NCBI GenBank assembly: GCA_020186115.1
Contig: WSYJ01000140.1
Coordinates: 310,001 to 374,000 of the forward strand
Origin: Histomonas meleagridis
Lineage: Eukaryota > Parabasalia > Tritrichomonadida > Dientamoebidae
DNA: 64,000 nt
Direction of reading: 5' to 3'
Shown: positions 1 through 64,000 of the stretch, piece after piece
Numbering within the stretch: the stretch's first letter is position 1
Layout: the number at the start of each line of letters is the position of its first letter
The notes under the pieces: generated by a model
Told to the model about the DNA's origin: nothing
Databases searched by the model: none
Seen by the model: only the letters and a program-made list of their open reading frames with translations
Program-made: the position numbers and the translations under genes

Positions 1-1707
1 CCTGAATTCTACAAGGACTTATTTGATCTTTTTGGACAGGGAAAGGCTATTCCTGGCTCTAAGTGGCTTCAAATTTTTGCCAATTCAATTCGCAAAGAAC
101 TTCTGAAAAACCGTCCGGCGTCCGTTACGAACATCATTCGCTATTTTTCGCATGTTATCTTTTCGAGGCCAGAATTTGTACTAACATTTTCTGGTGATTC
201 TATCTCAGCTATTGGAACTACAAGTGACATTGATTTCACCTCACTTGAGATGGATTTATTATGTTGTAATTTATGTGAGTTATTAAATTTAAATTATTTT
301 AATAATTACGGGAAAAAGGAATTTTTCCAATTAATGTTCTCAAAGATAATACATGAATCATCGAATTATTATCATTTACTTTATATCACTTTATTTACAA
401 AGCATTCAGATTATCAATCAGTATTTGTTAACTTATTAACACGTCAACATTCGCCTGAAATCATTTTATTACTTGGCTTTGCCGCGCATGTATTTCCATC
501 ATTTGTTACCCCAAATTTAATATCTCATTTAATCGAAAAAGTATCTCCCGAAATGTACACATTTTTAGCGTTAATGTTAATCGAAATCTTAACATATGTC
601 GAAGCGATTCGTAAAGATGAACAATGTATTTCAATAATTAATGACTTCGTACATAACCTTGAGGATTCATTACTTCGTCAGCAGCTCCAAAACATAATCG
701 CTTTCCCACTTCGTTATCAACTTAATGCATCTGATATCGAAGCAATTCTTCCTCGACAAAAAGATTATTACAGATTTAATTCAACAATAATTTCAAGCGA
801 ATTCATCGATGATGAAAACGCAATCATCGTATGCAGAAACAGATTGTCGATGTCCGCTTATCGCCTTTCGCCAATCCCAAATGCGCCATTAAGAATCGAT
901 GAGCCTTCTCCATTGTCCATTTCCCCATCCGCAGATAATCCCTTCACTCCGTATAAACCTATTGCTCAACGAACACGAAAAAGAGATACATTTTATCTCC
1001 TTTCAGCTTTTGGACTATTTACACAATCGAATCAATATAATATAACACCTTTAGATAACGCTTCAATTGCGCAACTGAAGGATTACGAACAAAGCATCGG
1101 AAGAATGCAATACGTAATATCAATGACGCGTTTGACATCAAATTCGAACGAACTCTTTTGCGAAAAGTCATCATCCGACGGTTTTAACGAATTCATATCA
1201 AATCTCGGTCACTTTTTGCGTAAGCAACCTGCCGTTAACGGTCTCGTTCCCACTTTTTCAGTGTCTTATTATGACACAGCTTTGTTTAGGTTTTTATATT
1301 GTAGCAAACTTCATTTCGATAAGGCAACAGCAGAACGATTTGATCCGACAAATAGCTTTGCACTTGTTATATTTAATGAGTCGCCAGCAGAAGTCTATTC
1401 CGAAAATCCAGATTTTTCTGAATGGAATTTGGTGATTTCCGTACGAAAAGTTATGGAAAATCTTTATTCGATGAATGTCTTGAAGTGTAATTCATCACTT
1501 AAGGCTCCGTTTTGTAATAACTTTCCGCGTTTGGTTGCGGCGTGTAATTTGGCTGATGAAGTCGCATTCGTTTTGTACAGTTATATCGTGTCTAACATAA
1601 GAACATTATACATTAGGGAATTCGAGGAGAATAGAGACGGATCTTTGTTTAAGGCGCATTCTGATTATAATGGAATTGAACTGTTGTCAAAAATATTCGG
1701 AAATTAA
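1..1707 (+). CDS. Rap/Ran-GAP (tuberin/RalGAP-type) domain protein, 3' part
   Basis: The reading frame is open from base 1, so the gene starts upstream of the window; the ATG at 250 is internal. The visible 568 residues are mostly helical, HEAT-like sequence followed by a C-terminal Rap-GAP-like domain from about residue 395 to the end. Domain hallmarks are the block FALVIFNES, the following strand pair ending in LYSMNV, and the tail of the tuberin/RalGAP family (PRLVAACNLADEVA). The Asn codon at 1351-1353 aligns with the catalytic asparagine thumb (LGNDF in tuberin, PTNSF here), so GAP activity may be kept. Members of the family stimulate GTP hydrolysis by Rap, Ral or Rheb GTPases. The target here cannot be told from sequence. 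The stop codon is TAA inside a TAAA context typical of trichomonad 3' ends. Confidence 0.68.
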   Translation, partial: PEFYKDLFDLFGQGKAIPGSKWLQIFANSIRKELLKNRPASVTNIIRYFSHVIFSRPEFVLTFSGDSISAIGTTSDIDFTSLEMDLLCCNLCELLNLNYFNNYGKKEFFQLMFSKIIHESSNYYHLLYITLFTKHSDYQSVFVNLLTRQHSPEIILLLGFAAHVFPSFVTPNLISHLIEKVSPEMYTFLALMLIEILTYVEAIRKDEQCISIINDFVHNLEDSLLRQQLQNIIAFPLRYQLNASDIEAILPRQKDYYRFNSTIISSEFIDDENAIIVCRNRLSMSAYRLSPIPNAPLRIDEPSPLSISPSADNPFTPYKPIAQRTRKRDTFYLLSAFGLFTQSNQYNITPLDNASIAQLKDYEQSIGRMQYVISMTRLTSNSNELFCEKSSSDGFNEFISNLGHFLRKQPAVNGLVPTFSVSYYDTALFRFLYCSKLHFDKATAERFDPTNSFALVIFNESPAEVYSENPDFSEWNLVISVRKVMENLYSMNVLKCNSSLKAPFCNNFPRLVAACNLADEVAFVLYSYIVSNIRTLYIREFEENRDGSLFKAHSDYNGIELLSKIFGN

Positions 1708-2155
1708 AGTAATTATTAAGTAATAAATATTTCAATCGGAATTTTAAATGTTTGGAATTCTTTTGTCAAACTTATGTACAATTTGTTAAAGATATCGAAG
1801 TCATTCATTGGAATTAAACACATCGACTTGTAACTGATTAAGAGAACATGGAAACAAAATAAGTTAAGAAAATTGATATAAAAGTGCATTTTGTGTTGTA
1901 GGATATTCGACCGTTAAGAAGCAAACAAAATTGTTAAGTTTTTCTGAGTTTATTTGGCTGCGGCCCTTTTTCTTGTACCTGTAATTTGTTAGTTGCAAAA
2001 TGTTATTCTTCGATAGTCAAAATGTGTATAATTCATTGATACCAAATCATTCGCTTCTTTCTTTCTCCCATTAAACTCAAAACATTTCATTACTCAATAG
2101 ATCCAATTGGATAATGCTAATGCATTTTTCTTTACTTGAAATTAACTGTCCAGAT
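1708..2155. other. Intergenic region between convergent genes
   Basis: AT-rich spacer between the ends of two convergent genes. I see no open frame that looks coding and no RNA gene. A CGACCGTT motif near 1908 resembles the promoter motif seen elsewhere but has no gene next to it. Confidence 0.5.
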
Positions 2156-3295
2156 TTAACCGCACGCCCATGTCACTTCGAACTCGCCAAAATCGCTGCC
2201 AGTTTTCATCCAAACCTGCGCAGTCCCACAGTCGCCCCAAATATTCGTGGATGCTTCAGACTCATCCATTTCAAGCAACAGCACAGTTCCTTCCGGTTGT
2301 TCATCACTTTGAACAAATACAGGATAACCACCCAAATAAGTTCCTCCGCCTCTTTCTTCAGCATCATCGATAATACTTCCAACGAGTAAATAGTCCCACT
2401 TTGACAAATCCGGATAAACTTTTTGAAATTCTTCATCACTTGTTACAACCATTGACGATTTTTCCCAGCCAACGACAACGCGATGCTCATTAAAGTTTGA
2501 TTCTTCGTTTGTGTATAGAAGATTATCAATTTCGTCCTTACGATAAAGATATGCACACGGAACATCACCATCAGAACAATTATTTCCAACTAAAACTGAT
2601 TCTCGTTCATCCTCTGGGAAATACTGTTGAATTTCTTCGGGTAATGACTTGATATAGAGTGAAAAAATGAGATCTAATTGTTCACCACATTTCTTGCAAC
2701 TCGGTCCATCGTTTGGTAAATATGGCGCACGACCACCAAATTTGCTGTCGCGAGGATTGGTACTGTCACGTTCTTCAACAACAGGAAAATAACAATTTTT
2801 TCTGGACTTTTCAATTAGTGATTCAAGATGTGAGATTTTGTTACTACATTGGGCAAAAATACCGGGGAATTCGGGAAGAATATCATCACAATTTATTTCG
2901 TTAATAAAATAAATTTGATAATCATTAAGAGTTTTTCCTTCAAGAGTTTGGAGGTATTCTTTTCGGAGCTCACACACAGAAATACCTTTTGCAAGGTACA
3001 TATAGTCAATACCAGGCGGATCTTGACCAAAATGTTGATCAAAATTTGAACAAAACTCAAAAAAAGCAGGTATTAATTCTTTGTTTGCAGAGATAGCCCG
3101 AATTATTCTGACGTATAATTTTTCTCCTTGCCTTGCTTCAACTGTTAAATATTTCATAATATTTGTAAGATTGGATGAGGTAATATGTTTTTGTATAGCT
3201 TGGATAGCAGAAGACATGCACTGATCTATTTCTTTATAGTGTGCAGCTTGAAGATTTTTAATTGCATCAACAACTTCTTGTGGAACGGAACTCAT
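2156..3295 (-). CDS. DUF1963 (YwqG-like) domain protein
   Basis: 379 residues. The first about 190 residues are helical and unrecognised. The C-terminal half is DUF1963, shown by the SKFGGRAPYLP block, a GGYPVFVQ block and a WGDCGTAQVWM block near the end, which are the conserved positions of this family. A pair of Cys (CKKC) follows the first block. DUF1963 proteins occur in bacteria and many protists; their biochemical role is not established. The ATG at 3295 is preferred over an in-frame GTG at 3313 because an Inr-like TCACAT lies just before it, leaving a leader of about 11 nt. A shorter paralogue lies at 32576-33310. The gene converges with the Rap-GAP gene. Confidence 0.75.
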   Translation of the reverse strand: MSSVPQEVVDAIKNLQAAHYKEIDQCMSSAIQAIQKHITSSNLTNIMKYLTVEARQGEKLYVRIIRAISANKELIPAFFEFCSNFDQHFGQDPPGIDYMYLAKGISVCELRKEYLQTLEGKTLNDYQIYFINEINCDDILPEFPGIFAQCSNKISHLESLIEKSRKNCYFPVVEERDSTNPRDSKFGGRAPYLPNDGPSCKKCGEQLDLIFSLYIKSLPEEIQQYFPEDERESVLVGNNCSDGDVPCAYLYRKDEIDNLLYTNEESNFNEHRVVVGWEKSSMVVTSDEEFQKVYPDLSKWDYLLVGSIIDDAEERGGGTYLGGYPVFVQSDEQPEGTVLLLEMDESEASTNIWGDCGTAQVWMKTGSDFGEFEVTWACG

Positions 3296-3330
3296 GGAAA
3301 AATGTGAACTCACTCATGTAAACGGTTATT
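3296..3330 (-). promoter_or_regulatory. Inr-like start site and Myb-like AACCGTT element
   Basis: Read on the minus strand, TTCACATTTTTCC sits directly before the ATG and fits the trichomonad initiator TCA(C/T)(A/T), with transcription expected at the A. About 26 bp upstream of the ATG is AACCGTT, the Myb-like motif found before several other genes here. The assignment rests on similarity to the known T. vaginalis initiator. Confidence 0.5.
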
Positions 3331-3668
3331 CAGAAAAACGATTCAAAAGTGGATTTGAATGACCGCACGTTTATGATTCTGATGAATAAACGTCTTCTTT
3401 CGAGATGACAAATTTTTTATATTCCACAAGAATTACGAAATTTTAACTAAAAAGATATTGTTTTATGAAAATGCCTAAACAAGATATTAATTTTATTATC
3501 AGTATATCAATTACCAAGTTTAAAATCAAATCATGTGAACAAAAATTTAATAGAATTCGAAAATAACATCTGATTTAAAATATTATCAAATTAACATGTG
3601 TATTAAAATGATGTTTAAATGTCACAAGAATATTAAAACATAATAATTTTATAGTTACATATAACATT
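3331..3668. other. Intergenic region, AT-rich
   Basis: Lies upstream of the DUF1963 gene and downstream of the Vps11-like gene, both on the minus strand. It contains AAACGATTC near 3347. No coding frame or RNA gene seen. Confidence 0.45.
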
Positions 3669-5204
3669 TTACTCATAGTTATTCAACTTTTCGATTACAT
3701 CAATTAATGAATCATCTGTTATTCCATTTGGGTTACAAATTGAACAATAATTTTCACCCGAATTATTATAACACGTACATGCGAAATGAAAAGCATGTTT
3801 ACATTTAAACAAATGAAAATTATTTTTCAATATTTTGTTACATTTTGCGCAAATTTTATTTTCTTCATCATCATTCACATTACTAATAATTCTTGCCTTA
3901 TTTTTATAGTCATAAGGAATCAAATTAACATTTTCCCCAATATATTTATTTAATGTCGAATCAATCCAAGCCAAAGATATCGAAGAGCCGCATCCTAAAA
4001 TTGAAGTTTTTAAAATCATTTTTACATCTTCATTCGATTCAACCAAATGAATATTTTCTTTTTTCATGAAATAATTTATTATATTTATATAATTATTTGC
4101 ATTTATTGTTACATTATCATTTAATATCCATTTATTCATATCATTAAACGCTTTCTCATCTAAAAATAATGAAATTGCTTCATTAACTTTATTTTCTTTA
4201 GTTAAAAGATATGCAATTCCACGTAAAAAATGCGCATCAGCACAAACACAAAAAATATAATCAATATTATAAACAAGTTTCTCATTCGACATTAAACTTA
4301 ACGCATACTCAGAATTAGCTATAGTTGGATTCCCAAAAAATGATTCGTTTGTGGATTTGGGATTAGGAATAAGTAAAGAAATTAATGTGTTAACAAATAA
4401 AACAGTAGGGTTTTGATGAATAATACTCTTAAGAAAGCGATAACAATGATTCGGTAATCCCCAAAACAATTTGATCATTTCATAGTCATCGTTTTGCTTA
4501 CACGTAGTCCATATTAAAATGGCGGCTTGCTCAATGATTTTACCGGCATTGGAATCCGATTTAAGGATGAGCTTTCCGTGCTTTTTTAGCATCTTAAAGC
4601 CAATGGGCTCATCGAAATGATCAAAAATTAATGTGGCTGCATCAACATATTTTCGTTGTTGAAGTAAATTATTGACTGTGACCATCGACGCACCTGAAGC
4701 TTGAGTGAGAAGATGTGCTTCATTGGACATTCCATTCTTTTGTAAAATATCAATTGCTATATCACAATCAAAGTTTTGAATAAACTTGGAGTAATCATTG
4801 CTGGGATTCCGAGGTTGGCCTTTTTGTTGTTTGAGATGCTTTTGTGAATATGCATTCTGAGTATATTGGATGAAATTTGAAAGTTTATCAATTGCTTGAC
4901 ACTGTATAAATAGGTTAAATAAAAGTTCAGTGTGAAGAGAATTTGCATAACCTTCTTTGTGTAATGCAATTAAAAAATTAATAAGATGACTGTGCAAATT
5001 AGGTTTGTTAAACATTGAAATTACGAGTGATGGCTCTATACTGCCAATTAAATGGATATATATATCAATTGATTTTTGATATTCATTATTCATAAAAAAA
5101 TTCTGTGCCTTTTCGATTTCATCAAAAGCTGATCCTTTGTAACCATTACTCAAATTAATATGTATCTGCTGCTTTGGAAAATTATTTGGTTCTTTTTTCT
5201 TCAT
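3669..5204 (-). CDS. Vps11-like (Pep5) HOPS/CORVET subunit, short form
   Basis: 511 residues. The N-terminal part matches the alpha-solenoid of Vps11: an AQNFF..EYQKSIDIYI segment, then EPSLVISMFN, then a helix pair around LHTELLFNLF, then AIDILQKNGMSNEAHLL. The C-terminus is a RING-type zinc finger from about residue 452 to 490 (CAKC ... FKCKHAFHFAC ... CSIC). Vps11 is a core subunit of the HOPS and CORVET tethering complexes for endosome-lysosome fusion. Family members are usually over 900 residues with an N-terminal beta-propeller; here the solenoid begins within 40 residues of the ATG and no propeller precedes it. The region upstream is occupied by a tRNA gene on the other strand. No Inr is visible; TTAACGTT lies about 20 bp upstream of the ATG. 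A decayed Vps11 tail is found at 38525-38875. Confidence 0.72.
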   Translation of the reverse strand: MKKKEPNNFPKQQIHINLSNGYKGSAFDEIEKAQNFFMNNEYQKSIDIYIHLIGSIEPSLVISMFNKPNLHSHLINFLIALHKEGYANSLHTELLFNLFIQCQAIDKLSNFIQYTQNAYSQKHLKQQKGQPRNPSNDYSKFIQNFDCDIAIDILQKNGMSNEAHLLTQASGASMVTVNNLLQQRKYVDAATLIFDHFDEPIGFKMLKKHGKLILKSDSNAGKIIEQAAILIWTTCKQNDDYEMIKLFWGLPNHCYRFLKSIIHQNPTVLFVNTLISLLIPNPKSTNESFFGNPTIANSEYALSLMSNEKLVYNIDYIFCVCADAHFLRGIAYLLTKENKVNEAISLFLDEKAFNDMNKWILNDNVTINANNYINIINYFMKKENIHLVESNEDVKMILKTSILGCGSSISLAWIDSTLNKYIGENVNLIPYDYKNKARIISNVNDDEENKICAKCNKILKNNFHLFKCKHAFHFACTCYNNSGENYCSICNPNGITDDSLIDVIEKLNNYE

Positions 5205-5284
5205 TTAAATTATACAAAGCAACGTTAATTCCAACAAATTACTTGGTAATATAGTTAATGCTATCCAAAAAAAAGAAATTAGAG

Positions 5285-5366
5285 GACACGATGGCCGAGT
5301 GGTTAAGGCGTGGGATTAGAGTCCCCATGGGCTTGTCCCGCATCAGTTCGAATCTGGTTCGTGTCG
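5285..5366 (+). tRNA. tRNA-Ser(AGA)
   Basis: 82 nt including the discriminator G, without encoded CCA. Acceptor GACACGA pairs with TCGTGTC. The D arm begins TGGCCGAGTGG as in class II tRNA-Ser. The anticodon loop TTAGAGT gives AGA, read as inosine for UCU/UCC/UCA Ser codons. A long variable arm (GGGCTTGTCCC) is present, and the T arm has the TTCGAAT loop. One flaw is an A-C mismatch at the base pair closing the anticodon loop. A T-run follows at once. Confidence 0.93.
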
Positions 5367-5383
5367 TTTTTTTATTTTTTTTT
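5367..5383 (+). terminator. RNA polymerase III T-run terminator
   Basis: Seven T, one A, then nine T start right after the discriminator base of tRNA-Ser, the normal Pol III stop signal. Confidence 0.8.
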
Positions 5384-5461
5384 CAATCCAACTTAATAAA
5401 AATGTTTTTACTTAGAGAAAGAAAAAATTATTTGTCATTATTGATATATTTTATATATATA

Positions 5462-7290
5462 CTAAAGATCCTTTGAATTCACATTCTTTTCTTTTTGCTC
5501 AAGTAGTAATTTGGTTATTTCCATGTGATCGTTTGAAGTTGCATAATTAACTGCTGTTTTAAATATATGAATTAATTTCCAAATGTTATTTTAAAACACT
5601 ATATTATTGGAATTAAGATTCAATATAATAAATAAACATCTTTAATGTTGCAATCAATATCTTTTTGTTTAAGAAGCAATTTAACAATTTCAACAGAACC
5701 TTTAGCAGATGCATAAATAAGTGCTGTCTTATAAATTTTTTTTTAAAATTCCAAATTTTATTTTGAGAAATCAAATTATTTAAACAAATTATTTATATAA
5801 CAAGTAATCATCTTTCTCATTTATATCAATTTTTCGATGTGTAATAAGCAATTTAACAATTTCAATAAATGATAGTTTTGATGCTATAATCAGTGCAGTT
5901 TTATAAAACTAGAAAAAAATCCAAATATTATTTATGAATATCAATTTGTTAAAAGAAATATTAAATAATATGGTTGTATATTTTTAGAATTAACATCAAT
6001 ATTTTCATGTTTGAGTAATAATTTAATAATTTCTTTGTTATCTAAATATGTTGTAATGATAAGTGCTGATTTATATCATATGAATAAATTCCAAAAGTTA
6101 TTTATTTACTTCATTTTAAAAAAATAAATATTTTACAAAACAAATAAACATTTTTAAGATTAACATCTATACTTTCTTGTTCAAGTAGCAATTTAATAAT
6201 TTCATAATGACTATTTTTACATGAACATATAAGTGCTGTGTCAATTAAATTAATCAAATTCCCAATATTTATTGAATATACAAAATTATATGATAAAAAT
6301 CCAGGAAATAAAATAAAACATTTTTTATATTAATATCAATATCTTTATGTTTTACAAGTAATTTTACATTTTCTAAATAACCATTTGAGCATGCATGAAT
6401 AAGAGCAGTTTCAAACATATTAAATATATTTGTTTTTATAGAAATAAACATAAAATCTTATATATTAATACTACATAAAACAAATAAATATTTTTAGCAT
6501 TCACATCAATTCCTTCTTGTTTTAGAAGAATTTCAGTAATTTCTTTAAATCCATTTTGACAAGCAAACATAAGAGATGTTCTAAATTATTTAAGGAAATT
6601 CCAAAAAACCTTTTTAAATTAAAAATTATTGAAATAAACACTAAAAAATAATTATTTTATATTTTTAGCATTAATATCAACTTCTTTATGTTTTAGAAGT
6701 AATTTTACTGATTCAGTATCTCCAGATCTACAAGCATAGATTAATTCAGTAAAAAAAGTTTTGAATAAATACTAAACAAACTTAAGGAACAGAAAAATAA
6801 ATTAATAAACATTAAATAAAATTTATAATTATCTTTCATATTAACTTTTATACCTTTTTGATTTAAAAGTAATTCTACAATTTCGGGATGATGATGTGAA
6901 CAAGCTTCCATAAGTGCTGTATGAAAAATTTTAAATAAATTCCATGATTTATAATGAAATCCAAAATGTATTGATATAATATCAAAAACTTTAAATTTAT
7001 ATCTTGTTCATTTATATTAATTCCTTTTTGATCAAGAATTAATTTAACAATTTCGATATTATTGCCTTTGCATGCTATCATAAGTGCTGTACTAAATAAT
7101 TTACAAAAACTTTAAATTTTATATTAAAATTGGGAATGATTTAAGAAATATTTAAATAAAATAAAAAAATACTTTTTGCATTTATATCAATAACATTTAA
7201 ATCAAGAAGTATTCTAACTACTTCAAGTTGATTCTTTTCTATAGCAAACATAAGAGGGGTTAGAAATAATATGAAGAAACGCCAATAAAA
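5462..7290 (-). repeat. Array of eleven ankyrin units with spacers, about 170-bp period
   Basis: On the minus strand, the Thr/Ser codon opening each ankyrin unit recurs near 7260, 7093, 6920, 6750, 6575, 6410, 6240, 6065, 5900, 5725 and 5555. Each coding block is about 90 bp, then a spacer of about 75-80 bp. Several spacers carry TTTGGAATTT or a close variant about 26 nt before the next block. Confidence 0.75.
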
Positions 7291-8519
7291 ATGTTAAATC
7301 ACCAAATAATTGTTACAAATATCAAAATTAAAAATAAAACATAAATCTTATTTAAATCGATTTTTCCATTTTCTTGTATATATTTTACAAGTTCATAATT
7401 TCCAGATTCGATTGCTAAAAAGAATAATTTTTCATTAATTTGACCATTTGTAAAATGTTTTATTAAATATAAATTTCCGCATTTAGCAAATGTTTCAAAG
7501 AGTTCATTAGTAATAATCATTTTTTCATCTTCCAAAAATGAAAAAATTTCATAATTATTATATATTACACATTTTTTTCCTAATTCAGTTAAGTCATCAA
7601 TTTCAATGATTTTATTTTCATAAAGATAATGAAAGACATTATTTTGATGATACTCAATTGCTGTTTCATATGCATCTTTAAATAGTGAATGATTTTGTTC
7701 ACATAAATGAATAATTTCGAGATTTCCACCTGCAACAGCATATTTCCCAATACTTATTAAATTTGAACCATTTAACATTAAAAATTTAAAACATTTTATT
7801 GATCCAAAAAATGCTGCGTAATCAATAAGGGAAACATCATTTTGATTAATCATTGTACACTTTTCATAAAGCGATGGTTCAATTATTTGATTAAAATCAA
7901 AATTTGTTTTCGATGATATTTCTTGAAGTTTTTCTATTTCATCATTTCGTATTACATTTACAATTTCATTTGGATTAACACCATCTTTAACAAGTTTTTT
8001 CTGTAGTTTCCAATCTTCTTTTTGAAGCTCTTCAATATTTTCAAAGAATTTTTTCCAAAATTTATTTTTGAATTTGGTTTGAGCTATTTCTGTATTTGTC
8101 ATATGTTGTGCAAAATATAAATCTTTAGAATCATGAAAAATTATTGGATCTGCTAATTTTTGCTCAATCATCATTTCAAGAAGATAATATGATTCTTGTG
8201 ACTTAAAGTGTAGAAGTAATTGTATGAAAATATTTTTTAATTTATGGGAATATATTTCTTTTGAATCAAATAATTTCAAATAACTTAAATATATATTAAC
8301 ATTTTTTTGCTGTGACATAAATGAAAAATATATCAACTGACAAATAGTTAAAGAGAATGAATATGGATAATTTCCATCAAAAAGATCTAAAGTTAACTTA
8401 ACTGAAGTATCTATATTTGATTCTTTTAGATCAAATATAATATGTTGTAATGAAATTAGTAAATTTCCATACTGTTTATTATGATTTGGTTCTTGATTCG
8501 AACATTTGGAATCTTTCAT
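5462..8519 (-). CDS. DUF3447/ankyrin-repeat protein gene with per-repeat spacers
   Basis: The N-terminal exon-like part (8519 down to about 7330) is a continuous frame resembling the trichomonad DUF3447 domain: conserved SLIDYAAFFGSIKCFKFL, a YETAIEYHQNNVFHYLYE segment, and a first ankyrin unit SGNYELVKYIQENGKIDLN. Eleven further ankyrin units follow, each open and of the form TALIxACxxGxxEIVKLLLEQKGIDINAKN. AT-rich spacers with stop codons separate them, at a period of about 170 bp. The last unit ends VNSKDL and TAG at 5462-5464. I take the coding sequence as discontinuous, joined by splicing of the spacers; boundaries are not resolved. The start at 8519 is chosen over 8636 because an Inr TTTCATA directly precedes it and because it matches the homologue at 12601. 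These proteins are of unknown function. Confidence 0.6.
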
Positions 8520-8861
8520 TATGAAATTTTGAATTGCTAGATTTCGTAAATCATACAAAAAATAAAAGTGTACTAAGCCAACAACATCAATTTTATAAGG
8601 AACGTATAACAAATACAAAAAATTAGACACATACATTTGTCTGTCTTGATGATGCGTATTATTGTTGGATGATTTTATATGTGAATTTGTTCATTAATTA
8701 ATTTATGTATAAGTAAGTTCATTTAAATTTGATACAAAATATATTCTATTTAATCAGTACATGCTATTCTTACTCAGCATTAATATGTTTTTAATCTGAT
8801 TAAAAATTTTTCTCATTTCTTATTTCTTTTTTATTACCACCGTTTATAAACGGCCAAGCTA
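8520..8861. promoter_or_regulatory. Divergent promoter region, ankyrin gene / Ski2 gene
   Basis: 342 bp between two divergent genes. The notable element is the perfect palindrome CCGTTTATAAACGG at 8840-8853, ending 8 bp before the Ski2 ATG. It contains two Myb-like ACCGTT/AACGG half sites facing each other across TATA. The rest is AT-rich. Confidence 0.5.
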
Positions 8862-11800
8862 ATGGAAGACTTTGTTGATTCTTTAGTTAAAACTCTTGAT
8901 TATGAATATCCTGGAAATACAGACGAATTTCTTATCCCGCCAATGCGTCTTTCATCACAAAGATATGTTGGAATCGGAGATACTCGAAGACCAATTCCTG
9001 AATTCGAACCAAATGTTTTAAGATATGATCCAACGCCACCAACAATGACAATAGAACCAATTAGAAATCTCATTACCGGAGAAATTGAAGGATTTTGTGA
9101 TACTCCAATTTCATCATCTATTGATGATAATTCAACAAACAGACCACTTACAAACATTGATGATTATCACAGGGGATCCAGCACAGGTGTTGCTTTTACG
9201 CCTGGTGGATTTCTTGGTAAAACAGAGAATGAAAAAGAACAAATTGATGTCAAACCATTTTTAGCTTCTCTTGAAACAGGCATGGATCTTCTTTTCACAC
9301 CACTTGAATCAGAGAAAGTTAATATTGAGTCTTCCGAACAACTTCCTCCACTTCCAGATCTTCCACAAATTAATCCTGCACCAGTACCAAAGCCAATGCA
9401 AAAGCGTGTTGCTGAAGCAACAAAACAATATTCAGTAATTGATGATTGGGATACGTCTTTATTTGCAACTGAAATTCCCAATCCAGCGCTTACCTTTTCC
9501 TTCAAGCTTGATGCATTTCAGCTTCGCGCAATTCACAGACTTGAGCTCGGTCAGACGGTTTTCGTATCGGCGCCCACATCTGCCGGTAAAACTGTTATTG
9601 CACAATATGCAATTGCATTATGTCGTGCGCATAAAATGAAAGTAATTTATACATCCCCCATCAAAGCTTTATCTAACCAAAAGTTTAGAGATCTTTCTAA
9701 ACAATTTGGAGATGTAGGACTTTTAACAGGAGATGTTTCATTAAATCGAGATGCATCATGTCTTATTATCACAACTGAAATATTACGGTCAATGCTTTAT
9801 CATGGAGCAGATCTACTTCGAGATGTTGAATGTGTTATATTTGATGAATGTCATTATATTTCTAATGATGAACGTGGAGTTGTATGGGAAGAGTCAATTA
9901 TTTTACTTCCATATCATATTAATATGGTATTTTTATCAGCAACGGTACCGAATGCTATGGAAATAGCTGATTGGATTGGACGTACAAAGCAAAAAATTGT
10001 TTATGTCCAAAATCATACAGTTCGACCAGTACCAATTGAACATGCACTTTATACAGGCGATTCACAGTTTTATGTTATCGCACAAGGCAATAGACCAATG
10101 GATCATTTCCAACTTTATAAGGCACAACTTTCTATTAAGGGTTCGCCAGGTTATATTGATTTTAGTCCACAATATTGGATGAATTTAGTTTTAGCGGCAG
10201 ACAAAGCGAAATTATTACCAATGTTAATATTTTGTTTTAGTCAAAAAATGTGTGAACAACTTGCTACGGGTATATTACCATTAGATTTATTAACAAAATC
10301 AGAAAAAAAACATGTTAAAGGATTTTGTATTCGATCACTTCGAAGATTAACAAAAGAAGATCGAGAACTACCACAAATACAACAAGTATTAGAACTTTTA
10401 GAACATGGAATAGGTATTCATCATGGTGGTATATTACCAATTGTCAAAGAAATTGTTGAAATTCTTTTAACAGATGGTTATGTTAAAGTATTGTTTTGTA
10501 CATCAACATTCGGTATGGGACTTAATGTCCCTGCACGTTCTTGTGCATTTTTATCACTTGAAAAGTTTAATGGAAGGATAATGAGTAATTTAACTCCAAC
10601 AGAATATGTACAAATGAGTGGTAGAGCTGGCCGACGTGGAAAAGATACAATTGGTACATCAATAATATTATGTCATGGAGAAATTCCTGATCCAAATTAT
10701 TTACAAACATTAATAAGTGGAAAAGTTGAAGCATTACAAAGTCAATTTTATTTGAAGTTTAATATGATTTTAAATTTATTAAGAGTTAAAGATATTAAAA
10801 TGGTTGACTTATTAAGACATAGTTTATCTGCTAATTTAACACAATTAATGATGCCTGAACTTGTACGAAAGAAAAATGAAATTGAAAAACAATTAAAAAC
10901 TTTACCAAAATCTGACTGTATTGTACCTGATATTGAAGACATTAGTGAATTTGGTGATTACTATCTTGATTTAAAGGAAAATAATCAATGGATGCTTGAA
11001 CAAATTGATTCTAGAAGTATAATGGGTCAACTTCGAAAAGGAAGAATTGTATATGTATTAAATGATCTTCCTACACTTGCTATAATATCTGAAAATCCAC
11101 AAAACAAAAATGAAATAAAAGCAATTTCATCCAATGGAAATAAAATAACATTTTCATTAAATGAAATTGGAGCAATTTTTTCGAAAGTTATAAAATCATC
11201 AGAAAAAATGACACAAAATAATATACAGAAATTACTTTGTAATTTTAAAGATTCACCAATAAGTTGGATGAAAATTCTTTCGACAAGTGATTATGAATTT
11301 GCTACAGCAGCACAAAATCAAATTAATATCTATTCGAATATGGTTAAATCGCCATGTTTTAAATGTTCTTTATTAAAGCAACATTTAGAACTTTATGTCA
11401 AAAAAGTGAATCTTTTGACAGAAAAAGATGAAATTGAAACGCAAATGAAAGATGAATCACTTACGTTTAAACCATTATTAGATTTACATATTGAAATCCT
11501 TAAAAAATTAAATTATATATCTGAAGAAAATGTTTTAATGCTTAAAGGTCGTGTATCAATAGAAATTAGTTCATGCCATGAAATACTTGGAACGGAATTA
11601 TTATTTTCAGGTGTTTTTGATGATTTATCACCGAAAGAAATAGCTGCAGCTTTAGCAGCGCTTGTTTCGGAAGGAATTGTATCAAATGATTCCGATGATT
11701 TCATTCCGCCTTCACTCGAAGAGCCTTTAAATGAAATGACTTTAATTGCTAAAGAATTGTTCGACGAGTTCCAAAAAGTTGGAATCCCTTTAGACGACAG

Positions 11801-12065
11801 ATGGGTTGATAATAATGTGAACCTAACATTAGTACAGGCTGTGTTTGATTGGGCAGACGGGTTACCTTTTAAACATATCATGTGTATTACAGACGTGCCA
11901 GAAGGAAGTGTAGTGAGAATTATTAATAGAATAGGAGAACTGACAAAAGATTTCGCTAATGCTACGAAGATTATGGGATGTAGAACTTTAAGCGAAAAGT
12001 TCGAACAAGCAGGTGAACTTATAAAAAGAGATATAATATTTGCGTCATCGCTTTATTTCGATTGA
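8862..12065 (+). CDS. SKI2: Ski2/SKIV2L-type DExH RNA helicase
   Basis: 1067 residues. The N-terminal 200 residues include a Ski2-like GSSTGVAFTPGGF segment. The helicase core follows: motif I APTSAGKT (about 237), motif II DECH (about 327, against the usual DEVH), motif III LSATVPNA, and motif VI QMSGRAGRRG (about 584). An arch/insert region and a C-terminal DSHCT domain (from about 860) follow, and the protein ends KRDIIFASSLYFD, a Ski2 signature that separates it from Mtr4. Ski2 unwinds RNA to feed the cytoplasmic exosome in 3'-5' mRNA decay, together with Ski3 and Ski8. The start follows the AACGG palindrome closely; no Inr is present. Coding DNA changes from moderate GC near the helicase motif I to very AT-rich later. 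Confidence 0.9.
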   Translation: MEDFVDSLVKTLDYEYPGNTDEFLIPPMRLSSQRYVGIGDTRRPIPEFEPNVLRYDPTPPTMTIEPIRNLITGEIEGFCDTPISSSIDDNSTNRPLTNIDDYHRGSSTGVAFTPGGFLGKTENEKEQIDVKPFLASLETGMDLLFTPLESEKVNIESSEQLPPLPDLPQINPAPVPKPMQKRVAEATKQYSVIDDWDTSLFATEIPNPALTFSFKLDAFQLRAIHRLELGQTVFVSAPTSAGKTVIAQYAIALCRAHKMKVIYTSPIKALSNQKFRDLSKQFGDVGLLTGDVSLNRDASCLIITTEILRSMLYHGADLLRDVECVIFDECHYISNDERGVVWEESIILLPYHINMVFLSATVPNAMEIADWIGRTKQKIVYVQNHTVRPVPIEHALYTGDSQFYVIAQGNRPMDHFQLYKAQLSIKGSPGYIDFSPQYWMNLVLAADKAKLLPMLIFCFSQKMCEQLATGILPLDLLTKSEKKHVKGFCIRSLRRLTKEDRELPQIQQVLELLEHGIGIHHGGILPIVKEIVEILLTDGYVKVLFCTSTFGMGLNVPARSCAFLSLEKFNGRIMSNLTPTEYVQMSGRAGRRGKDTIGTSIILCHGEIPDPNYLQTLISGKVEALQSQFYLKFNMILNLLRVKDIKMVDLLRHSLSANLTQLMMPELVRKKNEIEKQLKTLPKSDCIVPDIEDISEFGDYYLDLKENNQWMLEQIDSRSIMGQLRKGRIVYVLNDLPTLAIISENPQNKNEIKAISSNGNKITFSLNEIGAIFSKVIKSSEKMTQNNIQKLLCNFKDSPISWMKILSTSDYEFATAAQNQINIYSNMVKSPCFKCSLLKQHLELYVKKVNLLTEKDEIETQMKDESLTFKPLLDLHIEILKKLNYISEENVLMLKGRVSIEISSCHEILGTELLFSGVFDDLSPKEIAAALAALVSEGIVSNDSDDFIPPSLEEPLNEMTLIAKELFDEFQKVGIPLDDRWVDNNVNLTLVQAVFDWADGLPFKHIMCITDVPEGSVVRIINRIGELTKDFANATKIMGCRTLSEKFEQAGELIKRDIIFASSLYFD

Positions 12066-12600
12066 TGCAAACTAATGTATTATGTAATAAAAAATTAAAT
12101 GTTGCTAGAGTAAACATTACAATTTTTTTTTTTTTTTAAGGAAAGAAATTCTTAAAAATTTACTTTACATTGAAAATTAACAATAAGTTTCTTTTCAAAA
12201 ATGGTTGATGAGGAGCATTCATACTGATAAAGAAATGTGTTTGGATTTAAGGTATTCTTAGATATATATATATTCATTACTGTACTCCACAACATGAACT
12301 ACATTAATTTTTGTTTGTACAAACAAGAAAAAATATTCAAGAAAAAATTTTCACAAATATAAAAATTGATGTCGAATTCTTCGAACTCAACAAATTGATT
12401 TATGCATTTTTATCATCGACATTATCAAAAGATAAGAAAAACATTTAATACACATCAAAAATTTTGACAGATGATAATTTTTCCCAAAATTTTACCGTTG
12501 TATCTACTTTAACCAGGCGGTTATCTCTTCACAAAGTTTATTTTCCATTCAATAAATTAATTTAAACATTCAATGCATATATGGTCATGTCATTTTGAAT
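12066..12600. other. Intergenic region with Inr before the ankyrin gene
   Basis: AT-rich, with a T-run near 12123 and TA microrepeats near 12262. GTCATTTTGAAT immediately before position 12601 fits the trichomonad Inr. ACCGTTG (near 12495) and GGCGGTTATC (near 12516) are Myb-like. No gene seen. Confidence 0.5.
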
Positions 12601-15600
12601 ATGGTGAAGTCAATGACACTTGAAGATCTCGAATCATTCCAAAAATTACTTGCAAACTTAAGCGAAGATAACTATGAAGAAGCTGTTGATTCTATAATGA
12701 AATTTTTTGAGCCATCTAATTCTTTTTCTTTCAATGATATGTTAAGTAAACTTGCATATTCAACGTTTGTTTCACAACATTCAATGGAGGATGCTTATTT
12801 ATCGTTTTTAAAATCACTTGCTTTAAAAGAATGCGAAATGAAGAACAGGAATTTTATTGTTGTTCGACTAGTAGAAAATCTTCTTCATCTCCAAACTCAA
12901 GAAGCATATTATATATTATATGAATTGATTGAAAATCATATAATTAATCCATTAGCAATTAAGAATACTGAAACCTTTTACTTTGCACAATATTTCACAG
13001 CTGAAAAAATTATATCATTAAAAGAGAACAGATTTGCTCGTCAATTTTTTTCGAATTTTGAAGATTTCTACAAAGATGGATGGAAGATTCAGAAAATCTT
13101 AATCGAAGAAGGTGTTAATCCATTAGCGATTGCAACAATGCTTCGAGAAGATGATATTGATCAGTTAAAAGAATTATCGAAAAATGAATATTTCAAATTC
13201 AATTCTAAAATCGAACCATTTCTTTATGAGAAATATTCATATATTAATAAGGATAATGTACCACTTATTAATTATGCCGCATTTTATGGGTCAATTAAAT
13301 GTTTTAAATTCTTATTAGAAGGAGGAGCCGAATTAAATGACGCAAGTAAATTTGCTGTTATTGGAGAAAACGAAGAAATCATTGAAATATGTAAAGGAAA
13401 AAATGCATCTTTCGAAGGTACATATGAAGTTGCTATCGAATATCATCGAAATGATATATTTAAGAAACTTTTCGAATCTAAAATTGCCGAAGTGAAAGAT
13501 ATAAATAAATTAGGCGAAGAATGTATTGAACATAGCAATTATGAATTACTTTCATATTTACTTAAAAATGGATTAAAAGTTACAAGTATGCTTATAAATA
13601 AATCCGTGGAAACAGGAAATTTATATTTAACGAAGATTTTGGCCGAAGGTAATAAGATTCCGAATGATATATTACCTTTAGCTATGGATTCTGATAATAT
13701 GGATCTCGTTCTATATTTAGTTGAACAAAATGGTATTGATATTAATGCTCGTGATATTAATTTTTATATTTTTAATGTTTATTTTAGTTTTTTAATATTA
13801 AATAATAATTTTTGGAATTTGTTTAATGATTTTGAAACAGCTTTAATGTGGGCAGCTGAAAATGATTATGTTGATTTAGCTAAATTACTTCTTGAACATA
13901 AAGAAATTGATATTAATGCTAAAGCTGTTAGTTTTTATATTTTTAATGTTTATCTTAATGATTGAAAATTTCAATGTAATATTTGGAATTTATTTAAATT
14001 ATTTGATACAGCTCTTATGATATCATCTGGTTATGGATCAACTGAAATAGTGAAATTGCTTCTTCAAAGAGAAGGAATTGATCTTAAAGCTAAAAATGTT
14101 TTATTTTTTGTTATGATGATATTTTAAAATAATATTTGGGATTTTTTGATATTATTTTGGACACCATTATTACTTGCATCTCGTTATGGTCATGTAGAAA
14201 ATGTTAAATTACTTTTAGATGCTGGATATGATGTTAATGAAAAGAATATTTGTTTATTATATTTGATGTTTAATTTAAAATTTTGAAGTTTTGGTATAAA
14301 ATTTGGAATTTGTTCAAATTATTTTATACACCACTTATCTATGCAGCTTGGCATGGACATACTGATGTTGTTAAATTACTTTTAGAACAAAAAGGTATTA
14401 ATATTAATGCACAAAATATTTATAAATTATATTTATTGTTTGTTATGATAATTTTATATTTACTAAAAATATTTGGAATTTTTTTAACTTATTTTGGACT
14501 GCAATTCATTGGGCATTCTCAGGATTTTGCAATGGCGGTATGTCAAATCGTGTAGTTATTGATTTACTATTAGAACAAGATGGAATTAATTTGACTCTGA
14601 AAAATATTAAAAATTTTTATTTAAAGTTAATTTTATTGATTTGAAGTTTAAAAATAATTTTTGGAATTTCAAAATTATATTTTTTACACCATTAATGTAT
14701 TCATGTCAATTAAAATCATTAGAACTTGTTAAAAAAGTTATCGAAAAAGGTGATGATGTTAATGCAAAAGATTTTTCATTTATTAATTTAAAATTTAAAT
14801 TAATATTATGAAGTTTTAATATATAATTTGGAATTTATTTAATTTATATTGGACACCAATTATGATTGCAAGTTCTATTGGTGCTAGTGATATTGTTCAA
14901 TTCCTTATTGAACAAAAAGGAATAAATATCGAAACAAAGAATATTTTTATGTATATATTTTCTGTTTCTTTTTTTAATTTAAAGTTTAAAGTTTTGTTTT
15001 GGAATTTATTTTTATTACTTGAAACGCCTTTCATTACTGCATGTAATTGTGGAAAAGTTGAAATCGCGAAATTACTTCTTGAACATGGCGCTAATATTAA
15101 TGCTAAAACTATTAAAATCAAATTTTTAAAATATGTTTCAATAATTTCAAGTTTCATATCAAAATTTGGAATTTATTTGTTTCATTTCAAACTGCTTTAA
15201 TGAGTGCATCGTTAAGAAATAACGTTGATATTGTTAAGTTTTTACTTGATCAAAAAGATATTGATATTAATGCACATTCTGTTTGGATGATTTATTTATT
15301 ATTTGTTTAAAATATTTCAAGTTTTTTATTAATTTTTGGAATTTGTTTAATATATTTTGGACTGCAGTAATTTACGCATGTATTAATGGTCGATGTGAAA
15401 TTCTTAAATTACTTCTTGAAAAAGGAATGGATGTGAATAAATTAGATATTATTTATTTAAATAATTTGATATTTATATATAAAATTTGGAATTTTTAAAT
15501 AATATTTTGGAATGGTTTAATGTGCGCATGTAAAAATGGTCATGTAGATGTAGTAAAATTACTATTAGCTCAAAAAGGAATTGATATTAACCATAAAAAC

Positions 15601-16482
15601 ATTTGTTAATATTGTTTAAGGTTTAACAAAAATATTTAAAATTTCATTTTAATTTTTAAAATTTATTTGAATTATATGAAACAGCTTTAATAATTGCAGT
15701 TATGTCGACTAAAGATGATAATGATAATTCAGAAATTATAAAATTACTTCTTGATCAAGATGGAATTGAACTTAATTGTGGAGATGTTCATTTCTTTTAT
15801 AAAGTTTTTATTAACACAATAAAATATTTATATAAATTTCATGGAATTTAAATGAAGAATTTGAAACAGCATTTAAGATTGCATGCGTGAAGAATAATAT
15901 CGAAGCTGTTAAATTGTTTTTAGCAAGAGATGGAGTCGATATTAATGCTGGTGATATTAAATATTAATCATTTAAAGTTTCGTTTAATATATTTTATGTT
16001 TTATTATTAAAAATAATGTTTTCTTAAATGATTTCAAACTCCTTTAATGGTTACGGCTAATCTTGGTTATCTTGAAATTACTAAAATGCTTCTTAATCGA
16101 AAAGAGATTAATGTAAATGCAAAAAGAGTTGATATTGATTAACGTTTTTATGGAGTTTATTAAAATGATTTACAACTGCATTAATGTTAGCTGCAAATAA
16201 TAATAGAGTTGAAATCGTGAAGTTACTTCTTGAAAGAGAAGAAATTGATACCGCAGCTAAAACACAGTTTATATTGTGCTTTCTGTTTAATTTATTTATT
16301 TCAAGTTTATAATTTATATTTGGAATTCATTTAATTGATTTTATAATGCGCTCATTTTCGCATTGAAAAATAAATTCGTTGATATTATTAAAATGCTTTT
16401 GGAACACGAAGGAATTGATATAGAACAATTTATTGCTAACTGTGAAAAAAAGTCACAACAACAAAATGATCAAGATGAATAA
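12601..16482 (+). CDS. DUF3447/ankyrin-repeat protein gene with per-repeat spacers
   Basis: The continuous N-terminal part (12601 to about 13755, some 385 residues) is a DUF3447-type domain related to the gene at 5462-8519: matching FYFAQYFTAEKI, VPLINYAAFYGSIKCFKFLL and YEVAIEYHRNDIF blocks. It ends in an ankyrin unit DINARD. Sixteen further ankyrin units follow from 13837 onward; all sixteen are open over their full length, while most spacers contain stop codons or change frame. The final unit runs into an EQFIANCEKK tail and ends TAA at 16480-16482. I read the gene as multi-exon with about 16 short introns. If unspliced it would stop at 13963-13965. ATG at 12601 follows an Inr (TCATTT); an in-frame TTG at 12595 is not needed. 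Function unknown. Confidence 0.62.
13755..16400 (+). repeat. Sixteen ankyrin units with AT-rich spacers, fixed motif
   Basis: The first codons of successive units (usually Thr) lie at 13837, 14008, 14161, 14328, 14498, 14686, 14853, 15024, 15191, 15361, 15511, 15681, 15866, 16038, 16175 and 16345. Spacings are 137-188 bp, mostly 167-172, and many are not multiples of three. In nearly all spacers TTTGGAATTT (or one or two changes) starts exactly 26 nt before that codon. The 5' end of each spacer begins ATT or GTT after the AAA-AAT/GAT codons. Confidence 0.8.
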
Positions 16483-16682
16483 GTGCTTTCGAAGTATTAA
16501 AGTAAACACTTAAGAATTCTTAAATATTTTTTTATAAAGAATAATGTTGTTAACAACAACTTTTGTTTTCAAATGCAATTAAAAAAATTTATCAGATAAA
16601 AAGAAGTATTAATACGAAAAAAAAATTATAAAATTTAACGATAAAATTCACTTTTTGAAATTTTTATGCAAAGTGACATTAT

Positions 16683-17768
16683 ATGGAAACAGACAAAAGA
16701 TTAACGATCGTTTATAATGATCAAAGAATAACAATTGACCCAGTCGCATTTGCAAAATACTCAACTGTTTTTTCAAGTTATTACAAGCCAAATTCAGACC
16801 TTCAAATGAAAATTGAAGGAGAGCAATCTGTTTCTGCTTTTATTTCTTGCCTTCCTGCTGTCCAGGGATCAACTGTTAAGATTACGCCATCAAATATAAA
16901 TGATCTTACAATGTTTGCTGAAGAATGGGGTGTTGATACTTTAAAGAAACAAATTGCCCTTTATCAACCAACTCCTCAAACTCCAGACGATGTCCTTTGT
17001 AATGCTATGGAATGCATTAGTAAAAAACAATCACTTAAAGAACTTATTCCACATATGGCTCAATGCATTGATCAACTTTTACAAAGAAAACAATTTGCTC
17101 TTATTCCGCCTAAGATAATTGACGAAGTTCTCAAACATCCAAAATGCCATGTTACTGATCAACATCTCTTAGCAAAAATTGTTCTTTTCATTTGCTCTTT
17201 TGTCGGAAGGAAATATTCTTTTCTACTTGATCACGTAAAAGTCGATTCTTTGACTGAAGAAGAAATTGATAATCTCTTATATAATGAAAATGTTGATTAT
17301 CGAAAAGCTCCACAATTTTCAATATCTGTTGCAAAATATTATTGGAATAAATATTGTCAAGAAAAACAAAAAAATATGGAAATTGAAAGATCATTAGAAG
17401 ATCAAATTCATTCAAAGAAAAATGAAGCAAAAAATCTCCGAAACAAAATCAGGAATTCTTCCGATGACAAACAATACCCAAAAAGGAGACACCAAAACAA
17501 ATTTTTCTACGCTGCGCCAAAAGAAGCATCAAAAGAACCGCCCAAAACCGACGTAAGTAAAGTTCAGAATGAGCCACCTCCAACCGTCGAAAAACGACAA
17601 CCAAATATCTCAGTAGAAAAGCCAAAGTTTCATACACCAGTACTCGACGCTGAGCAACGTGCCTTGGTAAATGCATCCAAGTTATCTGCAACAGTGAAAG
17701 TCGAAAGACCTAAAAAAACTGGAACATTTATGTTCGATATTGGTTCAAAAGAAAATTCTTCAAAATAA
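16683..17768 (+). CDS. BTB-like/BACK-like protein with basic coiled tail
   Basis: 361 residues. The first about 100 residues look like a divergent BTB/POZ fold (LTIVYNDQRITIDP..FAKYSTVF, then an EEWGVDTLKK helix). A helical region resembling a BACK domain follows (PPKIIDEVLKHPKC...LLAKIVLFI). Residues about 230-275 are charged and coiled-coil-like, and the rest is a Pro/Lys-rich disordered tail. Large BTB-like families are common in trichomonads, where their partners are mostly unknown. The ATG is preceded by AAGTGACATTAT, very like the AAGTGACATAAA before the gene at 23615. This may be an initiator variant. Fold assignment is from pattern only. Confidence 0.55.
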   Translation: METDKRLTIVYNDQRITIDPVAFAKYSTVFSSYYKPNSDLQMKIEGEQSVSAFISCLPAVQGSTVKITPSNINDLTMFAEEWGVDTLKKQIALYQPTPQTPDDVLCNAMECISKKQSLKELIPHMAQCIDQLLQRKQFALIPPKIIDEVLKHPKCHVTDQHLLAKIVLFICSFVGRKYSFLLDHVKVDSLTEEEIDNLLYNENVDYRKAPQFSISVAKYYWNKYCQEKQKNMEIERSLEDQIHSKKNEAKNLRNKIRNSSDDKQYPKRRHQNKFFYAAPKEASKEPPKTDVSKVQNEPPPTVEKRQPNISVEKPKFHTPVLDAEQRALVNASKLSATVKVERPKKTGTFMFDIGSKENSSK

Positions 17769-18207
17769 TTTTAATGGGTTACAATATTATGAATTGTTTC
17801 CCATAGAAAAGGCTGAATTAATGTCAGCTGATTTTCTACATGTAAATGGATTTAATTTTCTCTTAAGAAGGTTTAAAAGTATAAATCTTCCAAACAGTTT
17901 ATTTGATGCTACTGTTTGTAATTTACAATAAGGGGACATTGTGAAACAATTCATTAAAATAATTGAAAATAAGTAAATGCATTTGAAGATTTTTTTATAA
18001 AATAATAAGTTCTTCATAATATTAAAAATAATTTTTGTGATATTAAATATTAAGTTTTAACTTTAATATGAATCTTCACATATATTATAAATATCAAAGC
18101 AATTATTTAAAAATGAATAAATAGTATATACTGTATGTAAAGTTCAAATGAAATAATCATTGTATAAATTCATAATTATAGATATAATTTTCAAATAACA
18201 AATGAAA
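17769..18207. other. Intergenic region
   Basis: AT-rich. A short frame overlapping the BTB-like gene end (ATG at 17824, 36 residues to 17931) has an ordinary protein-like composition but no recognisable family; it could be a remnant. The 3' part, from about 18070, is partly similar to the 5' flank of the second tRNA-Ala. Confidence 0.4.
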
Positions 18208-18279
18208 GGGTGTGTAGCTCAGTGGTAGAGCGCTACATTTGCATTGTAGAGGCCTGGGGTTCGATCCCCCACACATCCA
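18208..18279 (+). tRNA. tRNA-Ala(TGC)
   Basis: 72 nt with discriminator A. Acceptor GGGTGTG pairs with CACATCC and contains the G3-U70 pair that marks alanine tRNAs. The anticodon loop TTTGCAT gives TGC. D and T arms are complete (T loop TTCGATC). A T-run follows. An identical gene lies in the opposite orientation at 23141-23212. Confidence 0.95.
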
Positions 18280-18727
18280 TTTTTTCAATTTTTTGAATTT
18301 CTGAAGAGATTTAAATTAAAAGTTTATGGCGCACTTTTTGAGCAAAGCGAAAAGATCTAAGCAGTAAAAAAAAAATTTTATTTTTGTAATATTTATATTA
18401 TTCGTAAGCAAAAGTGGTATAATTTTTTTTTCTGACCAGTAATCAAGTAAAGTACTGAAAAAGTTAGTCAAGAATAAATATTTTTAAGAAATTAATCATA
18501 AAGTTAAAAAATGCGTTTCTTCTTGTAATTATGAAATATATTTATTTAGAGAAAATGATGAAAATATTTATGAGTTAAGAGAAGCATTAATATATTTTTC
18601 ATCAAATGCTTAAAGAAATCATTTATCACTTCATTGGAATTGATGTATATGCTTGGTTTATTATTGTCATATAAACGATAAAAAATGATTCAAAATTTCT
18701 AATTAAAACTCAAATTTTTTAAAACTC
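18280..18727. other. Intergenic region
   Basis: AT-rich and low complexity. T-runs just after the tRNA can serve as Pol III terminator. No gene seen. Confidence 0.4.
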
Positions 18728-19828
18728 ATGTCTCTTCCGCCCTCTGTCAGTCAAGAAAAATTTCATTCCATTATGCAAAACCAAGGCAAATACTTAAAAG
18801 AGGCAACGCTCCTTAAAAATACAATTTTCAATTTGAATAACAGTTGATCCTCGAGGATGTGATATAGATTTGGTTCTTCAATTTTTATCTGAAATTGGAA
18901 AGCATTTTAACAAAAATGATTTGAACATTTATAATATTTTTGTGATTATTTTAAAAGGATTTTTTTTACGAGATGGATCTAATTATCTTTTGGAAAAGAT
19001 GATCGAAGAGAACATTATTTCTATTAAAGTTATTGAATCTATTAATTCATTATATTTTATACATTACAAAACTGAAAATGAAATCAAAAAATTAAAGCGT
19101 GATATACCAAATCAAGATTCTTTTTATGATACAAAAATAATTGATGTTAATAATTTGATATTTCAAAATAATATTTGAAATTTATTTATGTTATTTGAGA
19201 CAGCACTTATATATTCATTGGAAAATGGCTATACAGAAATAGCTAAATTACTTCTCGAACAAAAAGGAATTGATGTTAATGCCAAAAATATTTATTTGTT
19301 TTATTTTATATTTATTTCAATAATTTTATATTTCAAAATAATATTCGAAAATTATTTATATTATTTAAAACAGCACTTATGTGGGCATCTGGAAAAGGCT
19401 ATATAGAAATAGTTAAATTACTTCTTAAACAAAAGGAATTGATGTTAATGCCAAAAATATTTATTTGTTTTAATTATAATTTATTTTAATAATTTACTAT
19501 TTCAAAATAATATTTGAAATTTATTTATGTTATTTGAGACAGCACTTATATATTCATTGGAAAATGGTCATACAGAAGTAGTTAAATTACTTCTTGAACA
19601 AGAAGGAATTGATATTAATACTAAAAATATTTATTTGTTTTATTTAAAATTTATTTTGATATTTTGCTATTTCAAAATAATATTTGAAAATTATTTATAT
19701 TATTTAAAACAGCACTTATGTGGGCATCTGAAAATGATCATACAGAAGTAGTTAAATTACTTAAACAAAAAGAAAATGACAATAACACGAAAAAAGTTTA
19801 TCATATTAAATATATAAATAAAAGATAA
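18728..19828 (+). pseudogene. Broken DUF3447/ankyrin copy
   Basis: Starts with an ATG frame of 39 residues that ends in TGA (18845-18847). A different frame follows from about 18849 to 19178, with DUF3447-like helices (a SNYLLEKMIEENIIS segment). Four ankyrin units then follow in near-identical pairs. The second unit lacks one A in its AAACAAAAGGAATTG stretch and is frameshifted. The N-terminal domain is much shorter than in the genes at 5462 and 12601, lacking the middle part. The last unit ends in a Lys-rich tail and TAA at 19826. I infer a decayed, recently rearranged copy; the spacer layout is the same as in the intact genes. Confidence 0.6.
19161..19828 (+). repeat. Four tandem ankyrin-plus-spacer units, 169-170 bp each
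   Basis: TTTCAAAATAATATT recurs at 19161, 19331, 19500 and 19670. Units 1 and 3, and units 2 and 4, are almost identical, which points to a recent 339-bp duplication of a two-unit block. Since 170 is not a multiple of three, adjacent units are in different frames. Confidence 0.8.
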
Positions 19829-20394
19829 ACCTTAAATATATTTCGACTAGTAAAAGTAAATTTTTGTAATCATTTTTTCATATTATTATATTTTTGATTT
19901 AAATAACATTAAAAGTTATTGTTCATTATCTTATAAAATAAGGAAATTAAAAGAATCAATGAGGCTTAAACGAAAAAAATTTGATAAAGCCACATTTGGT
20001 GCATCCTAATACAAATTTCCTGTTAAGTTAACTTTTTAAATTGATACTTTCCGTTTCACGACACAAACAATATTTAAATTTTCATGTAACAAAACGATAT
20101 ACACTTGACTCGCCCAAATTCGTAATTATATGAGAGGTGGTGATATGTTCCATATATGTACGGTTTTTATTACTAAATTAAAAGATATAAAGGTGAAAGT
20201 CTTTTATGGCACCTCCATTAATTTTAGTTGAAATGTGTTAATATTCTTTTTAAATAGTTTCTAGCCAAAATATTAACTTCATAAATATAAACATTCATTT
20301 AATTTTCATGAAGTATTTACATTCTCACTGCTGAGCCTGACTGATTATACATTCACCTAAAATTTACATTATTTAAGCTTCACATTTTATTCAT
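19829..20394. other. Intergenic region
   Basis: AT-rich DNA downstream of both the broken ankyrin copy and HSP70. It contains TACGGTTTTT near 20159. No gene or RNA recognised. Confidence 0.4.
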
Positions 20395-22368
20395 TTAATC
20401 GACTTCCTCGACACGTGGTCCTGATGAGTGTCCACCAGTTGAAGCGCCTGGTGATGGGCCTGCGCCTCCTTGCATGTTCGCGAACATTGATGGGTCGATG
20501 CCTCCTGGCATTCCGCCTTGTGCGCCGCCAGCTGCGTTTTGGTATGCAGCTTGCATGAGTGGCATTAACTTGCCTTCGAGTTCCTTCTGCTTAGCTTCGA
20601 ATGTAGCGACGTCTGCGTCTTGGTTAGCGTCGATCCATGCGAGCGTGTCATTGATCTCCTTGTTGATTGTGTCCTTATCTGATTGTGACAATGCGTTAGC
20701 GAACTGTTCTTGATTTAATGAGTTGCGTACGCCGAAGCAGTATCCTTCGAGTGCGTTCTTAGCCTCAACCTTCTTACGCACTTCTTCATCTTGTGCTTTG
20801 TACTTCTCTGCGTCTGCAACCATTCTATCGATATCTGCTTGTGAAAGACGTCCTTTCTCATTCTTGATTGTGATCTTCTTCACGTTACCTGTTGACTTAT
20901 CTTGTGCCGAAACATTCATAATACCATCGGCATTAACATCGAATGTAACTTCAATCTGTGGAACGCCGCGTGGTGCTGGCGGAATACCCGTTAAATCGAA
21001 TGTACCAAGTAAGTTGTTGTCGCGTGTTCGTGAACGTTCTCCTTCGTATACTTTGATTGTAACTGCAGGCTGGTTATCGGAGAATGTTGTGAAGACATTT
21101 GACTTCTTGCATGGGATTGTTGTGTTACGTGGAATCAGCACTGTCATAATTTCACCTGCTGTTTCGATACCTAATGAAAGTGGAGCAACATCTAACAATA
21201 AGATATCTTTGATTTCTTCGTGTGTATCACCTTTGATAATTGCTGCTTGTACTGCTGCACCATATGCAACTGCTTCATCCGGATCAACACCACGGCATGG
21301 CTGCTTACCATTGAAGAAGTCTTGTAACAATTGTTGAACACGTGGAATACGTGATGAACCACCAACAAGAACAATATCAGTGACATCGGACTTTGACATG
21401 TTTGCATCCCTTAAAACTTGTGCGACTGGATTCATTGTTGATCTGAAAAGTTCATCATTTAAGTTCTCGAACATAGCACGTGAGATGTTATCCATGAAAT
21501 CATGGCCTTCATATAATGAATCGCAGACAATTGATGCGGATGTGGCTGTGGATAATGTTCGCTTAGCACGTTCGCATGCTGTTCGTAATGTACGGAGTGC
21601 ACGTGGCGATTGTCTTAAGTCGCATTTGAACTTCTTTTGGAAACGATCTGCGAAGTAATTAACCATACGGTTATCAAAATCTTCACCACCAAGATGTGTA
21701 TCACCTGCTGTGGCACGCACTTCGAACATACCACCATCGATATCAAGTAGGGAAACATCAAATGTACCACCACCAAGATCGAAGATAAGAACATGACGTT
21801 CGTTGTCGGATTTTTCGTTAAGACCGAAGGCAATAGCAGCGGCTGTTGGTTCGTTGATGATACGAAGAACATTGAGACCGGCAATAACACCTGCATCTTT
21901 GGTGGCTTGACGTTGACCATCGTTGAAATAGGCTGGAACTGTAACAACAGCATCAGTAACTTTGTTGGAAAGTTGGCTTTCGGCGATTTCCTTCATTTTA
22001 CCTAAAACCATAGCTGAGATTTCTTCTGGGTAGAATTGTTTGGTTTCACCCTTCCATTGAACTTGAATCCTTGGACGATCTGCATCACCACGAACAACCT
22101 TGAATGGCCAGTGTTGCATATCTTTTTGAACGACTGGATCACTGAATTTACGTCCAATCATACGCTTTGCATCGAAAACTGTGTTTGTTGGGTTCATGGC
22201 AGCTTGGTTCTTAGCAGCATCACCGACAAGACGTTCATCTTCGGTGAATGCAACATAAGATGGGGTTGTACGATTACCCATATCATTTGCGATAATATCG
22301 ACACGACCGTGTCTGAAGACACCGACACAACTGTAAGTTGTACCAAGATCAATACCAATTGCTGACAT
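20395..22368 (-). CDS. HSP70: Cytosolic HSP70 chaperone
   Basis: 657 residues, full length. The N-terminal ATPase domain begins [18 protein letters not shown] and contains [12 protein letters not shown] and [12 protein letters not shown]. The linker [11 protein letters not shown] leads into the substrate-binding domain. The C-terminus has a Gly/Pro-rich stretch and ends EEVD, the cytosolic signature that binds TPR co-chaperones such as Hop. HSP70 folds nascent and stress-damaged proteins with J-proteins and nucleotide exchange factors. An Inr (TCATTT) lies 12 nt before the ATG. The coding DNA is distinctly GC-richer than its neighbours, especially at third positions, as expected for a highly expressed gene. 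Myb-like AACGGTC lies about 105 bp upstream. Confidence 0.98.
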
Positions 22369-22501
22369 TAAAAAAATGATCTCATAAAGGCATTTTTTGG
22401 CTGAGCATTTACTGATTCAAATTAAGTATTCGACCATTTAAAGTATTCAAATCACAATAACGTTTGATGATAAACGGTCGAAAATCTTATTCAAGAAAGT
22501 T
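22369..22501 (-). promoter_or_regulatory. HSP70 promoter: Inr and upstream AACGGTC-type motifs
   Basis: On the minus strand GATCATTTTTTTAATG places an Inr right before the ATG. Upstream are TGGTCGAATAC and, near 22471-22480, the plus-strand motif AAACGGTCG. No obvious heat-shock element (nGAAn arrays) is seen. Confidence 0.5.
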
Positions 22502-22930
22502 TTAGTGTTTAGCAGAAAGAGGACTGTCGGAAAGAGCCCAGCCTTCAACAACGCGTACACCTACAGGCTCTGGGTTTTGCTTAAAGTTAACAAATTCCAT
22601 AGTATGTTGTAAGATTTCTTCATTTGTATCAAGATTCTTTACCTTAACACTGTAGCGAATTGCTGCCCAATCATCCTTAATAATCATATTATCGAATTCG
22701 CCTAGTTCCATGGTGTAATGTTGGAAAAGTTGTCCCATCATATCTTTATATTGTTGTAATGTTAATCGATGGCCATACACATTATAATGTGCATCTGGTT
22801 CGTATAATGTATTACACCAATCTAACCATCCTTCATACCCACCATTCCAGTTCTTGAATCCATTTACATGACGATCACGGATTGCTTCTTCCATATTTGG
22901 TGCACTTTGTATCTTTTGTGCTTCTGACAT
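22502..22930 (-). CDS. SnoaL/NTF2-like fold protein
   Basis: 142 residues, matching a small cone-shaped NTF2-like (SnoaL-like) domain in length and pattern: an N-terminal helix, a WLDWCNTLYEPDAHYNVYG segment, a second helix, then long strands (WAAIRYSVKV and VRVVEGWALSD). Such proteins include polyketide cyclases, isomerases and binding proteins; no catalytic role can be assigned. The start is firm: an Inr TCATTT lies 12 nt before the ATG, in the same arrangement as HSP70, with which it lies in tandem at a distance of 133 bp. The coding DNA is moderately GC-rich. Confidence 0.65.
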   Translation of the reverse strand: MSEAQKIQSAPNMEEAIRDRHVNGFKNWNGGYEGWLDWCNTLYEPDAHYNVYGHRLTLQQYKDMMGQLFQHYTMELGEFDNMIIKDDWAAIRYSVKVKNLDTNEEILQHTMEFVNFKQNPEPVGVRVVEGWALSDSPLSAKH

Positions 22931-23140
22931 TATAAAAATGATTATCTAAAGAAACTTTTCACCGGAGATTTAAATGCTCGGTGAACATCATCCAATCAAT
23001 TCACCACTTCATAAACTATTCAATATTTCATTTACAGAACTTTACTTGTCACCGGGCGATAGTTTTTCCAAGAAAAATACAAAAGTGAATAACTCTTTCC
23101 TAAAAAGTGAGATGTTTCATATCCCAAAAAATTTAAAAAA
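22931..23140. other. Spacer between SnoaL-like gene and tRNA
   Basis: Holds the Inr (AATCATTTTTATAATG on the minus strand) of the SnoaL-like gene and a CACCGG motif. It ends in the T-rich 3' flank of the minus-strand tRNA-Ala. Confidence 0.5.
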
Positions 23141-23212
23141 TGGATGTGTGGGGGATCGAACCCCAGGCCTCTACAATGCAAATGTAGCGCTCTACCACTG
23201 AGCTACACACCC
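23141..23212 (-). tRNA. tRNA-Ala(TGC), second copy
   Basis: Identical over all 72 nt to the gene at 18208-18279, but on the minus strand. Its 5' flank (ATTATAGATATAATTTTCAAA) is also shared with that copy, so the duplication included upstream DNA. G3-U70 and anticodon TGC are kept. Confidence 0.95.
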
Positions 23213-23614
23213 TTACATGAATTGTTTGAAAATTATATCTATAATTATAATTTTTTACGGTTTTTACAATATATGTGAAGATCTATATATAATTCAGAAT
23301 AATTTTTTATTTATTCATTAAATATTTAATAAAAATTTATTAAATTTATAAAAATATTGATAAATGTCTTCAAGTATATACTTTTTATTTCTTAGTTTGA
23401 ATATTTTTTATTAATTTTAATATTTTTAAGAAAATAATTTTTTTATAATCATACAGTTTTAACTTAAAAGTTTAAAGTTTATTCATTAATTTTATAGGGA
23501 TGAGTGTGCATTACGTTTATGTCTTAGATTTCTATGAAACCTCTCATAAGAAAAGAAAGATATCCAAAACTTGTGTCCACAAGTTTCATATATGAATAAG
23601 AAAAGTGACATAAA
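23213..23614. promoter_or_regulatory. Intergenic region with an upstream inverted repeat
   Basis: AT-rich. At 23567-23586 lies AAACTTGTG-TC-CACAAGTTT, a perfect 9-bp inverted repeat ending about 28 bp before the next ATG. It could be a dimeric regulator site. The start codon is preceded by AAGTGACATAAA, also found before the BTB-like gene. Confidence 0.45.
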
Positions 23615-24382
23615 ATGGACGAAGACGTTAATGAAAACAGCCCGCTTCTCGAAAATCAACAAAACAAACCAGATGAAATTTTGCCTTCAAGTTTATCACA
23701 CCACCTTTACCATATTTGTTCTTTTGCAGCGCTAATTTTTGCCTGCTTATTACTTTTGACATTTGGAACTGGTAAAACATTCAAAGTTTTTCGAATACTT
23801 TTTATAGTCACTACAATACTACAACACGCTATAGGTCTTGTAGAAAACATGTTAAATAATAATAACAATAAGTTCACTCCAAAATTGTTATTATTATCTA
23901 TTCATTTTCACTACATTATATTCTTGCTTTTAATCAGTTTCTCAAAAGCTACACCAATCCTTTTAGTTATATTCTACATCATAACATTAGGAATCAATAT
24001 TTTGAATTACATTTTAAGTGATTTAATTCCATTAGTCGGAGAAACTGATCCATCTATAAGTGAAAGAATTCGCAGTGTAACATCTAATACTATTTTAGCA
24101 AAGGTACCAGCAATCCTTGATATCATTCTTTTGTTCCAATACTTAGTATTAATGTTCACAGATTTTTCATTTATCTCCATTTTGACATTTGCTGTATTTG
24201 CTTTTTGGATTGTTTTATTCAGTTATGTAACAAGCACAAATCATCTTGCTGTTTGGGGATCAATTGGAAGGTGGTTCAAACACCTTAATTTCCCAGAAGA
24301 TTCAATTGCAGGAAAAGTAATAAAATTTTTCGTTGATACATTTGATTATATCGGAAATCTTGGAACACGTATTTATCAATAA
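23615..24382 (+). CDS. Polytopic membrane protein, unknown family
   Basis: 255 residues. The cytosolic N-terminus carries ENSPLL, which fits the acidic dileucine endosome/lysosome sorting motif [DE]xxxL[LI]. About six hydrophobic segments follow (around residues 32-50, 58-76, 90-106, 112-132, 158-176 and 182-206). A charged amphipathic C-terminal tail follows (WGSIGRWFKHLNFPED...). I do not recognise the family. The sorting motif suggests an endolysosomal membrane, which is inference only. Confidence 0.65.
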   Translation: MDEDVNENSPLLENQQNKPDEILPSSLSHHLYHICSFAALIFACLLLLTFGTGKTFKVFRILFIVTTILQHAIGLVENMLNNNNNKFTPKLLLLSIHFHYIIFLLLISFSKATPILLVIFYIITLGINILNYILSDLIPLVGETDPSISERIRSVTSNTILAKVPAILDIILLFQYLVLMFTDFSFISILTFAVFAFWIVLFSYVTSTNHLAVWGSIGRWFKHLNFPEDSIAGKVIKFFVDTFDYIGNLGTRIYQ

Positions 24383-24656
24383 ACAAAACAAATATTTTTT
24401 AAATAAATTAATTTATAACTATAGAATTTTATTTGTTTTCAAATTAAAATATAACTAAAAAGGGAAATCTCATTTCAATAAATAGTATCAATAAAACGAT
24501 AGTCCTTCCTAAGCAATGGTTACCAAAACCATAAGCGAGTAAAAAGCAATTGAGTACATACGATGTATTTATCTTAAAATAAGTTGAAAGATATGCGAAT
24601 TCTTTGGCATTTGGAAGATCAAACAGACATTGTGAATTTTATGACCATTATAGCAC

Positions 24657-24809
24657 ATGCCCGGAGTTACTAAAGAAAAATGCCCTGTTTGCGGATATGA
24701 AATGACTAAACCATTCGAATGGCGCTGCCCTATTTGTATCAAGCACAATGATAATATTAAATTACCAGTTGATCCAACATATCTTCTTGCAAAGAAAGAT
24801 ACAAAATAA
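24657..24809 (+). CDS. Small zinc-ribbon protein, 50 residues
   Basis: A 50-residue frame too short for most ORF callers. It has two CPxC knuckles: CPVC near residues 9-12 and CPIC near 24-27, a zinc ribbon of rubredoxin-like spacing. Its basic tail ends LLAKKDTK. Codon use is normal for this genome, and the TAA stop is followed by AT-rich 3' DNA. The ATG lies between two real genes in otherwise non-coding DNA. Function unknown; similar mini-zinc-ribbons occur in transcription and ribosome factors. No Inr with TCA is visible; CCATTATAG lies just upstream. Confidence 0.55.
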   Translation: MPGVTKEKCPVCGYEMTKPFEWRCPICIKHNDNIKLPVDPTYLLAKKDTK

Positions 24810-24969
24810 GCGAGAAACAACTTTTAAGTAAAATAAAAATACACCAAAACTATTTTATTCATAAACTCTTTGAGACTTTGGCTTCACATTCATTTTTTAA
24901 ATCATCAATTATCGATAATATATTTTATAAGTAATGAAACAAAACAAAATTCCAAAAAATATAAACATT

Positions 24970-27861
24970 TTATTCATCTTCTTCTTCTCCATCCTTTTGT
25001 TCGTCTATTTCGATTGGAATCAATTCTTCAGCATTATGATGATCAACTTGTACCATATTCTCATCGAACTCATTTATTTTTCTTTTCATTACAAAAATAA
25101 AAACAATAATAATAACAATCAAAACAATAATTATTAACACTAAAATGACAATTGCTCTTTGATAATTATTAATACTATCACCATAAGCATCATAAACTTT
25201 CCCCAAAACCTTAAATTCGATATATGATTTTTGGTCTGTTATTGCATACATCGAAACGTGAATTGGTTTTCCTTTTTTAATTTTTGCTAAATTTTCATCA
25301 TCAAATGAAATAATCTTTTCATTTGATTCATTATGCGTATAACAAATGTTTCCAGGCTCTGTAAGTTTAGCAGGAACGAGGTCAAAGTTAAAACATATAA
25401 TACAATTATGTTGATTATTATAACATTTAAAGGAAACGGAAATGTTTTTATCATAAGGGAAAAACTTTTTGTAATAAACAATTCGAGGCATTACGTCAAT
25501 ATGATAAACTTTTCCTATAATGACATCATCAATTGGAACATTACAATTAAATCCATGTGAATTTGAATCACAAACACAAATTCCATTTTTACATTTTCCC
25601 GATTTACATTTAAAATTACAATTTTGAGGAATTGTTTTATTTAAAAACAATGGATTTTCATTAAAATCAGTAATATTAAATCCGCCATGAATTACAATAG
25701 AATATAAAGCAACAGTATTTAATGGATAATTAGAAGAAATAACATGAATTTCATAATTGCCAATTGATGGATTCTGAATAATAACTTTTTCGGTTGTCGA
25801 AAATTCATCATTTAAATCATTGCCATGATAAACAGTACCATTCGGATCAACTATAACTAAATCAAGATCAGCAAATAATGGTAAAAATGTTGACGAAGGT
25901 AAAGGTGGGTCCAAATATGACATAGTAATTTTTAATTGCATCGAATTATTCGTAATTAAAATATTATATAAATGATGTTGATTAGAACCAATTGAAATAT
26001 TATTAATAAATCGAATTCCATAACCAGTAAATCCTAAACCTTCATAAAGAACAGGTATACCAAATCCTGTTATTAATGGATCTAAAAAAGGATTTGCACT
26101 ATTTATGATAAATGCTTTCATTAAACTTGAAGAAGGAATTACTTCTACTCCAGTGTTTTCTGTTAAATATGGGAACCATTTATCAACAAAATATTGGCGA
26201 ACAATTGCAATAAGTCCTGCAGCTGCAGGAGCAGCCATTGACGTTCCTGATTTAACAGATAATTCAGCTGTGGAACATGTGGCTTTAATTGGTTTAAGAG
26301 GATTTTGCGCACGTGCACTTGTAATACGTGAACCAGGTACAACAATTTCTGGTTTTATATATCCAAGTTCTGTTGGACCTTGCGAAGATAAGCCATGTTT
26401 AGTTAGAGGTGAAAGGTTTTCATTTAAATAAGGTATAATTGTGCCTTTTGGATCTGTCGAATTAATATTTATTGGATTTTCCATATATAATATTAGTTTT
26501 GATGAATTTGAAGGGCATTTTTTGTTCTTTTGTTTTTTTAATATAATTATACTCGAGTTTATTAATGAAATATCAATATTTTCATTAGAAATAAAAATTG
26601 TTCCATTTATGGCTTCGGTCTTATTAAATACAATTGGCATATTGATAATAAAAATCGATGGATTTAGAAATATTGATTCATAAATTGAATCACCACAAAC
26701 TTGGTTAAGTTTAAATTTTTGATTATCCACAATTAAATAATATGAATTACCTTTTGGTGGTTGATAAATAGTTGAAATTGATCCAATTGATAATACATTT
26801 TTTGAATTAGCTGGGACAAAAATTGTATATGGTTTCCCACTATTACCACAAGCAAATATAAATATTTTATCGGAATGATAATACGCAGCTTCAGAATATG
26901 CTTGACGAACATTTTCATGTTGTTTTGCAAAGCCCCAACTATTCGACGATATATGTGAGTTAACGTACTCCATCCTTTCAACGTAAAATGGAAGAGAAAC
27001 ATCACCAAAATCTTGTGAACCTTTTTTAAGATCTCCTAAATCATGCATATAAAGAAGTGCTCCTGGAGCAATACCATCAAAAGAAGAAATACCACAATGA
27101 GAACAAAAAGATTTGCCAGCAATGATGCCACAAACATGAGAACCATGTCCATTTTCAGGATCGTACTTATCTGCAATGTTATCATAAAGAATAATTTTAC
27201 GATGTTTTAAATTGATTTTACCATATGTAACTGGCGTATTTGGATCAAAGAAAAAACAATGATTCGTATCAACACCTGTATCAGCTACAGTAACAACTTG
27301 TCCTTTCCCGTCTAACCCAATAAGATGTAGAGGTCTTGGAATTCTGTATCTGTCATTTTCAATAGAAGGATATCTATTTCCTGTTTGAAGGAAACCAGCA
27401 GAATAAATATTTTCAAGCTTTGGCTTAGTATGCTCACTTATATGTAAAACTTGCTTATCATATATAACATTTGATATATTTGAAATTGAGTATAAATTAT
27501 CTGATAATTTTAAAAATGGAATCCCTGGATCCCATTCCGAATGTGCATATACCAAATAAGAGTCATGATTTAGATTGACTTTGTTATTATTTCGAAAAGG
27601 ATATAATTCGGCAATTTTATTTTTTAATAAATAATTAATTTGAGTTTCATTCAAGTACATTTGATACCATCCTGGTTGGATCATATCTTGTGATTTAAAA
27701 AAGACATGATATTTTTTGTTTAATTCATCGATTTGAAATTGAGTCAATAAAATTATTATTCTTACTAAAAACCAACCACCTGATGCCGAAAGTAATAAAG
27801 ACTTTTGATTTGCCTTTGTTACATTAAAAACATAATTAATTGAAGAGCCAATCGAAATCAA
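24970..27861 (-). CDS. Subtilisin-like serine protease (S8) with EGF-like region and membrane anchor
   Basis: Catalytic residues are all visible, numbered from the first codon of the listed span: Asp194 (VADTGVDTNH), His239 (GHGSHVCG), oxyanion Asn340 (ACGNSG) and Ser541 (SGTSMAAP). A beta-sandwich domain follows, then a Cys-rich EGF-like loop near residue 745 (CKSGKCKNGICVC), a single transmembrane helix near 910-935 and an acidic cytosolic tail (DGEEEDE). This is the layout of trichomonad TvSUB1-type surface proteases. The start is a problem: the frame has no ATG before Met60 (27684), which would cut the conserved GWFLVRI strand. An out-of-frame ATG at 27833 is separated from the main frame by a T5 run; a one-base error or mutation there is possible. 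No signal peptide is visible. Confidence 0.82.
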   Translation of the reverse strand: MISIGSSINYVFNVTKANQKSLLLSASGGWFLVRIIILLTQFQIDELNKKYHVFFKSQDMIQPGWYQMYLNETQINYLLKNKIAELYPFRNNNKVNLNHDSYLVYAHSEWDPGIPFLKLSDNLYSISNISNVIYDKQVLHISEHTKPKLENIYSAGFLQTGNRYPSIENDRYRIPRPLHLIGLDGKGQVVTVADTGVDTNHCFFFDPNTPVTYGKINLKHRKIILYDNIADKYDPENGHGSHVCGIIAGKSFCSHCGISSFDGIAPGALLYMHDLGDLKKGSQDFGDVSLPFYVERMEYVNSHISSNSWGFAKQHENVRQAYSEAAYYHSDKIFIFACGNSGKPYTIFVPANSKNVLSIGSISTIYQPPKGNSYYLIVDNQKFKLNQVCGDSIYESIFLNPSIFIINMPIVFNKTEAINGTIFISNENIDISLINSSIIILKKQKNKKCPSNSSKLILYMENPININSTDPKGTIIPYLNENLSPLTKHGLSSQGPTELGYIKPEIVVPGSRITSARAQNPLKPIKATCSTAELSVKSGTSMAAPAAAGLIAIVRQYFVDKWFPYLTENTGVEVIPSSSLMKAFIINSANPFLDPLITGFGIPVLYEGLGFTGYGIRFINNISIGSNQHHLYNILITNNSMQLKITMSYLDPPLPSSTFLPLFADLDLVIVDPNGTVYHGNDLNDEFSTTEKVIIQNPSIGNYEIHVISSNYPLNTVALYSIVIHGGFNITDFNENPLFLNKTIPQNCNFKCKSGKCKNGICVCDSNSHGFNCNVPIDDVIIGKVYHIDVMPRIVYYKKFFPYDKNISVSFKCYNNQHNCIICFNFDLVPAKLTEPGNICYTHNESNEKIISFDDENLAKIKKGKPIHVSMYAITDQKSYIEFKVLGKVYDAYGDSINNYQRAIVILVLIIIVLIVIIIVFIFVMKRKINEFDENMVQVDHHNAEELIPIEIDEQKDGEEEDE

Positions 27862-28243
27862 AACAGGATTCGATGTTTCTAATGGAATTCTCTATCGGCC
27901 AATTGAATTGAATTGAATTCAAAAGCATAAATGTTCCTAGAATCGTAATGGTAGAATTTATCTTAGAGCACATGAAGATAAATGATAAGATTTAGTTCTT
28001 GAAATATTTTTATAACTCATAATTTAGTCTAGTTGAAAAAAATTGATCAAGCAATTTTTTTCAGAAATCCATGATTGATAAACCCATTTCAAAATAAGAA
28101 ATAATATTTTATAATATTGAAAGAACTATATATGGTTTTTGGTAATTTCGTTCCTTTCTCGTACTGTGGAGTTTAAAAATTTAGCGACCGTTTGTTTATC
28201 ATAACCGCTTTTTCGTAAGTTTTTACAGCAAAAATTTCCTTCC
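27862..28243. promoter_or_regulatory. Divergent intergenic region, protease / SH3 gene
   Basis: Contains three tandem copies of AATTG/AATTGAATTG near 27901-27920. On the SH3 side it has GCGACCGTTTG at 28184-28194 and ATAACCGCTTTTTCG at 28201-28215, Myb-like motifs about 50 and 35 bp before the ATG. No TCA initiator precedes the SH3 ATG; CCTTCC does. Confidence 0.45.
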
Positions 28244-29488
28244 ATGATGTCAAAGAAAGAAGTAATCGACTCACATTTCGAATCTGCAACCAGGGAATAC
28301 AACCTAATTGTTAAGATATGTGAACAAACAATTGAACTTTTCAAAAAATATGGACAACCATCATTTGATTTGCAACAAAGTCGTTATAATCCACAGTCAG
28401 TAGAAGATTACATACCTGGCTTTCCAGGTTCGCTATTTGATGCAGTTTGGCAAATTTCTATCACCATGGAGTCAATTCATGCAGCATATACCAATTTTGC
28501 GACATGTTTTAAGAACGAAGAGTTTGCTGCCTTAAAAGAGATACTTGAAAAAAGGCAGAAGAACAAATCCATTTCTGATATGCGTGTAAATACCTCAGAA
28601 GATATTGATAAGCAATTAGTTACCACAACTTTTACATATCACACACAACTTCTTGATGCTGCAAACAAAATCAATGATTACGTTTCAAAGTCAATTGCAC
28701 AAAAAACATCAAAATCTTCAATGAAGAGAACTCTTACCAACCTTTGGCAAAGCTATTCCAAGTGTCTTGGCGATTTCCTTCCTGCACGTGAAGCCCTTAA
28801 AGTTTCCACTGATGAGATGGAGTCAGCCACATCTCGCCATATCAATTCCATCAATGAGAGTGAAGTACAAGCCAAGTCAGAACTTTGTCAAAGAGTCTTT
28901 AAGCCTTACCTTGAGAAGGTTGGTGTTCTTGTCCAATCCATTCAAGTCACATCCAATAAGCTTAATGAGCTTTGTTCCAAAATCGACTTCGATTCCGACT
29001 TTAACTCATTTACTAAGTCCGCCAACTTCCACTTTGTCGATATTGAAGTTCCTCATTTCGAGCGCTTCAAGTTCTCGAGTCGATTCACAATGCCAGATCG
29101 CATCTACATTCCAAGGTTCAAATTCCTTTACTTCCCACTGCAGGCCGCCGTCGCGAAGGCGAACTTCCGCCCCGAATCCGCAAGCGAGTTGCCGCTCGAG
29201 AAGGGCCGAAGGATATATCTGATGGAGCAAATGGAGAGCGGCAAAGATTGGATCCTCGCGCTGCTCTGCGGATGGGGCAAAATTGGGTTTGTGCCATCTT
29301 CGTTTGTCGAGGTCATTGGGAGTAAGCTCGGCGTCCTTAAGGCTTCATATAAAGACCCGAATTTTGCTGTGAATAACGAAAGATTCGTTGCTGTCGTAAA
29401 GGAGAATGAAGAAGACGCAACTTACGAATGTATAGATGAAAGTAACGTGGTTGCAAAGGTGCCAAAAAGCGAAATGTACCTCCTTTGA
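28244..29488 (+). CDS. BAR-like coiled coil protein with SH3 domain
   Basis: 414 residues. Residues 1 to about 250 are helical and coiled-coil-like with the look of an F-BAR/BAR domain. A 'PHFERFKFSS..TMPDRIYIPRFKF' type linker follows. Residues about 300-355 form an SH3 domain, with ELPLEKGRRIYL, then DWILALLCGWGKIGFVPSSFVEVIG, where the WGKIGFVPSSF block is the SH3 GxxGxxPxxYV signature. A second partial SH3-like stretch may follow. BAR-SH3 proteins couple membrane curvature to actin and endocytosis. The segment 29136-29215 is strikingly GC-rich for this genome, falling exactly at the start of the SH3 domain. There are two adjacent ATGs; the first is used. It converges with the unknown gene at 29880. 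Confidence 0.7.
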   Translation: MMSKKEVIDSHFESATREYNLIVKICEQTIELFKKYGQPSFDLQQSRYNPQSVEDYIPGFPGSLFDAVWQISITMESIHAAYTNFATCFKNEEFAALKEILEKRQKNKSISDMRVNTSEDIDKQLVTTTFTYHTQLLDAANKINDYVSKSIAQKTSKSSMKRTLTNLWQSYSKCLGDFLPAREALKVSTDEMESATSRHINSINESEVQAKSELCQRVFKPYLEKVGVLVQSIQVTSNKLNELCSKIDFDSDFNSFTKSANFHFVDIEVPHFERFKFSSRFTMPDRIYIPRFKFLYFPLQAAVAKANFRPESASELPLEKGRRIYLMEQMESGKDWILALLCGWGKIGFVPSSFVEVIGSKLGVLKASYKDPNFAVNNERFVAVVKENEEDATYECIDESNVVAKVPKSEMYLL

Positions 29489-29879
29489 GGTCGAATATTT
29501 TTATAAAAATTTTGGGGAAAAAAGGTTTTCGTTGTATTTGCCGATAGGAAATTGAAAGAAAAAATAGTTTCCGGAGTATTGAAATTACGATCGTTCATAG
29601 AAATTTGTTATCGTAATGGAAATGAATTCAAAAGTTTTGAGGGAATTCAATGCTGTGTTCATAACGATAAAATATGTTGTAAATTTTTTATCTTCTCAGC
29701 ATTTTAAACAAATTCTAAAACTAACATAATTTTATTAAGAGCTTATATGCTGAAATTATTAAGAACATGTTATCTTCAAGCAATAAGGAAAAGAAGTAAT
29801 AAAATTAATTATATATGAAACAATTATTGGATTTGAATTGGGTTACTTTGGGCTTAATATGGTTACAAGTTTTTATATT
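29489..29879. other. Intergenic region between convergent genes
   Basis: AT-rich 3' flanks of two convergent genes. No gene or RNA recognised. Confidence 0.45.
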
Positions 29880-31094
29880 TTATTGTAAAAATGAAAAAGA
29901 ATTGGGATCTAACCTGTCGATACAATTTGCTACACAATATCGAGCATTTCTCCATTCATAAAAACTATCATCAGAAAACAAATCATTAAGATTATTTTCG
30001 TCTAATATTGTATTTTCTGTTGAAATTTCTATCATTGGATTTGTTTCATCGGGAAAAGTGACATCAAACGGTCGCAGAATTGGTTCAAATTTTTCTTCTT
30101 CCTCTTCGTGGGGTTCTCCCTGCATAAATCGGAATTTGTCCATATCGGACACATCTGGGAGTGTAGTTTGTATGGAGCTTTTCACTAAATCAAGGATCAT
30201 TTTCCCATCGATTTTACATAATGAAGCAAAATCCTTAACAAAGCCATCAAAGGTTGTATCTTCAGGCGGTTGCAAAATCACACACATTATGGCGATTTGG
30301 AGACATACTTCAGGATCTTGAAGCTGTTGTGAACTAATTCCTTCAAGCGATGTTAAAACTCTAGCTGGTGGTCTTTTGATTCTGTTTTCATACGAAACAC
30401 ACTTAGCGTTCTTCAAGAAACGCGCAACGCTTTTAAAAATTAGGGGATTTGTTGGATTTGATGATGACTTTTTGAGCGCTTGTGAGATTAGTGATTCATC
30501 TTTATCAACCTCAAATTCATTTGTTTGCTGCTTCTTTGGTGCTGGCTTTTCAACTAATACAGGAAATAATTTGGATGCAGCTAAAAGTATTCGACCTTTT
30601 AAAGCAAAAGAATTTTCCATTCGGTTGAACTTGGTGGTATTTTCAAGGAGTTCCCTGGATTTCATTGTTTCAACGATGTCTGTACTTGGATCTGGAAGAA
30701 TGAAAAATGAACATTTCTCGAGTAAAGTATGGATTATCAACTTTGGGATGTTTGACCCTGGTTTAGCTTCCAAATTAATTAGTTGTCTAATATGTGCAGC
30801 AAAATTTTCAAGAAATTCTATTTGATATTCTATTGAATTTTCATCAGAACTTCTAAGCCAAAACAAAATAATTTCTAATATAGTATCGACACCGATTGCT
30901 TCGTGATGCGTAAAAATTGCAGAAATCATGTTATAAAGCAATTCGTTTCCATTCGGAAATTGGAGGAAAAAATGAACAATAAAAGCAGAAACCCCTGTGG
31001 GAGATAATTTAAACGCTTTTGTTTCTATAAGTTTTTGAAACTTATCTTCATTTTGTATTTGGTCTGAGGCTAGAATCGCTTCGACCTCTTCCAT
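29880..31094 (-). CDS. Uncharacterised alpha-helical protein
   Basis: 404 residues, predicted from pattern to be a helical-repeat protein. It has an acidic linker (GEPHEEEEEKFEP) near residue 325 and ends in RNARYCVANCIDRLDP..FSFLQ. I cannot place it in a family. The ATG at 31094 is used; the in-frame codon at 31112 is GTG. Normal codon use and length support a real gene. It lies in tandem behind the Cdc7-like kinase gene, 400 bp apart. Confidence 0.6.
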   Translation of the reverse strand: MEEVEAILASDQIQNEDKFQKLIETKAFKLSPTGVSAFIVHFFLQFPNGNELLYNMISAIFTHHEAIGVDTILEIILFWLRSSDENSIEYQIEFLENFAAHIRQLINLEAKPGSNIPKLIIHTLLEKCSFFILPDPSTDIVETMKSRELLENTTKFNRMENSFALKGRILLAASKLFPVLVEKPAPKKQQTNEFEVDKDESLISQALKKSSSNPTNPLIFKSVARFLKNAKCVSYENRIKRPPARVLTSLEGISSQQLQDPEVCLQIAIMCVILQPPEDTTFDGFVKDFASLCKIDGKMILDLVKSSIQTTLPDVSDMDKFRFMQGEPHEEEEEKFEPILRPFDVTFPDETNPMIEISTENTILDENNLNDLFSDDSFYEWRNARYCVANCIDRLDPNSFSFLQ

Positions 31095-31495
31095 CCTCAC
31101 TTTTTTCTTCACATAACATGTCTTATTTCAATAAATAATTCAATTCAAAAAAGTGGAATTACATTGATGAAGAAAGGCTGACACTGGAAAAAGTTAAACA
31201 AATTTTTGTTTATGTTTGAATATTATAATAAACATTCTCCAAATAATTTTGAAATATCAAATTATTAAAATTCATTTTAAGTAATAATACAAATTAATAT
31301 CCTAAGCAATATATATGTAATTATTTATGTAAAAGAAAATTTATTTTTCTTTACAATTTACCTAAATTTACAAATAAACTGTAGATCTACTGCTTTTATA
31401 TATGATTATCCAACAAAAAGTTATATATCAATATACAGAATGCAAATTTCGTTTTTTAAAATAAATCAAATTTAGTCAAACATATTATTTTATAT
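31095..31495. other. Intergenic region
   Basis: AT-rich upstream region of the helical protein gene and 3' flank of the kinase gene. No Inr or other element that I can support. Confidence 0.4.
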
Positions 31496-32485
31496 CTATT
31501 CCAATAAAAACGGATGGTTCAATGCTTGTTCCGCAGTTATCCTTTGGCTTGGCCTTGGCTCAAGCATTTTCTCTAACAGGTCGAACACACTTTCATCTAA
31601 TTCCAACTCATTAATATATGCGTTTAACCCATAACACATTTCTCTCAGATTTAATGGCTCTATTTCTTTCGGAAACTTTATCTTTCGACCGCATTCTCGC
31701 GCTGTCTCATGTAATTTCTGCGTGCCAAAAATTACACTGATTTCGCAAAGCGCTGTGAGATCATCTGGAGACTTAAAAAAGGGATAGCGATGCGTAATGA
31801 TGGATAAGAGAATGACGCCGGCGCTCCATATGTCGATGAGAGCACTTTGGTTAAATGCAGACATTAATACTTCGGGTGCACGAAAGCCGCGCGTACCTGC
31901 ACGATTGGCAACCATCTTGGGACGGCGTTGGAATTGTTCGGGGTAATTGAGTTCAGCATCATTGTCATCATTGGGAATTGGATCTGATGTTAAATCAATA
32001 CTAATGGGTTGTGGCTCAATATGAAGATTTTCTTCACTGAGACCAAAATCTATAAGGCTACCATGCCGAGTTTCAGGATTAAAAAGATAATTGGCTGGTT
32101 TGACATCTCTGTGAATTATTGAATGTTGATGTGCATAATTAAGAGCACTAAGAAGACCACGGAAATAGTCTTTGATCATGTCACATTTCATGATAGATAG
32201 AAGTTGACGAAATTGAACATGTTGAACATACTCAAAAACTATAGTGGCTTGATCTTCTTCTCTGAATATAGCAAGCGCTTTTACAATGTTAGGATGATCT
32301 ATTTGAAGAAACCATCGTACTTCATTAACAATTCGATCAGGTGAATTGTTCCAAAATAAGCGTTTGAGTGCAACATGAATGCCTGTAGAAATATGTACGG
32401 CATGATACACATTAGAAAATGTACCTGTCCCTAACGTTTCAAGGATTTGGAAATCCTTGGATGAAAGGGATTGTTTTGGTTTCAT
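31496..32485 (-). CDS. Cdc7-like (DDK) serine/threonine kinase
   Basis: 329 residues, a complete kinase domain: glycine loop LGTGTFSNVY, Lys in HVALKRLF, HRDVKPANYLF, DFGLS, then RAGTRGFRAPEVL and a DIWSAGVILLSIITHRYPFF block. The HRDVKPxNYLF, GTRGFRAPEVL and RYPFF combination is typical of Cdc7, the kinase that with Dbf4 fires replication origins by phosphorylating MCM. The usual long kinase inserts are reduced to a stretch of about 45 residues after DFG, so this is a compact form. The ATG at 32485 is used rather than an in-frame TTG at 32491. It diverges from the DUF1963 gene. Confidence 0.78.
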   Translation of the reverse strand: MKPKQSLSSKDFQILETLGTGTFSNVYHAVHISTGIHVALKRLFWNNSPDRIVNEVRWFLQIDHPNIVKALAIFREEDQATIVFEYVQHVQFRQLLSIMKCDMIKDYFRGLLSALNYAHQHSIIHRDVKPANYLFNPETRHGSLIDFGLSEENLHIEPQPISIDLTSDPIPNDDNDAELNYPEQFQRRPKMVANRAGTRGFRAPEVLMSAFNQSALIDIWSAGVILLSIITHRYPFFKSPDDLTALCEISVIFGTQKLHETARECGRKIKFPKEIEPLNLREMCYGLNAYINELELDESVFDLLEKMLEPRPSQRITAEQALNHPFLLE

Positions 32486-32575
32486 TTTCAAAGTATAAAT
32501 TCACATTGATTGTGAATTTTTTGACTGTTTTTGCATTGATATGTTTAATATAAACTATTGAAATGACTTCACTTT
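32486..32575. promoter_or_regulatory. Short divergent promoter with Inr for the plus-strand gene
   Basis: Only 90 bp separate two divergent ATGs. ACTTCACTTT directly before the ATG at 32576 is a good Inr (TCACTT), giving a leader of about 7 nt. No Inr is seen on the kinase side. Confidence 0.55.
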
Positions 32576-33310
32576 ATGAAACCAACTTTGCAAAACAACA
32601 AAGAACAGGAGATGTGGAATTTCTTCGAAAGGAACAATTTCACAAAAATAGGTTATTATCCTGTTTGCAAAAAGCAAAATTCTACATCTCCTTTAGATTC
32701 AAAATTTGGAGGTTCTATTTTTTATCTCCCAGAAAAAGAAGTTCCTCAATGCTCTGAGTGCCATCAAGTTAAAGAAGTTCTTTTGTCTTTGAATCTTTCA
32801 AATGCACCAGCTCCAGTCAAAGCATTTTTCCCTGAAAACTATCAAAATGCTTTAGTAGAGTTTTTATATTGTACAGAATGCATGTCATCTAATGAAGAAG
32901 ATACAATTGAAGTTTTAATATTTACTCCTGATCAATTTGATAAACTTATTGTTAAGGAACCAATTGCTAATGCAAAAATTGAGCCAACCCTCATTGAAAG
33001 ATGGGAAGAGTTCGTTGATTTCGATGCAACAAGTGAGGAATATTATGAAAAACTTCGTGAAAGTGGATTAGATGATCTTGAAATGGAAGAATTTGTTAAA
33101 GATGTTCGTAACAGATATGCTGCAAAATCACATCTCCTTGGATATCCTTACTTCCAAGAAGGCCAATATGATGTTGGTGAAGGATATGTTTATTTAGCAA
33201 ACATTGAAGACGATAAGAATTTCTCTATGATGTTAGGTGATGCTGGCGTTGGCCAGATTTGGATGACGACTGGTAATGATTTTGGAAAATTCAACTTCAC
33301 TTATATGTGA
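32576..33310 (+). CDS. DUF1963 (YwqG-like) domain protein, short paralogue
   Basis: 244 residues. It has the DUF1963 signatures SKFGGSIFYLP, a GYPYFQ block and LGDAGVGQIWMTTG, in the same order as the longer paralogue at 2156-3295, without that gene's helical N-terminus. Cys pairs CSEC and CTEC occur at positions comparable to the CKKC of the paralogue, so a zinc site is possible. A competing ATG frame starting 13 nt earlier (32563) is not coding; the Inr TCACTT is placed to exclude that ATG from the mRNA. Function unknown. Confidence 0.75.
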   Translation: MKPTLQNNKEQEMWNFFERNNFTKIGYYPVCKKQNSTSPLDSKFGGSIFYLPEKEVPQCSECHQVKEVLLSLNLSNAPAPVKAFFPENYQNALVEFLYCTECMSSNEEDTIEVLIFTPDQFDKLIVKEPIANAKIEPTLIERWEEFVDFDATSEEYYEKLRESGLDDLEMEEFVKDVRNRYAAKSHLLGYPYFQEGQYDVGEGYVYLANIEDDKNFSMMLGDAGVGQIWMTTGNDFGKFNFTYM

Positions 33311-33362
33311 AAGTAAATCATTCATTCCACTTTTTGACTGAAAAACGATCGTTGATGTAAAT

Positions 33363-36300
33363 TTAAGTGATATTTTGTGGTGATGAGTAATTTATTGGTA
33401 TTTTCCCACTAGTTTTCATTAATCTGCTTGAAAAAATAAAAGCAAGAATTAAAGGACGTACTGATCTGACTTTTTCACGTTTAGGTGAAAGTAATTGAAG
33501 TTTAGATGATTTATAAAGCTTCTTCTCTGCTCTTAAAATATTCATTTTTCTAACAAGTGATCTATGTGAAATTGAAGATAAGATTGATTCTTCAAGTAAG
33601 AAACGTGTATCTGCTGAAGGTAATAAAAGAAATGATGTATCAGATATCTGATGTAACATTGAATTACTCCAATTATTCCAATCTGATAATTCCTTTTTAT
33701 AACGTTGTAAGGTTTTATTTTCTTTTTCTAATTGTGATATTTTTGATTGATTAGTTTTAATTTGTTCATTTAACTTTGAAATAAATTCATTTTGATCATT
33801 AAGTTTTTGAGAAATTGTATCATAAGCAGATATTAAAGATTTTGTTGGGCTAAGACATAATCTTTTCTTAAGTATTATTACATCTTTTGAAATATTTTGT
33901 TGTTCTTTTCTTTCTTTAAGTTGTGAATAAATAATTGAAAGCAAGTTATTTAAGTCTATTTCTTTGTTTTCATCAATTTTATAGTTGAATTCTTCATTAA
34001 GAACTTTAATCAAAAGCATTTTACAATCTTCTATAGTATCATTTAGATTATTAATAACTTTATTATTTTGATTCTTCATATCTATCATAATAGATAATTG
34101 TTTTGCTTTTGATTCTTCTTTTTCACGAGTTAAAGCATCAGTAAGAGACTTAACTTTTAACAATGCTGTTCTTTCAGATAATTGTAATTTTGCATTTTGT
34201 AATTGAAGATCATTTTTAATTTTATTAAATTTATTAATGTTTTCATTTGCTTTTGTTAAGGATTCTTTAACAGTTTCTAATTCTGTTTCAAGTTCATTAA
34301 TTCTCTCTTCATATTTTGAATTTAAGTCAATACTTCTTTCCTTTAAATCAGCTAAAGTTATTGAGTTATTTTGACTAATTTCATTGTACTTTTGTTTATA
34401 ATTATTTTTCTGCGAAATAACTTTTTGCATTTTTTGATTAATTTCTTTGATTCTTTCTTGAAGCGATTCTTTATTATTATTTAATTCCATAATTGATGAT
34501 TCTTTTTCTTTAAGGTATTCATGAAGTTTGTGATTTTCTTCTTGTAATAAAGAATTTTGAGAAGTTAAATCATTAATTGTTGATTGACTTGTTTCCTTTT
34601 GATGCAAGATTTTGGATTCCATTTCAGTTAATTGATTTTGTGATTCTTCAAATTTGATCTTATATTCATTTATTTCTTGATTTTGTTTAATGGTTTTTTC
34701 GATAATATCTTTATTACTAATTTCTTTTTCTGTTTTCTTTTTTTCATTTTCTTTCTTCATTAACCTTTTTTGTAACATTTTAACTTGATTTTCTAAATCA
34801 TCAATATTTTCAATCATTATATTCTTTTCAGATTCTTTGATAATACTAATTGGTTCATCACTAAAAATATCGATGAAACGATCCGAAAGAATTTTGAAGT
34901 CATTTGTTTGTTCATTCAAAATTTTAGAAATAACTTTTGAAAGTCTTTGATTATTTGTTATTTGTTCTAATTTCCAATTCTCTAATTCACGAATTTGATT
35001 CATATGATCTTCTTCAAGTTGACTAATTTTTGAAAACTCAAATAATTTTTGTTCATTTGAAAGAATTCTATTATTTAATAATATATTAACTTGGACCATA
35101 CATAAAATTAAAGTAATTAACTCATGATATGGAGTTTTATAGATATCATCTTCTGGAATAAAGTCAAGAAGAATTTGTGAAATATTTTCTGGATCTCTAA
35201 TATCAAAAGTATTAAAAATTGATTTTCTGAATTCAGGTAAAGGAAATTCTTCTTTTTGAACATCAATAAAAGATCCAATTCTTGCACAAGACTTCAATAA
35301 TTCTGATCTAAGATTTGAATCTAAATCTTGATCCCTTCCATATGCAATAGATTTAAGGCACCGATATGCTCCATCAAGTTGCATAAGTATTGCGTTATAT
35401 CTCTTCTTAAAATAATTTAATTCTTTATTTTCATTTTGGATGTTTTTATTCGATTCTAATTCTTCGAAATGTTGTAGAAGAGTTTTTGTTAAATTATTTA
35501 TTACTTTATCAATTGATTGATTTTTCAGATTGTTAACTTCATTAGAAAGTTCTTGTGGAATGAGATCAAGAATTTGATTGATGGATGAATTTATTAAGTT
35601 TTTAGTTCTGACTTTAGTTTGAATTATTTTTTTCTTTAAATTTTTATTGTCTTTAAGTAACAAATTATATTTTTTGAGAACCTTTTGAATAGATGAATCA
35701 TTTTGTAATAAAAATGAATCAACATTATTAAGTTGTTGAACAATTCCATATCTTTGTTTATATAATTCTGAAATTTCATTCGTTTGTGATTCAATAAGTT
35801 TTTCCAAAGATGTAATTGATTCTTTCAACATTTCGTTTTCTTCTTTATATTTATCTGATGTTTGAATAATTTTTCCTTCATCTTTAATATCTTTTTTTTG
35901 ATCTTTGCTAGTTTTTAGTTCAGATATTTGATATTTTAATTCATGAATATTTGTTTCATATTCGATAATTTTTGTGTTGAGTTCATTGTATTCATTTTTA
36001 AGCTGTGATTCCTTTATTTTATAATCTTTTATTTTATTCTTTGATATTTCGATTATCTTTTCTTGATCAATCATTAATTTTTCTTTTTCTTTATTTAGAT
36101 TAGATAATATTTGATTATTTTCTTCAGTTTGTTGTAATTTATTTTGCAATTCTTGAATTTGTTGTTCTTTTTCTTCAATTGATTTATTCAATATTTCAAT
36201 TTTGTTATTTTGGATTGTTAATTTTGATTCGTATGTTTCCTGAATGTAACTCTTATTTTGCTCGTTTGTTTGTTCTCTTGCTTTCTTTAACTCGATTGTC

Positions 36301-36962
36301 AGTTCTTGGATCTTGATGTTTTGTTCATTTATTGTGTTTTCAAGTTCACTAACTTCATTTTTACTCTTATTTTGTAAATTTTTTGTGAGTTCTGTTATGT
36401 TTTTATCCGCATTTGAAGCATTTTGTTTAAAGTATCGTATTTTTTTCTGAAGTGAATGGATTTTATTATTTGAGTTTTCAAGTTTTTCTTCCAATTTTTT
36501 GAGTTGTGCTGACAATAGTGAGTTTTGTTTTTCATAAGTTTTGTTTTTTTCTGAGTGATCTTTAATAGAAGAAAAAAGGTTTGAATACAATTTCATGGCT
36601 TGATTTAAATTCATAATATTTTGATCTTCTTTTGAAGAAAGAAAATCTAAAAATGCATTTACTTGAAAATTTAGTTGTTGATCATCTTTTACATTGTTAA
36701 AATTTTGATCAAGTTTTGTCTGTAGTTCATTAATTTTTTTAATCATTTCTTCTTGTGAAATGCGATTATTCTCTGTTAGGTTTTCAATTTCGTTTTTATG
36801 CTTTATTCTTTCATTTTTTTGATTTTCTTTGATAATTAATAATCTTGATTCCAAGTCCTCTATTTTTGCTTTTAATTCAGAATTTTCTAAGGATAAATCT
36901 TTGAGTTTAATATTATAGGTTACATCCGAAAAAGGAAGATCTTCACGAATTTGGTTCCTCAT
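33363..36962 (-). CDS. Large coiled-coil protein
   Basis: 1199 residues, almost entirely heptad-repeat coiled coil rich in Glu, Lys, Asn, Gln, with a less helical centre (about 570-690). The non-coiled C-terminus has ISHRSLVRKMNILRAEKKLY. Such trichomonad proteins are often labelled by name as viral inclusion body-like, which is a low-complexity artefact; nothing here is viral. A golgin, centrosomal or cytoskeletal role is plausible. The ATG at 36962 is preceded by TTAACGTACAAAAAAT, with no Inr. The gene is very AT-rich. Confidence 0.7.
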   Translation of the reverse strand: MRNQIREDLPFSDVTYNIKLKDLSLENSELKAKIEDLESRLLIIKENQKNERIKHKNEIENLTENNRISQEEMIKKINELQTKLDQNFNNVKDDQQLNFQVNAFLDFLSSKEDQNIMNLNQAMKLYSNLFSSIKDHSEKNKTYEKQNSLLSAQLKKLEEKLENSNNKIHSLQKKIRYFKQNASNADKNITELTKNLQNKSKNEVSELENTINEQNIKIQELTIELKKAREQTNEQNKSYIQETYESKLTIQNNKIEILNKSIEEKEQQIQELQNKLQQTEENNQILSNLNKEKEKLMIDQEKIIEISKNKIKDYKIKESQLKNEYNELNTKIIEYETNIHELKYQISELKTSKDQKKDIKDEGKIIQTSDKYKEENEMLKESITSLEKLIESQTNEISELYKQRYGIVQQLNNVDSFLLQNDSSIQKVLKKYNLLLKDNKNLKKKIIQTKVRTKNLINSSINQILDLIPQELSNEVNNLKNQSIDKVINNLTKTLLQHFEELESNKNIQNENKELNYFKKRYNAILMQLDGAYRCLKSIAYGRDQDLDSNLRSELLKSCARIGSFIDVQKEEFPLPEFRKSIFNTFDIRDPENISQILLDFIPEDDIYKTPYHELITLILCMVQVNILLNNRILSNEQKLFEFSKISQLEEDHMNQIRELENWKLEQITNNQRLSKVISKILNEQTNDFKILSDRFIDIFSDEPISIIKESEKNIMIENIDDLENQVKMLQKRLMKKENEKKKTEKEISNKDIIEKTIKQNQEINEYKIKFEESQNQLTEMESKILHQKETSQSTINDLTSQNSLLQEENHKLHEYLKEKESSIMELNNNKESLQERIKEINQKMQKVISQKNNYKQKYNEISQNNSITLADLKERSIDLNSKYEERINELETELETVKESLTKANENINKFNKIKNDLQLQNAKLQLSERTALLKVKSLTDALTREKEESKAKQLSIMIDMKNQNNKVINNLNDTIEDCKMLLIKVLNEEFNYKIDENKEIDLNNLLSIIYSQLKERKEQQNISKDVIILKKRLCLSPTKSLISAYDTISQKLNDQNEFISKLNEQIKTNQSKISQLEKENKTLQRYKKELSDWNNWSNSMLHQISDTSFLLLPSADTRFLLEESILSSISHRSLVRKMNILRAEKKLYKSSKLQLLSPKREKVRSVRPLILAFIFSSRLMKTSGKIPINYSSPQNIT

Positions 36963-37234
36963 ATTTTTTGTACGTTAAAAAAGGCGCCATGCATTTCTTG
37001 AATGGTACAAAAGAACAATACAGCCTAAATGTTTTTCAAATCATTGGTAAATTCTTCCTCATCATTTGAAATATAAATGTTCAAAATAGAATTTTTTCAA
37101 AAAAAATAATTAATTAATAATTTATCAACTTCATTACCTAATAACAAAAATTGATCACATGGTAGAGTTCAATAAACAGCACGGTTTTAAAATTAAAATA
37201 AGCTATAATATTTTTATGTATCTCAAAAAAAAAT

Positions 37235-37462
37235 TTATTCTTCTTGTTGTTCTTCCGCTGGCATTAAAGTTCTAGAGTAAGGCATCATTTTCTCTGCTAA
37301 AACGATGTGAGTCATCATCATTCTTCTGCAACAATATCTGTTGATTTGTAATTGGTTTAATGCCTCTTCTATAGGAACTCCTGAGTTAACTAGTTGGACA
37401 TATTGATCCCATTTGCTAGCAATCATTGCGCCACATGTGAAGCAACGAACCGGAATTAGCAT
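37235..37462 (-). CDS. RPB10: RNA polymerase subunit Rpb10 (RPABC5)
   Basis: 75 residues, full length. Begins MLIPVRCFTCGAMIASKW and contains RYCCRRMMMTHI; the four cysteines (CFTC and CC) form the atypical zinc site that defines Rpb10, a subunit shared by RNA polymerases I, II and III. A short Glu-rich tail ends the protein. It lies alone in AT-rich DNA. Confidence 0.95.
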   Translation of the reverse strand: MLIPVRCFTCGAMIASKWDQYVQLVNSGVPIEEALNQLQINRYCCRRMMMTHIVLAEKMMPYSRTLMPAEEQQEE

Positions 37463-37808
37463 TTGGAATTAACTATGTTTGTTTGGTCTTGGGGGTTCTA
37501 CTCAGAGAAAATTTCTTGGAATAAATTTTAAAAATTCTTTCCTTGCTGTTCTAAACATGATGATTATAATAGATTTCATACGAAAGAATAATATTTAAAA
37601 AAAATGAATTTTCAAACAATTTAAATTAATGTGATAATTTCGATATTTGAAAATCAAATTATTGTATCCTATAAGCAAATTTATGAGGTGGGTGTGTTTC
37701 ATAAGTCACAAATAGAAACCAATAAGAAGTCTTATCTCTTTGTTTTCAAATGAAAACGATTTGAAATGAAATCATGATGAAGAACGTTTAAAAAAAATCC
37801 CTCTAAAG
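37463..37808. other. Intergenic region between divergent genes
   Basis: AT-rich. Contains GAAAACGATTTG near 37752 and GAACGTTT near 37782. No Inr found for the Rpb10 gene. Confidence 0.4.
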
Positions 37809-38387
37809 TTGAATTTCATAAATTGGGAAAACTTAGAAAGCAACACGGTCCCATTGCTTAGACTTGCTGCTCAAGAGTGCTCAATTGAAATTCCGAAAGG
37901 TGCTAAAAAAAGAGAAATTGTTCGATTATTATCAAAAGTAAATCCACTATCTGAAATACCATTTAGTCCTTTGCTTACTGTAAAGAACCCACGTGAGATT
38001 GGCAGTTCGAACAGTTCACTTCAAAATTCTCCACAACAGGTATTTGATTTATCTCAAACTCCTTCACCAACTCATATTAAATCCATTCACACAAAAATAA
38101 TGACTAAAGATGACGGACATGTTAATGACGAAATGACGTCTTTAAAACCTTCTCTGCAGAGAAAATCACATCCACCAAACGTAACACCATCTCCTCTTTC
38201 TTCTTCACGTGAAAGTTCACCAAATTTCCCAACCCCAAATTTGACTCCAATTTCAAGCAGCTGCTCTCGCAGTCAATCACCTTTGCAAGCAAAGACGAAA
38301 AGTCAAAAATTTCCCATTAATGTGAAACGTATTTTATTGAGTTTGCTTCTGTTTTTCATGTTTCTTTTGATTTTTTTGATAATATAA
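37809..38387 (+). CDS. Tail-anchored protein with SAP/LEM-like N-terminus; start codon unclear
   Basis: About 192 residues. The N-terminal 45 residues resemble a SAP or LEM helix-loop-helix (LRLAAQECSIEIPKGAKKREIVRLLSK). A Ser/Pro-rich disordered middle follows, then a basic patch and a C-terminal hydrophobic helix (LLSLLLFFMFLLIFLII) that ends the protein, a tail anchor. This layout suits a nuclear-envelope or ER protein. No ATG is in frame before residue 98; the frame begins at TTG and runs back to a TGA at 37767. An Inr-like TTTCATA lies inside it. Either the ATG is lost, a first exon is elsewhere, or a non-AUG start is used. Confidence 0.5.
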   Translation: MNFINWENLESNTVPLLRLAAQECSIEIPKGAKKREIVRLLSKVNPLSEIPFSPLLTVKNPREIGSSNSSLQNSPQQVFDLSQTPSPTHIKSIHTKIMTKDDGHVNDEMTSLKPSLQRKSHPPNVTPSPLSSSRESSPNFPTPNLTPISSSCSRSQSPLQAKTKSQKFPINVKRILLSLLLFFMFLLIFLII

Positions 38388-38524
38388 ATTCAATTTTCCT
38401 TTTGGAAAGTACAAAATGAGCAAAAAAAATCACAGCAGAACATTAAAATTTTTTTAGATGTTAAAAAATAATTTTTTAATTTTAATTGTTTTCTTTTTAA
38501 GTAAATTATTTTTAAATCTATTTT

Positions 38525-38875
38525 AACGACATTAAAGAAACTCGATGAAGAACTCGAAGAGTTAAATTCCGATATATCACAAATTGAAAATGACTTCTTC
38601 ATGACAAATCCCTGAAGTATGTAAAACATGTAAAGTGAAGAGTGACATACCTTCACGATATTTCTTATGTGGAAACTCATTCCATGTTGGCTATTTGGGT
38701 GATGATCTGATCTATAAGGAGTAACACTTAAACAATGCACAAAACTCAATGAACTCGATCAACTAGGTAAAGATGCGAAATGATATCTTCACTTTGTTGG
38801 ACGCAACAGATGACCTACAAGAAACATTGAATATGGCCATGCAGGGATCGTTCATGGATAACAACTAGAAGAAAG
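38525..38875 (+). pseudogene. Decayed Vps11 C-terminal fragment
   Basis: Reading across two frames shows a coiled helix (KKLDEELEELNSDISQIEN), then CKTC, then DIPSRYFLCGNSFH, the RING-like ending of Vps11, then a helix pattern DIFTLLDATDDLQETL. At least one frameshift (near 38613) and two in-frame stops (after KE and SIN) break it, and the later zinc ligands are missing. It is more like the canonical Vps11 tail than the intact short gene at 3669 is, so it is a separate copy. No trace of the N-terminal part is seen upstream. Confidence 0.6.
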
Positions 38876-39249
38876 AGTCAAAGGACTTATGACGAAGTTA
38901 AATATGCACAACAAGAAAAAGTTTTTGGAATGAAAATTTGTATTTAAAAAAAGTGAGAAAGAAAAAAAGACCACCAAAAAGACTCAAATATCCAACCTTG
39001 ATGTTATGAACATGGTGATTTCAAAAATTTTTAAAAAATTGTCCTTATGATTATGTATTTTGTTTTTTATATTTCCTTATGTAAATTGATATGAATAAGT
39101 GAAAATAGATTGAATTGTATAATCAGTCCAATTCTCTCCATAGAGTTCCAAAATCATTAAATTCATATTATGAATCAAAACATCATCAAATTTGTATCGA
39201 TTTTTTTTCAAAATACTATATGCTTCAAGCCTTTTTGTTATGAGATTCA
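38876..39249. other. Intergenic region
   Basis: AT-rich, Lys-codon-rich decayed sequence after the Vps11 fragment. No gene recognised. Confidence 0.35.
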
Positions 39250-41919
39250 TCATTTTAAAAAGTTGTTAGTTGAAATATTTGAATCTGAAAAATTCATATC
39301 TGTTTTAATTTTATTACCCATAAACATATCAAATGTACTATTGTCAAAAGTCATTCTTGAGCTTGAAGTTTCTTGATAAATTTCACTTTGTGTATGCAAC
39401 TGAGAATAATCTGTTCTAGTTTCAGATTCTTCTTCTGATAATTCTGATGAAATGTTCAAAATAATTTGGAGATGTTGAGGTGGTATTATATAAAAAGGTT
39501 TACTTGGCTTAATTTCTGATTTTAATATTTTATCTTCGTTTATATGATAATTGTTTTGAAAATTTTTAAAAATCTCTCTGATGCCTATAATTTTTTTAAA
39601 TGTACTTTGTCTTGCATTTCGTATATATTTATCATATTTTTCTATAACTTCTTCTTCATTAATATTCTCAATAAATTCGTTAATAATATTTTCATTAAAT
39701 TTGTAATTTTTGTGATTATTACGTATAAATAACGGAATTTCAAATTTTTCACTAATTTTATGAGGTGCATTAAAAGGCGATAAAAGAAATTTACTTTGTT
39801 GAAAACTTAGAGATTCATTAATTTGTTCTATATTAGGATCATTTAATGAACGAATCATTAATGAATTTTGATGGCGTATCATAATTCCATAAGGATCAAC
39901 ATAATATATTTTTAATAAATAACTTGGATATCTATATAAAAAATCTAAAAATCTACTCATTTCTGAATTGCTTTGATAATAAGACGCACGAATTTTTCGA
40001 ATAGATGGAATTTGTGTAGTACAAAGTTTAGATTTAAATTCACGTAATTTTTCAATTTTATTTTCATCGAACATATTATTGCCATCAAATTCTATAAAAG
40101 GTCTTCCAAGACATCGAATTGTTGGAATAGATAATAAACGTGTGTAAAATGTGAAGAAATATGAAAGCTTTTCAAGACCAACATTATCAATAATCAACTC
40201 ATTAATTTTTAATGTTTCTATTAGTTTAACTATAGAATGTACTAAATCTTTTTTGAACTGTTGATTAGAAATATTCAAATGTTCTAATGTTTTAATGTTT
40301 TCAAGTTCTGGTAAAATTTCATTAAGTTTTGTTTCAAATATTGTTTCTGGTTTTAATCCTTTGATTTCTAAGCCCCATAGTTTAATTTTTGCTAATTCTT
40401 TTAAGAATTGTTTTAATTCTGGAATTTGTTGTTTGGTAAAACAATCTGAAATTGACAGAAACTTCAAATCATGATTAATAAATAACTTTAAAAATGTTGG
40501 AATAAAATCATTAGGTATTGGATTACCTGACCAATCAAATTCGATTAATTTATATAATGTATTTAATTTTTTTGATATATCATAAAAGTTTGTCCATTCA
40601 TTAGTATTAATGTTATTTAATGATAAAACAAATCGTGTAGGGTGTTTTGACAATGATTGAAGAATTAGAAATAATGATTTTGATGTAAATGTACATTCGT
40701 TAAATTCAAAATTAACCATATTTGAAGGGAAAATTATGTCTTGTTTGATATTTTCTATAATAAATTTAGATAATACTATTTGTTTAATGTTCGCTGTGGT
40801 ACTTAAATTAAAACATTCATTTTTAGGTTCAATATTTATTAAATTTTTCCAAGATGTAATAACAATTCTATGAAATGATAAAAATGTTTGAAATGTGTTC
40901 ATAAATATTTCATATATATCTATAGGAGAATCATTTATAACATTAATTTTGTTTAATATTAATTCTTCTATAGTTTGCATACAATGGATATTTTTAATTT
41001 CTTTACAAATGTTTTCTGCTAAGCTTTTTGTGAAATCTATTTTTTTAAATATTAGTTGTTGAATTTCTCCTTTATAATACTCAAAAGTTTTAATCAATTT
41101 TTTCAATAATTTTTCTCCTATATTGATATTACAAAAACTCCAACTAACAACAGTTGGTTTAAAACAATTTCTAAATTGTAACTTATGAAAATATATAAAT
41201 GAATAATTTTGTAATGATATTGCTTTTAAATTTTTATTATATTTAATAATTTTTAATAATATTTTCATTATAATATAAGGTGAATATTGTGAAAATCGTA
41301 TAGCTTGAATAGGTAAATGTAATAATGGAAATGTAATTATTCGATAATCTTTGTGTGTTAAGCATTTTTCATTTAAAAATATCGAATATTTTGTAGATTT
41401 TTCATATTCTTCGAATATTTTTAATGTAGTTTCACAATATTGGTTTCCAAATCTAATACACTGTGCTAAATATCGTATAGATAAAAGATTAGGTATTGGT
41501 GATTCTGAAAAGCTTTGATTATAATTAGTTGAAAAATTTGTAAAAATTAATGGTTTAAATTTAGGTGATTGATAATAAAGTGATAAATATGATGTTACAG
41601 AAATATCAACAATTTCTAATATATTATTATACTCAATAAAACATTTATTATTTCTTAAGTATTTTAATAACACATTATTTTCATTTATATATTCAAATTC
41701 ATATAGATCTAAATATGATATAAAATTCCATTCTTTAAGATTTTTTAAAATTGATGTTTTCTTTAAGAAAAACAACCCTAAATTTGTAATTAATAAACTA
41801 ACGTTTTTCTTCTTTTTTTCTTGAAATTTAGCATTAACTGATATGCATCGATTAGCAGTGCATTTATATTTGTTAAGAATTGGCATTACATGCTCTTTAA
41901 GTTGTCTTTTATTAGCCAT
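39250..41919 (-). CDS. CARMIL-like protein: PH-like domain plus leucine-rich repeats
   Basis: 889 residues. The N-terminal 110 residues look like the PH-like domain that opens CARMIL proteins (VSLLITNLGLFFLKKT..., then strands ending in an amphipathic helix TSYLSLYY). Irregular leucine-rich repeats of RI/CARMIL type follow from about 200 to 640 (LKAISLQNYSF, IEELILNKINV, LEHLNISNQQF). A helical segment and a Ser-rich disordered tail end the protein. CARMIL proteins regulate capping protein and actin at membranes; trichomonads have expanded families. No CPI motif is evident, so the role is only suggested. It diverges from the BspA-like gene across a 699-bp region. The ATG is preceded by ATCGGTTTATTC. 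Confidence 0.55.
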   Translation of the reverse strand: MANKRQLKEHVMPILNKYKCTANRCISVNAKFQEKKKKNVSLLITNLGLFFLKKTSILKNLKEWNFISYLDLYEFEYINENNVLLKYLRNNKCFIEYNNILEIVDISVTSYLSLYYQSPKFKPLIFTNFSTNYNQSFSESPIPNLLSIRYLAQCIRFGNQYCETTLKIFEEYEKSTKYSIFLNEKCLTHKDYRIITFPLLHLPIQAIRFSQYSPYIIMKILLKIIKYNKNLKAISLQNYSFIYFHKLQFRNCFKPTVVSWSFCNINIGEKLLKKLIKTFEYYKGEIQQLIFKKIDFTKSLAENICKEIKNIHCMQTIEELILNKINVINDSPIDIYEIFMNTFQTFLSFHRIVITSWKNLINIEPKNECFNLSTTANIKQIVLSKFIIENIKQDIIFPSNMVNFEFNECTFTSKSLFLILQSLSKHPTRFVLSLNNINTNEWTNFYDISKKLNTLYKLIEFDWSGNPIPNDFIPTFLKLFINHDLKFLSISDCFTKQQIPELKQFLKELAKIKLWGLEIKGLKPETIFETKLNEILPELENIKTLEHLNISNQQFKKDLVHSIVKLIETLKINELIIDNVGLEKLSYFFTFYTRLLSIPTIRCLGRPFIEFDGNNMFDENKIEKLREFKSKLCTTQIPSIRKIRASYYQSNSEMSRFLDFLYRYPSYLLKIYYVDPYGIMIRHQNSLMIRSLNDPNIEQINESLSFQQSKFLLSPFNAPHKISEKFEIPLFIRNNHKNYKFNENIINEFIENINEEEVIEKYDKYIRNARQSTFKKIIGIREIFKNFQNNYHINEDKILKSEIKPSKPFYIIPPQHLQIILNISSELSEEESETRTDYSQLHTQSEIYQETSSSRMTFDNSTFDMFMGNKIKTDMNFSDSNISTNNFLK

Positions 41920-42618
41920 ATTTTGAATAAACCGATTAAAATTTTCCTTTGCTTTTTTAAAAACAAAAAACTCAAAATAAAAATGATATACATATTTTAA
42001 TTTTTTAAGGTTTTATGTGGATTGAAAATTATACTCTGTTTTGGGATTTAAAGTGAACAGAAATAATTCCAAGATTTAAAAAAAAACATTGCAATAATTA
42101 GAAATATTCAAATAGAGAATTCTAGATGTAGTAGGTTTGTTTTGAATTTTCGTAGATATCATTTTCAAAAATAATCCTTGAATTATGAATTATTAATTAA
42201 TTTACACATAATTTAATTTTATCTCATCTATTTATTGCTATATCCAAAGACAATTTTTATAGTAATTGACTTCGAAAAATTTGAGATAAATCATCTCTCA
42301 TTTCGAAGAACCGCTAAAACTCACTTTTCAAACGATTTTGATCGTTATAAAAATGTGAGATGGATTTCTAGTGGTGGTCATTTATGAACAACTCAATTAC
42401 CATGGTTCTCAGAATTTTCACAATTTTTGAATAGTCACCCCTCTTAATTATGACATATCGTCAATTGAAATAAGGTTTAAATGGAAACCTCACATTACAA
42501 TTGTTATAAAATTAAGATAAACCGAAACGATGTTTAAGAAAAAATTTTGTGAAGTGATCACACAAATTTTCACAACCTTGGACGGTTTTCCACTTGACAC
42601 CAACCACAAATATTCTTG
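41920..42618. promoter_or_regulatory. Divergent promoter region, CARMIL-like / BspA-like
   Basis: At 42331-42346 lies AACGAT-TTTG-ATCGTT, an inverted repeat of AACGAT, the Myb recognition element described in T. vaginalis. GACGGTTTTC at 42581 is another Myb-like site about 30 bp before the BspA-like ATG. The rest is AT-rich, with no gene. Confidence 0.5.
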
Positions 42619-45600
42619 ATGTTTGCGCTCCTTTTTGCTCTTACATCTCAAGGTTATGATGAATCAACACATACTTTAACACTATCTAACTCAATAGATT
42701 ATCTTGAAAAAGATAAATATCGTGATCAAACAGAAAAGCTCATAATTGGTTCATTTCTCATTGAAATTGGTGACAATGATTTCAGTAGCTGGCCTGCATT
42801 GCAGTCTGTTGAAATAAAAGAAACTGTAACAACAATTGGGTCTTCAGCATTTGAGGCATGCAATAATTTAACATCTGTTACTATTGGACCTAATGTACAA
42901 AAAATTGGAAGCAGTGCATTCAAAGATACTTCTTTGCTATCAATTACTATTCCTAATACAGTAGTTTCAATTGGAAATAATGCATTTCAAAATGATAAAA
43001 ACTTGTCAACCTTGACAATTGGCACAAGCGTTGAAAAGATTGGTCACTATGCTTTTGCTTCATGCGAAATTTTGGAACGTGTTGTCATTCCAGATTCAGT
43101 CACTTTGATTGGTGATTATGCATTTTACAAATGTCACAACTTAGTGGTTGACTTTGGAAAAAATGTTACAAAGATAGGAAATTCAGCTTTTGAAGATTGC
43201 ACATCAATCGTCACATTAGTAATTCCCGATTCAGTTATTTCACTTGGTAACCAAGCCTTTAAACATTGTGAAAACATCTCAACACTTACATTTGGCACAG
43301 GAGTTGTTATAATTGGACATAATTGCTTTGAAAACTGTTCTAAAATCACAACACTTACACTTGGCCCAAGTGTTTCAACCATTGGTACAAAAGCATTTTA
43401 TAACTGTACTCGATTACTTAATGTTGTTGTACCTTTATCAACACAATTAATTCTTAGTTATGCATTTTATAACTGTACATTATTAGAAACAGTAACACTT
43501 GAATCAAATGTTGAGCAAATTGGTGATAGTGCATTTGAAAATTGTCTTAACTTGACAAGTATTGTAATTCCACCAAAAGTTACCTTCATTAGCACCAAAA
43601 CATTTTTATATTGCATTAATTTAACAACAGTAACTATTGGCCAAAAAGTAGAAGTCATTTATGGAAGTGCATTCCAAAATTGCTATAGTTTGAAATCAGT
43701 TACAATTCCAAGTTCAGTTAAAACAATTTCAGATAGTGCATTTCAAACATGTTATGCATTAGAATCTGTTAACATGGGAGCAAATGTTGAATCAATCGGA
43801 TCTAACTGTTTCCAAAACTGTTATTTATTAAGAAGTACATCAATTCCAAATCTAATAAAGACTGTTCCTCAATATGCATTTGAATCATGCGTTTCATTAG
43901 TTTCAATTTCATTTGGTGTCAATGTAACAACAATTGATAGCTATGCATTCCAATATTGTATGTCATTACAAAGCGTTGGTTTTAGCTATGTTGGAATAGT
44001 CAGCCAATATTCATTTGCTTATTGCTATAACTTACGCTCCGTTTCATTTGGAAATATCATATATTCTATTGGTGAATATGCATTTACTGGTTGCGTAAGA
44101 TTAACATCAGTAAGCATTGGAGATACATTGTCAACAATTGGAAATAATGCATTTTACGATTGCACTGGATTGCAAAGCATTAGAATTCCATCATTCGTAC
44201 AATCAATTGGCCAATTTGCATTTTATAATTGTTATTCACTAAGTTCACTTATCCTTGAGGAACAAGATAATGAAACACTCCATTTAAGTCCCTCTATACA
44301 ATCACAAACATTTTATAATTGTACTTCTTTAAGAACTCTCAAAGTACCAATGCAATATCAATCAATTGGCAACAATGCATTTGAAAAATGTGGTTTAGAA
44401 ACAGTTGAAATTTCTGAGGGCGTCAGAGAAATTAATAATTATGCATTTCAAGAATGTACGATTTTAAGAGAAGTTAAGATCCCATCCACTGTTACATCGA
44501 TAGGAAATTATGTATTTTACCATTGTTATCGTCTTCAATCTATCATAGTTAGCTCGGATAATAATGTTTATAAGAATATTGCTGGTGATGGAATTCTTTA
44601 TAGCTCATCTGAAATTCTATGCTTCCCACCTGCTCATGAAAAAGTTTCATATGAAGCAGTTGGATCTTATTTATTCCAAGTATATTCATTCGCTGATTGT
44701 GTGAATTTGAAGACTGTTGTTATCAAATCAGGTGATACAATAAGTCGAAGTTCATTTGATAATTGCACATCATTAACAAATGTATTATTTAATACAGAAA
44801 TCAATGAAGTTCCTCAATATGCATTTAATAACTGCACAGCATTAGGAAACATTGTTTTACCAAACAGTTTAACATCAATTGAATCTTACGCATTTCAGGA
44901 TTGCACTTCATTCACATACATCATCATTCCAGATAAAGTAACATCAATTGGACAGAGTGCATTTTCAAATTGTAATAATCTGAAAACAATTATTTTAGGT
45001 GAAAGTGTACAAACAATTGGTGCATATTCATTTCAAAATACAGGATTAGAAAGTATTATCATTCCAAATTCTGTACAAACAATTTATGATTTAGCATTTG
45101 ATCAATGCCCGCATCTTAAGTTTATCAAAGTATCAGAAGGTAATCCAAAATTTGCTAATGATAATGATGATGGAGTTCTTTATAACAAAGAAATTACAAT
45201 TATATACTGCTTCCCACCTGCAAAGGGTCTTCAAACATTTGATTTCCCCAAAGATATTACAGAAATTTACAAAAATGCATTTCATGAATGTCATTCATTG
45301 ACAAGTGTGAACATATCAAATGTAATTAACAAAATTGGTGCTTCTTCTTTCGAAAACTGTTCTTCTTTACAAACTGTGTTAATAGGAAGCAAAGCAAATT
45401 CAATTGAATATAGTGCATTTGCTGAATGTGTAGCTTTAACACAATTTACATTTGATAAACATTCACAATTAACAACAATTAGTGGTGATGCATTTAGGAA
45501 TTGTATTTTATTAGGTAGTATAGAAATTCCAAATACTGTTACAAAAATTCATCAAGATGCCTTCATTAATTGCAGTTCTATCACCACAATAACACTTCCA

Positions 45601-46563
45601 GCATCACTTGAAACCATTTATATGCCATTATTTATCAATTGCACTCAATTAACAACAATTAATGTTAATTCAAATAATTCAGTATTCGCTAACTACAATA
45701 ATGATGGTGTCTTATATAACAAAGCTTTAACAGAAGTTATCTGTTATCCACCAGCTAAAACAGGTAATGTAATATTGCCAATTAACATTACAACAATTGA
45801 TAATTATGCATTCTATGGATGCACAGGAATAACATCAATTGATTTCTATGTCAATGTTACAACAATTGGTGAAAATGCATTTGCATTCTGCACTGGTTTA
45901 ACAAGTGTTCAATTTGGTAATGTTTCAACTATTGGTAATGCTGCATTCGCTTATTGTTCAGGTTTAACTGATTTAGGATTTTCATTTGCAACTAATGTAA
46001 CATCAATTGGTCAATACGCATTTGCATTCTGCACTGGGCTTAAGGATGTTTACATACCGCTCAAAGTTACTTCAATCCAACTTGGTGTATTCTATGGCTG
46101 TGCAAATCTTTACTCAGCTTCAATACACGATGACGTTAAATCTATTGGGGATATATCATTTGGTGACACATCTCTCACATGTATCTATTACACAAACAAA
46201 GAATACGAAACTAAAGATTTGACACAAGAAACTGTTGCTGTTTCTCGCGATGCATTCCTTGGATCACCAACAGAATATATAATGTCATATAACACATTTT
46301 ACCCAACTAAGTTCGGCTGCAAAGCTGAAGGACAATTTTTAGATGTTGAGAAGGGACAATGGGATGGCTACGCAAATTGTCCACGTCCGCCAAAGCAAGA
46401 AGAGAAGGCGCCAATGCCAATGACAACGATATTAGCGATAGTTATTCCAATTGTTGTGGTAATTATTGTTGTGATTGTTGTTGTTATTTGTATTCGCAGG
46501 AGGAAATCTAAGGGCAATTCGACCACAAATCCAGGAACATTACACCAAGACATCGTTGATTGA
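42619..46563 (+). CDS. BspA-like leucine-rich repeat (LRR_5) surface protein
   Basis: 1314 residues. A short hydrophobic N-terminus (MFALLFALTSQG) acts as signal peptide. Then come some fifty LRR_5 units of about 23 residues, of the form xxIGxxAFxxCxxLxxVxIPxxV. Three looser inserts carry NDDGVLYN or GDGILYSS followed by cysteine-proline (CFPP/CYPP). The C-terminus has one transmembrane helix (about 1262-1285) followed by RRRKSKG and a 20-residue tail. Trichomonad BspA-like proteins, named after Tannerella BspA, are candidate adhesins, and this family is among the largest in these genomes. ATG at 42619 is used (the in-frame TTG at 42616 is not). Confidence 0.9.
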   Translation: MFALLFALTSQGYDESTHTLTLSNSIDYLEKDKYRDQTEKLIIGSFLIEIGDNDFSSWPALQSVEIKETVTTIGSSAFEACNNLTSVTIGPNVQKIGSSAFKDTSLLSITIPNTVVSIGNNAFQNDKNLSTLTIGTSVEKIGHYAFASCEILERVVIPDSVTLIGDYAFYKCHNLVVDFGKNVTKIGNSAFEDCTSIVTLVIPDSVISLGNQAFKHCENISTLTFGTGVVIIGHNCFENCSKITTLTLGPSVSTIGTKAFYNCTRLLNVVVPLSTQLILSYAFYNCTLLETVTLESNVEQIGDSAFENCLNLTSIVIPPKVTFISTKTFLYCINLTTVTIGQKVEVIYGSAFQNCYSLKSVTIPSSVKTISDSAFQTCYALESVNMGANVESIGSNCFQNCYLLRSTSIPNLIKTVPQYAFESCVSLVSISFGVNVTTIDSYAFQYCMSLQSVGFSYVGIVSQYSFAYCYNLRSVSFGNIIYSIGEYAFTGCVRLTSVSIGDTLSTIGNNAFYDCTGLQSIRIPSFVQSIGQFAFYNCYSLSSLILEEQDNETLHLSPSIQSQTFYNCTSLRTLKVPMQYQSIGNNAFEKCGLETVEISEGVREINNYAFQECTILREVKIPSTVTSIGNYVFYHCYRLQSIIVSSDNNVYKNIAGDGILYSSSEILCFPPAHEKVSYEAVGSYLFQVYSFADCVNLKTVVIKSGDTISRSSFDNCTSLTNVLFNTEINEVPQYAFNNCTALGNIVLPNSLTSIESYAFQDCTSFTYIIIPDKVTSIGQSAFSNCNNLKTIILGESVQTIGAYSFQNTGLESIIIPNSVQTIYDLAFDQCPHLKFIKVSEGNPKFANDNDDGVLYNKEITIIYCFPPAKGLQTFDFPKDITEIYKNAFHECHSLTSVNISNVINKIGASSFENCSSLQTVLIGSKANSIEYSAFAECVALTQFTFDKHSQLTTISGDAFRNCILLGSIEIPNTVTKIHQDAFINCSSITTITLPASLETIYMPLFINCTQLTTINVNSNNSVFANYNNDGVLYNKALTEVICYPPAKTGNVILPINITTIDNYAFYGCTGITSIDFYVNVTTIGENAFAFCTGLTSVQFGNVSTIGNAAFAYCSGLTDLGFSFATNVTSIGQYAFAFCTGLKDVYIPLKVTSIQLGVFYGCANLYSASIHDDVKSIGDISFGDTSLTCIYYTNKEYETKDLTQETVAVSRDAFLGSPTEYIMSYNTFYPTKFGCKAEGQFLDVEKGQWDGYANCPRPPKQEEKAPMPMTTILAIVIPIVVVIIVVIVVVICIRRRKSKGNSTTNPGTLHQDIVD

Positions 46564-47404
46564 GATATATCAATAAAACACAACATCCATTACTTATGAA
46601 TAATTTATGTCTGAGCGATTTGAACTTCTTTAGCTATTAACACTTGTTTTCGGTATGTATGAATCGAAAAATTGAATAAATAATTTTTTATAAATACAAA
46701 ACCGCATAATTTCTCAATATTTAATAAAATTGATTTCGTTAATTAACTCCATTAAACTTTGAACTTTGCTATTATTATTTTTAAATAAATAAATTCTTGT
46801 ATATATTATTGAAATTTTAAAGTGATAATATGCATTAACAATCAACCATAAGTCTTCGTGTGAGTGAGAAGATGTATGTGAAATGATATTTATATTTATT
46901 TCTCTGCATTTTTATAATAACAATTAAACAAAGAAATGCGTTTTTTCTGACAATTGTTTTTGCGGTCATTATTTTTGTTATACCTGGTTGGTAGTTTAAC
47001 AACTTCAATATATTCGAAATATCATTTATAATGATATTAAGCATGTTTTAGTTACTTTGGAAAAGTGGAAGTAATGGACTAAACTCAGCAAAGGCATTTT
47101 GCATATTCATTTCTTTTAAATTATCCATGTAAACAGCCTTAAATCAAAATAAATTTAATTCAACAAAATAAAATACATACGTTGAAAATTGGCAGCTGAA
47201 ATTTTATGTTAATTAGGAGCAATTCAATATTGTTTCATTGACACAAAGAAAATAACATATTAAATTTAAGCGAATAAAAATATTTTAATCAATTATAAGT
47301 ATAATTGACACTAATTACACATACTCTTTTAACTTAATTATTAGTCAAATGATATATTCATAATTTGCTATTAAAAGGTGAAATGCTAATATATTATTAG
47401 ATTT
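46564..47404. other. Long AT-rich intergenic region
   Basis: No coding frame, RNA gene or clear repeat. A 3'-flank of the BspA-like gene followed by degenerate DNA leading into the truncated ankyrin copy. Confidence 0.4.
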
Positions 47405-48013
47405 TATGAAAGCTCTTGAAGAAATCAATAAATTCAATTCGAATATAAATGTATTTATACAATCAATTGATTAAGCTTAAACATTTTAATGTAGAATCAA
47501 ATTATTGCTCTATCATATTTTCAAGAAGATAATGAATTGTGCTAAACTAAATAATTCAGTAAATATGCCATAGCTGGAGTAAATGAAGAAATCATTCATT
47601 TATGTGAACAAAATCATTCATCATTTGAAGATACATATGAAACAGCAATTGAATTTCATCTAAATGATATCTTTAAATATCTTTATGAAAATAAAATAGA
47701 AGAAAAATCAGATAATGATTTGATAGTTTATTGTATTCACAGTGGAAATTATGAAGTTCTTTCATTTTTGAAAGAAAAAGGAATGATAATTAATGATAAT
47801 ATCATTAATGAAACAGCAAAGATTGGAAACTTATATCTTATTAAACATTTTGTCAAAAATACGAAAATTCCAAAAAATATTTTAATTTTTGGTGTAGAAT
47901 CAGGTAATGTTGAACTGGTTAAATATATTCTCGAACAAAATGGAATTGATATTAATGCTAAAGATATTTATTTGTTTTATATGATATTTATTTATGGGGA
48001 TGTCTTGTTATAG
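47405..48013 (+). pseudogene. Truncated DUF3447/ankyrin copy
   Basis: A degraded start (ALEEINKFNSNINVFIQ at 47405-47470) is followed from 47555 by an open frame that matches the DUF3447 segment of the intact genes (KYAIAGVNEEIIHLCEQNHSSF, then ETAIEFHLNDIFKYLYE, then GNLYLIKHF). It ends in the first ankyrin unit, GIDINAKD, and the beginning of a spacer (IYLFYMIFIY). No later ankyrin units exist: the MULE terminal repeat begins 12 bp after the stop. The N-terminal 170 residues are missing. Likely disrupted by the transposon. Confidence 0.65.
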
Positions 48014-48025
48014 AACAGTGTTCTG

Positions 48026-48065
48026 CAGCACAGTAAACCGATAGAACTTTTTGATTTGTTTATAT
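48026..48065 (+). repeat. MULE terminal inverted repeat, left
   Basis: Pairs with 52249-52288. The shared core is CAGCACAGTA, then GATAGAACTTTTTGATT and GTTTA. Mismatches at a few positions indicate an aged pair. Confidence 0.7.
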
Positions 48066-48220
48066 CGAATATTTACCCTGTAAAAACCAAATTTTGACAA
48101 TATGTCATTTTGATAACGTCGATATTCAATGAAGTTTTTGTGAAAATTATTTAATTGGCGCTTAAACAATTTATTTTGGATTGTTGACAATGATAGCTGA
48201 TCATTTCAGTCAGCAAACAA

Positions 48221-48646
48221 TTGTTACACATTCATTACGTGGAGATAATAAATATACCAACATTTTAGTTCAGAATGAAAATTTTTGGTTATCGAATATA
48301 TTCGAAACAAATTTCTCTAATATTATAAGATTGTTATACATTCATTACGTGGAGATAATATATATACCAAAATTTTAGTTCAGAATGAAAATTTTTGGTT
48401 ATCGAATATATTCGAAACAAATTTCTCTAATATTATAAGATTGTTGTACATTCATTACGTGGAGATAATAAATATACCAACATTTTAGTTCAGAATGATA
48501 ATTTTTGGTTATCGAATATATTCGAAACAAATTTCTCTAATATTATAAGATTGTTGTACATTCATTACGTGGAGATAATAAATATACCAACATTTTAGTT
48601 CAGAATGATAATTTTTGGTTATCGAATATATTCAGAACAAATTTCA
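48221..48646. repeat. Tandem repeat, 3.9 copies of 110 bp
   Basis: Copies begin at 48221, 48331, 48441 and 48551, each starting TTGTTRYACATTCATTACGT. The copies differ at a few positions and contain the near-palindrome TATCGAATATATTCGAAAC. The array is subterminal in the MULE, just past the transposase stop, and may be subterminal binding sites for the transposase. Confidence 0.85.
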
Positions 48647-48655
48647 ATGAATTTT

Positions 48656-50912
48656 TTATTCATTACTTTTTTCTAGTATTAGGTTATCAATATTATTTGG
48701 AAGAATATCTCCATATAAAGAATAAATTACTTCATCATTTATCCCTAATACTCCTCCTCTTCTTACGTCACATGTTTGTGAATTATGACCCCGTGAGCCA
48801 CAAACTTTACATTTATTTTTATTTTTTGGACCGGAAGGATTGTTTTTTCTCCAAATGTAATAATTATATATCGAACAGTTTTCTGCTCTGTGTTCTTCAC
48901 TTTTACATATTCTGCATGATGGCGTATCTTCACTTATAACTTCTGGTTCGTTTTGACTTTTCTTTTTTCTTCCTTTCTTTCGTGGAACCGCCATTTCAGG
49001 TTCATTCGATGCATTTACTGGTAATGATTTTATGGATAGAAGTCTTGACATCTGAAAAACAATGTCATTATAGTCAGAATCAGAAGCAAGCGAGCCAATT
49101 CTGGCAAGTTGCTTACCAAGATATACAATATTGCAATATCTACTTTGATTCTCAAGACTAATATCAATTTCATTTTGATTTTTTTCAATTATTTGTTGTT
49201 CTATTTTTATATCAAAATTACTTAACTTCGAAAGTGATTCAGGATCAATAGTCATTAAAGGTAATGTCCCAGAAGTTATCCAATGTGGATGAATTAAATT
49301 TGTATGCGGAATATTCAATTTTAATGTAAATATAACACAAAGAATGTGTGGACATGGGTATCCATACACAATGTTATGACCACATGTACAATTAATATGT
49401 GATTCATTAATTTCCACAACATTTTTCATTTCTTCTTGTTCTTTATGGACAACAAAATAATTATTTTTATTATTACCAGCAATAATGTAATTTTTTGATT
49501 TTAAAATATTTGTAAATATTTCAATAACACATATCTTGGAAGCATTTTGGAAAATATCTGGGAAAGGAAAAGTAATTGGACATAATAATTTTGAATCAGA
49601 AATTTGAGCATTTCTATATGATCTTTGCATAGAATGATTGTAATTCTTACGAAATTCCGCCAAAAACATTATTTTTTTCTGTATCAGACTTAATTATTCG
49701 ATTTATAGATTCAGCAACTGAAGAAGTATTGTAGCCAAGTGTGCATTTTTGTATGAACGCTTTACAAAAATAATTTTTATCATTTGGAATTTTTCTTATA
49801 TAATTTACCAATTGCGCATCTTTTAATTGAAACAATGATGAAAAGCAATTGTCAACTTCTCTTTTGTTAGTTGAATAACAAATTTTAGAAAACAAATTCT
49901 TTGCTTCAACTTTTTCGAACTTGTTAACTTCGCTTTCTTTGAGATGTCGATCAAAATTTTTTCTTTTATGAATTGCGCAAAAAACATGATATGGAGAATG
50001 ATTCATTTCTGCTATTGGACTTCTATAAGATTGATCTTCATCAGTAATTATTACATCGTTTTTTTCTGCAATATCGGGAGTAAAAATCTGAAATAGAAGA
50101 AATGAAATCGTTTCTTCAGTTTCAAATGCTAAGAAGCAAAGGCCATCTGAAAGAATGTGTCTATTATAATCAATTACACTTACAGGTATTACAATCCATC
50201 CATTTTATAATTTAGGGTCTGTACTATCAAAGAAAATTATATCTCCAAACTTTAATAAGTTTAATTTTTCATCTTCAGTCTGAGTCCAAATTGCACATTT
50301 TAAAGGCATTTTTTGTTCAGGATGAATATAATCAAATGGACCACATATTCCATTATTATCAACCATATATTTACAAAGGCTTTCATATTCATCATCAATG
50401 GATGAAAATCTTTCTTTATAAATTATACCAGCTATAATATTTGAAGGTATTTTTAGTCCTCTAAGTTCCATAATATCAGCAATTTGCCTTGGTTTTATGT
50501 TAATATTACTAAGCATTTGTATTTCTCTTTCAATTTCTGGACTAATAATTAAAGAAGTTTTTCCAGGTTCTAATGGATGGTTGTGTCTGGCATCAAATGA
50601 AGTTATGTGATAACCATTTTTGTTTAGAGAAGTATTCAAATAAAATGGGCATCCAGTTTTCTTAGAAGATTTTGCATCTGGTGTTGGATCGCCAGAATAC
50701 TCACAACGATATCTAACAAATTGATTCGTTTTTTTGTCTTTTGCGCATGGAATAAAACCTCTATTTCTACAGAGGTCATAGACGAAATTGTGAATATCAC
50801 CTGAAGTTTTAAAATATACTTCTGTTTAATTTCCATTATAAAATAAACCATTCGCTGTTTCTATTTCTTCCAATTCCTGAGGTGTTAAAGTTATGTGTTG
50901 ATAACTTTGCAT
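48656..50912 (-). pseudogene. MULE transposase, broken
   Basis: Reading order from 50912: a FLYWCH/WRKY-GCM1-like zinc region ending in ARHNHPL; the DDE core, with first Asp in FFDST, second Asp in VIITDED, a CxxH (CAIHKRKNF), and Glu in SSVAESINR; a SWIM finger CTCGHNIVYGYPCPH; then two CCHC knuckles (CRICKSEEHRAENC and CKVCGSRGHNSQTC) behind a Lys-rich patch. This is a full MULE transposase layout of about 750 residues. It is disrupted by a frameshift near 50826, a TAA in frame at 50205-50207 just after the first Asp, and a frameshift near 49660 at a T-run. Probably inactive, though the ends might still be mobilised by a copy elsewhere. Confidence 0.8.
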
Positions 50913-51010
50913 TAGTGAAACAATGAGAAACAATTATAAACGGATTTTACTATGATCTTTTTTTTCCGAATTAGAAGGTACGTTTATACAACCGTCCTCA
51001 TTTAAAAGGA

Positions 51011-51916
51011 AATCAATCTATCGGTTTTCCCAATACGTTTTGTTTGCTCTTTAATCGGTGAAGGGTAATTTATTGTTGTAAAAAAACGATAGGAAATTTC
51101 AAAGAAATAATTCAATTAAAGCTTGGTACACATTCGTGACAATTTTTTTGTGTTGATATATTGTATGCCAAAATGATTGTATGTGTCAAAATGTTGTTAA
51201 AAAGTGACATGATAAATCAAATCTATCTTGTAATGTTAGAAAATTCTAAAAATATTTGGTAAATTGTATAACAATAAACATGTACTCTTATGGACATTCA
51301 ATAAAAAGCATAATATTCATCATACTTATGTTTATGATTATTTATAAATTAAACATTAATTATATTGAAATCAAACATATTATATGAATGTTATGATATT
51401 AATCATATGTTATTAATTCTATTGTGCTATTCATATTATGTTATTCTTATATTTTTATCCTTATATTGTTAATCTTATTGTATTAATCTAATATTGTATT
51501 GATCTTATATTGTATTAATCTAATATTGTATTGATCTTATATTGTATTGATCTTATATTGTATTGATCTTGTATTGTATTGATCTTATATTGTTGGTCTA
51601 ATATTGTTGGTCTAATATTGTTAATCTTATATTGTCGATCTTATGCTGTTGATCTTATATTGCTAATCATATTGTGTTATTCTTATATTTTTATTCTTAT
51701 ATTGTCAATCTTATATTGTTAATCATATTGTGTTGTTCTTATATTGTTACTCTTATATTGTTACTCTTGTTTGTTGATCATATTGTGTTATTCTTATATT
51801 TTTATTCTTAATTGTATTATTTCTTTGAAATTTCCTATCGTTTTTTTACAACAATAAATTACCCTTCACCGATTAAAGAGCAAACAAAACGTATTGGGAA
51901 AACCGATAGATTGATT
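51011..51916. repeat. Perfect 101-bp inverted repeat flanking 704 bp
   Basis: 51011-51111 and 51816-51916 are reverse complements over all 101 bases. A weaker match (roughly 80 percent) continues outward for about 30 bp to near 50980 and 51946, including GGACGGTTRTATAAACG, which resembles the Ski2 promoter palindrome. The intervening DNA is AT-rich and partly tandemly repetitive. It could be a nested MITE-like element or the product of fold-back. Confidence 0.85.
51380..51805. repeat. Degenerate minisatellite of TATTGTATTGATCTTA type
   Basis: Many copies of a roughly 14-16-bp unit, ATCTTATATTGT(AT/TG), drift along the interval, with a higher-order TCATATTGTGTTATTCTTATATTT block repeated. Non-coding. 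Confidence 0.75.
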
Positions 51917-52248
51917 TACTTTCAAATATGGACGGTTATATAAACGGTGGTGATGTTATCAGTTTATAATGGTTGATGTCCGATTATACAATAAGTATAA
52001 AATTAGTGTGGCGAAAATATTCACCCCAATTAATTATTACTGATATTTTATATATTTAATATAATCATTTTAACTGATCTATATAAATTTAAAAATAATT
52101 TGTCCGTTATTTAGTCATTAAACATTAAAATTTAAATTAATACTATACCATTATGTCGTAAGAAACCATGTCTGTATAGAGTTTTCATTAAATTTATCGA
52201 ATATGGTAACAATTAAGTTCTATTTCAGAATGCAATGAATGTATATCT

Positions 52249-52288
52249 ATGTAAACCAATCAAAAAGTTCTATCGTTCTACTGTGCTG
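52249..52288 (-). repeat. MULE terminal inverted repeat, right
   Basis: Complement of 48026-48065 with a few changes. Followed at once by an A-rich flank (TAAAAAGATAAAA). Confidence 0.7.
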
Positions 52289-52596
52289 TAAAAAGATAAA
52301 AAAAAAAAAAAATAGAATAATAAATGAATTTTTTCCATCATATTTTAGATGTGAATTTTATTGTAAATAATAAACTATAAATTAATAAAAATGTGCTCCC
52401 AAATTGGAAATATTTGAATTTTTTATTTATGCTTTTTGCCCTTATCAGCATAACATTTTTGATGAAGGCGAAAAAATCAAATTGTACTTTCTCATTCGTT
52501 TTCACATTATCACTTTTGCAATGATTAATACATTTACTATTTTTCACAAATTTATTCATTTTTCTGTTTATTCATTTTTCACAAAGTATTTCCATC
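52289..52596. other. Flank between MULE and UBR4-like gene
   Basis: A-run then AT-rich DNA that holds the 3' flank of the UBR4-like gene. No continuation of the ankyrin gene truncated at the other side of the MULE is found here. Confidence 0.45.
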
Positions 52597-55500
52597 TCAA
52601 AGGAAAGCATTTACAATAGCAAATTCTCCTTCTATCACCGGCTGTAATTTTCGAATATTTTCTGTTACAATTTTTCTTTTATCATCAGGCAGCACCATAA
52701 CATCTCTCCACAATGTGTTCCAATCATTTACTTTTTTCTCTTTCACTACTTCTATTAAAGCATCGCACCAATCATTTATTATCTTATTTTTATTATTATC
52801 ATTTAATGATTTTAATATAATTGTTCGACAATATTTTGCATATTTTGGATATTGATAAATATATTTAATAATTTTAATATTTTCTTCTTTTGTTAATTCA
52901 TTTTTCATTAAATTACGACTTAAGTTATATAACAAATTTTGTTTTTTATCATCGAAATTCTCTTCATCATTATCAATGAAATCGAATATATTATTACCAT
53001 TATTAAACCAATCGAAAGTTTCATCTTCATCTTCATCATTTTTATTTAAATAAATTTTAGGACTAATTTCATTAATGTTCATAGTATATATATGAATTCC
53101 ATCAATAATAATATTCGAATTTATATTATTATTTGTGTTAACGAATTCGATTGTATATAATTTATTAAGTCCAATTTCATTTGGTTTTAATGGTATTGAG
53201 ATTGGATATCTTGAACCTTTATAATAACGATTAAATATTTTATAATATATTTGTGTCGAACTTTTCTTATTCGATGGAAATATTACAAATCCTAAAATCA
53301 CCGAATTTGATGAAGATGATTGAATACGCATTAACTTTGGTATATTATTATTATTATTTATATTACTAAATATATAACTATTAAAATCTAATAAATTAGA
53401 AATATTATTATTATTAAATGTCGTAATAGTTATATGATTACTTGTACGATTACAATTCATCCAAAAGTTTAATGGTACTTTAAATTTTGTTGGTTCGAAA
53501 TTAATAATTTTATTGTTGTTGATATTCGTTGATTCATTTTGTGTTTTATTATTATAATTTAATAATTGTAATTCGCCATTATTAGTGATATAATATAAAT
53601 CATTTGTTGTTACAAAACTTGTTAATTCAGTCATGTCGCATTCTAATAAAGGTAATGCTGAATGTGAAAAGTTATTTGATATTTTATTATATTTAAATGT
53701 TTTAGTGGAAAATTTTATTGCAATTAAACCACATGATGATACATGTTGAAATATATATATAAATGGATCTTTAGGATGTAAAAACAAAAACATTAAATTT
53801 TGTGGCGTTTCAAATGTTTTAATTCGTATTGTTCGATTAATATTATTTTCAAATAAGTCTTTAGTCTTAATCATTGTAATAAATCGATCATCACGTGTTG
53901 ATATAAATATTATATCGGATTCTTTACAATAACTTAAATATGTTACTGAGAAACTTACATTAATAAATCGATAATTAACATCAATTTGTGTTGGAATATT
54001 ATTTAATGAGAAATATCCATATTTAGATGAATCTGTAGCATAAAGACAATAATAATTCTCTAAATATTTTACTATTATAAATGATGTAATATGTTTATTT
54101 TGAATATTAATTTTAATAATATTATCATCATTTAAATTTACTATTATAAAATCATTATCATTAAACAACACAATTCGTTCTTCATTAGGTATCCATGAAA
54201 AATTAATTAATTTTTCCATTTCATAATCTTTTAATTTGTTTAAAATTCCTTCATCATTAACTTCAAATATTATTAAAGTTTTCGGTGAACAAGCAGCAAA
54301 TTTCTTATTATTATTTGGTGAAGTTTGTAATTGTAATATTGGAGAAGTTAATTTATATGTATTAATTAAATCAAAATTAAGTAATGAATAACTATATAAA
54401 TTAGTACCATCAGAAAATATTAAATAATTATTAGTTACACATGTTAATATAATAGGTGAAATTGTACATCTTCGAACTAATAATGATAAATCTCCTTCAA
54501 ATACAGTTGATAATGAAGAAAACAAATTATTTTGATTCGGAAATTCTTTTTCTTTTTTGATTTTTTCAAACATAAATTGTGAACTAATTGTATCACATGT
54601 TTTTAATGTCGAAAAATATTGATTAAATCGTTTCATTAAATCTTCTTTAACATTTTTGTTATCATTATTAATATTTGATTCAATTGTTTTATAAAATAAT
54701 TGTAAAGTTTCTTCATTAGTTATTTCTAATTTAGATTTTTCTGGTTCATTACTTTTTTGATTTATATTTTTATTATTTTTATTTAATTTACAATATGGAG
54801 AATTAAAACAATCACAGAAAAATGAACTATTTTCTGCAAATACTAATTGATGATCTTTATGACATAATTGTGCACATGCTAAACAACATCCTGTATTACC
54901 TTTTAATCCACATGTATAACAACGGAACCATGGCTGAATGATAAATTTCTCTCCTGTTTTAACATATGTACATTCTTTAACTTGTTCTTCTTCTTCATAA
55001 GGATTAATTGTACCTGTGAATTCTTTATTAATAACATCATCTTCGTTTTGATTCTTTTCATTAAGATCTTCTTTCCATTCATATGAAATTGTATTTTTAT
55101 GTTTACATTTACAATGTTCATATTTAATATTCTTATGATTATTAGTTAAATATAATAATAATTCAATTAAATCATTTGATACAAATTCTTTAAATTTAAT
55201 AATTGATTTAATGATTGTTTGAATTTGTTCATTATTTGGTGATAACTTTGCGATTAATAACATCATTTCTTTAGGCCTTTCTATACAATAATCACCAATT
55301 TTACTATATATTAAATTCTCATTATCTTTATTAGTTAATAAATGATTTATATATGTAAGTGATGTAACTGTTGATGTATATCTTAAAAAGATTTCAAATA
55401 ATTCATCTTTCGTTAATGATTTTTCCATTTCTGCAATTATATTAATAGGTAAATTACTACTAAATAATATATCAAATGCTTTTTCATCTTTTTTAGTAAC

Positions 55501-57219
55501 AAATGATTTAATACATGAGATTACAAATTCATTATATTTGAATAATGGTATAAATGATGTTAATAACTTTGTTAATTCTATTTCTTTTGTAATATTTAAA
55601 TAAATTTCATTAAATGATTTAAATGCTAAATTAATATCAAATTTAATTTGGAATTTTTCATTAATTAATTTTTTGTTTTCTTCTGAAATATAAAAATGTG
55701 AAACGAAATTTTGTAAAATGTTTTTAATTTTTTCATTTAATTCGATTTTAGGATAATGTAATATAATTATTAAGTTTAAATTAATTACCAAAAATTTAGA
55801 AATGAAATTTGTTAAAAATACTTTTGGTATATTATCATAATAATTTGTTGTTAATTTATTATGTTGGAAACAACCGAATTTAATTGCAGCAATTTTAATT
55901 TTATCATTTTTAAGTTCTTCATTTGTTCGATTATTTAAATCTTCTTCTAAAACTTCCAAAACTTTTTCATAATTAATTTCTTTGTTTTGTTGTATCATTT
56001 TCCACATTTCAATTGCATTAATAACATTAACTTTCGTTATATCAAAATCAATGATATCTTTGCTTAAGATATGATAAAGAATATTAATCTTTTCCGACTT
56101 CTTTGGATCAATGTATTCAATACATTGTGGAAAATTAAGTAATTCAATAATCGATGATTCATCACCAACAGATAATTGGAATAACAATGTCTTCATCGAT
56201 TTGGGTAACTTAATTGTATTCGTTATAAATGAAATTTCATCTTTCCAATCTTTTGGTAACTCATTTTCCATTAAATTATCTAAAAAGTTTTGAGCACATT
56301 TTGCAACACGATCTTGTGAAAATACATAAGTTAAAGCTAGTGTTGGATTAATTTCGGTGGAAATACAATTTGTGGTTAAATATGGATCAGCATATTCGAT
56401 TAAATGTGATAATGATAATAAAATGACAACTCGATAATCAATTGAATTCTCTAAAACATGCTCAAAAACATTAACGGGAGAAGATTTGTAATAGATAAAA
56501 ACATATGGATATTGAGGATTATATTCGGAAGTAATCATTTTATCAATAAGTTCATCGTTTTCAATTAGAGGAATAACCGACTGACCAGTTATTTCCTCAA
56601 AAAGTGAGCGAACAAATAAATAATGAAATGGATTAATCTTGGTTTTAAATACACTGAAATCTCCTGTAAATGTCGGCGCTTTTTCAGGGCATTCAATAGA
56701 TGTTTTTTCATTGATAATTTGGATTATTTCTGGATCTTCAGTAAAATTATTAAATTTAATAGAAAAATATAAAGATAATAATATGACATCGGATATGGAT
56801 GGTATACCACATTCAAGCTTTTTCTGTACAATTTGAATAAACTGAATGGAAGAGTTAATATCATTAATTTCAGATAAAGGAAAATCTACATGTTCACTCT
56901 CTTGAAACATATCATCACAGCTTATTTCAAGAAGTGACTCAATTGGTTTTGTTGTCTTTTGTCCAAGTTCATGTGATTTTTTACATAACATTATGGCAAT
57001 TTGAGAAGCGCGAATAATAGATGACATAACTTTTACTGTGTAGAACTTTTTTGATGGGAATTGAAGTAAACCAACAACTTCAGACCAAAATATTGTGATC
57101 TTAGAAAAAGCTTCTGGTGTAATAGAGTTCACATCCAACGACCCAACAATATCCCAAGTTTCTTCAAGCATTTCTTGAGTTGGTGAACTTGTATCATAGA
57201 ACTCTTGGATTTTTTGCAT
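52597..57219 (-). CDS. UBR4-like UBR-box protein
   Basis: 1540 residues. A long helical N-terminal part (to about 690) precedes a UBR-type zinc finger at about 700-810: C.C.HK, CTYVKTGEKFIIQPWFRC, YTCGL, TGCCLACAQLCHKDH, and SSFFCDC. The QPWFRCYTC and CCLACAQLCHKDH spacing is that of UBR4/p600 rather than UBR1, so binding to N-degrons and a role in protein quality control are expected. After it, beta-strand-rich sequence from about 895 to 1230 looks like a WD/propeller (VYLSYCKESDIIFIST..). Much shorter than animal UBR4 (about 5000 residues), and no hemi-RING is visible, so ligase activity is unproven. Asn-rich tracts (NNNNN) reflect the AT bias. ATG at 57219. Confidence 0.7.
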   Translation of the reverse strand: MQKIQEFYDTSSPTQEMLEETWDIVGSLDVNSITPEAFSKITIFWSEVVGLLQFPSKKFYTVKVMSSIIRASQIAIMLCKKSHELGQKTTKPIESLLEISCDDMFQESEHVDFPLSEINDINSSIQFIQIVQKKLECGIPSISDVILLSLYFSIKFNNFTEDPEIIQIINEKTSIECPEKAPTFTGDFSVFKTKINPFHYLFVRSLFEEITGQSVIPLIENDELIDKMITSEYNPQYPYVFIYYKSSPVNVFEHVLENSIDYRVVILLSLSHLIEYADPYLTTNCISTEINPTLALTYVFSQDRVAKCAQNFLDNLMENELPKDWKDEISFITNTIKLPKSMKTLLFQLSVGDESSIIELLNFPQCIEYIDPKKSEKINILYHILSKDIIDFDITKVNVINAIEMWKMIQQNKEINYEKVLEVLEEDLNNRTNEELKNDKIKIAAIKFGCFQHNKLTTNYYDNIPKVFLTNFISKFLVINLNLIIILHYPKIELNEKIKNILQNFVSHFYISEENKKLINEKFQIKFDINLAFKSFNEIYLNITKEIELTKLLTSFIPLFKYNEFVISCIKSFVTKKDEKAFDILFSSNLPINIIAEMEKSLTKDELFEIFLRYTSTVTSLTYINHLLTNKDNENLIYSKIGDYCIERPKEMMLLIAKLSPNNEQIQTIIKSIIKFKEFVSNDLIELLLYLTNNHKNIKYEHCKCKHKNTISYEWKEDLNEKNQNEDDVINKEFTGTINPYEEEEQVKECTYVKTGEKFIIQPWFRCYTCGLKGNTGCCLACAQLCHKDHQLVFAENSSFFCDCFNSPYCKLNKNNKNINQKSNEPEKSKLEITNEETLQLFYKTIESNINNDNKNVKEDLMKRFNQYFSTLKTCDTISSQFMFEKIKKEKEFPNQNNLFSSLSTVFEGDLSLLVRRCTISPIILTCVTNNYLIFSDGTNLYSYSLLNFDLINTYKLTSPILQLQTSPNNNKKFAACSPKTLIIFEVNDEGILNKLKDYEMEKLINFSWIPNEERIVLFNDNDFIIVNLNDDNIIKINIQNKHITSFIIVKYLENYYCLYATDSSKYGYFSLNNIPTQIDVNYRFINVSFSVTYLSYCKESDIIFISTRDDRFITMIKTKDLFENNINRTIRIKTFETPQNLMFLFLHPKDPFIYIFQHVSSCGLIAIKFSTKTFKYNKISNNFSHSALPLLECDMTELTSFVTTNDLYYITNNGELQLLNYNNKTQNESTNINNNKIINFEPTKFKVPLNFWMNCNRTSNHITITTFNNNNISNLLDFNSYIFSNINNNNNIPKLMRIQSSSSNSVILGFVIFPSNKKSSTQIYYKIFNRYYKGSRYPISIPLKPNEIGLNKLYTIEFVNTNNNINSNIIIDGIHIYTMNINEISPKIYLNKNDEDEDETFDWFNNGNNIFDFIDNDEENFDDKKQNLLYNLSRNLMKNELTKEENIKIIKYIYQYPKYAKYCRTIILKSLNDNNKNKIINDWCDALIEVVKEKKVNDWNTLWRDVMVLPDDKRKIVTENIRKLQPVIEGEFAIVNAFL

Positions 57220-57422
57220 ATTGGAAAATTATAATGCCTAACAAACCTAGTCAATTACTAAAAATGTCAATTTTTTTTTTCTATTTTTAATATTTTAATA
57301 AAACAATCAATTTTCTTATTAATAAAAAATAAAAACATTTTGAAAATATTAAATTTTATTACAAAATAATAAATATGAAATTCGCCAAATTTTATGAAAA
57401 ACAATTTTTTTTTGTTTGCTTT
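57220..57422. other. Spacer between tandem minus-strand genes
   Basis: 203 bp with T- and A-runs. No Inr is seen for the UBR4-like gene; CATTATAATTTTCC lies directly before its ATG. Confidence 0.35.
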
Positions 57423-58487
57423 CTATTCATTTTCATTTTTTTTCTTTTTAGAATTTTTAACTTCTCTTATTTTATGTGCTACGAAATCTTCTGATATCAT
57501 TTTCCTTTGACTTCTTAACTTATTAATTTCATTTCTATCACTACCAATTTTTTCATTAATTCTTTCTTCATTCATTTTTTGATTTTCTAATTTCATTACA
57601 TTGTTCATAACACATTTAATATATTCATCTTCAATTGGAGGCTTTCGTATTTCTTCAACAATTTTATCTGTTAACCAAACAAGGAAATTATCTTTAATCT
57701 CCTTTTCATTCTCATCATAGAAATAACCATTATCGTTCAAATGTTTCATAACATCTTTTTCGATATCCCAAATGAAAAATTCAGCATATCCAAGTGCAGA
57801 AACTTTCGAACGTAATTCATGTTGAGCTTTTTCGATTTTAAGTCTTTCTTGTAATATACGTTCTTTTTCTTGGAATTTTCGTTCTTCCGCAGCTTCAATA
57901 CGTGCAATCGATTCCTTCTCTTTTTTGTCTGTTTGAGCATATGCTTTAAGATATCGACGCATATTAGCAAGTTCTTCTTCTTCTGAAAATTCCATTACGG
58001 CTTGTGAAAGCGCTTTTTGGACCAGCGTGGCAACAATAGGCCGTACTTGAATATCAAAGTTAAAAAGTTCTGTGCTGGGGACATTTGTACGGACGCCAAC
58101 AGCACGAAGTGGTGCTGGCTTTTGATGGATTATTGGTTTTTCAACATATGGGTCGGTTTGAACAGAGACGCTAACTTCGTTCTTCTCAATAACAACAGTG
58201 CCATCGAATTCATCTGTTTGCGCAAAAGAATCTGAAAATCCTTCACGAGTTGGTACTTCAGTTGTTTTAGATGCTGTTTTGTTTCTTGATTTTGTAGCTG
58301 TTGATGGTATTCTGGTAATTTGTTCTGTATATCGATTTCGTTTTTCATAGGTTGAACCATGATAAACACGTGGATCAACTGTTATATTACGAAATTTTCG
58401 TTCATTTTGTTCATCCTGTTCACGATATTTTGGCCGTTCTTGTATTGGCCTTGCATCAGCTCTGTATGAATAATTTGGTGTACTCAT
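57423..58487 (-). CDS. RSP3: Radial spoke protein 3 (RSP3/RSPH3)
   Basis: 354 residues. N-terminal VYHGSTYEKRN matches the conserved RSP3 PRVVRGNTY segment. Repeated VQTDP/AQTD motifs follow, then the conserved core LFNFDIQVRPIVATLVQKALSQAVMEF and EEEELANMRR, a long charged coiled coil, and a Lys-rich end. RSP3 is the dimeric scaffold of the axonemal radial spoke and an A-kinase anchor that recruits RIIa-type helices. The reading frame extends upstream through a tRNA gene, so the start must be the ATG at 58487 (MSTPNYSYR). TTAACGGTCTA lies 25-35 bp upstream, a close match to the Myb3R-type MSA core. Confidence 0.88.
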   Translation of the reverse strand: MSTPNYSYRADARPIQERPKYREQDEQNERKFRNITVDPRVYHGSTYEKRNRYTEQITRIPSTATKSRNKTASKTTEVPTREGFSDSFAQTDEFDGTVVIEKNEVSVSVQTDPYVEKPIIHQKPAPLRAVGVRTNVPSTELFNFDIQVRPIVATLVQKALSQAVMEFSEEEELANMRRYLKAYAQTDKKEKESIARIEAAEERKFQEKERILQERLKIEKAQHELRSKVSALGYAEFFIWDIEKDVMKHLNDNGYFYDENEKEIKDNFLVWLTDKIVEEIRKPPIEDEYIKCVMNNVMKLENQKMNEERINEKIGSDRNEINKLRSQRKMISEDFVAHKIREVKNSKKKKNENE

Positions 58488-58543
58488 TTGGATTAAAAAC
58501 GGATTTTGTAGACCGTTAAAAAATATGCAAAAAAGAAAAAATT

Positions 58544-58615
58544 TGGATGTAAAGGGAATCGGACCCCTGGCCTTATCTATGCGAAAGATACGCTCTACCA
58601 CTGAGCTACACACCC
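58544..58615 (-). tRNA. tRNA-Ala(CGC)
   Basis: 72 nt, discriminator A. Acceptor GGGTGTG pairs with TACATCC, with the G3-U70 pair. The anticodon loop TTCGCAT gives CGC. One oddity: the T loop is TCCGATT, with C where nearly all tRNAs have T at position 55, so the usual pseudouridine cannot form. The T stem also has a G-U pair. It may be functional or starting to decay. Confidence 0.85.
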
Positions 58616-58667
58616 ATTCGAAAGTTATAAATATAAAATTTTTTATAAAAATAAAAATATGCATTTC

Positions 58668-58681
58668 CGGTTGTAAAACCG
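58668..58681. promoter_or_regulatory. Inverted CGGTT-GTAA-AACCG element
   Basis: A 5-bp inverted repeat with a 4-bp centre, 32-45 bp before the ATG at 58713. Same type of paired AACCG sites as the palindrome upstream of Ski2. Confidence 0.45.
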
Positions 58682-58712
58682 CTGGATTTTAGGTTGAATT
58701 TGGCAAATTTTA

Positions 58713-59324
58713 ATGAGCTACAATCCAACACAGATCCAAATTAAATTACAAATTCATGCTTCAACATTTGCTGGATTAAAGAAGACAAGAGCTTCTGGGC
58801 GTGATGCATCATATAGAACCGCATTAGCAAATCTTGAGAAAAAATTGCTTGCTCCAATTCCTGGACTTATAGAGCAATATGCTCAACTTGAAATTTCTTT
58901 TCGCGGTGCCGAAATGCTCGAAAAATATATTCGAGAAGTTATTTCTAATCGTGAACTTATTTGCAAAACCAAAAAAGGCAATTTACCTGCTGAACTTCAA
59001 ACTATCCTTAATGTTCTTTATGTAGCTGCTCCTCTTTATTCAAATAAGAGTTTTGACCAAGATCTCAAACCAATACAAAAAATGCATCCGTCAACACAAA
59101 ATCTTGCTGTTCCCAAAGAAATCCTTGTTTTTTATAAAATGCGTGAGCTGACATCTGAAGAAGTTTTATTATGTTTCCGCCAAAAAATGGATCGAAGAAT
59201 ATGGACAGATCAAGTAATAAACGCAGTCTTTGGCAATAATCCGAAGTACTCTCCTATTCTTAATATCCTTCTTGATAGGGATCAAGTTATTCAGGTTCAA
59301 AATGCATATTACATTCCCCAATAA
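58713..59324 (+). CDS. Ist1-like ESCRT-III associated protein
   Basis: 203 residues, all helical. Order of helices and the patterns YRTALANLEKKLLAPIP, EMLEKYIREVISNRELI and QTILNVLYVAAPLYS (compare the Ist1 AVSTLIWAAPRL block) are consistent with an Ist1 domain, which has an ESCRT-III-like fold and binds Vps4 in endosomal sorting and abscission. No C-terminal MIM motif is visible, and the protein ends at the helical core. Assignment is by pattern only; another helical protein is possible. Divergent from tRNA-Ala(CGC). Confidence 0.5.
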   Translation: MSYNPTQIQIKLQIHASTFAGLKKTRASGRDASYRTALANLEKKLLAPIPGLIEQYAQLEISFRGAEMLEKYIREVISNRELICKTKKGNLPAELQTILNVLYVAAPLYSNKSFDQDLKPIQKMHPSTQNLAVPKEILVFYKMRELTSEEVLLCFRQKMDRRIWTDQVINAVFGNNPKYSPILNILLDRDQVIQVQNAYYIPQ

Positions 59325-59579
59325 TTCCAAAAATTGGATTACTTAAAACCATTTTATGATAACTTCTTTTAAATTTTTTTATTATTGATTTTAATCAAAT
59401 TTTTTAGCTTTGTCGATATGAATAATTATCAATTTCAAAACCATCAGATATATCGATGTTGACTTCTGAGAATTATTACACATGTGTAAGAAAATAATTT
59501 TATCTGGTTTTTGATCAAAAATAATTTATTATTCACTAAATAAAATTCATTATTTTCAGCTTACGAGAAGTTTACTAAT

Positions 59580-60833
59580 TTAGCAAAGGTGAACCTTCTT
59601 GCAAACGTTAAGGTTAGAAAGTCCGTTTCCGATCCATTTGATGAGGCTTGGGAGGGCGCTTCCGACGAGTTGCTTGCAGATGCCTTGTGCAAGTGTTGGA
59701 ACCTTGTTGCAAAGGTTAGCAGCTAACTTAGCGATTTGTGATGTAACCTTAGTGTTCTTCATGATTGAGACGACGCCACTGACGACTGTCTTGCAGATTG
59801 AGCAAGCGGATGCGTTGTCTAATCCTTCTGGGATTTCGATGTAGATTAATTCGTCATCGTCTTCTTCTTCAACTTCGAAGTCGAGTTCTTCGACATCGTT
59901 ACCCTTGCAGTAGCCGAGTTTGGAGCAGATCTTTGATTGTGAAAGCTTTTGGCCGAGCCATGTCATGATTGGACCAACAGATGCGCCAACGATTGTCTTG
60001 CAAAGAGCTGCGCCAACACCGCTAGTGATAGCACCGCATGCTGCTGTGGCTGCTGCCTTAACGATTGCTTGGACAATGCTGTTCTTCATTGCTGCTGAGA
60101 CAAATCCGACAGCCTTCTTGCAGATGGCACAGTTGTCTGCGTTGGAAAGACCTAATGGAAGTTCGATTTCGGTGACATAGTCATCTTCGTCCATTTCAAG
60201 ATAAAGTTCGAGATATGCATCATCATTTTCATCATCATTGGATGAGCAAAGTTTGAGCTTGTTGCAAACTTCGGATGAGGTAAGGCCTGAGATGATGTAT
60301 TCCATGATCTTTGGAATGTACTTGGAAACAATTGAATTGCAGAATTCACGACCGATCTTGGGGAATTTAGCACAGAGCTTTTGGGCTTGTTCAAGAACTT
60401 TGGATTCGGCTTCTGTTTCTGTAAGGATTTGAGCAACTGTGGAAGCAAGGTGCTTGCAGATTGAGCAGCCAATGCCATTTTCAAGACCTTCTGGAACTTC
60501 AATGTATTCGATTTCATCGTCATCGTTGGACTTGCAGAGGCCAAGCTTGTTGCAGATATTTGCCTTGGAAAGTCCTTTGGAAGCATATGAGATGATTGTT
60601 GGAAGTTTGTTAACGATTGTCTTGCAAAGAGCATTGCCTGAACCAGAGAATTTGTTGCAAAGACCAAGTGCTAATTGTTTGATGACAGATTGAACTTGTG
60701 AGCTACCCATGAATGATGTGATTCCACCAACAACTGTCTTGCAGATTGAGCATGCATCAGCATTGGAGAGACCTTCTGGGATCTCGATTGGCTCGATATA
60801 ACTTAATGTGTTTATCAAGAGAAGAGCAAACAT
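59580..60833 (-). CDS. Four-domain saposin-like (SapB) protein
   Basis: 417 residues. An N-terminal hydrophobic segment (MFALLLINTLSY) serves as signal peptide. Four SapB domains follow at about 22-100, 115-205, 226-310 and 335-417, each with six cysteines in the saposin pattern (in the first: 28, 31, 59, 70, 94, 100). They are joined by acidic linkers (NDDDEIEYIEVPEGL type) that look like processing sites for release of single domains. Trichomonad saposin-like proteins are lysosomal or secreted and are related to amoebapores, which permeabilise membranes; whether these do is not known. An Inr (TCACAA) precedes the ATG by about 9 nt. The gene is GC-richer than its surroundings. Confidence 0.9.
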   Translation of the reverse strand: MFALLLINTLSYIEPIEIPEGLSNADACSICKTVVGGITSFMGSSQVQSVIKQLALGLCNKFSGSGNALCKTIVNKLPTIISYASKGLSKANICNKLGLCKSNDDDEIEYIEVPEGLENGIGCSICKHLASTVAQILTETEAESKVLEQAQKLCAKFPKIGREFCNSIVSKYIPKIMEYIISGLTSSEVCNKLKLCSSNDDENDDAYLELYLEMDEDDYVTEIELPLGLSNADNCAICKKAVGFVSAAMKNSIVQAIVKAAATAACGAITSGVGAALCKTIVGASVGPIMTWLGQKLSQSKICSKLGYCKGNDVEELDFEVEEEDDDELIYIEIPEGLDNASACSICKTVVSGVVSIMKNTKVTSQIAKLAANLCNKVPTLAQGICKQLVGSALPSLIKWIGNGLSNLNVCKKVHLC

Positions 60834-61046
60834 ATTTGTGATTTAAAGTCAGTTCGAAGTCATTTGACACTTTGCGTGCATTCAATTTTTGGCATTTGAC
60901 GCCAAATCGCTGTGGGTTCAGAAAAAATAAATTGACTGTGTTTGTTTGAACATTTTTAGCGTCAAAGTTCATCCACCGTTAAAATTCATATGAATTCCTA
61001 AGAGGAGTAACATGAAAGTTAAAATGTATAGTAAGTCTTGCGTTGT
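60834..61046. other. Spacer between tandem minus-strand genes
   Basis: Contains the Inr of the saposin-like gene at its left and CCACCGTTAAAATT near 60974, a Myb-like motif. No gene. Confidence 0.4.
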
Positions 61047-61475
61047 TTATTTTGTGATTGTTAAGTGGCAGTTTCCGCAATAAAGACGACCATCTTTATG
61101 CTTGGCCATGAAGCATCCCTTGCAGTTTTCACATTCTTTACGTTGTGGTTCAACAGATCCATCCTTACCAATCTTGAACAATTTGAGGAGCTTCATCTTT
61201 TCCTTCTTGCGGGTATGTGGAACCCTCTTCTTTGTTGTGAAGCTCTTCTTCTTCCTCTTCTTCTTTTTACCACCATCACATTCTGGGATATCATAAAGAA
61301 CAGAGTCTTCTTCAATTTCATAATCTTGAAGTGAAAATCCATCTTCTAATTCTTTACCTCCAAAGACGAGAAAGCCATCTGTTTGAATCATAGCCTTGAT
61401 TTCTTCAATCCTGTTTTCTGATTCAATATTTAAACAGATTTGCTTCCCATCGCGTGTCTTAATGAACAACTGCAT
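61047..61475 (-). CDS. RPS27A: Divergent ubiquitin-like / ribosomal protein eS31 (S27a) fusion
   Basis: 142 residues. The N-terminal 69 residues form a ubiquitin-like fold ending in Gly-Gly, and the rest is eS31: GGKKKKRKKKSFTTKKR, then TRKKEKMKLLKLFKI, then a zinc finger CENCKGC...CGNCHL. The ubiquitin part has clearly diverged: it starts MQLFIKTRDGKQI and keeps FGGKELEDG, but the loop between the helix and the third strand is about seven residues shorter, and the tail is ECDGG instead of LRLRGG. The fusion is expected to be cleaved after GG, releasing eS31 for the 40S head. ATG 61475 is preceded by CGGTTTATCCTTTCT, with a CCTTT M5-type element. Confidence 0.88.
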   Translation of the reverse strand: MQLFIKTRDGKQICLNIESENRIEEIKAMIQTDGFLVFGGKELEDGFSLQDYEIEEDSVLYDIPECDGGKKKKRKKKSFTTKKRVPHTRKKEKMKLLKLFKIGKDGSVEPQRKECENCKGCFMAKHKDGRLYCGNCHLTITK

Positions 61476-61734
61476 CAGAAAGGATAAACCGCTCTGTTTT
61501 CTGAAGGTTTGTTTGGCCTTGAAATCAGCAATTTTTTTTGGATTTTTGGTGTTATCTTTTATTTTAATTTAATTAAGACTTATTGTTTCGATTTGTAACT
61601 ATTTTAGATCATTATCCTATATAAAAAATTTTGAATTGTAACTTCTATTAATTAAATTCCAAATCATATTAAAAAAGAAATTTTGTTGGATAGCAATTAT
61701 TTAATTACAAAAAAAATTCCGATTCTTATATGAA
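61476..61734. other. Spacer between tandem minus-strand genes
   Basis: AT-rich. AACCGCT at 61488-61494 is a Myb-like site about 15 bp from the eS31 ATG. Confidence 0.4.
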
Positions 61735-63168
61735 TCAAATACTGAATTCTGCTTCATCAGTATTTGAAGATTGTGAGTTTACAGCCTTTGCTTCCGTGAA
61801 TGAGCTTGACTGTGATCTCATTGGAATTCTTTTTCTTTTATTTATCAATGGAAACTCATAAACACTTTGGAAAGCAGGTGATGTGATCTGACTTGTGCAC
61901 CCCATTGAAATCATCTTAACGTACTCCGAGGGGACCGTTTTTTCTTTGAGTGAGTCCATAAACGGTCGCAATGTACGGGAGCCGACAAGCAAACTCGGGA
62001 ATGAGTTTTGTTTGATTCCTTTTACTCCTTTTAAGATCCTTCCTATTGTTACCTTCCATAAGTTTGCTGGTTGAACGCCAACTGCAGTACATATTAAGCT
62101 AATTATGAATTTTCTGATTTCTTGAATTGAACCAGTCTTTAAGGAAAAAGGGAGGTTGGTAATCCACTTTGGCAAAGGCTCAAGCTTATTTTGTGATAAG
62201 GTTCGTTTATCAAGATCAATATAAATATGACCAATAATTTCCAATTCTTGGATTTCTGACTCTAAGCTAGAATGAATCCCAACTATAAAAGGAGCTGGAG
62301 ATTGTAATGTAATGAGGTATTCCTTTGGTAAAATTGGAATAAAAATATGATGCCATTGAAGAGGATATATTAACGATACAAGAGAATAACAAAAACCAGT
62401 TAATTCAGATAAATTGGATGATACAATGATAAATGAAGTATCTGTTAATAGAGCAATTATTAGACGCTGAACAACACCCATGTCAAAAGAGTTAACTATT
62501 GATTTTGACAATGATGCAACTTGTAAATCTGTTTTTCTGGAAGCTGCACCTAGCGAAGGAATAAAGTTAATTGAAATCGGATCCGAGACAATGCTTTTTA
62601 GGAAGTTTTTGGCTGATGGAATTGAATTAAGTAATAAAGTACGAACTGTTTTTAAAATTTCATTATAAACTTCATTAAGATAGTACCTGGAAACTAAACA
62701 AATAATAGATTGTTTGGTTGTATCCAATTCCTTTAGTTGGAATGATGTTTGATCAAGAAGGCAAAAAACATTATAAAAAATATTTTTTGACGAGCTAAAA
62801 CGAAACACAAAGTCAAGCGGGCCGGATATTTGACTCTTTATTGGAGAAAAAAAGTGTGATAAAGATTTGATATCTTTTTCATCAATTTCATTATTAGAAT
62901 AAAGTAAAACAATTCCACCTTCCTGTACAACCCCTGCCCAAATGAATATGTTTTTGTCATTCCGAGAAAAGAAATTTAGCATTTTTGTTGATCTCGGAAG
63001 TGAAATATCAATAAACGTTCTCATCCTTAAAATAAAAAAATTAATCACTTGTAGACATATATTTGTTATATTCATTGGTATCATGTCTTCAATAAATCTT
63101 AAACATCCAAATATATTAACAATAAGATCAACAATTGATTTCTTTAAATTGCATTTTATTCGAAACAT
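61735..63168 (-). CDS. DENN-domain protein
   Basis: 477 residues. The core DENN signature is clear at about 235-300: LLTDTSFIIVSSNLSEL, then LIYPLQWHHIFIPILP, then QSPAPFIVGIHSS. An upstream DENN-like region precedes it, a downstream dDENN-like helical region follows (WITNLPFSLKTGSIQEI...), and a Ser-rich tail ends the protein. DENN proteins are guanine exchange factors for Rab GTPases. The N-terminal 50 residues are hydrophobic and may not be genuine if translation starts later (for example Met30 or Met49). The first ATG is kept for lack of an Inr. Confidence 0.78.
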   Translation of the reverse strand: MFRIKCNLKKSIVDLIVNIFGCLRFIEDMIPMNITNICLQVINFFILRMRTFIDISLPRSTKMLNFFSRNDKNIFIWAGVVQEGGIVLLYSNNEIDEKDIKSLSHFFSPIKSQISGPLDFVFRFSSSKNIFYNVFCLLDQTSFQLKELDTTKQSIICLVSRYYLNEVYNEILKTVRTLLLNSIPSAKNFLKSIVSDPISINFIPSLGAASRKTDLQVASLSKSIVNSFDMGVVQRLIIALLTDTSFIIVSSNLSELTGFCYSLVSLIYPLQWHHIFIPILPKEYLITLQSPAPFIVGIHSSLESEIQELEIIGHIYIDLDKRTLSQNKLEPLPKWITNLPFSLKTGSIQEIRKFIISLICTAVGVQPANLWKVTIGRILKGVKGIKQNSFPSLLVGSRTLRPFMDSLKEKTVPSEYVKMISMGCTSQITSPAFQSVYEFPLINKRKRIPMRSQSSSFTEAKAVNSQSSNTDEAEFSI

Positions 63169-63334
63169 TGTTTTTCTTTATAAAACAATTTGATTTGGTC
63201 ATATTTAACTAAAGATATCATTTTAGAAAGAAATTATTTACATAAAAATTAAAAACAAAAAATTCAAAATATCCGTTTTAGAATATCCAAAAGCTTAATA
63301 TTGGAAAACATTATATTTTCTTTATATCGCATTG
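63169..63334. other. Spacer between two minus-strand genes
   Basis: AT-rich, no recognised element; AACTAAAGATATC repeats are short. Confidence 0.35.
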
Positions 63335-64000
63335 TCAGCAAAAAGATATTACCATTTTCTTCTGTCTTCTCTTTTGTTTATGTCCCACATTTGGTAATGA
63401 TTCACTTTTTGGTATACAATTCTTTGGCACTGTACACATGTTCTCATGCATCCTCAACAATTCGCCTCTTTTCTTTGGGTCGGGTAATATTGCGACCATA
63501 TCAGTGAAAATTGCGTTTTTCTTATCGCCCGCAATTTCCGAGAATTGTTCATAAAATTGTCGAACAGATATTTTGTTTTGTATAAGTAATGTTGCTTGTG
63601 TCTTTAGCTTGTCAATTATCGATTCGTCATCAAATACAATCCGAAGTTTGTTCATGAAGCGATTGTTTAAACTAATGATTTGATCGCGATGATCTTCATC
63701 ATCTTCTTGAAGAACAACTTTCGGAGGGCGCTCTTTTGTGGTACGTTCGCCATGTACTTCATAAAGATGTCTTCGAAGTTCATCATATGTTGCAAATGCA
63801 ATGAAATTATCAGATGAACATTCGGGATAATGACAGACGAAATGCGTGTTTTCAATATGTCGTACTAAGTCTTGTGCTGTGTTACACCAAATAACTTTGT
63901 TACGCTTGATACAAATATCACATCGAAAATGATTATCAAGCATATGCATTTCAAGATCTTTGGAATCAAATGCTGTGAATTTACAACATGGACATTTTTG
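63335..64000 (-). CDS. ZNF598/Hel2-like zinc finger protein, 3' part
   Basis: The frame runs off the window end at 64000; 221 residues are visible. Three consecutive C2H2-like units: KCPCCKFTAF..DLEMHMLDNHF, then CDIC....WCNTAQDLVRHIENTHF, then CHYPECSSDNFIAFATYDELRRHLYEVHGER. This order matches the fingers C-terminal to the RING in ZNF598/Hel2, the ubiquitin ligase that senses collided ribosomes. The RING should lie just outside the window. A helical and disordered tail with the ending RRQKKMVISFC follows. Confidence 0.7.
   Translation of the reverse strand, partial: QKCPCCKFTAFDSKDLEMHMLDNHFRCDICIKRNKVIWCNTAQDLVRHIENTHFVCHYPECSSDNFIAFATYDELRRHLYEVHGERTTKERPPKVVLQEDDEDHRDQIISLNNRFMNKLRIVFDDESIIDKLKTQATLLIQNKISVRQFYEQFSEIAGDKKNAIFTDMVAILPDPKKRGELLRMHENMCTVPKNCIPKSESLPNVGHKQKRRQKKMVISFC

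What the first reader, a model, noticed from the sequence alone, without database searches (positions are those of the whole stretch)
13755..16482. One ankyrin repeat per exon, separated by frame-breaking AT-rich spacers with a fixed 26-nt motif
Seen directly: in the plus-strand ankyrin gene all sixteen repeat units after the N-terminal domain are fully open, while the spacers between them carry stop codons and change frame (distances between first codons of successive units are 171, 153, 167, 170, 188, 167, 171, 167, 170, 150, 170, 185, 172, 137 and 170, many not multiples of three). TTTGGAATTT (or near match) begins exactly 26 nt before the Thr codon in at least ten consecutive spacers, although the spacers' 5' parts vary in length. 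Random decay would not keep every repeat intact while letting spacers drift. The best explanation is splicing of many short introns. They lack the known trichomonad intron signals (GTAYGT and ACTAACACACAG) and a consistent AG before the exon, so this may be an undescribed intron class or RNA-processing route.
Basis: partly seen in the sequence, partly recalled or inferred. Interest (0 to 1): 0.88.

Follow-up and report, generated by a model that had tools for sequence, protein, structure and literature searches.

The report
Seventeen-base introns splitting ankyrin repeat linkers
In the genome of a poultry parasite, the short turns between repeats of ankyrin proteins are cut up by as many as four 17-letter stretches that must be removed to make the protein, leaving coding pieces of a single codon; this fits none of the known intron kinds tested here.

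Summary
The genome is Histomonas meleagridis (assembly match). Each AT-rich spacer between ankyrin (ANK) units is not one intron but up to four 17-nt elements, roughly R-TTT-N9-A-TTT, separated by single codons. With the elements removed, the spacer gives the missing ANK turn: D-(17)-N/K-(17)-D/N-(17)-Gly-(17)-x-Thr. The fixed TTTGGAATTT motif contains that Gly codon.

In 217 linkers I compared observed with expected stop codons at 65 testable offsets. Only three fell below P = 0.001, all of them predicted micro-codons (0 vs 8.2, 14.1 and 28.1). The fourth predicted codon is Gly in 172 of 217. All 15 unit distances in the finding follow from 17- or 18-nt elements plus whole codons.

None of 864 elements can be read as GT-AG, although six kinase introns of the same genome are GTATGT...CTAACACAYAG. 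I extrapolate about 8,000 elements genome-wide. Removal is inferred: no RNA data were available, so splicing (most likely) is not separated experimentally from translational bypass.

The parts
12601..13755 (+). N-terminal exon (ATG; 385 codons, DUF3447/ANK), ends ...ARD at the first element
   Evidence: Open frame and Pfam; 13 of the 45 arrays with three or more recognised exons have 271-427 open codons with an ATG upstream, three of them cut by the edge of the sequence
13756..13836 (+). Linker 1: elements 13756-13773, 13777-13793, 13797-13813, 13817-13833; codons N,N,G,E
   Evidence: Segmentation
13927..14007 (+). Linker 2: elements 13927-13944, 13948-13964, 13968-13984, 13988-14004; codons N,K,G,D
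14098..14160 (+). Linker 3 (three elements, one absent): 14098-14114, 14121-14137, 14141-14157; codons D-D,G,W
14248..14327 (+). Linker 4: elements 14248-14264, 14268-14284, 14288-14304, 14308-14324; codons D,E,G,Y
14418..14497 (+). Linker 5: elements 14418-14434, 14438-14454, 14458-14474, 14478-14494; codons I,Y,G,W
14606..14685 (+). Linker 6: elements 14606-14622, 14626-14642, 14646-14662, 14666-14682; codons K,E,G,F
14773..14852 (+). Linker 7: elements 14773-14789, 14793-14809, 14813-14829, 14833-14849; codons K,E,G,W
14943..15023 (+). Linker 8: elements 14943-14960, 14964-14980, 14984-15000, 15004-15020; codons S,K,G,E
15111..15190 (+). Linker 9: elements 15111-15127, 15131-15147, 15151-15167, 15171-15187; codons K,Q,G,Q
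15281..15360 (+). Linker 10: elements 15281-15297, 15301-15317, 15321-15337, 15341-15357; codons I,Q,G,W
15448..15510 (+). Linker 11 (first element absent): 15451-15467, 15471-15487, 15491-15507; codons I,D,G,W
15601..15680 (+). Linker 12: elements 15601-15617, 15621-15637, 15641-15657, 15661-15677; codons K,K,K,E
15786..15865 (+). Linker 13: elements 15786-15802, 15806-15822, 15826-15842, 15846-15862; codons S,N,G,E
15956..16037 (+). Linker 14: elements 15956-15973, 15977-15994, 15998-16014, 16018-16034; codons K,Y,N,Q
16128..16174 (+). Linker 15 (two elements): 16134-16151, 16155-16171; codons V-D,G,T
   Evidence: low score 7.9
16265..16344 (+). Linker 16: elements 16265-16281 (weak), 16285-16301, 16305-16321, 16325-16341; codons S,Q,G,Y
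16345..16482 (+). Terminal exon, last ANK unit and C-tail ending in TAA
5462..8636 (-). Second gene of the same build: N-terminal open frame 7299-8636 followed by 11 ANK exons (5474-7260) and a stop; its first linker was not segmented
18720..19830 (+). Third, apparently decayed copy: four ANK exons (one with a 1-nt deletion, 19370-19457) and an N-terminal part broken by a frame change (by eye)

Best explanation
The gene at 12601-16482 is an ankyrin-repeat gene. Its 16 repeat-to-repeat turns are interrupted by 60 intron-like elements, 54 of 17 nt and 6 of 18 nt, with single-codon exons between them. Shown from sequence: the codons between the elements are protein-coding, the elements are non-coding, and element length is nearly fixed. 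Inferred: the elements are cut out of the pre-mRNA by a splicing reaction that recognises a purine plus TTT at the 5' side and ATTT at the 3' side at a set distance of about 17 nt. The mRNA then reads a continuous ANK protein (NAKD-N-D-G-x-T-A-L). Not shown: transcription, removal itself, and whether the spliceosome or another machine does it. The confidence given is for removal from RNA by either machine.
For: Stop scan of 217 80-nt linkers at the 65 offsets where at least 2 stops were expected: the only offsets with P < 1e-3 are unit positions 108 (0 vs 8.2), 128 (0 vs 14.1) and 168 (0 vs 28.1); position 148 has 0 vs 2.5 and is Gly in 172 of 217. Loci were chosen by the TTTGGAATTT motif, so I repeated it on the 175 linkers without that exact motif: again only 108 (0 vs 6.8), 128 (0 vs 10.7) and 168 (0 vs 22.2) are below 1e-3, and Gly is 130 of 175. 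Second, exon-anchored test on overlapping data: last codon before Thr 1 stop vs 33.0, third codon back 39 vs 36.5, n = 267. Gly codons vary synonymously, GGA 155, GGT 10, GGG 4 of 215. Segmentation: 305 of 309 linkers parse, mean score 29.9 vs -24.5 reversed and -28.6 shuffled; Gly in slot 3 in 228 of 294 single-codon slots, vs 2 and 8 of the 305 parsed reversed and shuffled linkers. Lengths: 1094 of 1177 elements are 17 nt. Linker lengths step by one element: 80 (219), 63 (15), 46 (1), 29 (1) of 309. Other ANK loci (L073, L074, L077, L078), read by eye, show turns with 0 to 3 elements of 17-19 nt. First base is a purine: G:T at position 1 is 46:9, 42:17 and 73:4 in slots 1-3, while at the other A columns of these slots T exceeds G in all but one. 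365 of 376 near-full exons open.
Against: No RNA, protein or second-strain data were available. The segmentation uses residue and element preferences learned from the same linkers. Position 148 alone is weak on stops (P 0.08). Five non-predicted offsets show mild depletion: 137 (11 vs 24.1, P 0.0015), 114 (13 vs 26.3, P 0.0021), 134 (P 0.0065), 94 (P 0.015), 147 (P 0.017); I take these for neighbour effects. In slot 4 position 1 the purine bias is absent (G:T 14:17). dN/dS is only 0.51-0.81, highest in the closest pairs; 11 of 376 exons are broken and 4 linkers do not parse, so some arrays are decaying.
Confidence: 0.8

Rival explanations
1. Spliceosomal tiny introns with very relaxed signals: the ordinary U2/U6 spliceosome removes them, as in Stentor (15-16 nt). 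This is one of the two machines covered by the best explanation; its 0.35 is part of the 0.8.
For: U2 (2 copies, canonical GUAGUA) and a U6 with ACAGAGA are present. Fixed-length 15-16 nt introns exist elsewhere (PMC9505925, passages). TAATAAT in some elements could pair weakly with U2 (inference, not tested).
Against: 0 of 864 elements can be read as GT..AG, even after shifting the ends; CTAA[CT] in 7 of 860. Canonical introns of the same genome keep GTATGT and CTAACACAYAG, which alone take up 17 nt.
Confidence: 0.35
2. Translational bypass: ribosomes hop over each 17-nt element, as with mitochondrial byps.
For: Very short AT-rich frame-breaking inserts, many per gene; byps are a precedent (recalled; one search gave listings only).
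Against: Bypass is thought to need matching take-off and landing triplets (recalled): the preceding codon equals the last triplet in 19 of 864. The gene would need about 60 hops.
Confidence: 0.1
3. Silent or decaying cassettes: the arrays are not expressed, and exon integrity is maintained by gene conversion from element-free genes.
For: Some copies are broken; dN/dS of the closest pairs is 0.81; element-free ANK repeats do exist in this genome.
Against: Single codons between elements are kept stop-free and Gly-rich, which copying from element-free genes would not by itself do. ATG-to-stop architecture in a number of arrays. In the motif-selected loci and window, none of 316 neighbouring exon pairs (within 300 nt) is at the element-free spacing of 99-102 nt.
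Confidence: 0.05
4. DNA-level elimination (IES-like): the elements are present only in a germline version of the genome.
For: Short AT-rich inserts of set length.
Against: No dimorphic nuclei are known in parabasalids (recalled); the assembly carries the elements.
Confidence: 0.03

Closest known systems
Stentor coeruleus tiny spliceosomal introns (15-16 nt)
   Same: Nearly fixed, extremely short length; many per genome
   Different: Most Stentor introns start GU, end AG and have the branch A at a set place (PMC9505925, passages). Here R-TTT...ATTT, no GT-AG, and exons of one codon
Trichomonad type A/B spliceosomal introns (Trichomonas; canonical Histomonas introns)
   Same: Same lineage; type B are short (23-25 nt in T. 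vaginalis) with T-rich middles
   Different: They carry a 5' motif and a fused branch/3' motif, one or two per gene (PMC12316389, passages). The elements here lack both motifs and number about 60 in one gene
Euglenid and diplonemid nonconventional introns
   Same: Non-canonical borders, removal mechanism unknown
   Different: Those form stable structures joining the ends (PMC6221363, PMC4770533, abstracts in listing); here no clear structure or covariation in the linkers, and a nearly fixed 17-nt length
Mitochondrial byp elements of Magnusiomyces (recalled)
   Same: Many short frame-breaking inserts in coding genes
   Different: Byps are longer, structured and flanked by matching triplets (recalled); no such match here

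Membership tests
U2-type spliceosomal intron | GT at 5' end and AG at 3' end | tested here: not met
   0 of 864 elements from 80-nt linkers, ends shifted by up to 3 nt
U2-type spliceosomal intron | Branch-point motif pairing with U2 GUAGUA | tested here: not met
   CTAA[CT] in 7 of 860 elements; U2 keeps GUAGUA. Weaker pairings were not tested
U2-type spliceosomal intron | Removal by spliceosome seen as lariat or spliced cDNA | not testable with these tools
   No RNA data
Trichomonad intron (GTATGT...CTAACACAYAG) | Extended 5' motif and 11-12-nt 3' motif | tested here: not met
   Absent from the elements (CTAA[CT] 7 of 860, GT..AG 0 of 860); present in six kinase introns of the same genome; CTAACACAYAG 87 vs 25 reversed control genome-wide
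U12-type (AT-AC) intron | AT...AC borders (recalled) | tested here: not met
   AT..AC in 0 of 860; U12 snRNA not searched
Euglenid nonconventional intron | Stable secondary structure joining intron ends | tested here: not met
   RNAalifold of 217 linkers gives no structure; 60 single linkers, mean z 0.01; expected pairs between linker ends 3.0 vs 2.4 in shuffles; no distant column pair above the null maximum. Single 17-nt elements were not folded alone
Translational bypass (byp) | Matching take-off and landing triplets (recalled) | tested here: not met
   19 of 864
Ankyrin-repeat protein | 33-34-residue repeats with D-x-x-G-x-T-P/A-L turns | tested here: met
   Pfam Ank_2 1.3e-16 on the first open frame; decoded turns carry Gly in 14 of 16 linkers of the finding

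The most novel reading that the evidence does not exclude
Histomonas has a second, non-canonical RNA-splicing route that uses a molecular ruler to excise thousands of 17-nt R-TTT-N9-A-TTT introns and joins exons of a single codon. It works independently of the GT-AG signals used by its ordinary introns and is confined to ankyrin-repeat turns.
Probability: 0.4. Interest if true: 0.97.

Novelty: new variant of a known kind. Interest (0 to 1): 0.92.

Why it matters
If real, these are among the shortest introns reported (Stentor has 15-16 nt) and, as far as I know, the first with single-codon exons in long series. They lack GT-AG and a branch motif, in a species whose published annotation has at most one intron per gene (PMC8529796, passages). 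Either the spliceosome can work on far less information than thought, or there is an undescribed RNA-excision machine. The published annotation probably misses or breaks hundreds of ankyrin genes (extrapolation). The question can be tested directly on existing RNA-seq and proteomic data.

Tried and rejected

-1 frameshifting through the spacer: considered because 170 is 2 mod 3 and a TTTAAAA-like heptamer exists. Rejected because both flanking frames carry many stops inside the spacer.

RNA structure or covariation in whole spacers: no clear signal; the linker ends pair slightly more than shuffles (3.0 vs 2.4 expected pairs). Canonical trichomonad motif ACTAACACACAG: 3 vs 2 control; GTATGT...ACTAAC...CAG: 5 vs 19 control; GTAYGT...ACTAACACACAG with a gap up to 31: none. 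These were uninformative because the six introns seen here mostly end CTAACACATAG. U1 by Rfam: none at E <= 10. A pattern for spacers not followed by Thr gave six places, not studied further. Direct seed-rate estimate of genome count was meaningless and replaced. Exact pattern in prokaryote genome contigs and viral contigs: none. One search failed through a wrong filter and crashed. One search stopped on an error after the main table; the 5'-side table was then run, and the shifted-frame control was left unfinished but is covered. One search counted four unparsed linkers as parsed; one search has the right numbers.
Full report
Identity of the genome. The window lies in G000:C76 of a 43.28-Mb, 121-contig genome. 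Contig C120 is 3,384,422 bases long, exactly the largest contig given for the virulent strain of Histomonas meleagridis in Palmieri et al. 2021 (PMC8529796, Table 1, passages seen; that table lists 187 contigs, so the copy held here is a somewhat different release). The paper reports 28% GC and says introns are scarce, 5.2-5.7% of genes having at most one intron. Gene models came from AUGUSTUS trained on a transcriptome (section 19 read).

All 16 units of the finding are open and the 15 distances are as written. TTTGGAATTT occurs 19 times in the window against 2.0 expected; 10 of these lie in the region at the stated place. Genome-wide the motif plus a following Thr-like codon pair occurs 403 times against 5 for the reversed pattern. 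All but 7 of the rows in the capped list have exactly 16 nt between the two parts, although 10-20 were allowed.

Sampling. I fetched 40 loci around motif hits, which with the window make 244.7 kb. An exon profile found 383 open ANK exons and none in reversed sequence. Neighbouring exons are 170 nt apart in 206 of the 316 pairs within 300 nt. A DNA-level profile blind to frame found 502 exon matches, 417 at E < 1e-3 and 376 of these near full length; 365 of the 376 are open and in phase, while substitution alone at the spacer rate would leave about 21% open. Spacers between such exons number 309. Their mean pairwise identity (0.64) is like that of third codon positions (0.62) and below that of second positions (0.78). 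Yet their length is 80 nt in 219 of 309.

The decisive step. Regions taken from the ANK family search showed turns with fewer inserts. In L074, for example, a turn reads D-K-F, a 17-nt insert, G, a 17-nt insert, K-T-P-L; another has a single 19-nt insert after D-I-K-G. In L073 a turn reads D-S, insert, A, insert, G, insert, Y-T-A, and another D-I-A, insert, G, insert, R-T-P-L (read by eye). This suggested that the 80-nt spacer is 17+3+17+3+17+3+17+3: four 17-nt elements and four codons, the last of which joins the next exon. I tested it on 217 80-nt linkers by comparing observed stop codons with the number expected from column frequencies. Of 90 offsets 65 had at least 2 stops expected. Three fall below P = 0.001: 108 (0 vs 8.2), 128 (0 vs 14.1) and 168 (0 vs 28.1), at the predicted places. 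The fourth predicted offset, 148, has 0 vs 2.5 (P 0.08) and encodes Gly in 172 of 217, mostly GGA with some GGT and GGG. Because the loci were chosen by a motif that contains GGA, I repeated the test on the 175 linkers without the exact TTTGGAATTT: the same three offsets, and no others, are below 0.001, and Gly is 130 of 175. The residues are N/K/E at the first, D/N/Y at the second, G at the third and K/E/N/W at the fourth: the ankyrin turn D-x-x-G-x-T. An earlier analysis made before this idea points the same way: the 15 strongest correlations between adjacent columns include 108-109, 128-130, 148-149 and 168-170, along with exon codons and two pairs inside elements (115-116, 159-160). Offsets 94, 114, 134, 137 and 147 show mild depletion (P 0.0015-0.017) but still carry 11-32 stops; I take these for neighbour effects.

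What the lengths mean. With four codons (12 nt) and k elements of 17 nt the linker is 12, 29, 46, 63 or 80 nt. Observed: 80 in 219, 63 in 15, 46 in 1 and 29 in 1 of 309; many of the others differ by whole codons (77, 83, 60, 66, 86) or by one 18-nt element (81 in 17). A segmentation program parses 305 of 309 linkers: four elements in 268, three in 32, two in 4, one in 1. Mean score is 29.9 against -24.5 for reversed and -28.6 for shuffled linkers. Among 1177 elements 1094 are 17 nt, 38 are 18, 26 are 16 and 19 are 19. The program's residue and element preferences were learned from the same linkers, so the template-free stop test is the stronger evidence. In the finding itself the 16 linkers hold 60 elements (54 of 17 nt, 6 of 18 nt), and the Gly codon is Gly in 14 of 16.

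The element. Pooled consensus is R-T-T-T-A-T-T-T-W-W-A-T-T-A-T-T-T, 91% A+T. Ends are better conserved than the middle in every slot (0.82-0.86 vs 0.72-0.75). At the first base, A changes to G far more than to T in slots 1-3 (46:9, 42:17, 73:4), whereas at the other A columns of those slots T exceeds G in all but one. Slot 4 does not show this (14:17). No element of 864 can be read as GT..AG even when the ends are slid, and CTAA[CT] is in 7 of 860. No clear RNA structure or distant covariation was seen in the linkers.

Contrast with ordinary introns of the same genome. The kinase family search listed 133 matches; 635 candidates were found and 132 scored, so badly interrupted kinases may have been passed over. 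Seven of the 133 have stops inside and a few are partial. I fetched six interrupted or partial ones (L079-L084). All six, read by eye, carry an intron GTATGTTTTT...CTAACACATAG (CTAACACACAG in L083) at the same place of the domain; CTAACACATAG also lies at the ends of, or inside, three more that were not fetched, on C27, C55 and C84. CTAACACAYAG occurs 87 times against 25 reversed. U2 has two copies with GUAGUA, and U6 (43.7 bits, just under the family cut-off of 44) has ACAGAGA; no U1 was found. So a normal trichomonad intron system exists, and the 17-nt elements look like a different class. Most kinase matches run through in one piece, which a 17-nt insert would break. In the sampled loci 265 of 284 spacer matches are directly followed by a recognised ANK exon, and by eye most of the other 19 by diverged or terminal ANK sequence. 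Families other than kinases were not searched for the elements.

Are these genes real? Of 58 arrays, the 45 with three or more recognised exons were listed. Thirteen of these have 271-427 open codons with an ATG upstream of the first recognised repeat (three cut by the edge of the sequence), and many end with a short last repeat and a stop. Pairwise dN/dS is 0.51-0.81, highest in the closest pairs, so constraint is moderate, and a minority of copies is broken. By extrapolation from 54 of the 403 motif sites the genome holds roughly 2,100 such linkers and 8,000 elements; arrays without the exact motif are not counted.

Mechanism. The codons between the elements are under protein-level selection, so the elements must be absent from what the ribosome decodes. 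Removal from RNA is the simplest route. The known classes fail the defining tests I could make: GT-AG and branch motif (spliceosomal), end-joining structure (euglenid nonconventional), matching triplets (bypass). I therefore favour a splicing reaction that recognises R-TTT and ATTT at a set distance. I leave open whether a relaxed spliceosome performs it (about 0.35), as it does with 15-16-nt GU-AG introns in Stentor (PMC9505925, passages), or a separate machine (about 0.4). No RNA evidence could be examined here.

Novelty. None of the listings of my ten searches of the open-access library showed a report of such elements; subscription papers and preprints were not searchable. I rate it a new variant of a known kind (introns), with the categorical reading kept as the novel case.

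Noticed in passing
G000:C78:376002-376739 (-): A kinase domain match lies in an open frame reported as 22,955 codons, a giant gene if real.
   Followed up: no
G000:C9:2518-24247, C84:1707642-1717695, C55:913585-915242, C53:618886-620502: CTAACACATAG recurs in clusters, often about 826 nt apart, suggesting tandem gene families that each carry a canonical intron.
   Followed up: no
L079-L084: Canonical Histomonas introns in kinase genes: GTATGTTTTT at the 5' end and CTAACACATAG (CTAACACACAG in L083) at the 3' end, at the same place in the kinase domain (by eye).
   Followed up: partly
window 47876-47959 and following 100 nt: A lone ANK exon followed by the start of a linker whose second element breaks off: a gene remnant (by eye).
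   Followed up: partly
window 48220-48645: 110-bp tandem repeat, 3.9 copies, 97% matches, just downstream of that remnant.
   Followed up: no
window 18210-18280: Sequence that by eye looks like a tRNA gene; the tRNA finder was not run.
   Followed up: no
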